In this document: one piece after another, positions 1 through 46,990 of the stretch | Layout of the letters: the number at the start of each line of letters is the position of its first letter | Position numbering within the stretch: the first letter of the stretch is position 1 | DNA from: a virus | Virus record (IMG/VR): IMGVR_UViG_3300009705_000026 | Coordinates: 1-46,990 of that record | Reading direction: 5' to 3' (one strand) | DNA: 46,990 nt | The notes under the pieces: generated by a model | The model's database searches: none | What the model was told of the DNA's origin: nothing | Seen by the model: the letters and a program-made list of their open reading frames with translations, nothing else | Program-made: the position numbers and the translations under genes

Positions 1-306
1 ACAAGACACGCTGCTATATCTATATATGATGGTAAAGAGATAGATACCTATACCAAGGATACCCCTTGTACTTATGGTATACAGTTTACGCTACTATATG
101 ATGAAACACTAACAGGTAGACAGAACCCAGCACTTAATATGACCGTTCTGATGCGTTCTAATGACCTCTGGTATGGTTTCTGTAATGATCAGTACTGTTT
201 TGCACAACTACAAAAATTAGTTGCTAAGAAGCTATCTGTTGAAGTGGGTACATACTATCATTTTGCTACTAATTTACATTTATATAATAATAAATTAAAC
301 AATTAA
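1..306 (+). CDS. Thymidylate synthase-family pyrimidine methylase/hydroxymethylase, C-terminal part (5' end outside window)
   Basis: The reading frame is open from base 1 and stops at 304-306, leaving 101 residues. It matches the C-terminal half of the ThyA family: the catalytic Cys in PCTYGIQF (visible residue 23), the phosphate-binding RSND (52-55), and the late NLHLY with His93 and Tyr95. Aligned without gaps on E. coli ThyA from the RSxD motif to the HxY motif, the position of substrate-reading Asn177 is Asp63, exactly 30 residues before His93 as in ThyA. Asp at this site is known from T4 dCMP hydroxymethylase and shifts specificity to dCMP. I therefore favour a dCMP hydroxymethylase over a dTMP synthase, but the N-terminal folate and substrate residues are missing. 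It is the first visible gene of the rightward nucleotide arm, 5 bases before the next gene. Confidence 0.82.
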   Translation, partial: TRHAAISIYDGKEIDTYTKDTPCTYGIQFTLLYDETLTGRQNPALNMTVLMRSNDLWYGFCNDQYCFAQLQKLVAKKLSVEVGTYYHFATNLHLYNNKLNN

Positions 307-311
307 AAAAT

Positions 312-1118
312 ATGTATTATTTATATCACATACCAGGTAAAAAAATAGGTGTAACAAGTAATCTTAATACAAGGGTTACACTTATACAAGGTTATAAAGA
401 GGGAGAGTACGAAGTTCTTGATTCTAGCGACGATATAGATTATATATCTGATTTAGAGATAGAGCTTCAAAAGTCTTACGGCTACAAGGTAGACATGAAA
501 AAATACAATGAATTATTTAAAAAATCTAATCAAATGAAAATAAACGCGACAGAACAAACGTCCACGTTTCCCTATCCTATAAATAAACTAAAAGAAAACC
601 TTTTAGACAATAAAAATCTTATTTGGAAGACAGATCACGGACTATTTAAGTTAAATGATAAAAATATAAACTGGATAATAGGTAATGCTAAAGTATCTAT
701 GTTTAATGATAACAGATCTTATATATACAACAAAGCTCTTGCTTCATATATTAAAGACGACTTAGATAAAGCAATTCAAAACCCATGGGATTTACCTATA
801 AACCAAAACAATAATTATACCTTTACTTTGTTTGATAATATAAGACAATGGGCTAAGGATAGAGGTATATACGATAAAGGTGATGCTAAAACTCAATACA
901 TTAAACTACAAGAAGAGTGTGGAGAACTAGCAAAAGCTTTGCTTTCAGACGATGAACCAGAAGTTGTGGATGCTATAGGAGATATAGTTGTAGTGTTAAC
1001 AAACTTAGCAGCTATAAGAGGATATCACATAGAAGCTTGTATTGACTCTGCTTATAGAGTTATCAATAAACGTACAGGTAAAATGGTTAACGGAACATTC
1101 GTGAAAGATGAAAATTAG
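312..1118 (+). CDS. GIY-YIG-like domain fused to MazG-like nucleotide pyrophosphohydrolase
   Basis: This 268-residue protein has two recognisable ends. Residues 1-62 (YYLY, KIGVT, Arg21, then EIELQKSYGY) look like a compact GIY-YIG-type fold, as in many marine phage proteins. Residues 171-255 are all-alpha MazG-like: the metal-binding EECGE (201-205) is followed by EVVDAIGD (217-224), the ExxE...ExxD arrangement that binds Mg and hydrolyses NTPs to NMP and pyrophosphate. The middle (80-165) is unassigned. The domain pair suggests a nuclease-like or nucleic-acid-sensing module tethered to a dNTP-cleaning module; the N-terminal activity is uncertain because the catalytic Glu is not clearly placed. 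The end overlaps the next MazG-like gene by 11 bases, so the two are probably translated together. Confidence 0.75.
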   Translation: MYYLYHIPGKKIGVTSNLNTRVTLIQGYKEGEYEVLDSSDDIDYISDLEIELQKSYGYKVDMKKYNELFKKSNQMKINATEQTSTFPYPINKLKENLLDNKNLIWKTDHGLFKLNDKNINWIIGNAKVSMFNDNRSYIYNKALASYIKDDLDKAIQNPWDLPINQNNNYTFTLFDNIRQWAKDRGIYDKGDAKTQYIKLQEECGELAKALLSDDEPEVVDAIGDIVVVLTNLAAIRGYHIEACIDSAYRVINKRTGKMVNGTFVKDEN

Positions 1119-1359
1119 AACAGAAGACAAAATAGTTCAAGCTGTCTTAGCTAAGATGGATGAGCGTAGTTTAATAGGTCAAAAAAAGTATGGCGCTACC
1201 ATGATGGAAGAGATTGAAGGTGAAAAGAAAGATCTTAATCGTTTTCTAGTAGACGTACAAGAAGAGCTTATGGATGCTTTGCTTTATATTGAAGCTGCTA
1301 AACGTTGTTTAGATAACGAGGTTGAAGACCTATGGATAAATAGACTTCATGAAGATTAA
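1108..1359 (+). CDS. Small MazG-like helical pyrophosphohydrolase
   Basis: This 83-residue, mostly helical protein carries QEELMDALLYIE at residues 51-62, which resembles the second metal-binding helix (ExxD) of the all-alpha NTP pyrophosphatase superfamily. The preceding GQKKYG and DLNRFLVDV are typical of short phage members. A canonical first EExxE helix is less clear; MEEIEGEK (33-40) may contribute. It is likely to remove one or more nucleoside triphosphates. Its start overlaps the GIY-YIG/MazG fusion by 11 bases and its end overlaps the nuclease gene by 11 bases. Two members of one superfamily side by side suggest different substrates. The substrate cannot be told from sequence. Confidence 0.6.
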   Translation: MKIRTEDKIVQAVLAKMDERSLIGQKKYGATMMEEIEGEKKDLNRFLVDVQEELMDALLYIEAAKRCLDNEVEDLWINRLHED

Positions 1360-1798
1360 ACATAAACGAAAGAAAGGTCCGGTAAGATCAAACAAAATAC
1401 TGTATGATGGTATTACGTTTGCTTCAGGACTAGAGAAGTATATGTATATGGCATTAAAAAAAGCTAAAATTAAAGCTGATTATGAAGGTATGACTTATGA
1501 GTTGTTTCCTGGTTTTGATTTTACTATCCCGTCTTACGAGCGTTGTGGTAATGGTAAAGGAGCATATAAAAATAGAGGTAATAAAAAAATACTTAATATA
1601 AAGTATACCCCAGATTTTATAGGTAAAGGTTTTATAATAGAAACCAAAGGTAGAGCAAATGAAAGTTTTCCATTAAGATGGAAGATGTTTAAAAAGCACG
1701 TCATAGATGAACTACAACCTATAATATTATTTAAACCACAAAATCAAAAAGAATGCGACGAAACGATAAGATTAATACTCGAGTCACGAAACAAGTAG
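1349..1798 (+). CDS. PD-(D/E)XK endonuclease, phage Holliday junction resolvase-like
   Basis: The 149-residue basic protein carries the PD-(D/E)XK core in order: Glu29 in SGLEKYMY, Asp89 in YTPDF, and Glu98-x-Lys100 in IIETKGR. A helix with SFPLRWKMFKKH follows the ExK strand. This spacing matches the phage endonuclease I / DUF1064-like group, which cleaves branched DNA during recombination or packaging, or degrades host DNA. The basic N-terminus (KHKRKKGPVRSNK) would help DNA binding. Residues 64-80 form an inserted Gly/Asn/Lys-rich loop that is usually shorter in this family. It is embedded in the nucleotide-metabolism operon by overlaps at both ends. Structure-selective cleavage is an inference; the nuclease fold itself is well supported. 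Confidence 0.75.
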   Translation: MKIKHKRKKGPVRSNKILYDGITFASGLEKYMYMALKKAKIKADYEGMTYELFPGFDFTIPSYERCGNGKGAYKNRGNKKILNIKYTPDFIGKGFIIETKGRANESFPLRWKMFKKHVIDELQPIILFKPQNQKECDETIRLILESRNK

Positions 1799-1923
1799 CT
1801 AGAAAAAAATATGCCGAAAGACAGATTGATAAATGGATTAAATGGAGGATGGAATCTAAAGGTTATATGTATTTTGAAGACTTAGTTAAATTACACAATG
1901 AACATAATATAAAATGCTATTAA
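1753..1923 (+). CDS. Small basic protein of 56 residues overlapping the nuclease gene
   Basis: An open frame starting at ATG 1753 runs 56 codons to TAA 1921-1923, overlapping the end of the nuclease gene by 46 bases in another frame. The protein is basic and helix-prone, with VARKKYAERQIDKWIKWR in the middle and FEDLVKLHNEHNIKC near the end. The aromatic and charged composition past the overlap looks coding rather than random, and the stop abuts the next ATG (TAAATG). It could start later, as no other ATG lies before residue 33. I do not recognise a family. It may be a DNA-binding or nuclease-associated accessory. Confidence 0.5.
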   Translation: MRRNDKINTRVTKQVARKKYAERQIDKWIKWRMESKGYMYFEDLVKLHNEHNIKCY

Positions 1924-2079
1924 ATGAAATATAAAAATTGGGATAAGAATTGGGAATTAACCGTTGGGTTTTATCCTGGATTTATAATAGGAATGAGGAG
2001 TTATCCTCATACAGAATCTACACAACACGTTATATATCTACCTTTTGTAGATTTATGTTTAGAGATTTTTGAAGATTAA
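1924..2079 (+). CDS. Small conserved-type phage protein of 51 residues
   Basis: ATG at 1924 follows directly on the TAA of the preceding small gene, and TAA at 2077-2079 precedes the nrdB ATG by one base. The protein has WELTVGFYPGFIIGMRSY near its start and HVIYLPFVDLCLEIFED at its end, a pattern I associate with short uncharacterised proteins in marine phage genomes. Alternating hydrophobic and aromatic residues suggest a small beta-rich domain, not a membrane helix. Its tight fit between two genes supports its being real. Its place just before nrdB hints at a link to nucleotide metabolism, but no function can be assigned. Confidence 0.6.
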   Translation: MKYKNWDKNWELTVGFYPGFIIGMRSYPHTESTQHVIYLPFVDLCLEIFED

Positions 2080-2080
2080 T

Positions 2081-3049
2081 ATGGGATTATTTGATGAAAG
2101 AATACCTTACAAGCCCTTTGAGTACCCGGAGTACTATACTGAGGGATGGCTTAAACAAGCTCAAGCGTTCTGGCTCCACACTGAGATATCTATGTCAAGT
2201 GATGTTAAGGATTGGAACGAAAGGTTAACACCTGAAGAAAAAAATTTAGTTGGCAATATCTTATTAGGTTTTGCTCAGACTGAATGTGCTGTGTCAGATT
2301 ATTGGACACAGAAAGTTGTATCATGGTTTCCGAAGCATGAGATTCAACAAATGGCCATGATGTTTGGATCACAAGAAACGATTCATGCTGTAGCCTATAG
2401 TTATTTAAATGAAACCCTTGGTCTTGAAAATTTTGAAGCGTTTTTACAAGATGAAGCAACAATGAAACGCTTTGATAATCTAGTTAGTTATGATGGAAAT
2501 AAATCCAGTGGAATTGCAAGAAGCCTTGCTATCTTTAGCGCCTTTGCTGAAGGGGTTAGTCTTTATTCTGCTTTCGCTGTGTTATATTCTTTTCAACTCA
2601 GAAATCTGTTAAAAGGAGTAGGACAACAAATGAAATGGAGTGTAAGAGATGAATCTCTACATTCAAAAATGGGGTGTACCCTATTTAGACACATGTGTAA
2701 AGAAGATAATAATTTATTAAAAGAGTGTGAAAAAGACATATTGGATGCAGCCTCAGCAATGCTTGAAGCAGAAGAAAACTACATTGATAAAATGTTTGAA
2801 CTTGGAGATATCGAAAACCTTAAAGCCTATGACCTTAAGCAATTTATCAGAAAAAGACTCAATGAAAAAATCCTCGAGCTCGGGTACGAGCACCACGGGA
2901 AGTACTTTGAATTTAACGAAGACGGAGCAAAAGCTCTTGATTGGTTCTACCATCTTACCGGGGGGCATACTCATACTGATTTTTTTGCTGTTAGGCCTAC
3001 TGATTACTCGAAGGCTAACGAAGGAGAGGATTTTGAAGATATTTGGTAA
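2081..3049 (+). CDS. nrdB: Ribonucleoside-diphosphate reductase class I beta subunit
   Basis: This 322-residue protein (start chosen at ATG 2081, not an upstream TTG at 2069 inside the previous gene) is the radical-generating subunit that works with NrdA to make dNDPs. All six di-metal ligands are present: Glu68, Glu99 and His102 in ETIH, Glu157 in AEGVSLYS, and Glu191 and His194 in RDESLH. Tyr106, four residues after His102, matches the radical Tyr122 of E. coli NrdB, so it should be a tyrosyl-radical enzyme. The C-terminus ends in acidic-aromatic DFEDIW, suited to docking on NrdA. Bases about 2855-2970 use noticeably more G/C-ending codons than the flanks. It abuts the oxygenase-like gene (TAAATG), and nrdA lies three genes downstream. 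Confidence 0.95.
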   Translation: MGLFDERIPYKPFEYPEYYTEGWLKQAQAFWLHTEISMSSDVKDWNERLTPEEKNLVGNILLGFAQTECAVSDYWTQKVVSWFPKHEIQQMAMMFGSQETIHAVAYSYLNETLGLENFEAFLQDEATMKRFDNLVSYDGNKSSGIARSLAIFSAFAEGVSLYSAFAVLYSFQLRNLLKGVGQQMKWSVRDESLHSKMGCTLFRHMCKEDNNLLKECEKDILDAASAMLEAEENYIDKMFELGDIENLKAYDLKQFIRKRLNEKILELGYEHHGKYFEFNEDGAKALDWFYHLTGGHTHTDFFAVRPTDYSKANEGEDFEDIW

Positions 3050-3634
3050 ATGATATATATAAAAGACAATTTTTTAAGTAAAACTTTATTTAATAAGTTA
3101 AACAAAAAGTTAATTAAATTTAAAAAAGTTGACATGAGTGATGGAGATTGTGTGTTATACGTAATTGAATCACCTAAAGAACTAACAGATCATTTTAAAA
3201 ATCTTATTGAAAAAATTGAAGGTAAAAAAATAAAAATGATTATGTGCGGTTTTAGACAATCACAAAAAAATGAGGATGATGTGTTGAGAATACATTCTGA
3301 TCTACATATTCATCCTGATCAATCTGATTTTCCTGAAAGAGCCGGTGTGTTGTATATGAGTGATATACCTAAAGATTTAAAAAAAGAATTAACAGGCACT
3401 GCTTTTTGGGACCATGAAACACATGGAGACAATAACAAAGGATCTATTGATATACACAATGAAACAATGAAAAACTGTGCTGATAAATCAAAATGGACTT
3501 TAAGATCTGTAATAGGTCATAAACAAAATAGATTTTTATCATATGATAGTAATTATTTTCATAGCAAATACCCTAACAAAAGCATAGATAAAAGAAAAGT
3601 ATGCGTAATGTTTTATAAATATGAGAAAATGTAA
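3050..3634 (+). CDS. 2OG-Fe(II) oxygenase-like (prolyl hydroxylase-type) protein
   Basis: In the 194 residues a plausible facial triad can be read: His82-x-Asp84 in RIHSDLHIH, and a distal His171 in NYFHSKYP, followed by Arg182 in DKRKVCVMFY, which would bind the 2-oxoglutarate carboxylate. The HxD...H...R order and spacing of about 90 residues fit the double-stranded beta-helix dioxygenases common in marine phages. Such enzymes hydroxylate protein side chains or nucleobases using O2 and 2-oxoglutarate. The substrate is unknown. It sits directly after nrdB and overlaps the next gene by 14 bases. Because the operon is otherwise about nucleotides, base modification is possible, but peptidyl hydroxylation is the more common role for this family. 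Confidence 0.7.
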   Translation: MIYIKDNFLSKTLFNKLNKKLIKFKKVDMSDGDCVLYVIESPKELTDHFKNLIEKIEGKKIKMIMCGFRQSQKNEDDVLRIHSDLHIHPDQSDFPERAGVLYMSDIPKDLKKELTGTAFWDHETHGDNNKGSIDIHNETMKNCADKSKWTLRSVIGHKQNRFLSYDSNYFHSKYPNKSIDKRKVCVMFYKYEKM

Positions 3635-3974
3635 CATTTGTGAAAAAGAAAAAGCAGACATCAAATTTCAACATGTACATAAGAAAACATGTTTAAAGTG
3701 TGAATTTAGATGGAAAACTAGCTTTTTAAGATTGCTAGTACAAGATAGAAGGTTATCAGCTAAAGAAAGAATAGCTCAACGTCTTGGTTATATGGGTACA
3801 GGATTCATAATGGTTGCTCCTTATGTGTTAAGCACAGGAGTAGCTGGTCCTGTTATATACATAATAGGAGGTTTAATGTCCATACCTCAAGTATTTATAG
3901 CAAAACAATGGAATTTGGTAGCTGTCAACATTAATGTTATGATAGGCTATTCATTATATTTAATCAATTCATAA
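3621..3974 (+). CDS. Small membrane protein with an N-terminal zinc-binding motif
   Basis: The 117-residue protein begins with two CxxC pairs (Cys4/Cys7 and Cys24/Cys27) that could hold one zinc ion. A basic segment (FRWKTSFLRLLVQDRRLSAKER) follows, and residues from about 57 to 116 contain two or three hydrophobic stretches, for example FIMVAPYVLSTGVAGPVIYII and VNINVMIGYSLYLI. A cytoplasmic zinc knuckle attached to a membrane hairpin is therefore likely. I do not recognise a family with known function; anchoring of replication or reductase components to the membrane is only a speculation. It overlaps the oxygenase-like gene by 14 bases and is followed after one base by the coiled-coil gene. 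Confidence 0.55.
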   Translation: MRKCNICEKEKADIKFQHVHKKTCLKCEFRWKTSFLRLLVQDRRLSAKERIAQRLGYMGTGFIMVAPYVLSTGVAGPVIYIIGGLMSIPQVFIAKQWNLVAVNINVMIGYSLYLINS

Positions 3975-3975
3975 T

Positions 3976-4212
3976 ATGAAAGAACAAACTTTAATTGAAA
4001 TGGGTAAAAAAGTGGACTCTTTAATAAGAGTATCACAAAAACTAATACAAGAAATTCAACAAATAGATACGTTAGCTCGTGGAACAATTACAGCTTTACA
4101 AATGTTTATTGGTGAAAAAGAGTGGAAAAAGTTAGTTGAAAAAATGAAAAAAACTGAAGAAGCTAGAGATAAAAAAATAACAGAAAAGAAATTAGATTTA
4201 AATGTGGAATAA
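3976..4212 (+). CDS. Small coiled-coil hypothetical protein
   Basis: This 78-residue protein is highly charged and helical. Heptad-like hydrophobic positions occur in MGKKVDSLIRVSQKLIQEI and again in the Lys/Glu-rich C-terminal half (EWKKLVEKMKKTEEARDKK). There is no signal peptide or membrane segment. It begins one base after the zinc/membrane protein gene and its end overlaps the nrdA start by 11 bases, so its translation is probably coupled to that of nrdA. A structural or partner role is plausible, but no family is recognised. Confidence 0.6.
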   Translation: MKEQTLIEMGKKVDSLIRVSQKLIQEIQQIDTLARGTITALQMFIGEKEWKKLVEKMKKTEEARDKKITEKKLDLNVE

Positions 4213-5920
4213 TGATTGGATCAAAGGAGAAGATTACCCTAGTTGGGGCAATACTGATGTATATAAAAAAACTATTAGTGGAGGATATTTATTACAGGGT
4301 GAGTCGCCAAAAGAAGCCTACATGCGTGTATCAAAAGCTGTTTCAAGACGTCTCTATAAACCTGAACTAGCAGATACATTTTTTGAATACATATGGAATG
4401 GCTGGTTGTGCTTAGCATCACCAGTTCTTTCTAACACTGGAACAGACAGGGGTTTACCTATTAGTTGTTTTGGTATAGACGTTGCTGATAGTATCAGTGA
4501 CATAGGTACAAAAAACCTAGAGATGATGCTACTTGCTAAACAAGGCGGAGGAGTTGGTGTCGGAATTAATATGATAAGACCCGCCGGAGCTAAAATAACA
4601 GGTAATGGAACATCAGATGGAGTTGTCCCTTTTTGCAAGATCTATGACTCAACTATACTCGCAACCAATCAAGGGTCAGTACGAAGAGGGGCTGCATCCG
4701 TTAATCTCACTATCGAACACCCTGATTTCCTTGACTGGTTGGAGATCAGAGAGCCTAAAGGCGACGTCAACAGACAATCTCTTAACTTACATCAGTGTGC
4801 TGTCGTTGGCGATAAGTTTATGCGAAAACTCGAAGCCGGAGATTCAGATTCACGGAATAAGTGGTCCAAGTTACTCCAAAAACGTAAAGCTACTGGAGAG
4901 CCGTATATCCTCTTTAAAGGAAATACAAACAAAGCTAATCCAGATGCTTACAAGTCGAACAGTTTAAAAGTACACATGACTAACATTTGTAGTGAGATAA
5001 CGCTCCATACAGATGAGAATCATAGTTTTGTGTGTTGTTTATCTAGTTTAAACCTAGCTAAGTATGATGAGTGGAAAGACACTAATCTTATTTATGATAG
5101 CATATGGTTTTTAGATGGAGTTATGGAAGAGTTTATACATAGAGCTAAAGGATTACGGGGATTTGAAAATGCTGTTAGATCTGCTCAAAAAGGTAGAGCT
5201 GTAGGCTTGGGAGTTTTAGGATGGCACACATACTTACAAGAAAAAGGTATACCATTTGAAGGGCTATTGTCACAGTATGAAACGCGTAGAATATTTAGTC
5301 AGATCAAGATAGAGTCTGATAGAGCTAGTAGAAACCTAGGTGATACTTACGGTGAACCGCTGTGGTGTACAGGCACTGGTATGCGTAACACTCATTTAAG
5401 AGCTATAGCACCTACAGTTAGTAACAGTAAGTTGTCTGGTAATATATCACCCGGTATAGAGCCTTGGGCAGCTAATGTATTTACAGAGCAATCAGCTAAA
5501 GGTACTTTTATTAGAAAGAATCCTACTTTAGTTAAGTTTTTACGTAAACATAAATTAAATACTGAAAAAATATGGGATAAGATATTAAGAGATGGTGGAT
5601 CAGTTCAAGGTATAAAAGAACTAAATGATCTTACATTTACTAATGATGTCCCAGCTAAAGATGTATTTAAAACATTTAAAGAGATAAATCAATTAGAATT
5701 AGTAAATCAAGCAGGAATTAGGCAACAGTATATAGATCAGTCTGTTAGTTTAAACCTAGCTTTTCCTTCAGAGGCTACACCTAAATGGATCAATAAGGTA
5801 CACTTAGATGCATGGAAAAAAGGTATTAAGACCTTATACTATATGAGGACAGAATCTGTCCTTAGAGGTGACATAGCGGCTGCTGCGATGGACGAAGAGT
5901 GTTTGTCCTGTGACGGGTAA
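4202..5920 (+). CDS. nrdA: Ribonucleoside-diphosphate reductase class I alpha subunit
   Basis: The 572-residue catalytic subunit reduces ribonucleotides using the radical from NrdB. Visible active-site features are Cys89 (ISCFGID), Asn261-x-Cys263-x-Glu265 (NICSEI, with Cys263 as the thiyl radical site), Cys278 in VCCLSSLNL as the second redox Cys, Tyr546-Tyr547 (TLYYMRTES) as the radical-transfer pair, and a C-terminal CLSC (567-570) for re-reduction. It is about 190 residues shorter than E. coli NrdA and lacks the N-terminal ATP-cone, so dATP feedback inhibition through that domain is absent, a frequent phage trait. Codons in about 4620-4960 are visibly more G/C-ending than on either side. 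No phage thioredoxin or glutaredoxin is seen in the window. Confidence 0.96.
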   Translation: MWNNDWIKGEDYPSWGNTDVYKKTISGGYLLQGESPKEAYMRVSKAVSRRLYKPELADTFFEYIWNGWLCLASPVLSNTGTDRGLPISCFGIDVADSISDIGTKNLEMMLLAKQGGGVGVGINMIRPAGAKITGNGTSDGVVPFCKIYDSTILATNQGSVRRGAASVNLTIEHPDFLDWLEIREPKGDVNRQSLNLHQCAVVGDKFMRKLEAGDSDSRNKWSKLLQKRKATGEPYILFKGNTNKANPDAYKSNSLKVHMTNICSEITLHTDENHSFVCCLSSLNLAKYDEWKDTNLIYDSIWFLDGVMEEFIHRAKGLRGFENAVRSAQKGRAVGLGVLGWHTYLQEKGIPFEGLLSQYETRRIFSQIKIESDRASRNLGDTYGEPLWCTGTGMRNTHLRAIAPTVSNSKLSGNISPGIEPWAANVFTEQSAKGTFIRKNPTLVKFLRKHKLNTEKIWDKILRDGGSVQGIKELNDLTFTNDVPAKDVFKTFKEINQLELVNQAGIRQQYIDQSVSLNLAFPSEATPKWINKVHLDAWKKGIKTLYYMRTESVLRGDIAAAAMDEECLSCDG

Positions 5921-5927
5921 AAATAAT

Positions 5928-5954
5928 GAAGGGAGACCGTTATGATCTCCCTTC
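5928..5954 (-). terminator. Hairpin terminator between converging arms
   Basis: A perfect 9-bp inverted repeat (GAAGGGAGA at 5928-5936 and TCTCCCTTC at 5946-5954) encloses a 9-base loop. Read leftward, the stem is followed by ATTATTTTTACC, a T-rich tail typical of intrinsic termination, so it probably ends the long leftward transcript that finishes with the endolysin gene. Read rightward, nrdA ends 8 bases before the stem but the T-run is missing. A second, weak GGG/CCC hairpin followed by six T at about 5972-5996 could serve the rightward direction. The 83-base gap holds no convincing gene. Confidence 0.75.
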
Positions 5955-6003
5955 AATTGCAGGAACTTTTGGGGGTGGAAGCCCATTTTTTCGTGTTCCT
6001 TAT

Positions 6004-6357
6004 TTAATATGTCCACATTATGTCTGGGTCTTTATCTGGGTCTGCGTCAACATGAATAAATGTACCCGCTACCCCTATACGATTAAACCCAACGTCTAGT
6101 AAGCAATTTACTAAATGATATCTATCTCTTGAAGTTCTACAAGAAATATCAGCAGCCCATCCACCAAGGTGAGCGCTATTTTTTACTCCACCAACTTTCT
6201 CATTATGAGATTTAGTTCTATAACCTGAGGTTATAACTATAGCTTTGTCAAACTTTCCACGAGCTTCATCCAACATATCTAATACATGCTGCTTCATAGC
6301 CTTACCACTACCTAGGTGATCTGGACTATCAAATTCTGTTATGTTAAAATATTGCAT
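6004..6357 (-). CDS. Endolysin, M15-family metallopeptidase
   Basis: This 117-residue enzyme has the zinc-site pattern of M15 peptidases: His63 in SAHLGGWAADI with Asp70, and His102-x-Asp104 in FIHVDAD. The TSGYRTKSHN loop (43-52) is also typical of this group. Related enzymes cut peptide bonds in the peptidoglycan stem, as D-Ala or L-Ala-D-Glu carboxypeptidases and endopeptidases. There is no signal peptide, so a holin should be needed for access to the wall. It is the last gene of the leftward transcript, and its ATG overlaps the stop of a 26-residue membrane peptide gene (TAATG). The role in host lysis is inferred from family and position. Confidence 0.9.
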   Translation of the reverse strand: MQYFNITEFDSPDHLGSGKAMKQHVLDMLDEARGKFDKAIVITSGYRTKSHNEKVGGVKNSAHLGGWAADISCRTSRDRYHLVNCLLDVGFNRIGVAGTFIHVDADPDKDPDIMWTY

Positions 6358-6437
6358 TATTTATTTAGTTTAATTCCAACTAAAAAACCAACTATAATAA
6401 CAATCAATATTACTATAGTAATTTCATTTGATGTCAT
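6357..6437 (-). CDS. 26-residue single-pass membrane peptide, candidate lysis accessory
   Basis: Reading leftward from ATG 6437, 26 codons encode a hydrophilic N-terminus (MTSNE), a hydrophobic helix (ITIVILIVIIVGFLVGI) and a basic end (KLNK), then TAA at 6357-6359. The stop shares a base with the endolysin ATG, so re-initiation would couple the two. The predicted topology is one transmembrane helix with a charged tail. The position between a two-TM protein and an endolysin suggests a pinholin-like, antiholin-like or lysis-timing role, but no family is recognised. No Shine-Dalgarno sequence is seen; the leader is A/T-rich as elsewhere in this phage. It is too short for most gene finders. Confidence 0.6.
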   Translation of the reverse strand: MTSNEITIVILIVIIVGFLVGIKLNK

Positions 6438-6443
6438 ATTTAG

Positions 6444-6821
6444 TTATTTAGTTTTACAATCACAATTATCTTTCCCGCAAGAACATTGATCACCAAAAAA
6501 AGTTAATTTTTGTATCATCTTTGCTTGCATTTCAATGATCATTTCTTCAAGTTGATCATTACGTTTTTCCATTTGATGAGTTATTGATTCTAATGACTCG
6601 TTTTTCTTTTGTAATTTAGTAACTTCATCCGGCTGTTGTCCAATTATGACATAAACGACGATTCCTAAACTGGAAACTAAAGTTCCCACGATCGCCACGA
6701 ATAAGTCTTTATTAACTGGTGGTATTTCTACATAACTTAAAAACATTAATAATAATATGATTAAAGTAAATATACCGGCCGCACCGATGTAATGACGCAT
6801 TTCTTTTTTTTCATTTTCCAT
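6444..6821 (-). CDS. Two-TM, coiled-coil membrane protein, holin-like
   Basis: The 125-residue protein has a charged N-terminus and two membrane helices (about residues 11-30 and 39-60). A coiled-coil stretch follows (63-105, with LQKKNESLE and MEKRNDQLEEM), and the tail has four Cys (CSCGKDNCDC, 113-122) that may bind metal or form disulfides. A helical hairpin next to an endolysin is typical of class II holins or of spanin/XhlA-like accessories. The Cys-rich end is unusual for a holin. It starts one base before the giant virion protein gene ends and lies six bases from the 26-residue peptide. A canonical 3-TM holin is encoded separately at 35601-35981, so this one may regulate lysis. Confidence 0.6.
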   Translation of the reverse strand: MENEKKEMRHYIGAAGIFTLIILLLMFLSYVEIPPVNKDLFVAIVGTLVSSLGIVVYVIIGQQPDEVTKLQKKNESLESITHQMEKRNDQLEEMIIEMQAKMIQKLTFFGDQCSCGKDNCDCKTK

Positions 6822-6822
6822 A

Positions 6823-9800
6823 TTAAACTCTTTTTTTAACTTTATATTTTTTTATTTTAGTTTTTCTTTGTTTAGATTTTTGTATACCAAGCTCCCACTC
6901 AGACCAACCAGCTAAAGATGCTATTCTTTGCCAAACCTGTAGTTTTGAATCACTTGAATTTTTAATATTATTTATTTTCTTAATTACTCTATCTAAAGGA
7001 ACGTTAGTTGTTGCGGCTATTATTTGACCGGCAGCAAGATATGCTGGATTTTCAATAGACCAACCTTTTGTCATCATATCTTTTTTATTCCATGAGAATG
7101 ACCGACCCGCTGATCTTAATTTACCTACTTTAGAAGATATAGGTGGTGATATTTGTAAAATCTCTTTTTGTAACACATCTTGATACTTAGGCGATTTTTT
7201 ACCTGATTCTTGATTTAATCTTAAAGCTACATTTTTTAACACTGAAACAACAGCACCAGCAAGTCCTGTACCACGTAGAACACTATCAGCCATACCGTTA
7301 GCTACGTTAACAGCTCTTTTTTCTTTTTCATCTTCATCTTCATCTTCAAAAGCTAAAGCAAACAAAGCTTGCTGCATAGCATTAAATATTAAATTCTGTG
7401 CAATACCATAGTATATTATTTTAGATATGTTTGTTTTAGCATCACCTCGCCGATTCTTAAGATCAATAGCAGCTTTTTTTATTAATCTAGCATACTGAGC
7501 TGGAGTGTTAGCAAAGGCTAGTATAATACGCCCTAGCGGACCAGCTTGTTGTTGACTAATTCTATCAGGTCTACTAGACTGCTGAGATTCTTCTGCGGTC
7601 TCTCTAAAATCTTGAAAAGCCTGAGTTTCAGCATCTTTTTTAGACATACCTTGTTTTTCTAAAGCTTCCAATCTGTTTCTATAAAAAGTAGAACCTCCTG
7701 AAGCTATAGCAAAACTATCTGCTATTTGTGTAGGTAAAAATCCTAATCTAAGTAAACCAGCAATAACCCCTTTTGGTCCACCTTTTTTAGCCATTTCGGC
7801 TATATCAGCTTCGTTTACGTTAAGTTTTAAACCATCACGTCTTTCAACTAAAAAGTCTGAGTTAAATAATTTCTTAAAATCAGACCAATATTGTTTTTGA
7901 TTAGCAAAAGCTTTACCAGCTGCATATATATTATTATCTCCAAAGTTTATAAAGTTAATTGCTGATATAGTTTGAAGTACAGCTGATCTAGTGTTAAAAA
8001 ACATAATAGCACCAATAGAGTTTGTTAACCAGTCTGTAACTCTACCTGTTAAAGTATCACCGCCAAATGATCTGTTTTTACCAGTTTTCATTCTTTGTAA
8101 ACTACTTTCTAAAGCATTACGATAAGACTTACCATAAGCAGCCTCTAGTTTGTTTAAATTAGCTTCGGTAAATATTTTATCAACGTTTTGTTGCCATTGC
8201 TCTAAAAACTTAGCTCTTTTAATAGTATTAATACCTTCCATTAAGTCTGTAGTAATATTACCAGCTAACCAACTTTCGCTAGGTTTTGCATATTGATCAC
8301 CTTTTTGTAGTTGCATTAGTTCATCTGCAAAAGATCTTAATTCATTATTATTTTCTATAAAATTTTTAAGTTCTTTTATATCTGTTTCAGACATACCTGG
8401 AATATTTGTACCTTGCTTATTCCATATGTAAACTCTAATAGCTTGTTCTTGTGTAAAATTTTCACCAGGTAATTTTTTCTTTAATGTTTTAGGTACAACA
8501 TTTAATTTATTTTTAAGAGCTTTAAAATCATTACCAAGCGCAACTCTAGATCTTGATATATTATCCATTGCTCTTGAAAATGGATTTAATAAATGAGCTT
8601 TATACCAAGCCATTTGACTATCACCTATTTTACCCTTACCTAGTGTTTTATATAATAAACCTACAAAATCTTCAGCTGATGGTGGTATAAACCAATCAAA
8701 CTTACCTTTACTAGAGCCTACTACTTCTGCTTTAACTTTAGAGTATGTTTTTTCTGATGCAATACCAGTTTTATTTTCAATTATATCGTTGAAATCTTTA
8801 TCAAGACTCAATGAATTAGTAAAATTTGATTCTTGTTTATTATTAAACTTATCAATTAAATTAAAATTATTTAATATTTCACTAGTAGAAAATTTAGGTG
8901 ACTTACTATATAACGATTCTTCTTGTACTTCTTGAGGTACAATAGCAGGACCTATTTTTTTATTGTATTCCGCTTTAAGTCTTTCAACACTTTTTATACC
9001 TGCAATATCCGCACCAGCATTATTTACACCAAAAGTTTCTGCAACAGTTTTACCTGTTTCTAATTCTAAATTATTAGGATCAATACCAAATCCGTTTTCA
9101 ATAGTAGCTACATTAAGATTAAAATACCTAGCCCATATATTATCATTTAAAGTAAAACCTTCTGGGGTACTTTTTATGTAATTAAAAGGTTTTCCATCAA
9201 TACCTATACCTTTTAATTTATTATCATCAAGTTTAGATAAAATACCTTGCATGTAATTTCTTTCTATACCTTTGAAGTTTTTATCAACTGTTCCACTAAC
9301 GGCTTGTTGAAATAAATATTTAGCAGCTAAAGAAGCTGGTAGTGTGTGTTCTTCTACTATCTCTACACCAAGTATATTTTTAGCTATAAACTTCATAGGA
9401 GCTGAAACTCTAACAAAACCATTTTGATGACCACTAGTTTTAGATAAAATACCAATGATATATTTAGCATTTTTAGAATCATCTTTCATCATTTGTTCAA
9501 AAACTTCAAACATAGCCTTTAAACCTCTTAACTTAGCTGCGTTTTGCGCTTTAAGCTCGTTGCTTTGCCATAATGTTTCTAAAAACTTATTCTGTACGGT
9601 TCTTTTGTTTCCTTTACCAGAAGTAAAACCTTGCTTATAAAACATAACTTTCATGTCTGCTAGTTGTTGTTTAGACACAGTTGGACTTTTATGATCTTTT
9701 TTAGCTTGATATTTTGCTCCTTCATTGCCCGCCTGTTTAGAATCTTTAAAAAAGAAAGACTCACTATTACTTATTTTGCTCCAGTCTGCTTTTTTATAAT

Positions 9801-12800
9801 CTACAGTCTCATCAATATTTTTTATGCCTAGTGCTTCTAATACAAACTTTTCTTTACTAGCAGCTCTTAGTTTGTCATTATTTACTAACTCTTCATTAGA
9901 GTTTAATATTTGTGTAGGGTATTTTTTAGGATTTGCTTTTGCAGCTTCATTAAATTTATCACTATTAGCTTTGTAATAACTAGCAGGACCATTTGTCATA
10001 GTAGGTCCAAGTAATGCTATTATTTCTTGTGGTAAATATTGTGGTAAAACCTTTTGAAAGAAATCTACCATTTCCATTTTATCAGCCCAACTACTAGGAT
10101 CAAGAGGACTAACACCCATTTTATCATAAAAAGGTTTCCAAGATGAAGTATTAAAACTATTAAAATCATCTTTAGCAGATTCTAAAGCAGCTTGCTGAAA
10201 TATATTTATACCACTTATTTCTTTTACTTTAGTGGTACTAAACATAGAAGGATTTTTACCCTCTGCTATATTGTTTATAACCAATGGGTTATATCCTATA
10301 GACTCTAAATAATTTCTAGCAACAGTATTAGTCATACCTCTACCAACTAATTCTAGTATGCCTTTTAATGATTGTGATGTATTTGTTCTAGCTTTAAATG
10401 TAGGGTCTTTAATAGTGCCCTCCATACCTAATTCATCCCTAAGCTTTTCAACAGTTAAGTTTGGTTTTTTTGTCCACTGTGTGTTATTACCAACTCTTTT
10501 GCCCTTATCATAAAATTTATTAAGAACATTTTGAGGCACACCGGTTGATTCTCCACCAATCTTAACCATTTTGTTAGGATTTGATTTTGATACAACACTT
10601 TTTATTTCAGTGTGACTATCAGGAAGCATGTTTAATATTGCTTGAGCATTTTTATTAATATACATCAAAGCGTTTATAGCGTCTTGATTTAAATTATCTG
10701 CTTTTTGAAATATTTTATTAACAGGTATACCAGTTAGATCTGCAATACCCTGCTCGTCTAAAGTTTTTAATGTTTTATATGTTAAGTTATCTATATTTGA
10801 AGGCAAACCTAAGCCAAATACAGAGTTAATTAAATCTAATGAACCTAGCTCTTTTATTTTATCTATAGTATTTTTTATAAAAGACTCCCTAGCTTTATCA
10901 TCTGAACCAAATAATTTTAAAGGATTTGTAGTAGGCTTAACATCTCTTTTTTTATTTGTTTTAGTTTCAGTAGGTATATCCGCTATTTGACCTGCTCTTT
11001 CATCATCTATGCTAGTTGTTACAGCGGCATCACCTATTTGACTGTCATAGAATTCCATTCGTTTAGGAGTGATATTACTAGTAACCCACGTAGAAAACTT
11101 AGATTCTTTAGGATTAAACCTATTCATTATGCCTTTAAACTTAGAATTAACAAAGCTTACCGCCTCTTGCGGCGCTATAGTACCTGCTCCTTTTCTATAA
11201 CCTAAAGCTTTTAAAGCAACATTAGTATATTGTCTTAATAAATCTTTTTCTTGTGTAGAGTTTTGTTTAAATGGAGTAGTTTTATTTTCAGTAGCTAATT
11301 CATTTATAGTATCAGTATTAGTACTTAATATTTCTTTAGTATCAAAGCGTTTAGATCTTGATTCAGTAGTTTTTGTATCTTTTATTTTAACACCACCTGG
11401 TACTGCTTTTATTATAGCACCACTTAAATTACCTGACTTCATGCTTTTACTGTATTCTCGCATGAAATCATATATTTGTTCACCACTATCAAACTTAATA
11501 TTTTTAAAACCAGCTGCTCTAAGTATAGGAGTTACTACATCTAATAACATTGTTCCTAAAGTATCATTGTATTTAATTTTATCTTCAGCTATAAGATCAG
11601 AAAATTGTGTTATAAACTCATCAGGATTATCTTTTATATAATCAGCTTCATAATTATCTGTAAGTTTTTTATCAACTAACTTAATTTGATCTTCAGTTAG
11701 TTTACTTTTAAACTGTTCAATTATTTTTTCATCTATTTTAGCTGCATTAGCTAATATACCGTGCAATAATTCGTGACTACCAACAGTTACGGCTCTTGTT
11801 TCAGCAGCAACTTCTTTGTTTATATATATAGTGCCATCTCTAAAAAATCCATTAGCGGCAGCTTCTTTTTTTCCAAATTTTTGTAATATTTCTGTAGTTG
11901 ATAAATTATCTACAACTTTAAATTTTAATGCTTCTGCTGCTTTTTTTACAAAACTTACATCTTTTTCTACTTTTTGTGCGGCGTCTTTTTTAATAACATT
12001 AAATAATTCACTATCACTTGTGTTTAATTCTTCATTTAATGTATCTAATTGTGCTTGTTTTTGTGCAGATAAAGCCTTATTATCTATTTCTTTTATATCC
12101 TGCTTAAGCTTATTAATAATTCTTAATTTATTTATAGCCTCTGCTTCTGCCGCATTGTCAAGTTTTAAACTTTTTAATCTGTTTGAGCCACCCTGTACAT
12201 CTCTAAAATTTTGTTTTATATCTTTGCCTTCTTGTTCTGATATGTCACTTCTATTAACCATCCTATCTACCTCGTAGTCTACTATTTTTTGACCATTTTT
12301 AAGTTTAGATATACCAACTTGAGCTTCTCCTACTTTTAGATTTGGGTCAAATGCTTTAGCTGCACTTGAATCTAAGTTAGAATTTTTTAACAAACTAGAA
12401 GCTTTAACTTCATCTTGCATCATTCTTACTTTTCCTATATAACCAGCAACCCCAACAACTTTACCGTAAGGACCTAAAATACCTTCTTCAATTATTTGTT
12501 TAGCATCAAGCTCTTTACCTGACATAATCATACCAGTAGCTTCACCGGTCATACCTACAGCTGCTTCTGTTCCAGCTGCGGCAACAGCTCCTCCTGCAAC
12601 AGCAACAACCTTGCCAGCAACACCAGCGCCGGTTCGTTTACTTATCATTTTTAATGCTGCACCACCCGCTTTTACAGGTAGCATTTTAAACATTGTTTCT
12701 ATAGCAGCAACACCAATACCTCTTAATTCAGCGTTGTTTATTATTTCTTCTACATTTTTTTTATTGCTAAAAAACCTACTTATTTTTTCTTCTGTTAGCT

Positions 12801-13659
12801 CACCTTTAATTCCATTGTTTAATTCTTCACTAAAAAACAATTGAGTTTCAAGTTGTTTCATAGCACCAAACATTAAACCATTAATTCCACCTGAAACACC
12901 ACCAGTGAGACCAGCTACGGCACTTCCAACTGGCCCACCTAAAGCACCAGCCGCAGCAGAAACACCCGCTCCAGCAGTAGCACCAGCAGCGCCATATTTA
13001 AGTGCTGCTTTTCCAACTGCTTTCGAAAGAAAAGGAGCGCTACCAACAGTTGCAATAGAATTCATAGCCATTGGAAACCCAGCATCTGGATTATCCCATA
13101 AAGCTTTCAATGTTGCTATGGTTCCATTTTCACCTTTTGCTATATATTGTGAATATGCTTTTTCATATCGACCAATACTAGCAATTTCTTTATTATCTTG
13201 TACGTTATTATTTGCTGCTATATATTCTTGATAATCTCTTTTAGATAAAGTGCCGTCTTCAAAAGCTTGCATTAATTCAGCTGACTCTTGGCCTAGTTCT
13301 ACGCCTTCTAATCCCTGCATAAAAGATCTTAAACTTGAAGCAAATATACCTTCGTCTTCTTTACCTTTAGGAGTAACTTTGCTTATTACATTGCTTACTA
13401 ATGCAGATTCTGTATCCGAAGATTTTAAAGGATCGGACACGATTTCTTCTGTCTCCACAACCGTATCCGGCGTTGTGGTTGAGCTCTTTACTGGTTTATA
13501 ATCTTGAACAAAATCCTCATAGGGATTTGTATAATATTCAGCTTGAGCTAGTTTTTTGTGAAGAGTTTTATAATTATCTTTAGCATAATCTTTTTCAAAT
13601 TCTTCAAAACTACCAACATAATCCCCTCTTTCGTTTAAAATAGTATATAATTCTTCCAT
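6823..13659 (-). CDS. Giant internal virion protein (2278 residues) with embedded HExxH motif
   Basis: The size and the position after two smaller internal-protein genes match T7 gp16-type ejection proteins. Residues 1-57 hold two copies of a degenerate motif (GDYVGSFEEFEKDY and EYYTNPYEDFVQDY). Residues about 196-266 and 340-378 are Gly/Ala-rich and membrane-active in character. A zinc-peptidase-like HELLH lies at 629-633, with a possible third ligand in NPDEFITQF about 40 residues later. Around 860-900 a segment weakly resembles sigma-70 region 2 (FNPKESKFSTWV). Hydrophobic helices occur near 1870-1905 and 2076-2105, just before an acidic DEDEDEKE run, and the C-terminus is very basic. It probably enters the host envelope during DNA injection. 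The protease and ejection roles are inferred. Confidence 0.8.
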   Translation of the reverse strand: MEELYTILNERGDYVGSFEEFEKDYAKDNYKTLHKKLAQAEYYTNPYEDFVQDYKPVKSSTTTPDTVVETEEIVSDPLKSSDTESALVSNVISKVTPKGKEDEGIFASSLRSFMQGLEGVELGQESAELMQAFEDGTLSKRDYQEYIAANNNVQDNKEIASIGRYEKAYSQYIAKGENGTIATLKALWDNPDAGFPMAMNSIATVGSAPFLSKAVGKAALKYGAAGATAGAGVSAAAGALGGPVGSAVAGLTGGVSGGINGLMFGAMKQLETQLFFSEELNNGIKGELTEEKISRFFSNKKNVEEIINNAELRGIGVAAIETMFKMLPVKAGGAALKMISKRTGAGVAGKVVAVAGGAVAAAGTEAAVGMTGEATGMIMSGKELDAKQIIEEGILGPYGKVVGVAGYIGKVRMMQDEVKASSLLKNSNLDSSAAKAFDPNLKVGEAQVGISKLKNGQKIVDYEVDRMVNRSDISEQEGKDIKQNFRDVQGGSNRLKSLKLDNAAEAEAINKLRIINKLKQDIKEIDNKALSAQKQAQLDTLNEELNTSDSELFNVIKKDAAQKVEKDVSFVKKAAEALKFKVVDNLSTTEILQKFGKKEAAANGFFRDGTIYINKEVAAETRAVTVGSHELLHGILANAAKIDEKIIEQFKSKLTEDQIKLVDKKLTDNYEADYIKDNPDEFITQFSDLIAEDKIKYNDTLGTMLLDVVTPILRAAGFKNIKFDSGEQIYDFMREYSKSMKSGNLSGAIIKAVPGGVKIKDTKTTESRSKRFDTKEILSTNTDTINELATENKTTPFKQNSTQEKDLLRQYTNVALKALGYRKGAGTIAPQEAVSFVNSKFKGIMNRFNPKESKFSTWVTSNITPKRMEFYDSQIGDAAVTTSIDDERAGQIADIPTETKTNKKRDVKPTTNPLKLFGSDDKARESFIKNTIDKIKELGSLDLINSVFGLGLPSNIDNLTYKTLKTLDEQGIADLTGIPVNKIFQKADNLNQDAINALMYINKNAQAILNMLPDSHTEIKSVVSKSNPNKMVKIGGESTGVPQNVLNKFYDKGKRVGNNTQWTKKPNLTVEKLRDELGMEGTIKDPTFKARTNTSQSLKGILELVGRGMTNTVARNYLESIGYNPLVINNIAEGKNPSMFSTTKVKEISGINIFQQAALESAKDDFNSFNTSSWKPFYDKMGVSPLDPSSWADKMEMVDFFQKVLPQYLPQEIIALLGPTMTNGPASYYKANSDKFNEAAKANPKKYPTQILNSNEELVNNDKLRAASKEKFVLEALGIKNIDETVDYKKADWSKISNSESFFFKDSKQAGNEGAKYQAKKDHKSPTVSKQQLADMKVMFYKQGFTSGKGNKRTVQNKFLETLWQSNELKAQNAAKLRGLKAMFEVFEQMMKDDSKNAKYIIGILSKTSGHQNGFVRVSAPMKFIAKNILGVEIVEEHTLPASLAAKYLFQQAVSGTVDKNFKGIERNYMQGILSKLDDNKLKGIGIDGKPFNYIKSTPEGFTLNDNIWARYFNLNVATIENGFGIDPNNLELETGKTVAETFGVNNAGADIAGIKSVERLKAEYNKKIGPAIVPQEVQEESLYSKSPKFSTSEILNNFNLIDKFNNKQESNFTNSLSLDKDFNDIIENKTGIASEKTYSKVKAEVVGSSKGKFDWFIPPSAEDFVGLLYKTLGKGKIGDSQMAWYKAHLLNPFSRAMDNISRSRVALGNDFKALKNKLNVVPKTLKKKLPGENFTQEQAIRVYIWNKQGTNIPGMSETDIKELKNFIENNNELRSFADELMQLQKGDQYAKPSESWLAGNITTDLMEGINTIKRAKFLEQWQQNVDKIFTEANLNKLEAAYGKSYRNALESSLQRMKTGKNRSFGGDTLTGRVTDWLTNSIGAIMFFNTRSAVLQTISAINFINFGDNNIYAAGKAFANQKQYWSDFKKLFNSDFLVERRDGLKLNVNEADIAEMAKKGGPKGVIAGLLRLGFLPTQIADSFAIASGGSTFYRNRLEALEKQGMSKKDAETQAFQDFRETAEESQQSSRPDRISQQQAGPLGRIILAFANTPAQYARLIKKAAIDLKNRRGDAKTNISKIIYYGIAQNLIFNAMQQALFALAFEDEDEDEKEKRAVNVANGMADSVLRGTGLAGAVVSVLKNVALRLNQESGKKSPKYQDVLQKEILQISPPISSKVGKLRSAGRSFSWNKKDMMTKGWSIENPAYLAAGQIIAATTNVPLDRVIKKINNIKNSSDSKLQVWQRIASLAGWSEWELGIQKSKQRKTKIKKYKVKKRV

Positions 13660-15398
13660 TAATTTACATTTAAAAATCCTCTTTCAACAGCAGGAGCACT
13701 TGAGTTTCCTTGACCTCTTCCATCTGTTAAAAATGCTTGAAATCGTGCTCTAACTTTTCTATCAGCAGCAGTATTACCTAAATAAAGATCAGCTATTCTA
13801 TTATACCAAGCATTTAATCCACCAGTTTCACCCTTGCTATCACGTTCACTTAAATTAAATACTTCCATTATGTTAGCATTTGCAATTTGTTCATCATAAC
13901 CTTCATCTCCTGGACTTCCTCCTTTTATAAATCCTACTGAATTTTCAAATCCAATCATTTTTTCTTGATTTGGTGGATCTATGTTAGCATCTCTTTTTGT
14001 TTCAATAGTTATAACTCCTTTTGCTTGAGGGTTTATTTTTAAATCATTAGTGCTAGGTGGGTTATATTTAAAACTCTGTGAATCATTAGCATTGAGTTTT
14101 AACATGTCTAATTGTTGCTGTGGAGGTAGATCAACTATATTTTTCAACATACTAAACATATCGTTTTGACCACCTAAGCCATTAGAACTACTTCCAGATT
14201 TAATGTAATTTTTATCTTGCATTATTCTACCTTTTCTAACCTTAGGTACCATTGCTTTAGCTTGTGCGTATAAAGCATTTTCCATAGCAAACCAAGAATT
14301 TTTATTTACTTGTAAAGAAGATGAACCAACTGTTATTAAACCTGGGGTTAAATCATCACCTGGATCTTCAAGCCCTTGCTCTTTCATTAAATTTCTAACA
14401 TCTGTTCTTATATTTTCAGGTAAACTATCCCAATAAGCTTCAGCCGTATCATAATTAGAAGCATAACTTAAAGCATAAGACTTAAGATATGGTTGCATTC
14501 TTTGAGCAATAAGAGCTTCATTAGTTACTGTTTGTTCTTGCATCATTCCTTGACCTATAGAAACCAACTTTGATTTATTTCCTAAAACAAAATCATCAAT
14601 AACTCTTCCTTTATCATCTATTAAACCTAAACTATCTTGCATTATTTTTTGAATAGCTTTATTGCTTTCTGGTATTATACCTGGTTCTTCTTCAAAAAAA
14701 GTAGAAGCTTTAGTTATTGTAGGTTCATCCATTAAAGGACCATCATGCCTAACAGCCCAATCACCATCTTCGTCTACTAACCAAGTCATTTCACCTGGAT
14801 TCATACCAACGGTAATTGCCATTTGTTTTCCGTATACTAGCCCTTTTGGACTATTTAAGTTTAATCCCCCTTGTGTGTTAAGTAACCTAGCTTGAGCGTC
14901 TTCTGCAAATTGTTTTATAGAGATATTTTGACGATCAATATTCACACCTAAACTTGAAATTCTAGTTTTAAACCCTTGTAATTGTTTTAATGCAATTCTT
15001 TGCTCTTCAGGTGTTTCAGCTCTTTTAGCAGCTTCACCCGCCATGTTAAGTCCATCAAGTTGCCACATAGCAGCTTCTGCTAATTGAGGGTTATTAGCTC
15101 CAGACTTTGATACTAACTGAGTAACCGCATCTGTGTTTTGAATTTGAAAAGCCATAGTCCAATCCATGTAGGCTTGACTTTTTTCTTGCCTAGCTGTTTT
15201 TTGAGCTTCAAGATTATCAAAAGCTTTTTGAGTATTAGCTGCAGCTTGTGATGTTATAGCAGCAAAGTCTCTACCTTGTTGCCTAGTGAAAGAAGATAAG
15301 TCAGGTCCTCCTTGTTCATAAATCTTTGTATCATATTTTTTATTACCAAATCTTGGTAAATTTCTAGATTGATATCTAGATTTTCTTTGTTCTGCCAT
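13659..15398 (-). CDS. Internal virion protein, T7 gp15-position
   Basis: This 579-residue protein starts with a basic tail (AEQRKSRYQSRNLPRF), followed by a long helical, Gln/Ala-rich region (ITSQAAANTQKAFDNLEAQ) and mixed domains. It has no signal peptide or clear membrane helix. Its stop overlaps the start of the giant 2278-residue gene, and it follows the gp14-like gene after 15 bases. Length, composition and order (small, medium, giant) match the internal core proteins of T7-like podoviruses, which form a channel across the periplasm during DNA entry. No enzyme motif is visible. The identification rests on position and character, not on recognised residues. Confidence 0.6.
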   Translation of the reverse strand: MAEQRKSRYQSRNLPRFGNKKYDTKIYEQGGPDLSSFTRQQGRDFAAITSQAAANTQKAFDNLEAQKTARQEKSQAYMDWTMAFQIQNTDAVTQLVSKSGANNPQLAEAAMWQLDGLNMAGEAAKRAETPEEQRIALKQLQGFKTRISSLGVNIDRQNISIKQFAEDAQARLLNTQGGLNLNSPKGLVYGKQMAITVGMNPGEMTWLVDEDGDWAVRHDGPLMDEPTITKASTFFEEEPGIIPESNKAIQKIMQDSLGLIDDKGRVIDDFVLGNKSKLVSIGQGMMQEQTVTNEALIAQRMQPYLKSYALSYASNYDTAEAYWDSLPENIRTDVRNLMKEQGLEDPGDDLTPGLITVGSSSLQVNKNSWFAMENALYAQAKAMVPKVRKGRIMQDKNYIKSGSSSNGLGGQNDMFSMLKNIVDLPPQQQLDMLKLNANDSQSFKYNPPSTNDLKINPQAKGVITIETKRDANIDPPNQEKMIGFENSVGFIKGGSPGDEGYDEQIANANIMEVFNLSERDSKGETGGLNAWYNRIADLYLGNTAADRKVRARFQAFLTDGRGQGNSSAPAVERGFLNVN

Positions 15399-15413
15399 GA
15401 TCTATTTTGTTAA

Positions 15414-16247
15414 TTAGGGTCCGGTTAAAACATTACCACCTGGGGGTTTTGTAGTTGAAGAGTTCATCATCCCAATACCAATATTTGATAGACCTCTTAT
15501 ACCACTTGTTAAAGCGGATGTTTTAGCTTGACTAGCTGATGCTTCTTGATATGCACTTTGATTTATACTAGATTGCACTCTATTCATTTCTGCTGTTTGT
15601 CTTCTTTCAGTTGCGTCAAACACAAATTCTTTACCTAATACATCAGCATTTTGCATTCTTTCTGCCTCACCTCTTAGGTTTTCTTGCATACGTAACCCTT
15701 CACCATAATCTGCGTTTTGTAATCTAATAGCTTCAGCTTGTTTAGCTTGCATTAATCCTACTTCACCTTGTGCCCTCATTTTTTCATTGCTAGACTCTTG
15801 CTGCTGTATACTAGCACTTATGCCTCTTTTGCCTTGTAATGCTGCTTGAGCTAAAGCCGTGGCTCCACCAGCGCTAGCGCCACTAGCCATTAAAGTGTCT
15901 AATGTGTTTGCTAGTGATATATCTTGTTCTTCTGCTTGAAATTCAGCAGCTGAAGTAGCTACACTTAAATTAGCAAAAGGATTGCTAAGATCTTGAGATG
16001 TATCAGAAAAACTATCACCTAAACCTTCTATCATTCCTGATAAATCTGTTATTCCTTCGTAAGGGTTTATAACATTTTGCCTCTCGTCTTCTAATCCTTC
16101 TAATTGAATCATTAAACCTTCTTTATCTCTTCTAGCTCTTTTTTCTGCTTTACCCGCAGCACTTGTTGCTATTGCGGTACTAGCTATAGTTCCCGCAGCA
16201 CCTATAGCCGCGGCGCCCAACATCACACCAGTTGTTATTACTCCCAT
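15414..16247 (-). CDS. Internal virion protein, T7 gp14-like
   Basis: The 277-residue protein opens with a Gly/Ala-rich hydrophobic segment (residues 5-30, with LGAAAIGAAGTIASTAIA) that could insert into a membrane. Long Gln/Ala/Glu-rich helices follow (MRAQGEVGLMQAKQAEAIRL and the like). This architecture, the length and the place right after a GNAT-like gp13-position gene fit T7 gp14, the ejection protein that enters the host outer membrane. It starts 2 bases after the GNAT gene ends. The C-terminus is Ser/Gly/Pro-rich and probably flexible. Confidence is moderate because such proteins share composition rather than motifs. Confidence 0.65.
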   Translation of the reverse strand: MGVITTGVMLGAAAIGAAGTIASTAIATSAAGKAEKRARRDKEGLMIQLEGLEDERQNVINPYEGITDLSGMIEGLGDSFSDTSQDLSNPFANLSVATSAAEFQAEEQDISLANTLDTLMASGASAGGATALAQAALQGKRGISASIQQQESSNEKMRAQGEVGLMQAKQAEAIRLQNADYGEGLRMQENLRGEAERMQNADVLGKEFVFDATERRQTAEMNRVQSSINQSAYQEASASQAKTSALTSGIRGLSNIGIGMMNSSTTKPPGGNVLTGP

Positions 16248-16248
16248 A

Positions 16249-16653
16249 TTAATTTATTTTTTTCATTAATTCAAACGTTGGGGTTGGATCTTCAAACCAA
16301 CCTAATTCTTTCATTACTTTTCTAAGTCCATTACTTTTACCTATAAACAACATATATTTATAACCTAGTTTAATAGCCAAGTCTTGCGCTGTATTTACAA
16401 GTTTTTCTATTATTTTTTTTCTGTCTTTTTTATATTTAGGATCAGATATTATAAATTCTAACCAACATCCTTTAGAGTTGGTTTGAAATAAAAATCCAGC
16501 TAAAACTGGTTTATTATTTTCTTCTACAATAAAACCACCGGTGCCATTATCTGGTAATGCATCTTTGTTTATTATAGACCAATTATGACCTTTCCACCAA
16601 CTAACAAGCATCTCCCAATCACTAGACTTTATTTGTCTGACTTTTAATTCCAT
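16249..16653 (-). CDS. GNAT-like protein at the T7 gp13 position
   Basis: The 134 residues fit a GNAT acetyltransferase fold: an N-terminal strand and helix (VRQIKSSDWEMLVSWW), a central strand region (GGFIVEENNKPVLAGFLFQT), LEFIISDP, then a helix (KKIIEKLVNTAQDLAIKLG) followed by YMLFIGKSNGLRKVMKELGW. The usual acetyl-CoA loop (Q/RxxGxG/A) is not clear, and DPKYKKDRKKI stands in its place, so activity is doubtful. T7 gp13 is also GNAT-like and sits at the same place before gp14. A structural or assembly role is therefore as likely as catalysis. Its ATG is preceded by repeated TTAAAT units with no Shine-Dalgarno motif. Confidence 0.7.
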   Translation of the reverse strand: MELKVRQIKSSDWEMLVSWWKGHNWSIINKDALPDNGTGGFIVEENNKPVLAGFLFQTNSKGCWLEFIISDPKYKKDRKKIIEKLVNTAQDLAIKLGYKYMLFIGKSNGLRKVMKELGWFEDPTPTFELMKKIN

Positions 16654-16668
16654 TTAATTTAATTTAAT

Positions 16669-18159
16669 TTAATATGCAGATTCTACATAATCTGAAGATG
16701 CTGCAAATAATTCTTTCATTCCTCCAGGATCAGTTAAAGTGTCTGTTGATATTTTTACTGTAGCAAAATAACCTTTTATACCTGTCATTTTATTACCAAA
16801 TATAACTTCTCCAGGTGCAGCAACACTTGTGTTAACCAAGTTTGCCATATATTTATTTTCTTTTCTAGTAAATCCAGCATGAAATAAAGGTGGAACTAAA
16901 GTAACATTTTTTTGTGTAAAAGGTATTGTATTTATATTTGCAAACTCTTGTGCGGGATTAGAACTATCATATGTACCTTCATTATAACTTAATACAGATG
17001 GTATTTTTTCACCTGTTTTATCTTGAGTATTAACGGTTTGATATAATTCAAAATCTGTGTTAGGATAACCAATACCTGTAAAATCAGAAACAAATGAATC
17101 AATTTGCCAGCCATTACTACCTTCATAGTTAACAGTCTTAAATACTTTAGACATACTAACTTTAGGATTAAACACAAATTCTACACTAGAACCATATTGT
17201 CCCCCATAAAAATAAGATCTAGGCTGTGTAGCAACATAGTGTTGGTATAAAGAACCTGAATCATTAGCTTCTTTGGTTGTTGGACCACTACTGTAAAATT
17301 TACTTTTTAAACTAAGCATAGTTGCTGGCTTGTAACTATATAAGCTTGTCCAACCCTGCACCATTTCGTCAAATGATAATGTTTTATATGGAAGAGTTGT
17401 AGATTTAGGTTGAATAGAAACTACATATTGTTTGTTATATATATCCCAACCACCTATTAATTTTCCGCCATTTAAACTACCAAATTGATCTCTAAAAAAA
17501 TCAATCATACCATAGTTAGATATTTCTGTTATTCCATCTTGTGATAATCTAAGTACTGCATTTCTATCTTTATCAGTAAAATATTTTCTAGTACCATATA
17601 CAGCAAAACTTTCTGGATTTTTACTTATACCAAAGTTACCAGCGTAAGCTCTTACTTGACCTATAACTTGTGTGCCTGAAGTTGTTAAAGATTGACCTTC
17701 AGCTGTATATATAGCATCTTTATCTATTAAAGCGTTACTAACTTTTTTCTCTTGAAAAATAATTAAATTTGTATCTTCTGCAAATAATTTTTGAATTGAA
17801 CCATTTATAGGATCTACACTTCTTGTTATGTCTGTACCTACTGAAAATACATTAGTATCATTTATGCTTGTTCTTGAGTTAAATATACCAGAATATATTA
17901 AAGAGTTTTTTCTAATAGAAGCAATAGGATTATCGTCAACTACATATGCTTTAGCGCCGTAATCAGTAGATACATTATTATATCCACCTCTTATTCTCGC
18001 TTCTTCTATGGCCCAATTATTGTCGTTAGCAACAGCTGTTTTTGGATAAGTATTATTACCTCTAGATCCATTCCACACAGCTTCTCCTCCTGTATTATCA
18101 TTAAGGGTTTTGCGTAAAATAAAACTGTTAAAATACTTAACTTCTATTAATGCTGCCAT
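16669..18159 (-). CDS. Tail nozzle/tubular protein, C-terminal partner
   Basis: The 496-residue protein has repeated beta-propeller-like strands, for example GISKNPESFAVYGTRKYFTD followed by RNAVLRLSQDGITEISNYG and LIGGWDIYNKQYVVSI. These are features of podovirus tail tubular B / nozzle proteins. It lies 29 bases after the 1665-residue nozzle gene and starts with its own ATG, preceded by an A/T-rich leader. From memory, related marine phages carry both parts in one polypeptide, so the pair may be a natural split of one nozzle protein; this needs a database comparison. It would form the distal part of the tail tube or a platform for the adhesins. No enzymatic motif is visible. Confidence 0.7.
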   Translation of the reverse strand: MAALIEVKYFNSFILRKTLNDNTGGEAVWNGSRGNNTYPKTAVANDNNWAIEEARIRGGYNNVSTDYGAKAYVVDDNPIASIRKNSLIYSGIFNSRTSINDTNVFSVGTDITRSVDPINGSIQKLFAEDTNLIIFQEKKVSNALIDKDAIYTAEGQSLTTSGTQVIGQVRAYAGNFGISKNPESFAVYGTRKYFTDKDRNAVLRLSQDGITEISNYGMIDFFRDQFGSLNGGKLIGGWDIYNKQYVVSIQPKSTTLPYKTLSFDEMVQGWTSLYSYKPATMLSLKSKFYSSGPTTKEANDSGSLYQHYVATQPRSYFYGGQYGSSVEFVFNPKVSMSKVFKTVNYEGSNGWQIDSFVSDFTGIGYPNTDFELYQTVNTQDKTGEKIPSVLSYNEGTYDSSNPAQEFANINTIPFTQKNVTLVPPLFHAGFTRKENKYMANLVNTSVAAPGEVIFGNKMTGIKGYFATVKISTDTLTDPGGMKELFAASSDYVESAY

Positions 18160-18188
18160 AATTTATTATTACTTATTTATTTATATTG

Positions 18189-21100
18189 TTACACCACATC
18201 CCAGTTATAATAATAGTCACCCACTCCAAGGGTGTTTGGAAATCCGGAATTCCTCCAATCAATATTTGATATTACAACCTTTCCAGTATTATAATAAGCA
18301 TACGAAGACACACTCGAAATGAAGGGACTAGGGATTGCTTGCACTTGATAAACTAGGTTGTATGGTGAATCAGTTGAATAAAACTTTAAAAATGTACCTT
18401 CAAACGGAATATTTTCTTGAGGACCAGGGCGATTAGTAAAGTTTTGAGCTATTTTATTTACCCATTCACCAGCTTCAGAAGTGTTCCTAAAAGTTTCATT
18501 TAGGAGCTGAATCCTTTGGCCATCAATAATCCTTGCACTAACCCCAGTCATTATAACTCCATCTGGGTGATTAGGCGTAGGTGGTGGTAAGGGTAGACCG
18601 GCGGTATATGTAGTAGGCTGTGCCGTTCCTTTTATTTTTTGGCCTTCACTATTAAACTTACCAACCCATTTTCTGTTTTTATTTGTGCTCCCAAACTCTG
18701 GAACACTTTCTCCATTAGGTTTTTGATACTTTGCACTATTAGAATTTTCATTACCATATTTTGCATTTAAATCATCATTTGATGAAGAAGAATAAGAGTA
18801 ATACTGATTATTAACCGTATCAGTATATTTAGTGGTCATTTCTGGATTAGTATAAAATTGTGTTACATATCTAAGAGCCCACTCTCTAGCATAAACTGGG
18901 TTTTCAGGTACAACAAGTTTAGCATTTTCTATATCAACATTACCATTGCTGCTTATAAAATATCCAAAATAGCTTGGAGGGTTAGCGCCATCCATTAAAG
19001 GTTTATAAAAATCACCGTATGTTAATTTTACTTTTTGACTCATACCTGCAAAGTAGTTGTTATATACGGAGTCTATAGGTGGACAACTGGTACTAGTTAA
19101 TACGGGTATGGGTTTATCACTTGTATTGTCACCATAAGGATATCTAACAATTAACCTGTAATCGCCAAAATAATCTGGTGTTGTGGAATAACCTTGATCT
19201 TTACCAAAAGCAAATATTCTTGTACCTTTTACAGACAGTAGTGGTGTTTGGCCTTGTGCTGTTATGGTTGCTGTTTTAACTTGAATAGCATCTGTGTTAT
19301 TATAGCCATTGTCAGTTTCAGAAGTAGCCGTATTTGCTTTGTCTGTAATGCCCGTGCTAGTAAAATCAAGTAGGTTATTATTAGATATATCATAATTATT
19401 AATAGATGTACCTCCAAATTTTATAACATGTCCTTCTATATCAATTGCAGTTGTCCAGTTATTAGGATAGTTTCCATTATTTGTATTTCTATATTGTAAA
19501 TATGCAGGATATATTAAAGATGGATTATCATTCTGAGGCGATGTAAGATTCGATAAATCAAACTCAAAATCAACCATTATGTAACCAGTACCAGCTGTTA
19601 AGCCACTAGGATTTGTGTTTGACGAGCCCATAGATAAAGCATTTCTATTTGAGTTTTTCCAGATCCAAGTAAAATCGCCCGAACCACAGACACCTTCTGC
19701 ATCTAATGAAGCTGTTTGTGATCCAGATTGGCCTATTATGGGATTTGGGGTAGGTTGACCATCAATAGGTGCTCTAGTAACTTCCGGTAAAGGTGTTGAT
19801 GTAACTTCATTAGTTTTATCAGTACTCCAGTAAAAACCAGAAGATTCTGGTCCTTCATTAATTTGTTTTTCCCCATTATACCAACTACCGTTAGTTGATG
19901 TGGTGTTATATGCTTGGCTACCATCCGCCCCAGTTTCGCACGTTGAAGATAAACTTTGTACAGAACCATTGGCATCTTCAAGTTTAACAACCACACTTAT
20001 TGTACCATTTAAGCTACCAGTATCATCTCTTAATTCTGCTCTTGATTCTTGATTTAAATCTTCTATTTTTACTATTGTTAATTCTGGGTTGTTAGGATTT
20101 GTTGAATCTTGACTTGCAATAGACCAAGTTAAATCTAAAGTCTTACCCTCAGAATCAACACTTCCATTACTTCCTTGGTAAGTAAACAAAACCGCCGCTC
20201 CAGCCGCTGGATTTATATTGCTAGGACAATTTGTTATAATTGGTTTAGAATTTTCTAACAAACCACTTGCTGTAACAACACTAATTATACTAGTATCTTC
20301 ATTAATTACTTCAAAGAAAAATTGATAACTTTCTTTTGTAGAAGCATTACTACCAAAATAAAAAGTATTAGCTGTGGAAATAGTATATGTATCTGGAGAG
20401 CCTTCTTGTTTAGTTAAAGTAAAATCATTTGTTCTAGTAGCACCTTCTCCATCTTCCACCCACCAATTATCAATTATAGAATTATCAACTTGAACCATAG
20501 GACCATTTGTTACTGTTTGTTGATAAGGATAAAAATTCTTAGCAACACCAGTGCCTGTGGTCATATTTTCATTTTGAGAATAAGTCCAAGTAGTATTTTG
20601 TCCAGGAGCAGTTGTAAAACCTTTTATACCTGGACTTTCTTGCTCTATAGCTAAATTTAAATCAGATATAAGACCAGATGTAGATGTTTCCCAAAATATA
20701 TTTAATCTTGAATCTACTGGCGCTGTTTCATATATACCTAATAAAAAATTATAAGTACCACTAGCTAAAGGACCAGAGCCTATAGGATTAGTGATTGAAG
20801 ATTGAGACACCCTACCCATGTTTGGATTACTTTCTGTTTGATAAATGTCACTGTAGGCAATATTTGTTCCTAATAGATTATCTTCTACGCCTATAGTATT
20901 AACAACATCAGGCTCTATAGTAGGATAAAATTGCGTATTGAATACCGGAACGGTTCCAGGTGCAGTTTGTTGAGGAGTTACTCTACCAAATATTGGTACT
21001 GAACTTCTAAACTGTACTTGTACCGGCCCCACGTCTGTAAGGTCTCTAGGAACTTTATTTATATTATCACCTAATAAAGTTATAAAAGCCACAGTATCTT

Positions 21101-23186
21101 GAGGGTCTGGTGGGGTAGCTGGATTATTAGGATAACCGTTTAATATACCTGGTAAATAAACGTTATAGTATTCTTGTTCTTGCTGTTTAATAACAACTTT
21201 ATATGAATACCAACCTAAAGGATTATAATCAGCATTAGTAATATCTCCATTGTAAATACCAGGCCATCCATTAATAAAATTAGCAGCATTACCAGCATAA
21301 ATACCAGTGGTGCCTATAGCTTGATTAAATAATATTTTTATTGAATCACCGGGCCAAGAGTTAATATCATTATTAGTGGTTCCTTTATCTTTTCTATAAG
21401 GAAAATAAACAGTAGATCCACCAAAAGCATTTATATTTCCAGATTCAAAATTTTGTACAACAGCCGAAGAAAGTAATACTGTTGACTGTCTACCAAACTT
21501 ATCAGATAAAACAACACCAACTTGGTAATTTCTGTTTTGTTTAACAGTATGCATAGGATATTCTACTATACTAGAGCTTGGTACTGCCTCATCATCGCTG
21601 GTGGCTAATGAAAAAGCATTTTTATCATATATACCTACGTTATAATTTAAAGATTCAGGAGGAGTATGTTGTGTTTGAAAATTACTATATACAATTCTAT
21701 TACCTATTATTTCTTGACCGTAAGCTCTAACAGGTACCTTATCAAATACTCTTATTAAGTCAGCGGAGGGAAGTGTTCTATATGGTTTATCGCCTTGATA
21801 GTTGTAAACAACTACATTATCAGTACCACCTAATTGTTCAAAACCTTCAATACCATCTCTAGATATTTTATCTACCAATTGAACAGCTAAACCATCAGAT
21901 TCTTTATAAAGAATATCAATTTCTATTACTTTAAATTTATCATAAAGTTCATTTGCTTGACAAGGTAGTGGAATTTGAAGTAATATGTTATTTACTTGAT
22001 TTTCCATAAAAGCAACAATAGTACTTCTATATGTTGAATTTTCATCTTTTGTATTACCTGAAAGAGCTGAATCATTGTCTAAAAAATAACCATCTTGTTT
22101 AGGTATAAAAGCAGGTTGAGTAAATGGAGCAAATATTGAATTTTCCCCTCCATCAAATTTAAATCTATAACTAAAGCGTACAAATTTATCTTTTAAAAAG
22201 TCAGGATCACCAGGATAATTGGTTACAGTGTTGCCATTAATATCCGGTCCTGCTGTTTGAAAAGTAGGATTAAGTGTTGTGCCATCTGCTGCAAATTTAT
22301 CAGTAGCATTATACATACTTGAATAATGCGTGGCAGTACTTGCGGCAAAATTACTAGCAACAAAAAATCTTAAAACATCACCAACGGATAAAGTAGTTGC
22401 TGCACTTACAACAATAGAATTACCGGAAGAACTAAAAGATAGTATGGTCCCTATAACCGTGTTATCAGCTTTTGCAACACTTGATCCTACAGATGGTATA
22501 CCTGTTAAACTATCTGTAACAAAACTTATTGTAGTTCCAGCTGTAACAGTAGATTTAACAACACCACTACCCCATTTATTAAAATATAAATCTATAGTTT
22601 GATAAGGGTTGTAAGTAGCAACTGAAATTTGTTCTTCAGTTGTGTAATAATTATTAGAAGTTTGTTCTGTTGAGTTTGTAGAAGCCCTACTTACGTCTAT
22701 TTTTCTTGGTTGATTTCTGTTATCGGTCCAAAACAACACTCCTTCTAATATATTTATACCATAAATAGGATTAGTTGTAGAAAAGTTTAAAAAAGAACCA
22801 GTTAATAATAAATTAGATTCTCTACTTAATACATTGTGTATATAAATATAATTATGTGATTCATTATTATATGTTATCGATGTTTCAAACCCTGAGTCAG
22901 TATAGTCTGTTAAAAATATATAAATATTATCATTTACTTTATCTGTAAATACACCTATTGTTTTTAAATTACAATCACCACTAGTTACAGGATTACAACC
23001 ACTTATTGTTTTAAAATTAACTATTTCTTCGTTACCTAAAACATTTTCTAACGCTCCAACGTCGGCACCCTCTGATCTACTTACTTGTATATTAAGTCCT
23101 TCACGATATTCGCCGTTTGGTAACAACCTAGCATCTAGGTCTTTATTCATTTTAGACTTAATGAAAGAGTTTTTAACTTCTGCCAT
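18189..23186 (-). CDS. Large tail nozzle/tubular protein (1665 residues)
   Basis: The N-terminus carries MNKDLDARLLPNGEYREGLN and EGADVGALENVLGN, a signature I know from tail nozzle/muzzle or stabilisation proteins of marine and crAss-like podoviruses. Propeller-type strands follow (GVFTDKVNDNIYIFLTD, GINILEGVLFWTDNRNQPRK). Around residues 975-1090 an Ig-like stretch (KPIITNCPSN to SSTCETG) appears to be a decoration insert. The C-terminal third is Asn/Ser/Thr/Gly/Tyr-rich, suitable for an exposed surface. The protein probably closes the tail tube and contacts the cell surface. The gene is 5 bases from the ring protein gene upstream and is followed by its likely C-terminal partner. It is much longer than T7 gp12 (about 794 residues). 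Confidence 0.8.
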   Translation of the reverse strand: MAEVKNSFIKSKMNKDLDARLLPNGEYREGLNIQVSRSEGADVGALENVLGNEEIVNFKTISGCNPVTSGDCNLKTIGVFTDKVNDNIYIFLTDYTDSGFETSITYNNESHNYIYIHNVLSRESNLLLTGSFLNFSTTNPIYGINILEGVLFWTDNRNQPRKIDVSRASTNSTEQTSNNYYTTEEQISVATYNPYQTIDLYFNKWGSGVVKSTVTAGTTISFVTDSLTGIPSVGSSVAKADNTVIGTILSFSSSGNSIVVSAATTLSVGDVLRFFVASNFAASTATHYSSMYNATDKFAADGTTLNPTFQTAGPDINGNTVTNYPGDPDFLKDKFVRFSYRFKFDGGENSIFAPFTQPAFIPKQDGYFLDNDSALSGNTKDENSTYRSTIVAFMENQVNNILLQIPLPCQANELYDKFKVIEIDILYKESDGLAVQLVDKISRDGIEGFEQLGGTDNVVVYNYQGDKPYRTLPSADLIRVFDKVPVRAYGQEIIGNRIVYSNFQTQHTPPESLNYNVGIYDKNAFSLATSDDEAVPSSSIVEYPMHTVKQNRNYQVGVVLSDKFGRQSTVLLSSAVVQNFESGNINAFGGSTVYFPYRKDKGTTNNDINSWPGDSIKILFNQAIGTTGIYAGNAANFINGWPGIYNGDITNADYNPLGWYSYKVVIKQQEQEYYNVYLPGILNGYPNNPATPPDPQDTVAFITLLGDNINKVPRDLTDVGPVQVQFRSSVPIFGRVTPQQTAPGTVPVFNTQFYPTIEPDVVNTIGVEDNLLGTNIAYSDIYQTESNPNMGRVSQSSITNPIGSGPLASGTYNFLLGIYETAPVDSRLNIFWETSTSGLISDLNLAIEQESPGIKGFTTAPGQNTTWTYSQNENMTTGTGVAKNFYPYQQTVTNGPMVQVDNSIIDNWWVEDGEGATRTNDFTLTKQEGSPDTYTISTANTFYFGSNASTKESYQFFFEVINEDTSIISVVTASGLLENSKPIITNCPSNINPAAGAAVLFTYQGSNGSVDSEGKTLDLTWSIASQDSTNPNNPELTIVKIEDLNQESRAELRDDTGSLNGTISVVVKLEDANGSVQSLSSTCETGADGSQAYNTTSTNGSWYNGEKQINEGPESSGFYWSTDKTNEVTSTPLPEVTRAPIDGQPTPNPIIGQSGSQTASLDAEGVCGSGDFTWIWKNSNRNALSMGSSNTNPSGLTAGTGYIMVDFEFDLSNLTSPQNDNPSLIYPAYLQYRNTNNGNYPNNWTTAIDIEGHVIKFGGTSINNYDISNNNLLDFTSTGITDKANTATSETDNGYNNTDAIQVKTATITAQGQTPLLSVKGTRIFAFGKDQGYSTTPDYFGDYRLIVRYPYGDNTSDKPIPVLTSTSCPPIDSVYNNYFAGMSQKVKLTYGDFYKPLMDGANPPSYFGYFISSNGNVDIENAKLVVPENPVYAREWALRYVTQFYTNPEMTTKYTDTVNNQYYSYSSSSNDDLNAKYGNENSNSAKYQKPNGESVPEFGSTNKNRKWVGKFNSEGQKIKGTAQPTTYTAGLPLPPPTPNHPDGVIMTGVSARIIDGQRIQLLNETFRNTSEAGEWVNKIAQNFTNRPGPQENIPFEGTFLKFYSTDSPYNLVYQVQAIPSPFISSVSSYAYYNTGKVVISNIDWRNSGFPNTLGVGDYYYNWDVV

Positions 23187-23191
23187 TTAAT

Positions 23192-24430
23192 TTATGATTT
23201 AATCCACTTAGATTTACCTCTCATAATCTGAATAAACTCATTAGATTTAATGTTAGATAATCTTATTTTAGCATTTCTTAATTTTGCACTTTTTTCTTTA
23301 CGCAATCTTTGTATTATATACTCAGGCTGGTTTATTCTACTAGCTAAAACCGCATGCATAATATAGGCATATATAGCTTCTTCTGCTAGCTTAGGTACCT
23401 GCATGTCTTGATCATAAGCTAAACCATCAGATATATATTCTAATATTATTAATTTATCTTGTAAATCACTAGAAAAAGACATTTTACCTTCTCTTTCATT
23501 TATAGTAAACCATCCATTAATCTGAGAAATTTCTGGTTGCATGCCATATCTTTGACCATAAGCTAAAGACTCTCCATAAAAACCATATAATCCATCCGCT
23601 ATAAGTCTACCAACAATATCGTCTCTTATTTCATTAATTATATTAAGATTATTAGAAGCCCAACGAGCCTCAATTAAAGATGTTCCTGTTATGTTTTCTC
23701 CTTGGTTTGTTTGAGTTGGTATTCCTTGAGCGTCTTGTATAGGTTTTGTGTAAGGATTTGAGGTTAATGTAGTAGGATAAATAATATGTTTAATGCCTTG
23801 AGCGTCAACCCACGAAACGTTAACATAATTTACATAGTCTTGAGGTAAAGGAACACTTAAGTTTACTGGTATATTTAGTTCTTGAGAATGAATACTTCTT
23901 AATGTATCATAACTAAATTCCTGTAAAGCTCTTTTTGCATGAAACATTAAATCTGTTCGTTTTACACTTGAAATAAGCTTACCAGTGCCAACATAGGCTA
24001 CTAAAAAATTATTAACTACATCTTTTATTTTTATGTATTGGTAATTAGCATAGTTTTCTTCCACTACAGTGCCTAGTGCATCTTTGTTTCCAAACTTTCC
24101 ACCACTTTCACTAAGTAATTGTATAACAACATAGGTTCCAGCAGCAATTGTGGCTGCTAAAGTTATAATGCTATTTAATACGGTATAGGATTGTATATAT
24201 TCGGTAAAAGTTCCCGTGGCTCCAGATGTGCTTGTATACAGTCTAAAGTTGTTATTATTATAAAGAGGATTAGTTGGGTCGTTGGAACCAAAAGTAAGTG
24301 CTGTATTAAAAGTGGTTTTAAAAACAGTTTGTCCTACGCCCGCGCTTGGATTAACTGCTATTACTACTTGTGTACCGGTGAAATACTGAGCGTTAGTTTC
24401 TGTTATTAAACCTCCATTAGGTGTTGCCAT
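23192..24430 (-). CDS. Tail tube ring protein (tail tubular protein A-like)
   Basis: The 412-residue protein has an N-terminal beta-rich domain (about residues 1-120; GTQVVIAVNPSAGVGQTVFK) followed by the helical ring domain with LMFHAKRALQEFSYDTLRSI, the strand QELNIPVNLSVPLPQDYVNY and helices near YGQRYGMQPE and EEAIYAYIMHAVLASR. These segments resemble the tail adaptor ring (gp11/gp4-like) of podoviruses, especially those of Bacteroidota phages. The protein should form a 12-fold ring between portal and nozzle. The extra N-terminal beta domain could be a carbohydrate-binding or decoration part. It starts 6 bases after the second ring gene. Confidence 0.75.
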   Translation of the reverse strand: MATPNGGLITETNAQYFTGTQVVIAVNPSAGVGQTVFKTTFNTALTFGSNDPTNPLYNNNNFRLYTSTSGATGTFTEYIQSYTVLNSIITLAATIAAGTYVVIQLLSESGGKFGNKDALGTVVEENYANYQYIKIKDVVNNFLVAYVGTGKLISSVKRTDLMFHAKRALQEFSYDTLRSIHSQELNIPVNLSVPLPQDYVNYVNVSWVDAQGIKHIIYPTTLTSNPYTKPIQDAQGIPTQTNQGENITGTSLIEARWASNNLNIINEIRDDIVGRLIADGLYGFYGESLAYGQRYGMQPEISQINGWFTINEREGKMSFSSDLQDKLIILEYISDGLAYDQDMQVPKLAEEAIYAYIMHAVLASRINQPEYIIQRLRKEKSAKLRNAKIRLSNIKSNEFIQIMRGKSKWIKS

Positions 24431-24436
24431 AGTTTA

Positions 24437-25216
24437 TTAACTTTTTGAGTTTTGTTCATTTGTAGCTGATTCTTGAGCTGCTGCTTGTATTATTTGAGGA
24501 TCTCTTATTATTATACCAGCATACATTAATATTTCTATTATTAAACTAGTTTGTTCAGATTTGTGAAGTTCAAAATCAACATGACCACTAGGCAAAGCAG
24601 CTGACTTTACGTTTGAGTTAAATATATATTGACCTAAAGAACCTACACTAAAAGCCCAAATTGGTGGCGCCGGTTTTCTTATAAAGTCAACTTGTATGTC
24701 TCCTGGGTTATTTATAGAATTAGGTTTTACAAATAATTTTTCGTTTTCATATAAATAAACTGGATAAGTTTTTGTAGGCTTAGTAAGTAAAGAACTATTT
24801 ACATGATAAAAATCAGAACGATCTATTCGCTCCACTTCTATTTCATTATTATACAACACGGTACCTAGTCTATAAAAAGGCGTACTAGATGTCGATTGAA
24901 CATCATTTCCAAATGCATCTACAACAGGAAGATTCCAATAGTTTGTTATACCATCAGGTAGGGTTGTTGGAAGAGCATTACCAAATGTTTTAAATATAGC
25001 TATTTTTTCATCAAGATTAACAACCCTATCAGCATAATCTGTATCGGTTTGCGGTACTCTTATTTGCTGATTAATATCTTCAAAATACTTTTCAAATATT
25101 TCAAGTTGCACTTGATTACTAATTTTATTAAACTCTTCAGGGGTTATATAACCTCTTTGTTCTTTGTTTAATATTAATAAAACCGTTTGATATACGGTAT
25201 TTACGGATATAGCCAT
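24437..25216 (-). CDS. Head-tail adaptor ring protein
   Basis: The 259-residue protein begins with VNTVYQTVLLILNKEQRGYITPEEFNK (residues 5-31), a start I associate with ring or adaptor proteins of Bacteroidota podoviruses, and continues with NQVQLEIFEKYFEDIN. A beta-rich middle (YRLGTVLYNNEIEVERIDRS) and a helix (SLIIEILMYAGIIIRDPQ) follow. It lies immediately before the tail tube ring gene, as expected for the first ring below the portal. A Gln/Ala/Ser/Asn-rich tail ends the protein. Its ATG is 14 bases downstream of a hairpin that could terminate part of the capsid transcript. No enzyme motifs are present. Confidence 0.7.
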   Translation of the reverse strand: MAISVNTVYQTVLLILNKEQRGYITPEEFNKISNQVQLEIFEKYFEDINQQIRVPQTDTDYADRVVNLDEKIAIFKTFGNALPTTLPDGITNYWNLPVVDAFGNDVQSTSSTPFYRLGTVLYNNEIEVERIDRSDFYHVNSSLLTKPTKTYPVYLYENEKLFVKPNSINNPGDIQVDFIRKPAPPIWAFSVGSLGQYIFNSNVKSAALPSGHVDFELHKSEQTSLIIEILMYAGIIIRDPQIIQAAAQESATNEQNSKS

Positions 25217-25233
25217 TTGTTATTTTTATTATA

Positions 25234-25260
25234 ATAAAGGAGGCATTACACCTCCCTTAT
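25234..25260 (-). terminator. Weak hairpin terminator upstream of the ring genes
   Basis: The inverted repeat AAGGAGG (25237-25243) and CCTCCCTT (25251-25258), with one bulged C, surrounds the loop CATTACA. Read leftward, the stem is followed by TTATTATAATAAAAATAAC, which is A/T-rich though not a pure T-run. It lies between the 254-residue head gene and the adaptor ring gene. Partial termination here would lower tail-gene expression relative to capsid genes. It is weaker than the hairpin at 26073-26094. Confidence 0.5.
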
Positions 25261-25272
25261 TAGTATTACACA

Positions 25273-26037
25273 TTAAGAAAGTTTTTTCTCTATTGATTTA
25301 TAAATATCTAAACCTTCATCTGTTTTAAAGAAAGAAGCCATAGCAGCATATGGATGTTCATCAAAAGGTACAGTCATTAGCTTTTTACCGTTTGTAGCCC
25401 ATTGGAATGTTTTTTGATCTGAAGCTAGTTTAATAATTCCAGCCTCTGTTGCTTTTATAGCAAAATTTCTTAATTGAACATTATCATCTTTAGCTAAGTT
25501 TAGAAACAATTCTGCGTTATCTTTAGCAAACATAAGTAAATCTCTTTTGATCTCCTTAGAACTCATCTCTGATACTTTAGATCCCATTTCAACTCTTAAT
25601 ATTGCCTCTGCTTCGTCAACATCTAAACCTCTAGCTATGTTTAAAGCATCTATTTCTAATTCTAAATTTACTAATTCATCCTTAGCATCCTCTATAACGT
25701 TTAGTTCATTATACTTGTTACCTTTTAAAGGATGGTATAATGATAGTATTTTTTGTAAAGCTTGTTCTTTCTTTCTTACTGTCAAAGAACCATCTTTAAA
25801 TATTATATGACCAAGAGTGGCTTCACCTTTTTGTTCATCCTTAAATGGTGAATTTTGGTTTGTAGCATATCTTATCTCTCTTTGCTCATTTAATTTTTCA
25901 TCAAACCACAGTAAAGCATGCTTAGTTGTGTGTCTTGATGGTATTTTTAAAGTTAAAGGTTGATTAACACCTTTTACTAAATATGTTCTATCTTTTATTT
26001 CCCAACCTTGTTGTTGAGTTTTTGTTTTTGTTGTCAT
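25273..26037 (-). CDS. Head-region protein of unknown function
   Basis: This 254-residue protein is Lys/Glu-rich and largely helical after a beta-rich N-terminus (DRTYLVKGVNQPLTLKIPSR, then HALLWFDEKLNEQREIRY). Residues about 130-210 form a string of helices (LEIDALNIARGLDVDEAEAI and LRNFAIKATEAGIIKLA). I recognise the general type as a conserved gene found between the capsid and ring genes in related marine phages, but no function is established. It is isolated by two hairpins, one after the capsid gene and one before the ring gene, so it has its own expression level. A role as a head completion or minor head protein is possible. Confidence 0.55.
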   Translation of the reverse strand: MTTKTKTQQQGWEIKDRTYLVKGVNQPLTLKIPSRHTTKHALLWFDEKLNEQREIRYATNQNSPFKDEQKGEATLGHIIFKDGSLTVRKKEQALQKILSLYHPLKGNKYNELNVIEDAKDELVNLELEIDALNIARGLDVDEAEAILRVEMGSKVSEMSSKEIKRDLLMFAKDNAELFLNLAKDDNVQLRNFAIKATEAGIIKLASDQKTFQWATNGKKLMTVPFDEHPYAAMASFFKTDEGLDIYKSIEKKLS

Positions 26038-26072
26038 AATATAATATAATTAAATAGTTAAAATAGTAAAGT

Positions 26073-26094
26073 AAGGGTGCCAAACGACACCCTT
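26073..26094 (-). terminator. Terminator downstream of the major capsid gene
   Basis: The perfect 7-bp repeat AAGGGTG (26073-26079) and CACCCTT (26088-26094) encloses an 8-base loop. Read leftward it is followed by ACTTTACTATTTT, a T-rich tail. It begins 16 bases after the capsid stop codon. A strong terminator right after the capsid gene is common in phages and keeps capsid transcripts abundant. The remainder of the 72-base gap is an A/T-only leader (ATAATATAATATAATT) before the next ATG. Confidence 0.75.
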
Positions 26095-26109
26095 GTCTTT
26101 ACATTAATA

Positions 26110-27591
26110 TTAAACTCCTTGGAATAAAACGAAGTTGTTAGCAGCTTGTGTTACTAAACATCTTTCAGATAGGAAGTTAACTTCCATAGCATCAAGATTT
26201 GAAGTATACGCACCACCAGCAGAACCAGTTAACCAAGACTTCATACGTCTGTCTTCTGTTTGAGAAGCTCTATATCTAACGTGTAAAAATGGTCGTCTGA
26301 TGTTTGTTCCTAAAATTTGGTCATAAACTGTTGAAGTTCCAGCAGGTACTAAAACACCTTCAATAGAAGATGGTCCTGATTGAGCTCCACGAGTTGATGC
26401 ATCATTTAGGTATTTCCAGTCAGTTTTATAAAAGTCATAAGATCCTCTGCGAAAACCACTAAATCCAAGATTTAATGCCATTTCTTCAGAGTTTTCAAAT
26501 AATCCATAAGCAGTACCTCCAGCAGAACCCATAGATACTTGCGAAAGCATGTTATCGAATTCTAAAGAAGTTGATCTATTTAAGAAAAGCATATTTTCTT
26601 CGATAGCTCCTTGAGTATCTAAATTCTTAAGAATTTCATCAAAGTCGTCTAAACCAGCTGCGCCAGCAAATCCAATTTCAACGTTACCTCTAGCAGAAAT
26701 TGCAGAGAATAAACCCTGAGTACCACCAAGACCAGCTGCTAAAACAGCAACTCCAGATGCCGCAGCAGTTTGTTCACCTTCAACACATACCATTTCTAAG
26801 TAATCTTCAAAACGTAATCTTGTTTCAGATTCAGCTTTTAAGTACCATAAGTATCCAGTTGTTCCATCTTCTGTAGCAACTTCAACCCAACCTATTTGTG
26901 CCATATCAGATCCATTTATTGTATAAACGTTTCTTATGATAATAGGAGAGTTAGAGAATTGTGTAAAAGTAGGAGTAATAGTTACTTGTGGTTGTAAGGC
27001 ATTGTTGTTTGCTAAAGCACCCGCGCCTGCATTTGCAGTAGCAGCACCTTTAGTAAATTCCGAACCGTATACAAATATCTTAACAGTAGCACCCATTGTA
27101 GCCGCTGGAAGACCAGCAGTTAAATATGGTTGTACAGTTAAAGCACCAGCACCAGCACCTGCTGTTGCCGTATTACTTGCAGATACATAACATTTTGCTT
27201 CGTTACCCGCATTATCCATTACTACTATTGTTTGACCTGGACTAATTACGTTAGCAATAGCAGGTACAACACCAGCAGCAGTTACAGGAATAGTAATTGT
27301 TGGGTTAGCAGCACCTTGATTATTAACACAATTAGTGTAAGCTATGTGTAATCTGTTTTGTTCTGACCAAATAACTTGATCGGATGTCATAGGCATTTCT
27401 GCCCCTACCATACGTAAGAAGCCTGATAACGTTCTGTTTCCATAACGCTCTACTTCTTGTTCGTATAACTCAGGTAGATATTGTTGTGCGAAGTTACCTC
27501 CAGCAGCACCATCAAAAGCTAGATATGCACTAGCTAATAATTGTTGTGTTTGCGAAGGTACTATCGTACCAAATTGTGGTATTAAACTCAT
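26110..27591 (-). CDS. Major capsid protein
   Basis: The 493-residue protein has an Ala/Gly/Thr-rich composition with few Cys and an N-terminal helix (FAQQYLPELYEQEVERYGNR), followed by LSGFLRMVGAEMPMTSDQV and IWSEQNRLHIAY, which are characteristic of HK97-fold capsids of marine Bacteroidota podoviruses. A Gly/Ala/Thr beta insertion (about residues 90-200) is probably surface exposed. It follows the scaffold gene by 12 bases and is followed by an intrinsic terminator, which fits high expression. The leader before its ATG is AT-only with a run of A. No N-terminal protease cleavage site can be read with confidence. This is the main shell protein. Confidence 0.88.
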   Translation of the reverse strand: MSLIPQFGTIVPSQTQQLLASAYLAFDGAAGGNFAQQYLPELYEQEVERYGNRTLSGFLRMVGAEMPMTSDQVIWSEQNRLHIAYTNCVNNQGAANPTITIPVTAAGVVPAIANVISPGQTIVVMDNAGNEAKCYVSASNTATAGAGAGALTVQPYLTAGLPAATMGATVKIFVYGSEFTKGAATANAGAGALANNNALQPQVTITPTFTQFSNSPIIIRNVYTINGSDMAQIGWVEVATEDGTTGYLWYLKAESETRLRFEDYLEMVCVEGEQTAAASGVAVLAAGLGGTQGLFSAISARGNVEIGFAGAAGLDDFDEILKNLDTQGAIEENMLFLNRSTSLEFDNMLSQVSMGSAGGTAYGLFENSEEMALNLGFSGFRRGSYDFYKTDWKYLNDASTRGAQSGPSSIEGVLVPAGTSTVYDQILGTNIRRPFLHVRYRASQTEDRRMKSWLTGSAGGAYTSNLDAMEVNFLSERCLVTQAANNFVLFQGV

Positions 27592-27603
27592 TTTTTAATT
27601 TTT

Positions 27604-28854
27604 TTAGTTAAATTTCTTTTTTTTGATTTTTAATTGTGAAGAATCAAGTCCACTAATTGCTTTTACTTTTAAACCTTGAACAAATACATTACCTTCAGAT
27701 GTTTTTCTAGGTTGAGTACTTATATTTTTAGACTTAGCTAATTGATCTTTTATTGAATCAGTTTTACCTTGATCATAAAAATGTTGGGCTATTGTATCAG
27801 CATTCTTGGCCGCATATAAAGCTTTGTGATAACCTTTGTGATCTCCTATTTCTCCTTTATCATTTAAGAACGTCTTAATGAAATTAGAAATATCACCTTG
27901 ATTATCAGCAACACTTGAAGGATCTTTAATACCATATCTAAATTTTTTGTCCCCTACTTTAAAATCAAAACCTTTGAAATCATCGTTAAGGAGCGATTTA
28001 GTTTTGGCTATAAACTCCACGTGTCTAGCATCACCTGCTTTTTTTTCCTCATTAAATCGGTTGAAAAAATCTGTAGCTTTTTGTTGGTCTTGAGTTACGC
28101 CGGGTCTCAACTTGATTTCGTCGTAATATTTTGTTTTCAATCCCTCTAAATAGTTTTTAGCTTTTGCAACTTCTTCTTTATAGGCAAGTTTTTTCTTACG
28201 AATGTCTCTTGCCTCATCTAATTCCTCATCAAAATGGAAAGAGTCTTCAATTATAAATCCTCTTTCTTCTGCATTAAGATGTGGTTTAGCTGTTTTGTAA
28301 TATTCATGTAATAAAGACTCACTGTCTATGTTTGTATAATCAGCGTTTAAACGTGCATAATCGTTCACATCACCACCGGTGTCTTTCATGAATTTAATTA
28401 ATTTTTCTATATTTTCAGGTAGTTTTTGTGCTTCAACTTCCTTTGGTATTTCTTTTTGTTCTGATACGGCGTGGGTAATTTCATTGCTTCCTGCCACTCC
28501 GCTCTCGTCAATGTTACTTTCTTCATCAGTTATTTCTTGTATTGGTGAATCAGATGTTTCTTCTACTTTTTCTTCGGTGGTCCGTATTTCCTTAACCAAT
28601 CCTTCGCTGTTTTTACTGTCTTCGAGTTTTTTGACAACAACATTGCTATCATTTGTCTCCTGTGTTTGAATGGCATCTTCTTTTGTTTTTGTTAAATCTA
28701 CTTTTATTATTTTAGGAGTTGATTTTTCTCCAAGATTTTTCATCTTTTTAGCAGACTTTATTTTAAATTCACCTTCTGTTTTGGTAGGTGAAAGATTTTT
28801 AGTTTCTAATTTAATCTCTTCTTTTTCTTTTATTTGTGTTTCTTGATTTGACAT
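27604..28854 (-). CDS. Capsid scaffolding protein
   Basis: The 416-residue protein lies between portal and capsid genes, the usual scaffold position. Its first 140 residues are very charged and low in complexity (KEKEEIKLETKNLSPTKTEG, then long Glu/Ser/Asp stretches), as in disordered scaffold tails. The middle is helical and coiled (RDIRKKKLAYKEEVAKAKNY). The C-terminus is basic (SSQLKIKKKKFN), which would bind the acidic inner face of the capsid. It also carries HFYDQGKTDSIKDQLAKSKN, which I have seen in scaffold-type proteins of related marine phages. No protease domain is visible. The protein should guide shell assembly and then leave. Confidence 0.72.
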   Translation of the reverse strand: MSNQETQIKEKEEIKLETKNLSPTKTEGEFKIKSAKKMKNLGEKSTPKIIKVDLTKTKEDAIQTQETNDSNVVVKKLEDSKNSEGLVKEIRTTEEKVEETSDSPIQEITDEESNIDESGVAGSNEITHAVSEQKEIPKEVEAQKLPENIEKLIKFMKDTGGDVNDYARLNADYTNIDSESLLHEYYKTAKPHLNAEERGFIIEDSFHFDEELDEARDIRKKKLAYKEEVAKAKNYLEGLKTKYYDEIKLRPGVTQDQQKATDFFNRFNEEKKAGDARHVEFIAKTKSLLNDDFKGFDFKVGDKKFRYGIKDPSSVADNQGDISNFIKTFLNDKGEIGDHKGYHKALYAAKNADTIAQHFYDQGKTDSIKDQLAKSKNISTQPRKTSEGNVFVQGLKVKAISGLDSSQLKIKKKKFN

Positions 28855-28878
28855 AATATAATATAAAATTAATAATAA

Positions 28879-31290
28879 TTAACTAGGATTAAATTGCTCT
28901 AATCCAAAACCATCTAAACTATCATTACTTGATTCAAAATTTTTAGGTAATAAATTGTTTTGTCGTTGGTCTATAAGTTCACTTTGTTGTGTACCTTGTA
29001 TTTGCACTCTATTGTCTTTACGATCTTCTACTGATTGTTCTTTTTGTCTTTGGCCTTGTTGTTCCATTTGAGCTAATTGCATTTGATAACTAAACTCTTC
29101 AGCCATCAATTGTTTTTTATTCATAACCTCTTGTTCCATTCTTTGAATTTCAAACTGAGATTTAGCTTGTTCTATTTGAACTTCTGTTTCTGCTAATGCT
29201 TGGTTTTTTTGAACTTCAGCCATAGCTGCTTTTTCAGCTGATTGAGAATTAGCTTGAGCTTGAGCCTGTATATTTTCTAATTGTTGAGCCCTGTCTTTTT
29301 CTTCTTTTTTCTTTTGTCTAAATTTAAGCATTTGATTAGCAAGCTTGAGGTTTTTGACCTCTCTTAAATCAATTGCATCTTCTAACCCAATTGTTTTTTG
29401 CTGAAGAGCTATTTGTATACTTTGTTCTAGTTGTGCTTTTTCTTCTTCGTCAGGTTCTAATTCTAAAAATATACCAAAATCATGAAGAGCAAGTTTTTCT
29501 ATTTCGCCCAAGGTAGCAACATTAAATCCATTTATACTACCTATTAGCGATGCTTTAGTTGTTGGAAATTGTAGCATATCAGCTACTCTTAAACTTATAT
29601 TCTCACAAGTTCTAACTGTAGAATACATTAATGATTGTAATATGTGTCTAGTTGCTGTATTAGAATTAGCAGCAGCCATTTTTTGTAAACCTACTAGCGC
29701 ATTTTTATCTGGTGAACTTCCATCTCTAGCTTCATTAAGACCAGTGACATCTCTTATCATTTGTAAATAATATTGATAAGTTTGTATCATTGATTGAACC
29801 TTAGACATACCATTAGAACTTTGTAGTTCCTGTATTGGTACTTTACCCCTGTTAGGATCCCCATCCTGTGTTAATGATCTACCAACTATACTACCAGTTT
29901 GAAAATACATGTTTAATGCTTCCTGAGGATTATAGTTTGTTCCATTACCTAAATCTACTTCAGCTAAACCATCAACATCTAAATAAACACCATCTGGAAC
30001 AATACGAGATAATACTTGTTGTAATTTTAAATGAGTAATTTGAATCATATCAGCAAAACCAGTTATTCTACTTACTAATGAATCTATTCTTCCTTGATAC
30101 ATTCTAGGTGCAGAAATTACATAATTCATATTAACCTTAGTAGTATCAGCAAAGGGTCTAGTCATATTTTCACATAACTTCCATTCTAAAATTTCACTAC
30201 CCATACCTAAAACCTTAGCTCCAGAATATAAAACCTCTATAGATCTTGATATTCTTTCAAAATTATCATTAGGTGGTGGATTAAAAGTATCTGGTTTTTC
30301 TAAAGTTTTTTCTAAACCTTGCTCAGTTTGTTTTATTTTAAATACTTGATCGTGATACGTTTTATATTCAAAGAACAAAATTTGTACTTGATCTTGAGTT
30401 TGTTGACCCCAGAAGTTACTTGTATGTGAACTTCTACCAGGGTATTTTTGAATTTTTTCTAATTCTTGGTCTGTTAAACTAGGAAATTGTCTTTTAACTT
30501 CAGCTAAAGTCATACTTTTAACTTCTCCTACATAATATATATCTTCAAAATTAGGATCATCAGTGTATGAATAAACAATATTTGCTGGATTAACATAATC
30601 AATTGTAACTCCTTCTGATAAATTAAAACTTGTTTTAACACAACTTATACCTAGTATTGTTAAATCTTGAGCTAACCTTTTTTTAGTTTCATCAAATTTA
30701 TTATATTGTAATATGTTTTCTAAAACTTCTTCTTCAGCTATCTCAACAGCTTGCTTAAAGTTTAATTGTAAATATAAATCTAATTCCTCTGTTGTTCCAG
30801 GTAAACTATCTGGATTAGCTGATGCAAATAAGTTAGCATTAGGACCTAGCTTAGATTGTAAAGAATTTATAGCTTCTTTGTTTTCTATATCTCTTATTGC
30901 ATTTTGAGCAAATTGAGTTTTTTGTTTTAAAGCAAAAGGATCTTGAGCAAAAGTTTTTATTTGATAACCTTTTTCAGTCATACCATTAACTACTATATCT
31001 ACAAACTTAGCTAAAACAGGTACTGGTTTCCAATCTAAATTTAAATAAGATAAATCTCCATTTATAGACAACTCATCTTTATATTTTTGTATTGGCTGTT
31101 CGCCTCTTGCATATAATCTTAATCTATTAAAATTTTGAAAATTATCAATAAATCTATTTTGTCCACTATTGTTTCTAAACCATTCGTGTTCTATAGCTTG
31201 CGCAACGGCTAAACCATACTTGTAGGTTTTTTTCTCTTCTTCAGGTACTACCTGATTTGGAAAAGTGCTGTTATAGTTAATGTTAACCAT
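28879..31290 (-). CDS. Portal protein
   Basis: The 803-residue protein has the portal order: an N-terminal segment (YKYGLAVAQAIEHEWFRNN), a wing/stem start (LDWKPVPVLAKFVDIVVNGM), the central GLNEARDGSSPDKNALVGLQ helix-loop region, and a long C-terminal barrel of Gln/Glu/Ala-rich helix (residues about 660-770, with QLENIQAQAQANSQSAEKAA). It ends in SLDGFGLEQFNPS. Such barrels extend into the capsid in podoviruses. Its start overlaps the terminase stop by 8 bases and it precedes the scaffold gene. The protein should form the dodecameric DNA entry port and dock with the terminase. The family looks like that of Bacteroidota podoviruses. Confidence 0.88.
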   Translation of the reverse strand: MVNINYNSTFPNQVVPEEEKKTYKYGLAVAQAIEHEWFRNNSGQNRFIDNFQNFNRLRLYARGEQPIQKYKDELSINGDLSYLNLDWKPVPVLAKFVDIVVNGMTEKGYQIKTFAQDPFALKQKTQFAQNAIRDIENKEAINSLQSKLGPNANLFASANPDSLPGTTEELDLYLQLNFKQAVEIAEEEVLENILQYNKFDETKKRLAQDLTILGISCVKTSFNLSEGVTIDYVNPANIVYSYTDDPNFEDIYYVGEVKSMTLAEVKRQFPSLTDQELEKIQKYPGRSSHTSNFWGQQTQDQVQILFFEYKTYHDQVFKIKQTEQGLEKTLEKPDTFNPPPNDNFERISRSIEVLYSGAKVLGMGSEILEWKLCENMTRPFADTTKVNMNYVISAPRMYQGRIDSLVSRITGFADMIQITHLKLQQVLSRIVPDGVYLDVDGLAEVDLGNGTNYNPQEALNMYFQTGSIVGRSLTQDGDPNRGKVPIQELQSSNGMSKVQSMIQTYQYYLQMIRDVTGLNEARDGSSPDKNALVGLQKMAAANSNTATRHILQSLMYSTVRTCENISLRVADMLQFPTTKASLIGSINGFNVATLGEIEKLALHDFGIFLELEPDEEEKAQLEQSIQIALQQKTIGLEDAIDLREVKNLKLANQMLKFRQKKKEEKDRAQQLENIQAQAQANSQSAEKAAMAEVQKNQALAETEVQIEQAKSQFEIQRMEQEVMNKKQLMAEEFSYQMQLAQMEQQGQRQKEQSVEDRKDNRVQIQGTQQSELIDQRQNNLLPKNFESSNDSLDGFGLEQFNPS

Positions 31291-33514
31291 TTATTTTCAT
31301 TATTTTTGAATTGTACCCTTTATTGTCATATCTTTTAATACCAACTGGGACTTTTGATATTATCCTTTCAGCATATGGTGCATATCTATTTTTATTACAC
31401 GCCATTATTGCTAACCCCGAACTAATAGACGCATCATGTTTTGTTCTGTTATTTATATTAAACTTAGCCCAATCTTCTAGTGTTCTTTGAAAATACATGT
31501 CTCCATATCCTTCGTTTACTTGACCAACAAAATTTTCTATATAATCCTCTACAGCAGCTGCGTGAGCTTGCTTTATATCTTCACTTGAATTAGGTATACC
31601 ACCTATTTCTCTTTCTGTTACAGATAGTTTATTATATGTTTTGTCTGGTCTATTTATAGAATATCCCCTGTATCCTCTTCTTTTTAAGTAGTATAACAAT
31701 CTTGGTTTGTTATTTTCAGCTAATATTGGCATACCATAAAAAACTAAAGCCATTAATACTTCTTCAAAAAATATATCAGAAGTTTGGGGTCTTGCTATGT
31801 ATTCTAAAAAAAAACTATTAGGAGGAACATCCTCCATAGAAAACTTAGTTAAACCATGAAGAGATCCATTTGAACCTCTACCGTCTACTGTTCCTGATAT
31901 ATCATAAGAATCACAGCCAAACGCACCAGTATGATCGTTACCTGGATATTTTATACCATTTTTAATTAAATATTTATTTTGTAACTGCGATGGTGGAATC
32001 CATGATATTAAAAATCTTCCATTTTTATTAGGATAAAACATGACTCTTGTATCTTTAACCCCTCCTTCCCATTGAAAGCTACCTTGTGTTAAAATATTTG
32101 TATTTCTTAAATCTTCATTATAATCTATTTGTTCATAAATCTTAGTTAAATTAAATAAAGATTGTTTTGCTTCATCTCTAAAAGCATGTTTTTCTGTTCG
32201 TGGAAACTGACGATAAAATTCGTTTAAACTATCTTGATCATCTTTTAAACCATCAACTTCGTTTTCCCAATGCGAGATAACTCCGATCTGAATCTTGGAT
32301 CCATCAATGCCGGCGACGGGTTTTTTTGGAGTGTCGAATACAGGAAATCCATGCATATCGATGTATCCTTCGTAATTCCATTCCATAGGTATGAACAAAC
32401 TATATAGTCCTGAGTTAGTCTGACCATTACGGTTTCTATTTGTGACGTTTGATGAATCATATAGTTTTTTAAAATTAGTCCCTCCTTTATCTAGTGCATT
32501 GGATGTTGAACCCATCATGCATCTACCAATTATTCTGCTACCTAATCTTAACGTTGTTTTCGTGACACGCCAGTTATTGAGGATGTTGTCTGGACGCTCC
32601 CATTTCCCGGATTCGTCGTGGGCAAGGATCTTAAGTTTCTCACCGTCATACGAGTTGTCCCCTGTGTTCTTCCAATCGATTGTGGTGTCCAACCCGACAA
32701 GGTCCTCGGGACGTTCGTTCTTATCAAGTTTTCGCCGTGTGAGTTTCGAGGCAGGGATCCTATAGGCGAGTTCGGTCTTGGGACGGTCCATACCGTCCTG
32801 GATCGGTTTGAAGAAAAAGGGGTAATTGACTGATATGGGTACAACCTTATCGGTAAACATCTTCTTTGCATCAGCTCCAGTCTTCGATAATATCCCATAT
32901 CTGGAATCCGAAGAGATGGTTGCCTGGTGTACAAGTTCCGAAGATGCCATGAATGAAAATCCAGAACGTCTGTTCTTAAGGTAACACAATCCGTAAGATC
33001 GGGTGTCCAACTTGCATGCCTCCCAGAAAATGTAAAAGATCCTGTTTGACTCCCTAAAATCTGGTTGCCCAACATCAATCTTGGTCCATTGCAGGTACAT
33101 GTAATGAGAACCAGTAATATAACTAGGATTACCTTTGTTATAGAACCAGAACCCTTCATCGCGTCTTTTAAACTCTTCATCAATGTAATCATACCATTTA
33201 TCTTTAAAAAGGGAAGGATAATTATTCCAATCAAAAACTGTTTTAATTTTTGATAATTCTGATGGATAACTATGAGATTCCCAATATTGTTCATCTTTTT
33301 TGCCTGATCTTTTATAAATGTCCTTTTCTAATGGAAGTGCCACTTTGAGACCTTGTATTTCATATACTTCACCAATTTGACCAGTTTTACTAATAACAAT
33401 AATATCATATTCTTCATTGTAACCTGTCTCCCATTTTTTATATCTATTATTTCTTTTAAGTACTTTAGATTTAATATGGTCTGGTAAAATTTTATATAGA
33501 GTTTGTTGATACAT
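31283..33514 (-). CDS. terL: Terminase large subunit
   Basis: The 743-residue packaging motor has a deviant Walker A (KNRRSGFSF, residues 180-188), a Walker B ending in Asp300-Glu301 (LKILAHDE), and a C-terminal RNase H-like nuclease region with Asp535 in GAFGCDSYDIS and a later DASISSGLA. It cuts concatemeric DNA and pumps it through the portal. The N-terminal 130 residues before the ATPase domain are longer than in T4-type enzymes. The segment from about 32260 to 33080, covering the ATPase motifs, uses C/G-ending codons, unlike the A/T-ending flanks. The gene overlaps the portal start by 8 bases and meets the putative small subunit at its own start. Confidence 0.9.
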   Translation of the reverse strand: MYQQTLYKILPDHIKSKVLKRNNRYKKWETGYNEEYDIIVISKTGQIGEVYEIQGLKVALPLEKDIYKRSGKKDEQYWESHSYPSELSKIKTVFDWNNYPSLFKDKWYDYIDEEFKRRDEGFWFYNKGNPSYITGSHYMYLQWTKIDVGQPDFRESNRIFYIFWEACKLDTRSYGLCYLKNRRSGFSFMASSELVHQATISSDSRYGILSKTGADAKKMFTDKVVPISVNYPFFFKPIQDGMDRPKTELAYRIPASKLTRRKLDKNERPEDLVGLDTTIDWKNTGDNSYDGEKLKILAHDESGKWERPDNILNNWRVTKTTLRLGSRIIGRCMMGSTSNALDKGGTNFKKLYDSSNVTNRNRNGQTNSGLYSLFIPMEWNYEGYIDMHGFPVFDTPKKPVAGIDGSKIQIGVISHWENEVDGLKDDQDSLNEFYRQFPRTEKHAFRDEAKQSLFNLTKIYEQIDYNEDLRNTNILTQGSFQWEGGVKDTRVMFYPNKNGRFLISWIPPSQLQNKYLIKNGIKYPGNDHTGAFGCDSYDISGTVDGRGSNGSLHGLTKFSMEDVPPNSFFLEYIARPQTSDIFFEEVLMALVFYGMPILAENNKPRLLYYLKRRGYRGYSINRPDKTYNKLSVTEREIGGIPNSSEDIKQAHAAAVEDYIENFVGQVNEGYGDMYFQRTLEDWAKFNINNRTKHDASISSGLAIMACNKNRYAPYAERIISKVPVGIKRYDNKGYNSKIMKING

Positions 33515-33786
33515 TATTTAGATCTCCCCTCTGCAAAACCTTTAAAGTTTGCGCCTTTATCTTTTTTAGAACTTTCTTTTAACATACTTTCCTCTTCTTC
33601 TATACGTGTTAGTATTTCAAAAGCATCAAAGATAGCTAATTTTTTTGTAGCCGCTGCATTTTTTAATCTATCAGCAGAAATATCTTCTTCTGAATCTACA
33701 ATTTTTTCTTTTGCAACTTTAATTAATTCCTCTACTGCTTTTTGCCCAGCTTGGATTATATTTAATTTCGTTTCCTTTGTGTTCAT
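33514..33786 (-). CDS. Putative terminase small subunit-like protein
   Basis: The 90-residue helical, charged protein (NAAATKKLAIFDAFEILTRI, residues 43-62) directly precedes terL and shares its boundary base, the normal place for a small terminase. The N-terminus (NIIQAGQKAVEELIKVAKEK) could form the first helices, and the C-terminus is basic (KDKGANFKGFAEGRSK). No helix-turn-helix is obvious, so DNA recognition cannot be shown from sequence. Its first 68 bases overlap the end of the tandem GroES-like gene in another frame, a large overlap for this genome. The name rests on position and size. Confidence 0.5.
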   Translation of the reverse strand: MNTKETKLNIIQAGQKAVEELIKVAKEKIVDSEEDISADRLKNAAATKKLAIFDAFEILTRIEEEESMLKESSKKDKGANFKGFAEGRSK

Positions 33787-34336
33787 ATTTAATTACAATA
33801 TCATTTGATTCCATACAATATAAAAGTTGCTTATCAACAACAAACTCAAATTCTCGCTTAGGTTTAAATCCTACCACGTCTCCTTCTGTTATTTCTAGCA
33901 CTTCTAATGAACTATTACTATACTTTAATATACCAATGTTCTTTTTTAATTTATTATCCTTAAATTCATTCTTTTCATAAAGTGGTTTTACAAAACAAAA
34001 ATTTTCATTTGTTTTCCACTCATCATTTCTTTTATATAAATATATTTGAGAAGGCATTGCAAAGTATAAATCATCTTTAAAAAACTTAGATCCATTTACT
34101 GATTTGCCTTTCATATCATAGTATCTTCTAAATATGTTATGATGTACTATAACTATGTCTCCTTTTTTAATATAAGTTTTTATTCCAAGTGGAACACCGA
34201 TAACTTTAGCAGTTCTATTAATGAATTTATGATCTGAAATACTAGAATTAATAATTAATTCTTTATCATCAACATTTATTTTATTATTATATCTTTTACC
34301 AATAGGCTGTATTATAAACTGGTAAATGCTGTTCAT
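33719..34336 (-). CDS. Tandem GroES-like co-chaperonin protein
   Basis: The 205-residue protein looks like two GroES-type barrels in a row. The first carries FIIQPIGKRY (7-16) and RTAKVIGVP followed by IKKGDIVIVHHN (56-67), matching the GroES strand order in which GDIVIF precedes the roof loop. The second carries NIGILKYS (133-140), ITEGDVVGF (149-157), and EFVVDKQLLYCMESNDIVI (164-182), close to GroES EVLIMSESDIL. A typical GGIVL mobile loop is absent. It lies immediately before the packaging genes rather than beside groEL. It may cap the phage or host GroEL chamber in place of GroES, for example to fit large virion proteins. The fold call is by eye. Confidence 0.65.
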   Translation of the reverse strand: MNSIYQFIIQPIGKRYNNKINVDDKELIINSSISDHKFINRTAKVIGVPLGIKTYIKKGDIVIVHHNIFRRYYDMKGKSVNGSKFFKDDLYFAMPSQIYLYKRNDEWKTNENFCFVKPLYEKNEFKDNKLKKNIGILKYSNSSLEVLEITEGDVVGFKPKREFEFVVDKQLLYCMESNDIVIKYEHKGNEIKYNPSWAKSSRGIN

Positions 34337-34566
34337 TAGTATTCTAGATCATATTCGACCGATATAGCCATATTGGAATTAAATTTTTTCCATGGTAATA
34401 CCTCATCTTCTTTTTTAATAAAAATATTATAAGATGATTCTTCTTCATCATATAGCACATGAGAGATTGTGTGACCACCATACACTTGCTGTCCTATAGC
34501 ATAGTGCATGGCATCATTTTTATAATCAGAACCAATGCTGATTTTTCTTATAACTTTACTACTCAC
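34336..34566 (-). CDS. Conserved-type small phage protein
   Basis: This 76-residue protein has a beta-rich sequence with SIGSDYKNDAMHYAIGQQVY (11-30), TISHVLYDEEESSYNIFI and VLPWKKFNSNMAISVEYDL. I recognise the pattern from marine phages, where it lies upstream of the terminase genes, but no function is known. There is no membrane segment or Cys. Its stop meets the start of the tandem GroES-like gene and its start overlaps the coiled-coil gene by 8 bases, so the three genes are probably translated as a set. Confidence 0.6.
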   Translation of the reverse strand: MSSKVIRKISIGSDYKNDAMHYAIGQQVYGGHTISHVLYDEEESSYNIFIKKEDEVLPWKKFNSNMAISVEYDLEY

Positions 34567-34831
34567 TTTTTTTATCTATAGGAGTACAAGTGCCGTCTTC
34601 TAAACTAATATTAACAGCGCCATATTCTTTTTCTAACTCTGTTTTTAACTTTTCAATTTCTTCAACTAATATAGCGTATTTATGATTTAATTCATGCTTT
34701 TGAGTTTCAAGATAACCTATGTCTCTTAATAGACCACCTAGGTCTTCTTGCTGTTTTTTGATTTTAGCTAATTGATCTATTGTAATTTGAACCTTAGCCT
34801 CTTCGGCTTTTATTGATTTTACTTTTTTCAT
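34559..34831 (-). CDS. Coiled-coil hypothetical protein
   Basis: The 90-residue protein is almost wholly helical. Heptad-like patterning runs from EEAKVQITIDQLAKIKKQQE to YAILVEEIEKLKTELEKEYG, ending in a short tail with one Cys. No catalytic or binding motif is seen. The ATG is preceded by TTAAAT-type repeats without a Shine-Dalgarno motif, nearly the same as before the GNAT-like gene. It opens the run of small genes leading to the terminase. Dimeric assembly is likely, with the role unknown. Confidence 0.6.
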   Translation of the reverse strand: MKKVKSIKAEEAKVQITIDQLAKIKKQQEDLGGLLRDIGYLETQKHELNHKYAILVEEIEKLKTELEKEYGAVNISLEDGTCTPIDKKSE

Positions 34832-34856
34832 TTAATTTAATTTGATTTAATTTTTA

Positions 34857-35588
34857 CTAGTAAAGGGCTAGTATTCCCGTTGCTGTAGTATTGGCTCCTA
34901 TATATATTTTTCTAGCTTGTAAATCCATAGGTCCAACTGGAGCTGTTATGGTAACAAATTGATTAGCTGGAGCACCTGCTAATTCTAGTTTAATAGTACC
35001 GGCAACACCTATCCATATGCCAAAACTATCTCCACCTGATCGTGAATCAAATTCATAGACACTTTCTACTGCACCTGCAACTGTACCACTTCTAGGAACT
35101 TGAAAATCCCCTGCTACCATTGTACAAGTAACAGAACCTGTTATAGCCGGAGTTAAAGCACCAAAAGCTTGTATTAAACATGCGGTATCAAATATAATAG
35201 TACCTAGTCCTATGTTTGGACCTACACCTGGATTTAATGGTACACTTGTTGCTGCTCCTTGTATGTTTCCATTACGTCTTGTTTGAACTGGAGTTATACT
35301 GGTAATTACTCCGGTAGCATCTGCCACAAGTGTATATGAAACACCTATTCGATCATTTTGTTCACCAGTCCCTACACCTCTAACACTAGGTCTTGCAGAA
35401 CCTAAAAAAGTTCCACCAGCAGCCGCACCAATTGATGGGTATGCTACCGCAGAAGCGCTAGCGGTTATGTTTGCAGAGGTATTAGCTCCAACAAACCTAG
35501 CACCAGGAATTGTTACATTTGATAATGTTGCAGCTAATTCTACTTCTACTGCATTTGTGAACATATCACTTTGATTTTGTTGATACAT
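34857..35588 (-). CDS. Ala/Gly/Thr-rich probable virion decoration protein
   Basis: The 243 residues are rich in Ala, Gly, Thr and Val and very poor in Lys, which resembles the capsid protein rather than the Lys-rich accessory genes nearby. Predicted strands alternate with Gly turns (IGVSYTLVADATGVITSITP, FGIWIGVAGTIKLELAG), and the N-terminus has MYQQNQSDMF. This fits a beta-sandwich head decoration or fibre protein. No signal peptide is seen and there are only two Cys. It is followed by the 3-TM holin gene after 12 bases in the reverse direction of transcription. The structural role is inferred from composition. Confidence 0.5.
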   Translation of the reverse strand: MYQQNQSDMFTNAVEVELAATLSNVTIPGARFVGANTSANITASASAVAYPSIGAAAGGTFLGSARPSVRGVGTGEQNDRIGVSYTLVADATGVITSITPVQTRRNGNIQGAATSVPLNPGVGPNIGLGTIIFDTACLIQAFGALTPAITGSVTCTMVAGDFQVPRSGTVAGAVESVYEFDSRSGGDSFGIWIGVAGTIKLELAGAPANQFVTITAPVGPMDLQARKIYIGANTTATGILALY

Positions 35589-35600
35589 ATTTATTTTTAT

Positions 35601-35981
35601 TTATTTATCTTTTCCTTTAATTTTTTCGTAAGTTCTTAATCCACCTAAGCCTAACATACCTAACAATACGGTCATTAAATGATCCATCTGTAAAGCGGGT
35701 GGAGCTTCGGTAGTTTTTGTAACCCATATAAATAAGTCTCTTATGACAAAATTATAGGCCAACGCTACTCCACATATCCAACCAATAAACGGTCTCCACC
35801 CAGCAACGAATAATGTACGGTGCTGAGCTTCAACTGCATTGATCTTTGTTTGTAATTCTATTAATTTTTCAGGGTCTAACTCTTTACCTTTTATTGCTTC
35901 TCTTATATCCCAAGCCAAGTTACCAGCAACGGTTTTATCTCCGTTACCTTTGCCTAAAAGACCTAGTAAGAATTTAAACAT
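35601..35981 (-). CDS. Holin, three-TM family
   Basis: The 126-residue protein matches the 3-TM phage holin family: a helical N-terminus (KLIELQTKINAVEAQHRT), then GWRPFIGWICGVALAYNFV (61-79) as a membrane helix, VIRDLFIWVTK, and a C-terminal helix with LLGMLGLGGLRTYEK (106-120). Such proteins form holes that release the endolysin. Its N-terminal amphipathic start (FKFLLGLLGKG) is also typical. The endolysin gene is nearly 30 kb downstream at 6004, so the lysis functions are spread over the late transcript. It is flanked by a decoration-like protein and a 43-residue small gene. Confidence 0.82.
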   Translation of the reverse strand: MFKFLLGLLGKGNGDKTVAGNLAWDIREAIKGKELDPEKLIELQTKINAVEAQHRTLFVAGWRPFIGWICGVALAYNFVIRDLFIWVTKTTEAPPALQMDHLMTVLLGMLGLGGLRTYEKIKGKDK

Positions 35982-35987
35982 TTATTA

Positions 35988-36119
35988 CTATTTTTTATTA
36001 ATATTACCTCGTTTATTTAAAGCGCTTGCTTTATTAACAACAGGGTTATATTTATATAAATCTCGAGTATGTTTTTTTATCCATGAATCACTTGTTACTT
36101 CTTTACTCCCGTATCCCAT
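35988..36119 (-). CDS. 43-residue basic small protein
   Basis: From ATG 36119 a 43-codon frame ends in TAG at 35988-35990. The product begins MGYGSKEVTSDSWIKKHTRD and continues with YKYNPVVNKASALNKR. It is basic and has no membrane segment. It fits within the gap between the mini-zincin gene (one base away) and the holin gene (6 bases away), leaving no unused DNA, which supports its reality. I do not recognise a family. It could be a small virion or lysis accessory. Confidence 0.5.
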   Translation of the reverse strand: MGYGSKEVTSDSWIKKHTRDLYKYNPVVNKASALNKRGNINKK

Positions 36120-36120
36120 T

Positions 36121-36447
36121 TTATGTGTTTTTAATATTTTCTTTTTTATATGCTGTTTTTTCCCAAGCTAAAGCTGGACTACCTTCCTTCATTTCTGAAC
36201 GAGGATATGTTTTGCCTTTATAGTACACATTATCATCATCATAATCTAATATACCATCTTTCATTTGTTGTATATGTATATCTTCATGATTAATAACTTC
36301 CTCTCTTTGTTTTGGATCTTTTATTTTTTTATTTATTAATATATTTCCATTTTTATCTGCTTTACCTAAAATACCATCATCTAAATCCATTTCATGAACT
36401 GGCGTTACAAATTTTGTATATGGAGGATTATTTAATTTAAAAGCCAT
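36121..36447 (-). CDS. Mini-zincin-like protein with HEDIH motif
   Basis: The 108-residue protein carries VINHEDIHIQQM (51-62), an HExxH zinc-binding motif in a helix, followed by DGILDYDDDNVYYKGKTYPR. Before it, GILGKADKNGNILINKKI resembles the beta strands that precede the catalytic helix in small zinc peptidases. I associate this sequence type with small zincin-like proteins in Bacteroidota phages. The third zinc ligand is not certain; Glu68-region or later Glu residues are candidates. It may process a virion protein or act on the cell envelope. It sits beside a holin gene and starts one base before the CxC small gene ends. Confidence 0.6.
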   Translation of the reverse strand: MAFKLNNPPYTKFVTPVHEMDLDDGILGKADKNGNILINKKIKDPKQREEVINHEDIHIQQMKDGILDYDDDNVYYKGKTYPRSEMKEGSPALAWEKTAYKKENIKNT

Positions 36448-36448
36448 A

Positions 36449-36607
36449 TTATTTTTTATAAGGAAACATTTCGTTTAACACATTTTTTCTTTGCTGACAA
36501 CCGCAGGGAACATTAAGCCCCTGCGATACTTTGTCAACAATACTTTTAATCCCAGTTTTAGTGGTAAATTTCTCTATACTATCACCAAGACCTTTACTAC
36601 TATGCAT
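36449..36607 (-). CDS. Small CGC-motif protein of 52 residues
   Basis: I chose ATG 36607, because it overlaps the stop of the upstream gene by 8 bases (ATGCATAG), over a longer frame starting inside that gene. The product has GLGDSIEKFTTKTGIKSIVD followed by VPCGCQQRKNVLNEMFPY (33-50). The CGC-Q-RKxxLN-FPY pattern is familiar from short proteins of Bacteroidota phages and could bind a metal through Cys35 and Cys37. The function is unknown. It is immediately followed by the mini-zincin gene. Confidence 0.65.
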   Translation of the reverse strand: MHSSKGLGDSIEKFTTKTGIKSIVDKVSQGLNVPCGCQQRKNVLNEMFPYKK

Positions 36608-37019
36608 ATGTAGCTGTAGCCCAATACATTCTAATTCCACTTGGATTTGCAGCAGTTGCTATGTCATCAAATCCCGGTGAGCAAGTAGTTACAACGCCTC
36701 CTGGATTAGCAGTCATTGCTCCTCTTACAGCTGCAACTAATGGATTTTGTTGACCAGTGTTAAGTGTTGGATTAACCAATGGAAGCGCGGTGTTTGTACT
36801 TACTGTTAATGTTAATGTTCTACCACCAGCACCTCCAGCAGCAGCAGCTTGAGCAGCTCTACCAGTTAAACCGATAACTACAGTTTTTGCAGTACCACCT
36901 GTAGCTCCTGTTGCTACAACTGTTGTAATGTCTTCAACGTTTACTAATATATTATTTATAGGTGATAGCGGTGCCGCTACAGCTGTATTAGTACACGGAA
37001 ATTTTATAAATTTTGCCAT
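36600..37019 (-). CDS. Small Ala/Gly/Thr-rich virion-type protein
   Basis: The 139 residues start with MAKFIKFPCTNTAVAA and continue with beta-rich Gly/Ala/Thr sequence (DITTVVATGATGG, RTLTLTVSTNTALPLVN), ending near AVRGAMTANPGGVVTTC. The KFI-x-P-x-TN start and the ANPGG motif are familiar from hypothetical virion-type proteins of marine phages. Composition resembles the capsid and the 243-residue decoration-like protein, so a minor head protein is likely. The leader upstream contains two copies of the 12-mer AAACATTAAAAC (read on the coding strand). No enzyme motif is visible. Confidence 0.55.
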   Translation of the reverse strand: MAKFIKFPCTNTAVAAPLSPINNILVNVEDITTVVATGATGGTAKTVVIGLTGRAAQAAAAGGAGGRTLTLTVSTNTALPLVNPTLNTGQQNPLVAAVRGAMTANPGGVVTTCSPGFDDIATAANPSGIRMYWATATYA

Positions 37020-37023
37020 TTCG

Positions 37024-37070
37024 TTTTTGTTTTAATGTTTATTGTTTTATTGTTTTAATGTTTGGTTAGA
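37024..37070 (-). repeat. Repeated AAACATTAAAAC leader element
   Basis: The 71-base gap before the gene ending at 37019 contains the 12-mer GTTTTAATGTTT (plus strand) at 37029-37040 and again at 37052-37063, with GTTTTAT units between. The same 12-mer lies at 42561-42572, directly before the ATG of the gene at 42552. Read on the coding strand this is an A-rich leader with AAACATTAAAAC. It has no Shine-Dalgarno core. An A-rich translation enhancer, as known for Bacteroidota, is plausible. Confidence 0.5.
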
Positions 37071-37090
37071 TTTTATACAGTTCTATTCTG

Positions 37091-38899
37091 TTATCTTCTA
37101 ACTATTTTTTTAATTGTATTTAATGGACCTTTTTTAAAGAATACACCGGCTTGTTCTTCAGATATAAGACCCATTTTTTGTTTTTTAGGTTTTTGGTTTG
37201 TGTTTTTATTTGTTTGTGGTTCTACCACTTCTGTATTTTCTTTCTCTACTCCTGTATTTTTTTCTTCCATTTCGACATTTTTGGTTTGGGAGGAAGAATC
37301 CGGGGAATCTTCACCTCCAGAATTAATTTTTAATTCAGTAGTATAATCTTGCGCCAGACCTCTAGCTGTATAATAGTCTTTACGCAACTGAGAATTCATA
37401 GGAAAATCAGATAAATTTTTATTTTTAAAAGCCGGATTATTTGTTACCGCTTTATTATCTATACCATACCCATCACTTTTAGAATCATATGTAGTAGAAT
37501 CATTACCACCCACATCAACACCCTCAACATTTTGTTTATGTTTAATACTTGGATCATGACCAGGGTCATTAGGGTTTACGTGAAGAAGAGGACCTTTTTT
37601 ATAGAAAGCTTGTTTTTGTTTGACTTGTTGAGTAGGTACTTTACCTTTAACTACACCTGTACTAAGATTTTTAATTGGACCAGTTTTATAAATTCCTGAG
37701 CCTATATCTCCCCTTGAAATACTGGAACCAGGTAGTTGTATTTCTTTTCTTCCTGGCTGAATTTTATTTATAACATCTTCTGGATTTATTTTTGGGGATG
37801 TAGGTTTATAACTTGATCCTGCTGCAATTTTATCTTGAATTTTCTGGCCTGCACTAGATATTTTATTTATTTCAATAGATTGAGTAGGATTATCACCCCT
37901 ATTACTTATTTCTTCAGTTAATGATTGTGTTGCTGTTTGTGGTTTTCTTATACCCGGCTCCATAGATGAACCTTGAGATACTTGACCTCTTTGTCTATCT
38001 ATAAATTGATTAGTTTTATTAATCAATCTCATACCTTTTTTTCTAGCTTTGCCACCATAATCAAGACCAGCTTCTCTTTCTGTCGTAAAACTACTTTGAG
38101 ATGGGGATAACATAGCTTGACCTACTTCACCTATTTCAGCACTCATATTATCACCCGCTGTAAAGTTTAAACCGGCAGCCCTTTGACTGGCCATAGCTTT
38201 AGCCATTAGTTTTCTTTCTCTTCTTTCTGGGCGAGTAAGCCCAGCCATTTTATCATCTTTCTTCATTTGCTTTCTAGCTTTTCTACCAGCTTTACCACTA
38301 GCAGAAACATCACTATCATAAGTTTTCATAAGCTTACCATCTCGTGTTGTAGAACCACCATGCCTTGTTAATATACCTTTAGCTGAATTTTTAACAAGAT
38401 CAATACCTGCGTTTTTAATATTTGAATCTTCACCAAGGCTATAATCTTTCATGAATGATGTATTAATACCACCACCACCACCAGAACCTTCATCTTTGTA
38501 TTGTGATTCAACTGGCTTTTTGTTTTTGATAACTGTCTTTTTCTCTGGATTACCTAAAACAACTGGAGTAACTGGATTACCTGAAACAACTGGCTTTTTT
38601 TCTTCTTTGCGAACATTTTCATTCCTCCAGGTATCAACTTCTAAAGTTTTACCTTGTGTTCTTGGTGCTTCATTGTTAAGATTAAACAAACTATTAATAG
38701 TGTTTGTAACTCGCTCTCCAAAAGAAGATGTAGGTGGGGTATTATGATATCTATGCGAGGCAAGTGCACCTCTAGGAGATGTTGAATTATTTAAATCTCC
38801 TGGATTAGATTTACCTCCAAATTTTGTTCTTAATAATTTAATAGGATCAGGAAATTGATTTAAAGGACTATCTTTTTTATAAAATGGTTGTTTTTTCAT
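37091..38899 (-). CDS. Disordered, Lys/Ser/Gly-rich protein with repeated FxKKGPL motifs
   Basis: The 602-residue protein is low in hydrophobic content and probably mostly unfolded. A short motif recurs: FYKKDSPL (residues 6-13), AFYKKGPLLH (about 428-437) and VFFKKGPL near the end (about 585-592); a related AFMKKGRF ends the 130-residue protein at 39600. A basic helical block around residues 200-235 (RKARKQMKKDDKMAGLTRPE) stands out. The C-terminus is KKIVRR. I recognise no domain. The motif may be a docking peptide that recruits the protein into virions. It shares its start with the stop of the 77-residue gene at base 38899. Confidence 0.6.
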   Translation of the reverse strand: MKKQPFYKKDSPLNQFPDPIKLLRTKFGGKSNPGDLNNSTSPRGALASHRYHNTPPTSSFGERVTNTINSLFNLNNEAPRTQGKTLEVDTWRNENVRKEEKKPVVSGNPVTPVVLGNPEKKTVIKNKKPVESQYKDEGSGGGGGINTSFMKDYSLGEDSNIKNAGIDLVKNSAKGILTRHGGSTTRDGKLMKTYDSDVSASGKAGRKARKQMKKDDKMAGLTRPERRERKLMAKAMASQRAAGLNFTAGDNMSAEIGEVGQAMLSPSQSSFTTEREAGLDYGGKARKKGMRLINKTNQFIDRQRGQVSQGSSMEPGIRKPQTATQSLTEEISNRGDNPTQSIEINKISSAGQKIQDKIAAGSSYKPTSPKINPEDVINKIQPGRKEIQLPGSSISRGDIGSGIYKTGPIKNLSTGVVKGKVPTQQVKQKQAFYKKGPLLHVNPNDPGHDPSIKHKQNVEGVDVGGNDSTTYDSKSDGYGIDNKAVTNNPAFKNKNLSDFPMNSQLRKDYYTARGLAQDYTTELKINSGGEDSPDSSSQTKNVEMEEKNTGVEKENTEVVEPQTNKNTNQKPKKQKMGLISEEQAGVFFKKGPLNTIKKIVRR

Positions 38900-39132
38900 T
38901 AGTGATGATCTTTATCATATTTCATATCTCCGGCTAATTTAGAAATATGTTTTTCATCAGCTGTTTGATTTTCATCTTTATGGCTACCACCATATTTTTG
39001 ATCATCTAATACATCTCTTTTAAGATAAGATATATGAGCAGCGTCGTCACGTTCAGACGCGTGTACGTTGCTTGATGTTACTTTTGAATGTCTAGCGTTA
39101 CCGGTGTAACCCCCAAAGTGTCCTTTTTCCAT
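38899..39132 (-). CDS. His/Asp/Lys-rich hypothetical protein
   Basis: The 77-residue protein is very polar, with MEKGHFGGYTGNARHSKVTS at the start and many His and Asp residues (DEKHISKLAGDMKYDKDHH). Hydrophobic core residues are too few for a compact fold. It overlaps the start of the 602-residue disordered protein by one base, so both are likely to be co-translated. The function is unknown. The leader is A/T-rich. Confidence 0.5.
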   Translation of the reverse strand: MEKGHFGGYTGNARHSKVTSSNVHASERDDAAHISYLKRDVLDDQKYGGSHKDENQTADEKHISKLAGDMKYDKDHH

Positions 39133-39157
39133 TTTGTTTATGATTATAGTTTAATTA

Positions 39158-39310
39158 TTACTTCTTTTCTTTAAGTTTTACCCATTTAAATACTGTATAT
39201 CCAATAGTTACAAGTAAAAGTATAATTTTTAATGATACTTCTAATTCAGTCATGGTTATAGCTAACGCTACACCGTTTATAACAAGTAGTTTTATATCTG
39301 TCATTTCCAT
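39158..39310 (-). CDS. 50-residue small membrane protein
   Basis: From ATG 39310 (a second ATG at 39304 is possible) a 50-codon frame ends in TAA at 39158-39160. It has two hydrophobic stretches, IKLLVINGVALAITM (6-20) and VSLKIILLLVTIGYTVFKW (25-43), and a basic tail (KLKEKK). The layout is a small hairpin or a single helix with a re-entrant segment. A short protein of this type (TELEV followed by KIILLL and GYT-xKW) is familiar from marine phages and may act with the holin. It fills the gap between the 77- and 74-residue genes. Confidence 0.6.
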   Translation of the reverse strand: MEMTDIKLLVINGVALAITMTELEVSLKIILLLVTIGYTVFKWVKLKEKK

Positions 39311-39319
39311 TTTAATTTG

Positions 39320-39544
39320 TTAAATCTTCTTACCTTGAGCCAAAGCAGTAACAGGGTATTTTACCTGCATTGAAGCTCTTGATTCAGGAAACTTAGATAC
39401 TTGCATACCTGTTATACCGGAACTAGATCCAGATCCATGCAATCTTCCACCTTGATTTAATGGTCCATCCCATATATGAGATTCACCTACTACTCCAATT
39501 TTTTGACCTTTACTTGCTTTTTGATGTGCTTTATCGTTATGCAT
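39320..39544 (-). CDS. Small Gly/Ser-rich hypothetical protein
   Basis: The 74-residue protein has a basic N-terminus (NDKAHQKASKGQKIG), a central GESHIWDGPLNQGGRLHGSG and a C-terminal MQVKYPVTALAQGKKI. It has no membrane segment or Cys and shows no enzyme motif. It lies 55 bases downstream of the 130-residue gene in the direction of transcription and 9 bases from the 50-residue membrane protein gene. The 55-base gap before its start is A/T-rich and holds no other gene. Function unknown. Confidence 0.5.
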   Translation of the reverse strand: MHNDKAHQKASKGQKIGVVGESHIWDGPLNQGGRLHGSGSSSGITGMQVSKFPESRASMQVKYPVTALAQGKKI

Positions 39545-39599
39545 AATTATTATTTTTATGTGTTGAATTTTTTGCGTTGTTAATTTTGTGTCACTTTGT

Positions 39600-39992
39600 T
39601 TATTTTCTAAATCTGCCTTTTTTCATAAACGCAGCACCTTTTCCATATGAAGTTTGAAGATTATCTATACTTTTTTGTACTTGGTCACCTGAATTTGGTC
39701 CTAAACCAAGACCATAATTAACATCTTCTAAAGCTGGACTATACATTTGGCTTTCATTTTGAGATGTTTTAACTATGTCTTCTATAGGGTTTAAAGGATT
39801 TTCTTCTTTAGGTGGTTTAATTTTTGGAGTTGTAGGTCCATCCGCAACAATAGACTCTCCGGAATCTTGATCTTCTAATCCAGTTGTAGTATCTTCTACA
39901 CCATCATATAAAAAACCATTGTCTTGCTCACCATTTTCAGTATTGTGTGCTAGTGGTGTTATAGATTTATATCTTCCTAGTTTATCGTTCAT
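39600..39992 (-). CDS. Acidic disordered protein ending in an FMKKGRF motif
   Basis: The 130-residue protein is rich in Asp, Glu, Asn and Pro (GLEDQDSGESIVADGPTTP, PKIKPPKEENPLNPIED) and is probably unstructured. Only the end is basic, with KGAAFMKKGRFRK, similar to the FxKKGPL motifs of the 602-residue protein at 37091-38899. Its ATG overlaps the stop of the winged-helix gene by ATGA, making it the last member of the groEL operon. This coupling hints that it is made together with the chaperonin, perhaps as a client or adaptor, but no function is recognised. Confidence 0.5.
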   Translation of the reverse strand: MNDKLGRYKSITPLAHNTENGEQDNGFLYDGVEDTTTGLEDQDSGESIVADGPTTPKIKPPKEENPLNPIEDIVKTSQNESQMYSPALEDVNYGLGLGPNSGDQVQKSIDNLQTSYGKGAAFMKKGRFRK

Positions 39993-40435
39993 CTTGTTTT
40001 ATCGTTATTAACGTTTTTTATTGCTGCTATTAAAACCTTATCTGTGTAGGTTTCCCCTCGCATTATTTTATTCCTTCTCTTACTAATAGGCACATCTTCA
40101 TCACCTAACATAATTCGGTACATTCTAGCTATTAGTTGTTTACACTTGAAAGAAACTTTATAGATATTGTACTTCTGGGTAGTTCTGTTTCGTTCTCTCC
40201 ACACGACTATCCAATCGTTTTTTATCATTTTGTTCCAGCGTCTGTTGTCCCAACTGTAAGCATAAGTACCGACTTTGAAGTCTTGTTTACTAAATAAACC
40301 CATGCAATCAAAATATATAAGTAATTCTAAATCTGCATCGTTTAAACTATTATTTCTGCAAGCCCATTTTCTAATTAATCTATAGTGTTTTATAAGATTA
40401 AGTTCTTTAATATCACCAGCAGTTAATTTTCTCAT
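39989..40435 (-). CDS. Winged-helix-like DNA-binding protein
   Basis: The 148-residue basic protein has a helical N-terminal part (LTAGDIKELNLIKHYRLIRK, NDADLELLIYFDCMGLFSKQ), then FKVGTYAYSWDNRRWNKMIK and DWIVVWRERNRTTQKYNIYK, which reads as a recognition helix followed by a beta wing, as in MarR-like winged-helix folds. The end is basic (SKRRNKIMRG). I have seen very similar proteins in marine phages, with no established target. Its ATG overlaps the groES stop and its stop overlaps the next ATG, both as ATGA. It may regulate the late operon. Confidence 0.62.
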   Translation of the reverse strand: MRKLTAGDIKELNLIKHYRLIRKWACRNNSLNDADLELLIYFDCMGLFSKQDFKVGTYAYSWDNRRWNKMIKNDWIVVWRERNRTTQKYNIYKVSFKCKQLIARMYRIMLGDEDVPISKRRNKIMRGETYTDKVLIAAIKNVNNDKTR

Positions 40436-40692
40436 AATACCACTACGACATCCTGTAATTTTATAACAGTAAACTTTTCTTTGTTAAACTCTATACCATG
40501 ACCAGCATGTTTATCATAATATATTTCATCTTTTTCTTTAAGACCTTTTATATCATTACTAACAGAGACAACACGGGCTTTTTTATATCTTATGTCCTCC
40601 CTATCTTTTTCAATAAGAATTAAACCACCTTTTGTTTCATCAGTGGTTACTTTCTCACTTTTAATTATTATATTGTTCCCTATAGCTTTCAT
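40432..40692 (-). CDS. groES: Co-chaperonin GroES-like protein
   Basis: The 86-residue protein (start chosen at ATG 40692, which overlaps the groEL stop by ATGA; a longer frame would start inside groEL) has the GroES plan: IGNNIIIKSEKV, a mobile-loop region with TKGGLILIEKD, KKARVVSVSND, KEKDEIYYDKHAG and FTVIKLQDVVVVL at the end. The GGLIL hydrophobic element should bind the GroEL apical domain. It would close the folding chamber. The gene lies after groEL, the opposite of the usual bacterial groES-groEL order. A second, larger GroES-like protein is encoded at 33719-34336. Confidence 0.82.
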   Translation of the reverse strand: MKAIGNNIIIKSEKVTTDETKGGLILIEKDREDIRYKKARVVSVSNDIKGLKEKDEIYYDKHAGHGIEFNKEKFTVIKLQDVVVVL

Positions 40693-42233
40693 TGTCTTAA
40701 GTTGTTTATAACACAATCAGTTGACAATATTGTTGTAGCTACAGATACCGCATTTATTAATGCACTTTTAGTAACAAGTAAAGGATCTATAATACCATTT
40801 GTAATCATATCTACAGAGTTACCTGTAACTACATTTAATCCTACACCTTTTATTTTTGGTAATATATTCGGGAATTTAATACCGGCATTGTCTAATATTA
40901 CTTTAAATGGTGATTTAATTGCATTAAGCAATACTTGTTCACCTTTATTTTTAGCTTTTATATTTTGCATAGCATTTAAAAGAGCAATACCACCACCGGG
41001 TACAATCCCTTCTTTTATTGCTGCTTTTGTAGCACAAATAGCATCTTCTACTCTATCGGACTTTTCTTTAAGTTCTATATCAGAATTAGCCCCTACTTTT
41101 ACTATCGCTATTTTAGCTGATAGTCTTGCGAGTCTTTTTTCTAACATAATTATCTTACTGGCTATTGGCCCATCTGATAATTCTTTTTTAATTTGGGTAA
41201 TAATACTTAAGATTTCTTCTGAAGGTTCACCCACTTGTATTACAGTATCTTTTTCTGTAGTAGTAGATCTTAAGCATGTACCCAACATTTCTGGTTGTAT
41301 AAGATCCATATCATCACCTAGATCTTCATTTATAACTGTGGCCCCGGTTAACATAGCTAAATCATCGAGTTGTTCTCGTTTGTTTACACCATAAGTAGGA
41401 GCACCTATTATATTTACTTTAATGTTGCCTTTTGTTTTATTCATAGCTAATGTAGCGGCCACTGGCGTTTCTACGTCTGCTATAATAAGTAAAGGTTTTT
41501 TGTTTTTAATAACATATTCTAAAACAGATTGTATCTGTCTTATGTTTTCAACCGGTGATTCTATTAATAATACTGCCGGATTTTCTAATTCACATGATTT
41601 CTTCTCTGGATTGTTTACAAAATGAGGATTAGCCATCCCTTTATCATATTGTACCCCATCAACTATCTCTACTTCTGTTTCTGCTTCAGGAGAATAATCC
41701 ATCATAACTATACCTGTTTGACCAACAGATCTAAATGCATCACCAATAATTTTTCCAAGTTCAGGATCATTGTTGGTTGATATCGTAGCTATATGATCTA
41801 TCATATCGCCCTTAACAGGTAAGCTATTTTTCTCTAAATACTTAACTACTTTCTTAGTAGCTGAGTTAATACCATCTTTAAGTGCCCTAGAACTTACTTC
41901 TACACCTATTTCTGATGCTTCTTTAAGAATTGCATGGGCTAATACAGTTGCGGTTGTGGTACCGTCTCCTGCTTCATTTACTGTTTTGCGGGCTGCTTCT
42001 TTTAAAAGGGTGGCCCCCATATTTTCTACTGGATCTAATAAGACTATTGAGTTTGCAACTGTAACCCCATCTTTTGTAATTAATGGTCTACCTGCATCAT
42101 CTTCTAGTAGTACACATTTACCGCTAGCCCCTAATGTGGAGCTAACAGCTTGTGTGAGTTTATCAATTCCTTTAAACACTTGATTTTGAGCACTTTGCCC
42201 AAAATTAAGATTCTTGACTATTAAGTCTGACAT
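40689..42233 (-). CDS. groEL: Chaperonin GroEL
   Basis: The 514-residue protein keeps the ATPase motifs of group I chaperonins: TLGASGK (33-39), ITKDGVTVA (52-60), GDGTTTA (89-95, with Asp90 matching Asp87 of E. coli), RVEDAICATKAA, VPGGGIAL and the late GIIDPL. It is about 34 residues shorter than E. coli GroEL and lacks the Gly/Met C-terminal tail. The Pro of the usual TLGPKG is Ala-Ser here. It should fold phage proteins, perhaps capsid or large tail proteins that do not suit the host machine. It is the first gene of a tightly coupled operon with groES, the winged-helix gene and a small acidic gene. Base use is like its neighbours, with no sign of recent transfer. Confidence 0.95.
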   Translation of the reverse strand: MSDLIVKNLNFGQSAQNQVFKGIDKLTQAVSSTLGASGKCVLLEDDAGRPLITKDGVTVANSIVLLDPVENMGATLLKEAARKTVNEAGDGTTTATVLAHAILKEASEIGVEVSSRALKDGINSATKKVVKYLEKNSLPVKGDMIDHIATISTNNDPELGKIIGDAFRSVGQTGIVMMDYSPEAETEVEIVDGVQYDKGMANPHFVNNPEKKSCELENPAVLLIESPVENIRQIQSVLEYVIKNKKPLLIIADVETPVAATLAMNKTKGNIKVNIIGAPTYGVNKREQLDDLAMLTGATVINEDLGDDMDLIQPEMLGTCLRSTTTEKDTVIQVGEPSEEILSIITQIKKELSDGPIASKIIMLEKRLARLSAKIAIVKVGANSDIELKEKSDRVEDAICATKAAIKEGIVPGGGIALLNAMQNIKAKNKGEQVLLNAIKSPFKVILDNAGIKFPNILPKIKGVGLNVVTGNSVDMITNGIIDPLLVTKSALINAVSVATTILSTDCVINNLRQ

Positions 42234-42264
42234 ATTTGATTAAATTTGATTATATTGTAGTGTT

Positions 42265-42552
42265 CTATTTAAAGGTCTTAACGACTTTTGGGCCATTTAA
42301 GAATTCAACTTTCTTGCTGTAATGCTCGACTGATGCGTCGATAGCACTTTCAGCACCATCCATTGTTTCTCTTCTGGTCACGTCAATCCATTTATCTTCT
42401 TGTGGATCTTGGTATTCAGTTTGATAAAAACCGTTAGGTAATTGAACAATCCGCCAGTGTTTTTTACTAGCAAGATGTTTCCAAAGGTTAATGGTTTCTT
42501 CTGAATTTTGTGGTTGACTACCCCACGATTGAGTCTGGTAAAATAGTGTCAT
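42265..42552 (-). CDS. Small hypothetical phage protein
   Basis: The 95-residue protein has a mixed alpha/beta character with FYQTQSWGSQPQNSEETIN at the start, WRIVQLPNGFYQTEYQD in the middle (33-49) and a helix ESAIDASVEHYSKKVEFL. It has no Cys and no membrane segment. It is familiar as a small conserved protein in marine phages, without known function. It is 31 bases upstream of groEL in the direction of transcription. Its leader carries the AAACATTAAAAC element also found at 37029-37063. Confidence 0.55.
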   Translation of the reverse strand: MTLFYQTQSWGSQPQNSEETINLWKHLASKKHWRIVQLPNGFYQTEYQDPQEDKWIDVTRRETMDGAESAIDASVEHYSKKVEFLNGPKVVKTFK

Positions 42553-42620
42553 TGGTTTTGGTTTTAATGTTTGACAATAGGTTTATAATATATTATCACT
42601 TGTTTTTTTGGTTTTTTAAG

Positions 42621-44465
42621 TTATGGTGCAGTTTCTTCTGCTAAAGCTGTTACTTGAGCGCTTGTTAATACAGATGGGAATATTCTTATTTGATCTACAT
42701 CACCATCAAGTGCGTATGTACTAGTAGAATCATAAGCACCTATATTGTATCCCGATGTAATTGTTCTTACTGAACTTTGAGTACTTAAAATATCACTACC
42801 TGATAATGTGCCATCAATATATATTTGATTAACTTTTGTTGATGCTGTATAAGCACAAGTTATATTAAACCAATTACCTAATACTATTGTTGATGTAGCG
42901 GCATATGATGAGGGATCGTAATTATAACCCCCATAACCTCTTCTTGTATGAATTGATATTGTATTACCTGATACTGGAAATATGATTAAATCAAACATTT
43001 GATATTCACTTCCACTAAAAGGACTTGATTTACCAGTTACAGCATAAAATACTGAGGGTATAGTATTTAATTTTACCCATATAGAAAATGTAAAATCTGT
43101 ATTTGTAGCATTATCTAAAACGCCTGTTATGCCTGGGAAATCAACAAAATTGTTACCAGAAAAACCTGATAATGCTTTACCATATTTACCACTTGCAGAA
43201 TAAGATAAACTTCCCGTGATAGTTCCGTCTAATCCTCCAGGACAAGTATCATTAACATTATCTTCAAATTGATATAAAGCAGTTGCTGTAGTTGGATAAT
43301 TACAAGCACCTGTTGTCCCTGCTTGTGGAACCGCTGTTGTACTTATTAAAGTAAACCAACTAGCTCCATCGTAATACTCTACTTTTTTAGTTGTAGTGTT
43401 GTATCTAAATTCACCATCTTTTAAAATATATGAACCCCCTGTTACTGGTCTACCACCTGAAGCTGTTGATGAAAAAGTTACAGTAGCAGTACCTGTGGTT
43501 TCTGTAATTGTATAAACTTTATCACCACTAGTCCACGCACCTCCACCAACTTGAGTTAGTGATGTAGTAGCATTAACAAAAGTAGCTGTAGTTGTACTTA
43601 CCGTTCTTAAAATTACAACACCAGACCCACCGGCTCCACCTGATCCACTACTTGGTTGTACATCTCCATTTCCACCACCACCACCACTTCCAGTGTTATT
43701 TGCTGCGGAAGGCCCATTTGCATAGGGAGAACTTCCTGAAGCTCCAGCAGCTCCACCACCTGTTCCACCTTGCGTTACATTTCCTAAATCGTAGTTTGCT
43801 CCACCACCTCCACCAGCAATGTCAAAAGCAGAGCCAGTTATACTTGTTACGTTTGAATATGTTTTTCCAGCCCCACCGTATCCATCAGTGTTTGATGCAC
43901 CAGCATTAAATCCTACTTGAGTAGCACCACCACCTCCTCCACCGCACTGAAAACTACTAGATCCAGGTCCTCCATTTCCTCCATTATTTCCTGAACCAGT
44001 CCCTATAGCAGATCCTCCACTAGCAGTGGTTCCAACCCAGTTACCTCCAGATCCTCCTCCAGATCCTCCGTCAGATCCAATAATTCCAGAAGCACTGTTT
44101 CCAGGCGATCCACCGCCACCACCTAAAGAAGTTATACTATCAAAAGTAGAATTAATTCCGTTGTTACCATTAGATCCACCGCTGCTATTTACAAACACAC
44201 CACCACCACCTGTACCAACAGTTAAATTAAGTTGAACACCAATATCTACAGCTATTGTACTTTCTTTTAATTCACCAGCTCCACCTCCACCTCCTCGATA
44301 CCAACCACCACCAGCACCACCACCGGCTACAACAAGGTATTCTACAGATGCGGTACCACTAGTTGAACCTTTAGCTAATACTACTCCATCTGTATTGGTC
44401 TCTACACTTGATATTGTCGTAGGAAGATCTATAAGATCTGGTGTTATTACTTTTGTTATTGCCAT
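42621..44465 (-). CDS. Modular adhesin: Gly-rich domain plus LamG-like domain
   Basis: The 614-residue protein has three parts. Residues 1-40 form an attachment region (TPDLIDLPTTISSVETNTDG). Residues about 41-285 are a glycine-rich domain starting VEYLVVAGGGAGGG and closing GGSGVVILRT, probably packed as polyglycine helices as in gp38-type tail-tip adhesins. The last 220 residues form a LamG/concanavalin-like jelly roll (TALYQFEDNVNDT, FTFSIWVKLN, ALDGDVDQIRIF). It should be a receptor-binding fibre or tail tip. It overlaps the downstream paralogue by one base at its start codon. The shared 36-base DNA block around 43270-43305 indicates recent domain shuffling. Confidence 0.75.
   Translation of the reverse strand: MAITKVITPDLIDLPTTISSVETNTDGVVLAKGSTSGTASVEYLVVAGGGAGGGWYRGGGGGAGELKESTIAVDIGVQLNLTVGTGGGGVFVNSSGGSNGNNGINSTFDSITSLGGGGGSPGNSASGIIGSDGGSGGGSGGNWVGTTASGGSAIGTGSGNNGGNGGPGSSSFQCGGGGGGATQVGFNAGASNTDGYGGAGKTYSNVTSITGSAFDIAGGGGGANYDLGNVTQGGTGGGAAGASGSSPYANGPSAANNTGSGGGGGNGDVQPSSGSGGAGGSGVVILRTVSTTTATFVNATTSLTQVGGGAWTSGDKVYTITETTGTATVTFSSTASGGRPVTGGSYILKDGEFRYNTTTKKVEYYDGASWFTLISTTAVPQAGTTGACNYPTTATALYQFEDNVNDTCPGGLDGTITGSLSYSASGKYGKALSGFSGNNFVDFPGITGVLDNATNTDFTFSIWVKLNTIPSVFYAVTGKSSPFSGSEYQMFDLIIFPVSGNTISIHTRRGYGGYNYDPSSYAATSTIVLGNWFNITCAYTASTKVNQIYIDGTLSGSDILSTQSSVRTITSGYNIGAYDSTSTYALDGDVDQIRIFPSVLTSAQVTALAEETAP
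43270..43306. repeat. Near-identical block shared by the two adhesin genes
   Basis: The segment from GATATAAAGCAGTTGCTG to GGATAATTACAAG recurs with about two base differences at 45118-45154 in the neighbouring adhesin gene. It encodes the CNYPTTATALYQ entry to the LamG domain. Such short perfect blocks at domain joints act as recombination handles for exchanging binding domains. A third LamG entry (TAFYTLNGN) near 46000-46030 shares the protein pattern but less DNA. Confidence 0.6.
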
Positions 44466-46990
44466 TATTGTTCGTTATATAATAAGGTTACTTGAGCGCT
44501 TGTTAAAGCTGAATTAAAAAATCTTACTTGATCTATTCTACCATCCCAAGCGTATGATGAATAACTCCCGTTCCCATTATATTGCCCTAGACATTCATAC
44601 GCATAAACGGATTGAGAACCTGTGAATGCAATTGTGGTTGTTGTACTAACCAATGACTCATTAATGTATAAATCAATTGATTGTGGAGAATACCTATAAT
44701 TTAGAGATAGGTGATAAAATGTAGTAGGTAATAGTGTAAAATTACTAGTGTTTGCAAAGCCATAATAAGTCCCACCGTATCTTCTTACAAAAGTTGCATT
44801 ATAGGTATTTCCGCTAACATTTGAAATATAAAGTTCTGAGGGAGCATTATAATAAGAATCATTAGTTCCAATAATACCCCTAAAACTAGTAAATGCAGCA
44901 TCTGTATATATCCACATAGAACGATTAAAATCAGTTGCATCTGTAGAGATACTGATTGCTGATGGTACTACTATTTTACTTGTACTTCCGTTAAAAATTG
45001 CAGCCTCACCAAACTCACCTCCTGATCCTGTGGTATATGTAATACTTGTTGCTGTACCATCATAAGTTCCGCATGTATCAGGAACATTATTTGTAGTTCC
45101 ACCATCGCTATTTAATTGATACAAAGCTGTTGCTGTAGTAGGATAATTACAAGTAGCTAAGGTTGAATTATCAAATACTCTCCACCCTGTAGACATATAA
45201 TGTTCCATTGCACTTGCTGCGTAATTAGTTGATGTCTGATCTGTATTTGTTCTTAAATCACCTACTTTAGGTCCTAGTACAGATGAACCAATTAAATTAA
45301 TAGTTCCAGATCCACCTTTAAATACTAAAGTTGTATTTGTACTATCATCAAATTTAGTCTTAAATGTGTCTTGATATAATAATAAAACTTGACTAGCTGA
45401 TAATGCAGTATTATTAAATACTCTAATTTGATCCATCATTCCGTCCCATGCGTAAGCACTATAACTTCCACTATCCTCATATTGACCATAACAGAAGTTT
45501 GTAACTATAGAACCTGATGCTGAACTTATTAATGCTTGGGGTATTGGTAATACTGATCCGTTTAAATAATGAGTAAATGTTTTATTACTAGAAGTATAAA
45601 CGCTTGCTAAATTATACCATTCTCCTGAATGCATTAAAGGACAAGCACTACCGGGAGGGCCATAATAAAAAGTTCCACCAAAACCTCTAGCGCCATTTAT
45701 TGTATATTCCCCACTAATACCAGTGGATCTAAGAAGTAAATATATTGTAGGATAAGCTCCACTAACCCAACCAGAACCACCACATAATGAGATATAACCT
45801 GTAGTAAAATCACTATTATATTTAAACCATATTGATATTGAAAAATCATTATCAGTTGTTGTGGGTATTGGACTAGGTGTCACTATTTTAGAGGTTGTTA
45901 CTTGAGTAAAAACAGCTCCTTGATTTAAATATCCAGAAGCATAACTTATACTACTACCATCAACACCATTATAACTTCCAGTGCTACTAGTATCTGTAGA
46001 GTTTCCATTCAATGTATAAAAAGCTGTGTTTGCTATTGGATAAGCATTATCTGTTTCTGTTGCAGTACTTAATCCTCCAATCAAACTTCCACCTATTGTA
46101 ATACTACCTACATCAGCATTTGCATATTTAAGTATTACTACACCTGAACCGCCTGATCCGCCAATATTAGTATCAGGTCCATATGATCCAACTCCACCAC
46201 CGCCACCGCCGGTGTTTATTGTTCCAGGATACCCATTATTTGCTACAGGGTGGGTTCCGCCACCAACATTTCCATCACCACCGCCTCCATCACCACCGTC
46301 GCCGCATGTAACTCCATAAGCGCCACCTCCGCCTCCTCCAGCAAAATTTCTCTCAGCACCATTTGTTTCTCCAACACCTGCAGTTGCTGCATTTGCTTGT
46401 GTTATTATTCCTAAAGCTACAGCATCTGATCCGGAACCACCATCACCATCAAAATTATTACCGCCTGTGCCTGGTGCACCTGCACCACCACCGCCTGAAC
46501 CTGAATGTGGAGCACCATAATTTGCTACAACCGCTGTACCCCCAGCATTACCTTGCCCTGAAACTCCAGCGCCACCAGTATTACTACCCGTAGATAAAGT
46601 AGCACTACCACCACCTGATCCTCCAGGAAGACCACCACCTTCATGCCCTTGACTGCCACCACCTCCTTGGCCTTGGATTTGATAAAAACCTGAATCTTGA
46701 CCGTTTGCTCCTGTAGCTGGTAAAGCACCTGTTCCACCAGCACCACCCTGACCTACAACTATACTAAGATCTGTATTATTTGGAACTCCAATTGTGGCAG
46801 TAGATAAACCACCAGCACCGCCTCCACCAGCTTGGCCAAATCCACCGCCGCCGCCACCGCCACCTACAACTAAGTATTCTACACTTATAGTAGGTGTAGT
46901 AGGTTGTTGAGCATTTGTACCAACACAACCTTTTAAAGCCGTAGTATTACCAGTCTGATTTAAATCGATAAGATCATTTATTATTTTAGT
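44465..46990 (-). CDS. Modular adhesin with two LamG-like domains (5' end outside window)
   Basis: The frame is open from 46990 to the stop at 44465, giving 841 visible residues. The TTG at 46084 that might be taken as a start is internal, since coding sequence continues upstream. The visible start (KINDLIDLNQTGNTT) aligns with residue 10 onward of the neighbouring adhesin, so only a few codons are missing. A Gly-rich domain (VEYLVVGGGG to GGSGVVILKY) is followed by two LamG-like domains, each ending with AWDGMMDQIRVF or AWDGRIDQVRFF. Both adhesins therefore share one plan with one or two binding modules. They would bind surface glycans. The two LamG copies are separated by LIGSSVLGPKVGDL. 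Confidence 0.75.
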   Translation of the reverse strand, partial: TKIINDLIDLNQTGNTTALKGCVGTNAQQPTTPTISVEYLVVGGGGGGGGFGQAGGGGAGGLSTATIGVPNNTDLSIVVGQGGAGGTGALPATGANGQDSGFYQIQGQGGGGSQGHEGGGLPGGSGGGSATLSTGSNTGGAGVSGQGNAGGTAVVANYGAPHSGSGGGGAGAPGTGGNNFDGDGGSGSDAVALGIITQANAATAGVGETNGAERNFAGGGGGGAYGVTCGDGGDGGGGDGNVGGGTHPVANNGYPGTINTGGGGGGVGSYGPDTNIGGSGGSGVVILKYANADVGSITIGGSLIGGLSTATETDNAYPIANTAFYTLNGNSTDTSSTGSYNGVDGSSISYASGYLNQGAVFTQVTTSKIVTPSPIPTTTDNDFSISIWFKYNSDFTTGYISLCGGSGWVSGAYPTIYLLLRSTGISGEYTINGARGFGGTFYYGPPGSACPLMHSGEWYNLASVYTSSNKTFTHYLNGSVLPIPQALISSASGSIVTNFCYGQYEDSGSYSAYAWDGMMDQIRVFNNTALSASQVLLLYQDTFKTKFDDSTNTTLVFKGGSGTINLIGSSVLGPKVGDLRTNTDQTSTNYAASAMEHYMSTGWRVFDNSTLATCNYPTTATALYQLNSDGGTTNNVPDTCGTYDGTATSITYTTGSGGEFGEAAIFNGSTSKIVVPSAISISTDATDFNRSMWIYTDAAFTSFRGIIGTNDSYYNAPSELYISNVSGNTYNATFVRRYGGTYYGFANTSNFTLLPTTFYHLSLNYRYSPQSIDLYINESLVSTTTTIAFTGSQSVYAYECLGQYNGNGSYSSYAWDGRIDQVRFFNSALTSAQVTLLYNEQ

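Follow-up and report, generated by a model that had tools for sequence, protein, structure and literature searches.

Phages evade bacterial restriction enzymes with DNA that contains 5-hydroxymethylcytosine (5hmC). Within the thymidylate synthase (TS) superfamily, the residue at position 177 (numbering of E. coli ThyA) sets the base, with Asn leading to uracil and Asp to cytosine (PMC5175136, PMC6400193, PMC8670742), and the replacement Asn177Asp alone turns a thymidylate synthase into a producer of 5-methyl-dCMP, according to work cited in PMC8670742. Hydroxymethylation has signatures of its own. The study of the ternary complex of T4 dCMP hydroxymethylase (dCH, gp42) names Asp145, three residues before the catalytic Cys, where TS has Leu, together with Ser94 and Tyr96 that interact with it; Asp145 activates the water for hydroxymethylation, and the T4 enzyme lacks the C-terminal tail (PMC6400193). 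Position 147 has also been named as differential (PMC8670742). The Ser of the RSND motif (Ser167 in E. coli, Ser169 in T4) favours deoxyribose; it is Ala in MilA, the CMP 5-hydroxymethylase of Streptomyces, and the A176S/K133R double replacement switches the substrate of MilA to dCMP (PMC5175136). The combinations read as follows: Leu at -3 with Asn177 in ThyA, methyl-U; Asp with Asn in SPO1 gp29, hydroxymethyl-U; Asp with Asp in T4 gp42, hydroxymethyl-dC; and the latter pair with Ala176 and Lys133 in MilA, hydroxymethyl-CMP.

The locus described here opens a stretch of 46,990 nucleotides of viral DNA (the window; IMG/VR virus record IMGVR_UViG_3300009705_000026, positions 1 to 46,990). The gene fragment at its 5' edge (Table 1) and its relatives share with T4 gp42 the Asp at -3, the Cys-Thr pair, the equivalents of Ser169, Asp171 and Asp179 (the last in the context GF.ND), the Ser94-Asn-Tyr96 segment and the lack of a TS tail. 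They differ from it in that identity is 23-26%, the family has no tail helices past HxY, His, Gln or Lys stands at T4 Arg124, and no linked glucosyltransferase is recognised. MilA, the closest solved structure by sequence and by fold, likewise has Asp at -3 and at 177, but it carries Ala176 and Lys133, associated with ribose preference, and a large C-terminal extension, whereas the family of the fragment has Ser, Arg and no extension. The dUMP hydroxymethylase SPO1 gp29 belongs to the same hydroxymethylase class, with Asp at -3 and the Tyr, but has Asn at the pyrimidine position and a one-residue insertion just before it.

Similar gene content is found in contigs with experimentally demonstrated modified cytosine recovered by MetaGPA (Yang et al. 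2021, PMC8670742), which combine TS-like enzymes, mostly with Asp177, with PRA-PH, dCMP deaminase and ligase. The present case resembles them in that Asp177 TS-like enzymes co-occur with PRA-PH (MazG-related), dCMP deaminase and DNA ligase, and differs in that no carbamoyltransferase is recognised. The closest cultured relative is gene 00032 of Bacteroides phage BF486P2, annotated as deoxycytidylate 5-hydroxymethyltransferase, which is 51.9% identical over the fragment (tblastn) and has the same motif, GFCNDQYCF. BF486P2 departs from the window phage in that a MazG match is absent from the next two genes and a second paralogue and a dUTPase are present. The two hydroxymethylase-like paralogues of BF486P2 (5811-6572 and 8644-9324) are divergent; both have Asp at -3 and 177, and Leu replaces Glu58 in the first.

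The enzyme class is already known; what is unusual in the widespread aquatic phage lineage studied here is the fused nucleotide-clearing gene beside it. Taken as a whole, the signatures make it very likely that a phage dCMP 5-hydroxymethylase is encoded here, the fragment being its C-terminal half, with a mechanism like that of T4 gp42 and a MazG partner, and probable that the phage DNA contains 5hmC.

Table 1. Features of the window that bear on the dCMP hydroxymethylase-like gene and its operon
Positions	Strand	Feature	Basis or remark
1..306	+	3' part (101 codons) of a dCMP-hydroxymethylase-like gene, thymidylate synthase family	PF00303; full-length sisters L002/L003
58..60	+	Asp20, -3 from catalytic Cys; equivalent of T4 Asp145	Asp in T4 gp42, SPO1 gp29, MilA and relatives
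67..72	+	Cys23 nucleophile (TGT 67-69), then Thr24 (His147 in ThyA, Thr in T4 gp42)	
154..165	+	RSND motif, residues 52-55; Ser = Ec Ser167 / T4 Ser169	
187..189	+	Asp63 (GAT), pyrimidine-reading position = Ec Asn177 / T4 Asp179	
277..306	+	HLY motif (residues 93-95), then six residues only (NNKLNN); no TS C-terminal tail	
312..1118	+	268-aa protein: GIY-YIG-like N-terminal domain (~1-60) and C-terminal MazG dNTP pyrophosphohydrolase domain (~170-266)	
1108..1359	+	83-aa conserved protein, same operon	beside the pair in relatives; weak unknown PHROGs
2069..3049	+	ribonucleotide reductase small subunit, same early nucleotide operon	PF00268 E=1.6e-56
4202..5920	+	ribonucleotide reductase large subunit	PF02867 E=3.5e-90

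Signature residues of the fragment and its relatives

The open reading frame lies in frame 1, is open at the 5' end, and encodes 101 amino acids ending in ...NLHLYNNKLNN, with a TAA stop at 304-306. It matches Pfam PF00303 (Thymidylat_synt, E=1.4e-12) over profile positions 126-216 of 266, and about 120 codons at the 5' end lie upstream of the window. The viral record begins at base 1 of the window, and the 5' half was therefore read from sister phages. In IMG/VR, 534 coding relatives were detected, and 80 of them were fetched for comparison. The closest, L002 and L003, have a full gene of 223 amino acids that is about 83-85% identical to the fragment; Glu58 and Ser94/Tyr96 are assigned to the window gene from such 85%-identical sisters, its own 5' half being outside the window. 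Between the window and L003, dN is 0.083 and dS 1.23, which indicates strong purifying selection.

The fragment aligns without gaps to ThyA, T4 gp42 and all 80 relatives. The first-pass annotation had noted a catalytic Cys with RSND and HLY motifs, a gap-free alignment with ThyA from RSxD to HxY, and Asp in place of the base-reading Asn, and these observations are borne out: the motifs stand at residues 23, 52-55 and 93-95, R52-Y95 spans 43 residues as does R166-Y209 of E. coli, and Asp63 aligns with E. coli Asn177 and T4 Asp179 in multiple alignments. In these alignments, which include ThyA, T4 gp42 and other phage enzymes, the SPO1 type has Asn at the pyrimidine position. Asp occupies it in 80/80 viral loci, which, together with the purifying selection, means that it is neither chance nor a sequencing artefact. 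The adjacent Asn62 is unlikely to be the reading residue; the Asn-Asp pair recurs in T4 gp42 (GFRND), where the second residue is the documented Asp179.

The earlier proposal that the product is 5-hydroxymethyl-dCMP, and that the phage may have modified cytosine, was drawn from this Asp, and that argument was incomplete, since Asn177Asp by itself gives a dCMP methylase and so argues only for cytosine. The proposal itself gains from further signatures. Asp precedes the catalytic Cys by three residues in 41/41 nonredundant relatives and 80/80 loci, where ThyA has Leu143, and accompanies Asp177 in all 80 loci; Thr follows the Cys, as in T4 (this Thr and the two Asp residues hold in 80/80 or 41/41 relatives). 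Ser94 and Tyr96 are present in 42/42 full-length relatives including L003, at positions that are upstream of the window in this phage. The missing tail and a MazG gene that adjoins the enzyme in almost every relative speak for hydroxymethylation as well. The family retains the folate residues Glu58 and Asp169, and the alignment gives Met where TS has Trp83. Ser53 and Arg2 of the fragment stand at the MilA Ala176 and Lys133 positions, and the resulting set (Asp, Asp, Ser, Arg) is that of the T4 enzyme. A single departure counts against this assignment: of the phosphate-binding arginines (T4 Arg123/Arg124), the first is Arg, and the second, equivalent to E. coli Arg127, is His in the fragment and His, Gln or Lys in the family, although SPO1 gp29 has Gln as well.

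Comparison with solved proteins points the same way at the level of sequence. With L003 as query, phmmer gave 1.5e-16 for MilA, 1.2e-11 for T4 dCH and 1.4e-10 for the best TS; the family profile gave 1.4e-22, 7.9e-22 and 4.3e-20, respectively, and hhalign 1.2e-19 for T4 gp42 versus 5.7e-15 for ThyA. The AlphaFold model of L003 (pLDDT 86.6) has MilA as its best PDB fold match (TM 0.86), followed by TS and T4 dCH at similar levels, with T4 dCH below several TSs, so that TS and dCH cannot be told apart from the fold alone. The branches of a small tree had too little support to show where the family stands with respect to T4 gp42 or ThyA, well-supported forks being confined to the hmU-type group.

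One related contig, G007 (loci L098-L101), has two near-duplicate replication cassettes and is probably an assembly chimera or an overlap of two strains. Its second TS-like copy was considered as a separate thymidylate synthase and rejected, being an Asp177 member with its own flanking cassette.

The adjoining MazG-domain gene and the phage genome

In T4, gp56 removes dCTP and yields dCMP (as noted in its record), and the pair of gp42 and the dCTPase gp56 resembles the present pair of enzyme and MazG gene. The C-terminal half of the 268-residue protein matches MazG (PF03819, E=4e-5, above the cut-off) and PRA-PH (E=1.7e-4), and the protein has a MazG-like PHROG match (E=3.6e-31); E201, E202, E205, D220 and D224 are invariant, and the structure model has a mean pLDDT of 89. 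In 73 of the 75 loci with enough sequence, the 1.5 kb downstream of the enzyme gene include a MazG homologue, usually as the adjacent gene. The pairing spans several phage lineages, and some of the backgrounds have no close relative of the primase-helicase or reductase genes of the window phage. Some loci (L016, L020, L025, L058) have a stand-alone MazG of 100 amino acids beside the enzyme, and in one lineage (L044) a dCMP/cytidine deaminase gene (7729-8142) sits between the two. The MazG domain has no detectable similarity to T4 gp56, used as a single sequence (hhalign probability 2.5%). From its domain and position, the protein is probably a dCTPase partner that hydrolyses dCTP to dCMP.

The N-terminal half has weak matches (E 0.02-0.08; T5orf172, 0.084) to T5orf172 and MUG113, families of the GIY-YIG group. 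Its first ~60 residues are modelled as strand-strand-helix-strand-helix, and Arg21 and Glu49 are invariant in 32/32 sequences. A Foldseek search of PDB with the full fusion gave weak domain matches only (E >= 0.007), with no GIY-YIG structure among the matches listed. In the window's lineage the fusion gene is conserved as the one that follows the hydroxymethylase, and the N-terminal half of its product, which resembles a GIY-YIG nuclease, is a candidate domain of that kind. The GIY-YIG enzymes include T4 DenA, a nuclease that cleaves cytosine DNA. By this analogy, the two genes might form a compact cassette for cytosine replacement, in which the hydroxymethylase acts with a fusion that would destroy dCTP through its MazG half and cleave unmodified (host) cytosine DNA through its GIY-YIG-like half; we consider this idea rather improbable. 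If it were true, the jobs of T4 gp42, gp56 and a DenA-type nuclease would be packed in two genes and used by several aquatic phage lineages, some of which add a PLP enzyme or a methyltransferase for tailoring.

The source of L003 is a contig of 63.7 kb (G001), largely colinear with the window. Each end of this contig carries a part of one GroEL gene, so it is probably a circular map cut open and close to complete; we treat it as a probable near-complete sister genome. Between them, the window and this sister have recognisable genes for portal, terminase, GroEL, GroES-like, holin, reductase, primase-helicase, Erf and sigma-factor proteins, and the sister has an ATP-dependent DNA ligase gene. 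In the window, GroEL and the GroES-like protein are encoded at 40689-42233 and 33719-34336. A protein of 194 amino acids (3050-3634), encoded amid the nucleotide-metabolism operon between the two reductase subunits, matches a "minor coat protein" PHROG (7e-11), an annotation that may mislead. Pfam and PHROG searches recognised no DNA polymerase in the window or sisters, among them the 63.7-kb genome, which has primase-helicase, ligase, Erf and SSB-like genes, no hm-dCMP kinase in the window and sisters including G001, and no carbamoyltransferase in the window or sisters. The earlier remark that the window has no sugar transferase holds at the same sensitivity, and no glycosyltransferase was found in the near-complete sister either.

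A few relatives come from bacterial assemblies, in metagenome-assembled genome bins, several of them of Bacteroidota (Flavobacteriaceae, Sphingobacteriaceae, Saprospiraceae), with Aliivibrio and others also represented. Among cultured phages, those of Bacteroides fragilis are the nearest relatives, and the two observations together make a Bacteroidota host plausible for the window phage.

Predicted reaction and alternative readings

By homology to T4 gp42, the Cys is expected to attack C6 of dCMP, while Asp63 would bind and protonate N3 of the cytosine. Methylene-tetrahydrofolate would be attached to C5 and then eliminated, and a water activated by the -3 Asp would add to the exocyclic methylene, giving 5-hydroxymethyl-dCMP and tetrahydrofolate; hydride transfer is not expected, since the enzyme lacks the C-terminal tail of TS. 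The MazG-domain protein would probably keep cytosine out of the DNA and at the same time supply the substrate, and kinases, probably those of the host, would raise hm-dCMP to the triphosphate. Virion DNA of the lineage would then probably carry 5hmC, with no recognisable added sugar.

A variant of this explanation, which does not exclude it, is that hm-dCMP is made but the virion DNA contains a further tailored base, or little 5hmC. In two related loci, a gene for a PLP-dependent (PALP) enzyme (L025, 6758-7657) or a class I methyltransferase (L031, 6884-7645) ends at or just before the start of the hydroxymethylase gene, and these are possible base-tailoring enzymes; many window genes, moreover, have no known family in Pfam or PHROG. 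Such a tailoring gene is, however, not recognised in the window lineage or in the sister genome, and we judge the variant rather improbable.

A much smaller chance remains for a dCMP methylase, in which Asp177 would select dCMP and a completed hydride transfer would yield 5-methyl-dCMP and 5mC in DNA. It has a precedent in the Asn177Asp thymidylate synthase mentioned above (as cited in PMC8670742), but Asp rather than Leu at -3, Met in place of Trp83, the presence of Ser94/Tyr96 and the lack of a tail to close over folate for hydride transfer all argue against it.

Two readings are less likely still, at very low and about equal probability. An enzyme acting on dUMP, whether a thymidylate synthase supplying thymidylate or a dUMP hydroxymethylase leading to 5hmU DNA, would fit the common superfamily and the annotation of many phage homologues as thymidylate synthase; yet Asn177 is absent from every relative, and the hmU-type enzymes have Asn with the one-residue insertion. 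A CMP (ribonucleotide) hydroxymethylase like MilA/BcmA is suggested by the place of MilA as top PDB match in both sequence and fold comparisons, but Ser and Arg stand at the two positions whose replacement turns MilA to dCMP (PMC5175136), and the gene is in a phage operon with ribonucleotide reductase.

The least likely reading is a flavin-dependent dCMP oxygenase of TS fold such as PDB 9iqc ("Monooxygenase dependent on riboflavin with dCMP and FAD", solved with both ligands per its title, and for which a literature search found no paper), which is among the fold matches (rank 35) but scores 7.6e-14 against the family profile, versus ~1e-22 for MilA and T4 dCH, and is disfavoured by the retained Glu58 and Asp169.

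Possible hydroxymethylated cytosine in aquatic phages

The dCMP hydroxymethylase reading can be tested now in the cultured Bacteroides phages that have a close homologue. DNA with 5hmC resists many restriction enzymes and attracts modification-dependent defences, and sequencing methods in which cytosine is read or deaminated can be biased by it. The 534 IMG/VR matches, all environmental viral stretches, probably encode the same enzyme, so aquatic phages distant from T4 may commonly have hydroxymethylated cytosine.
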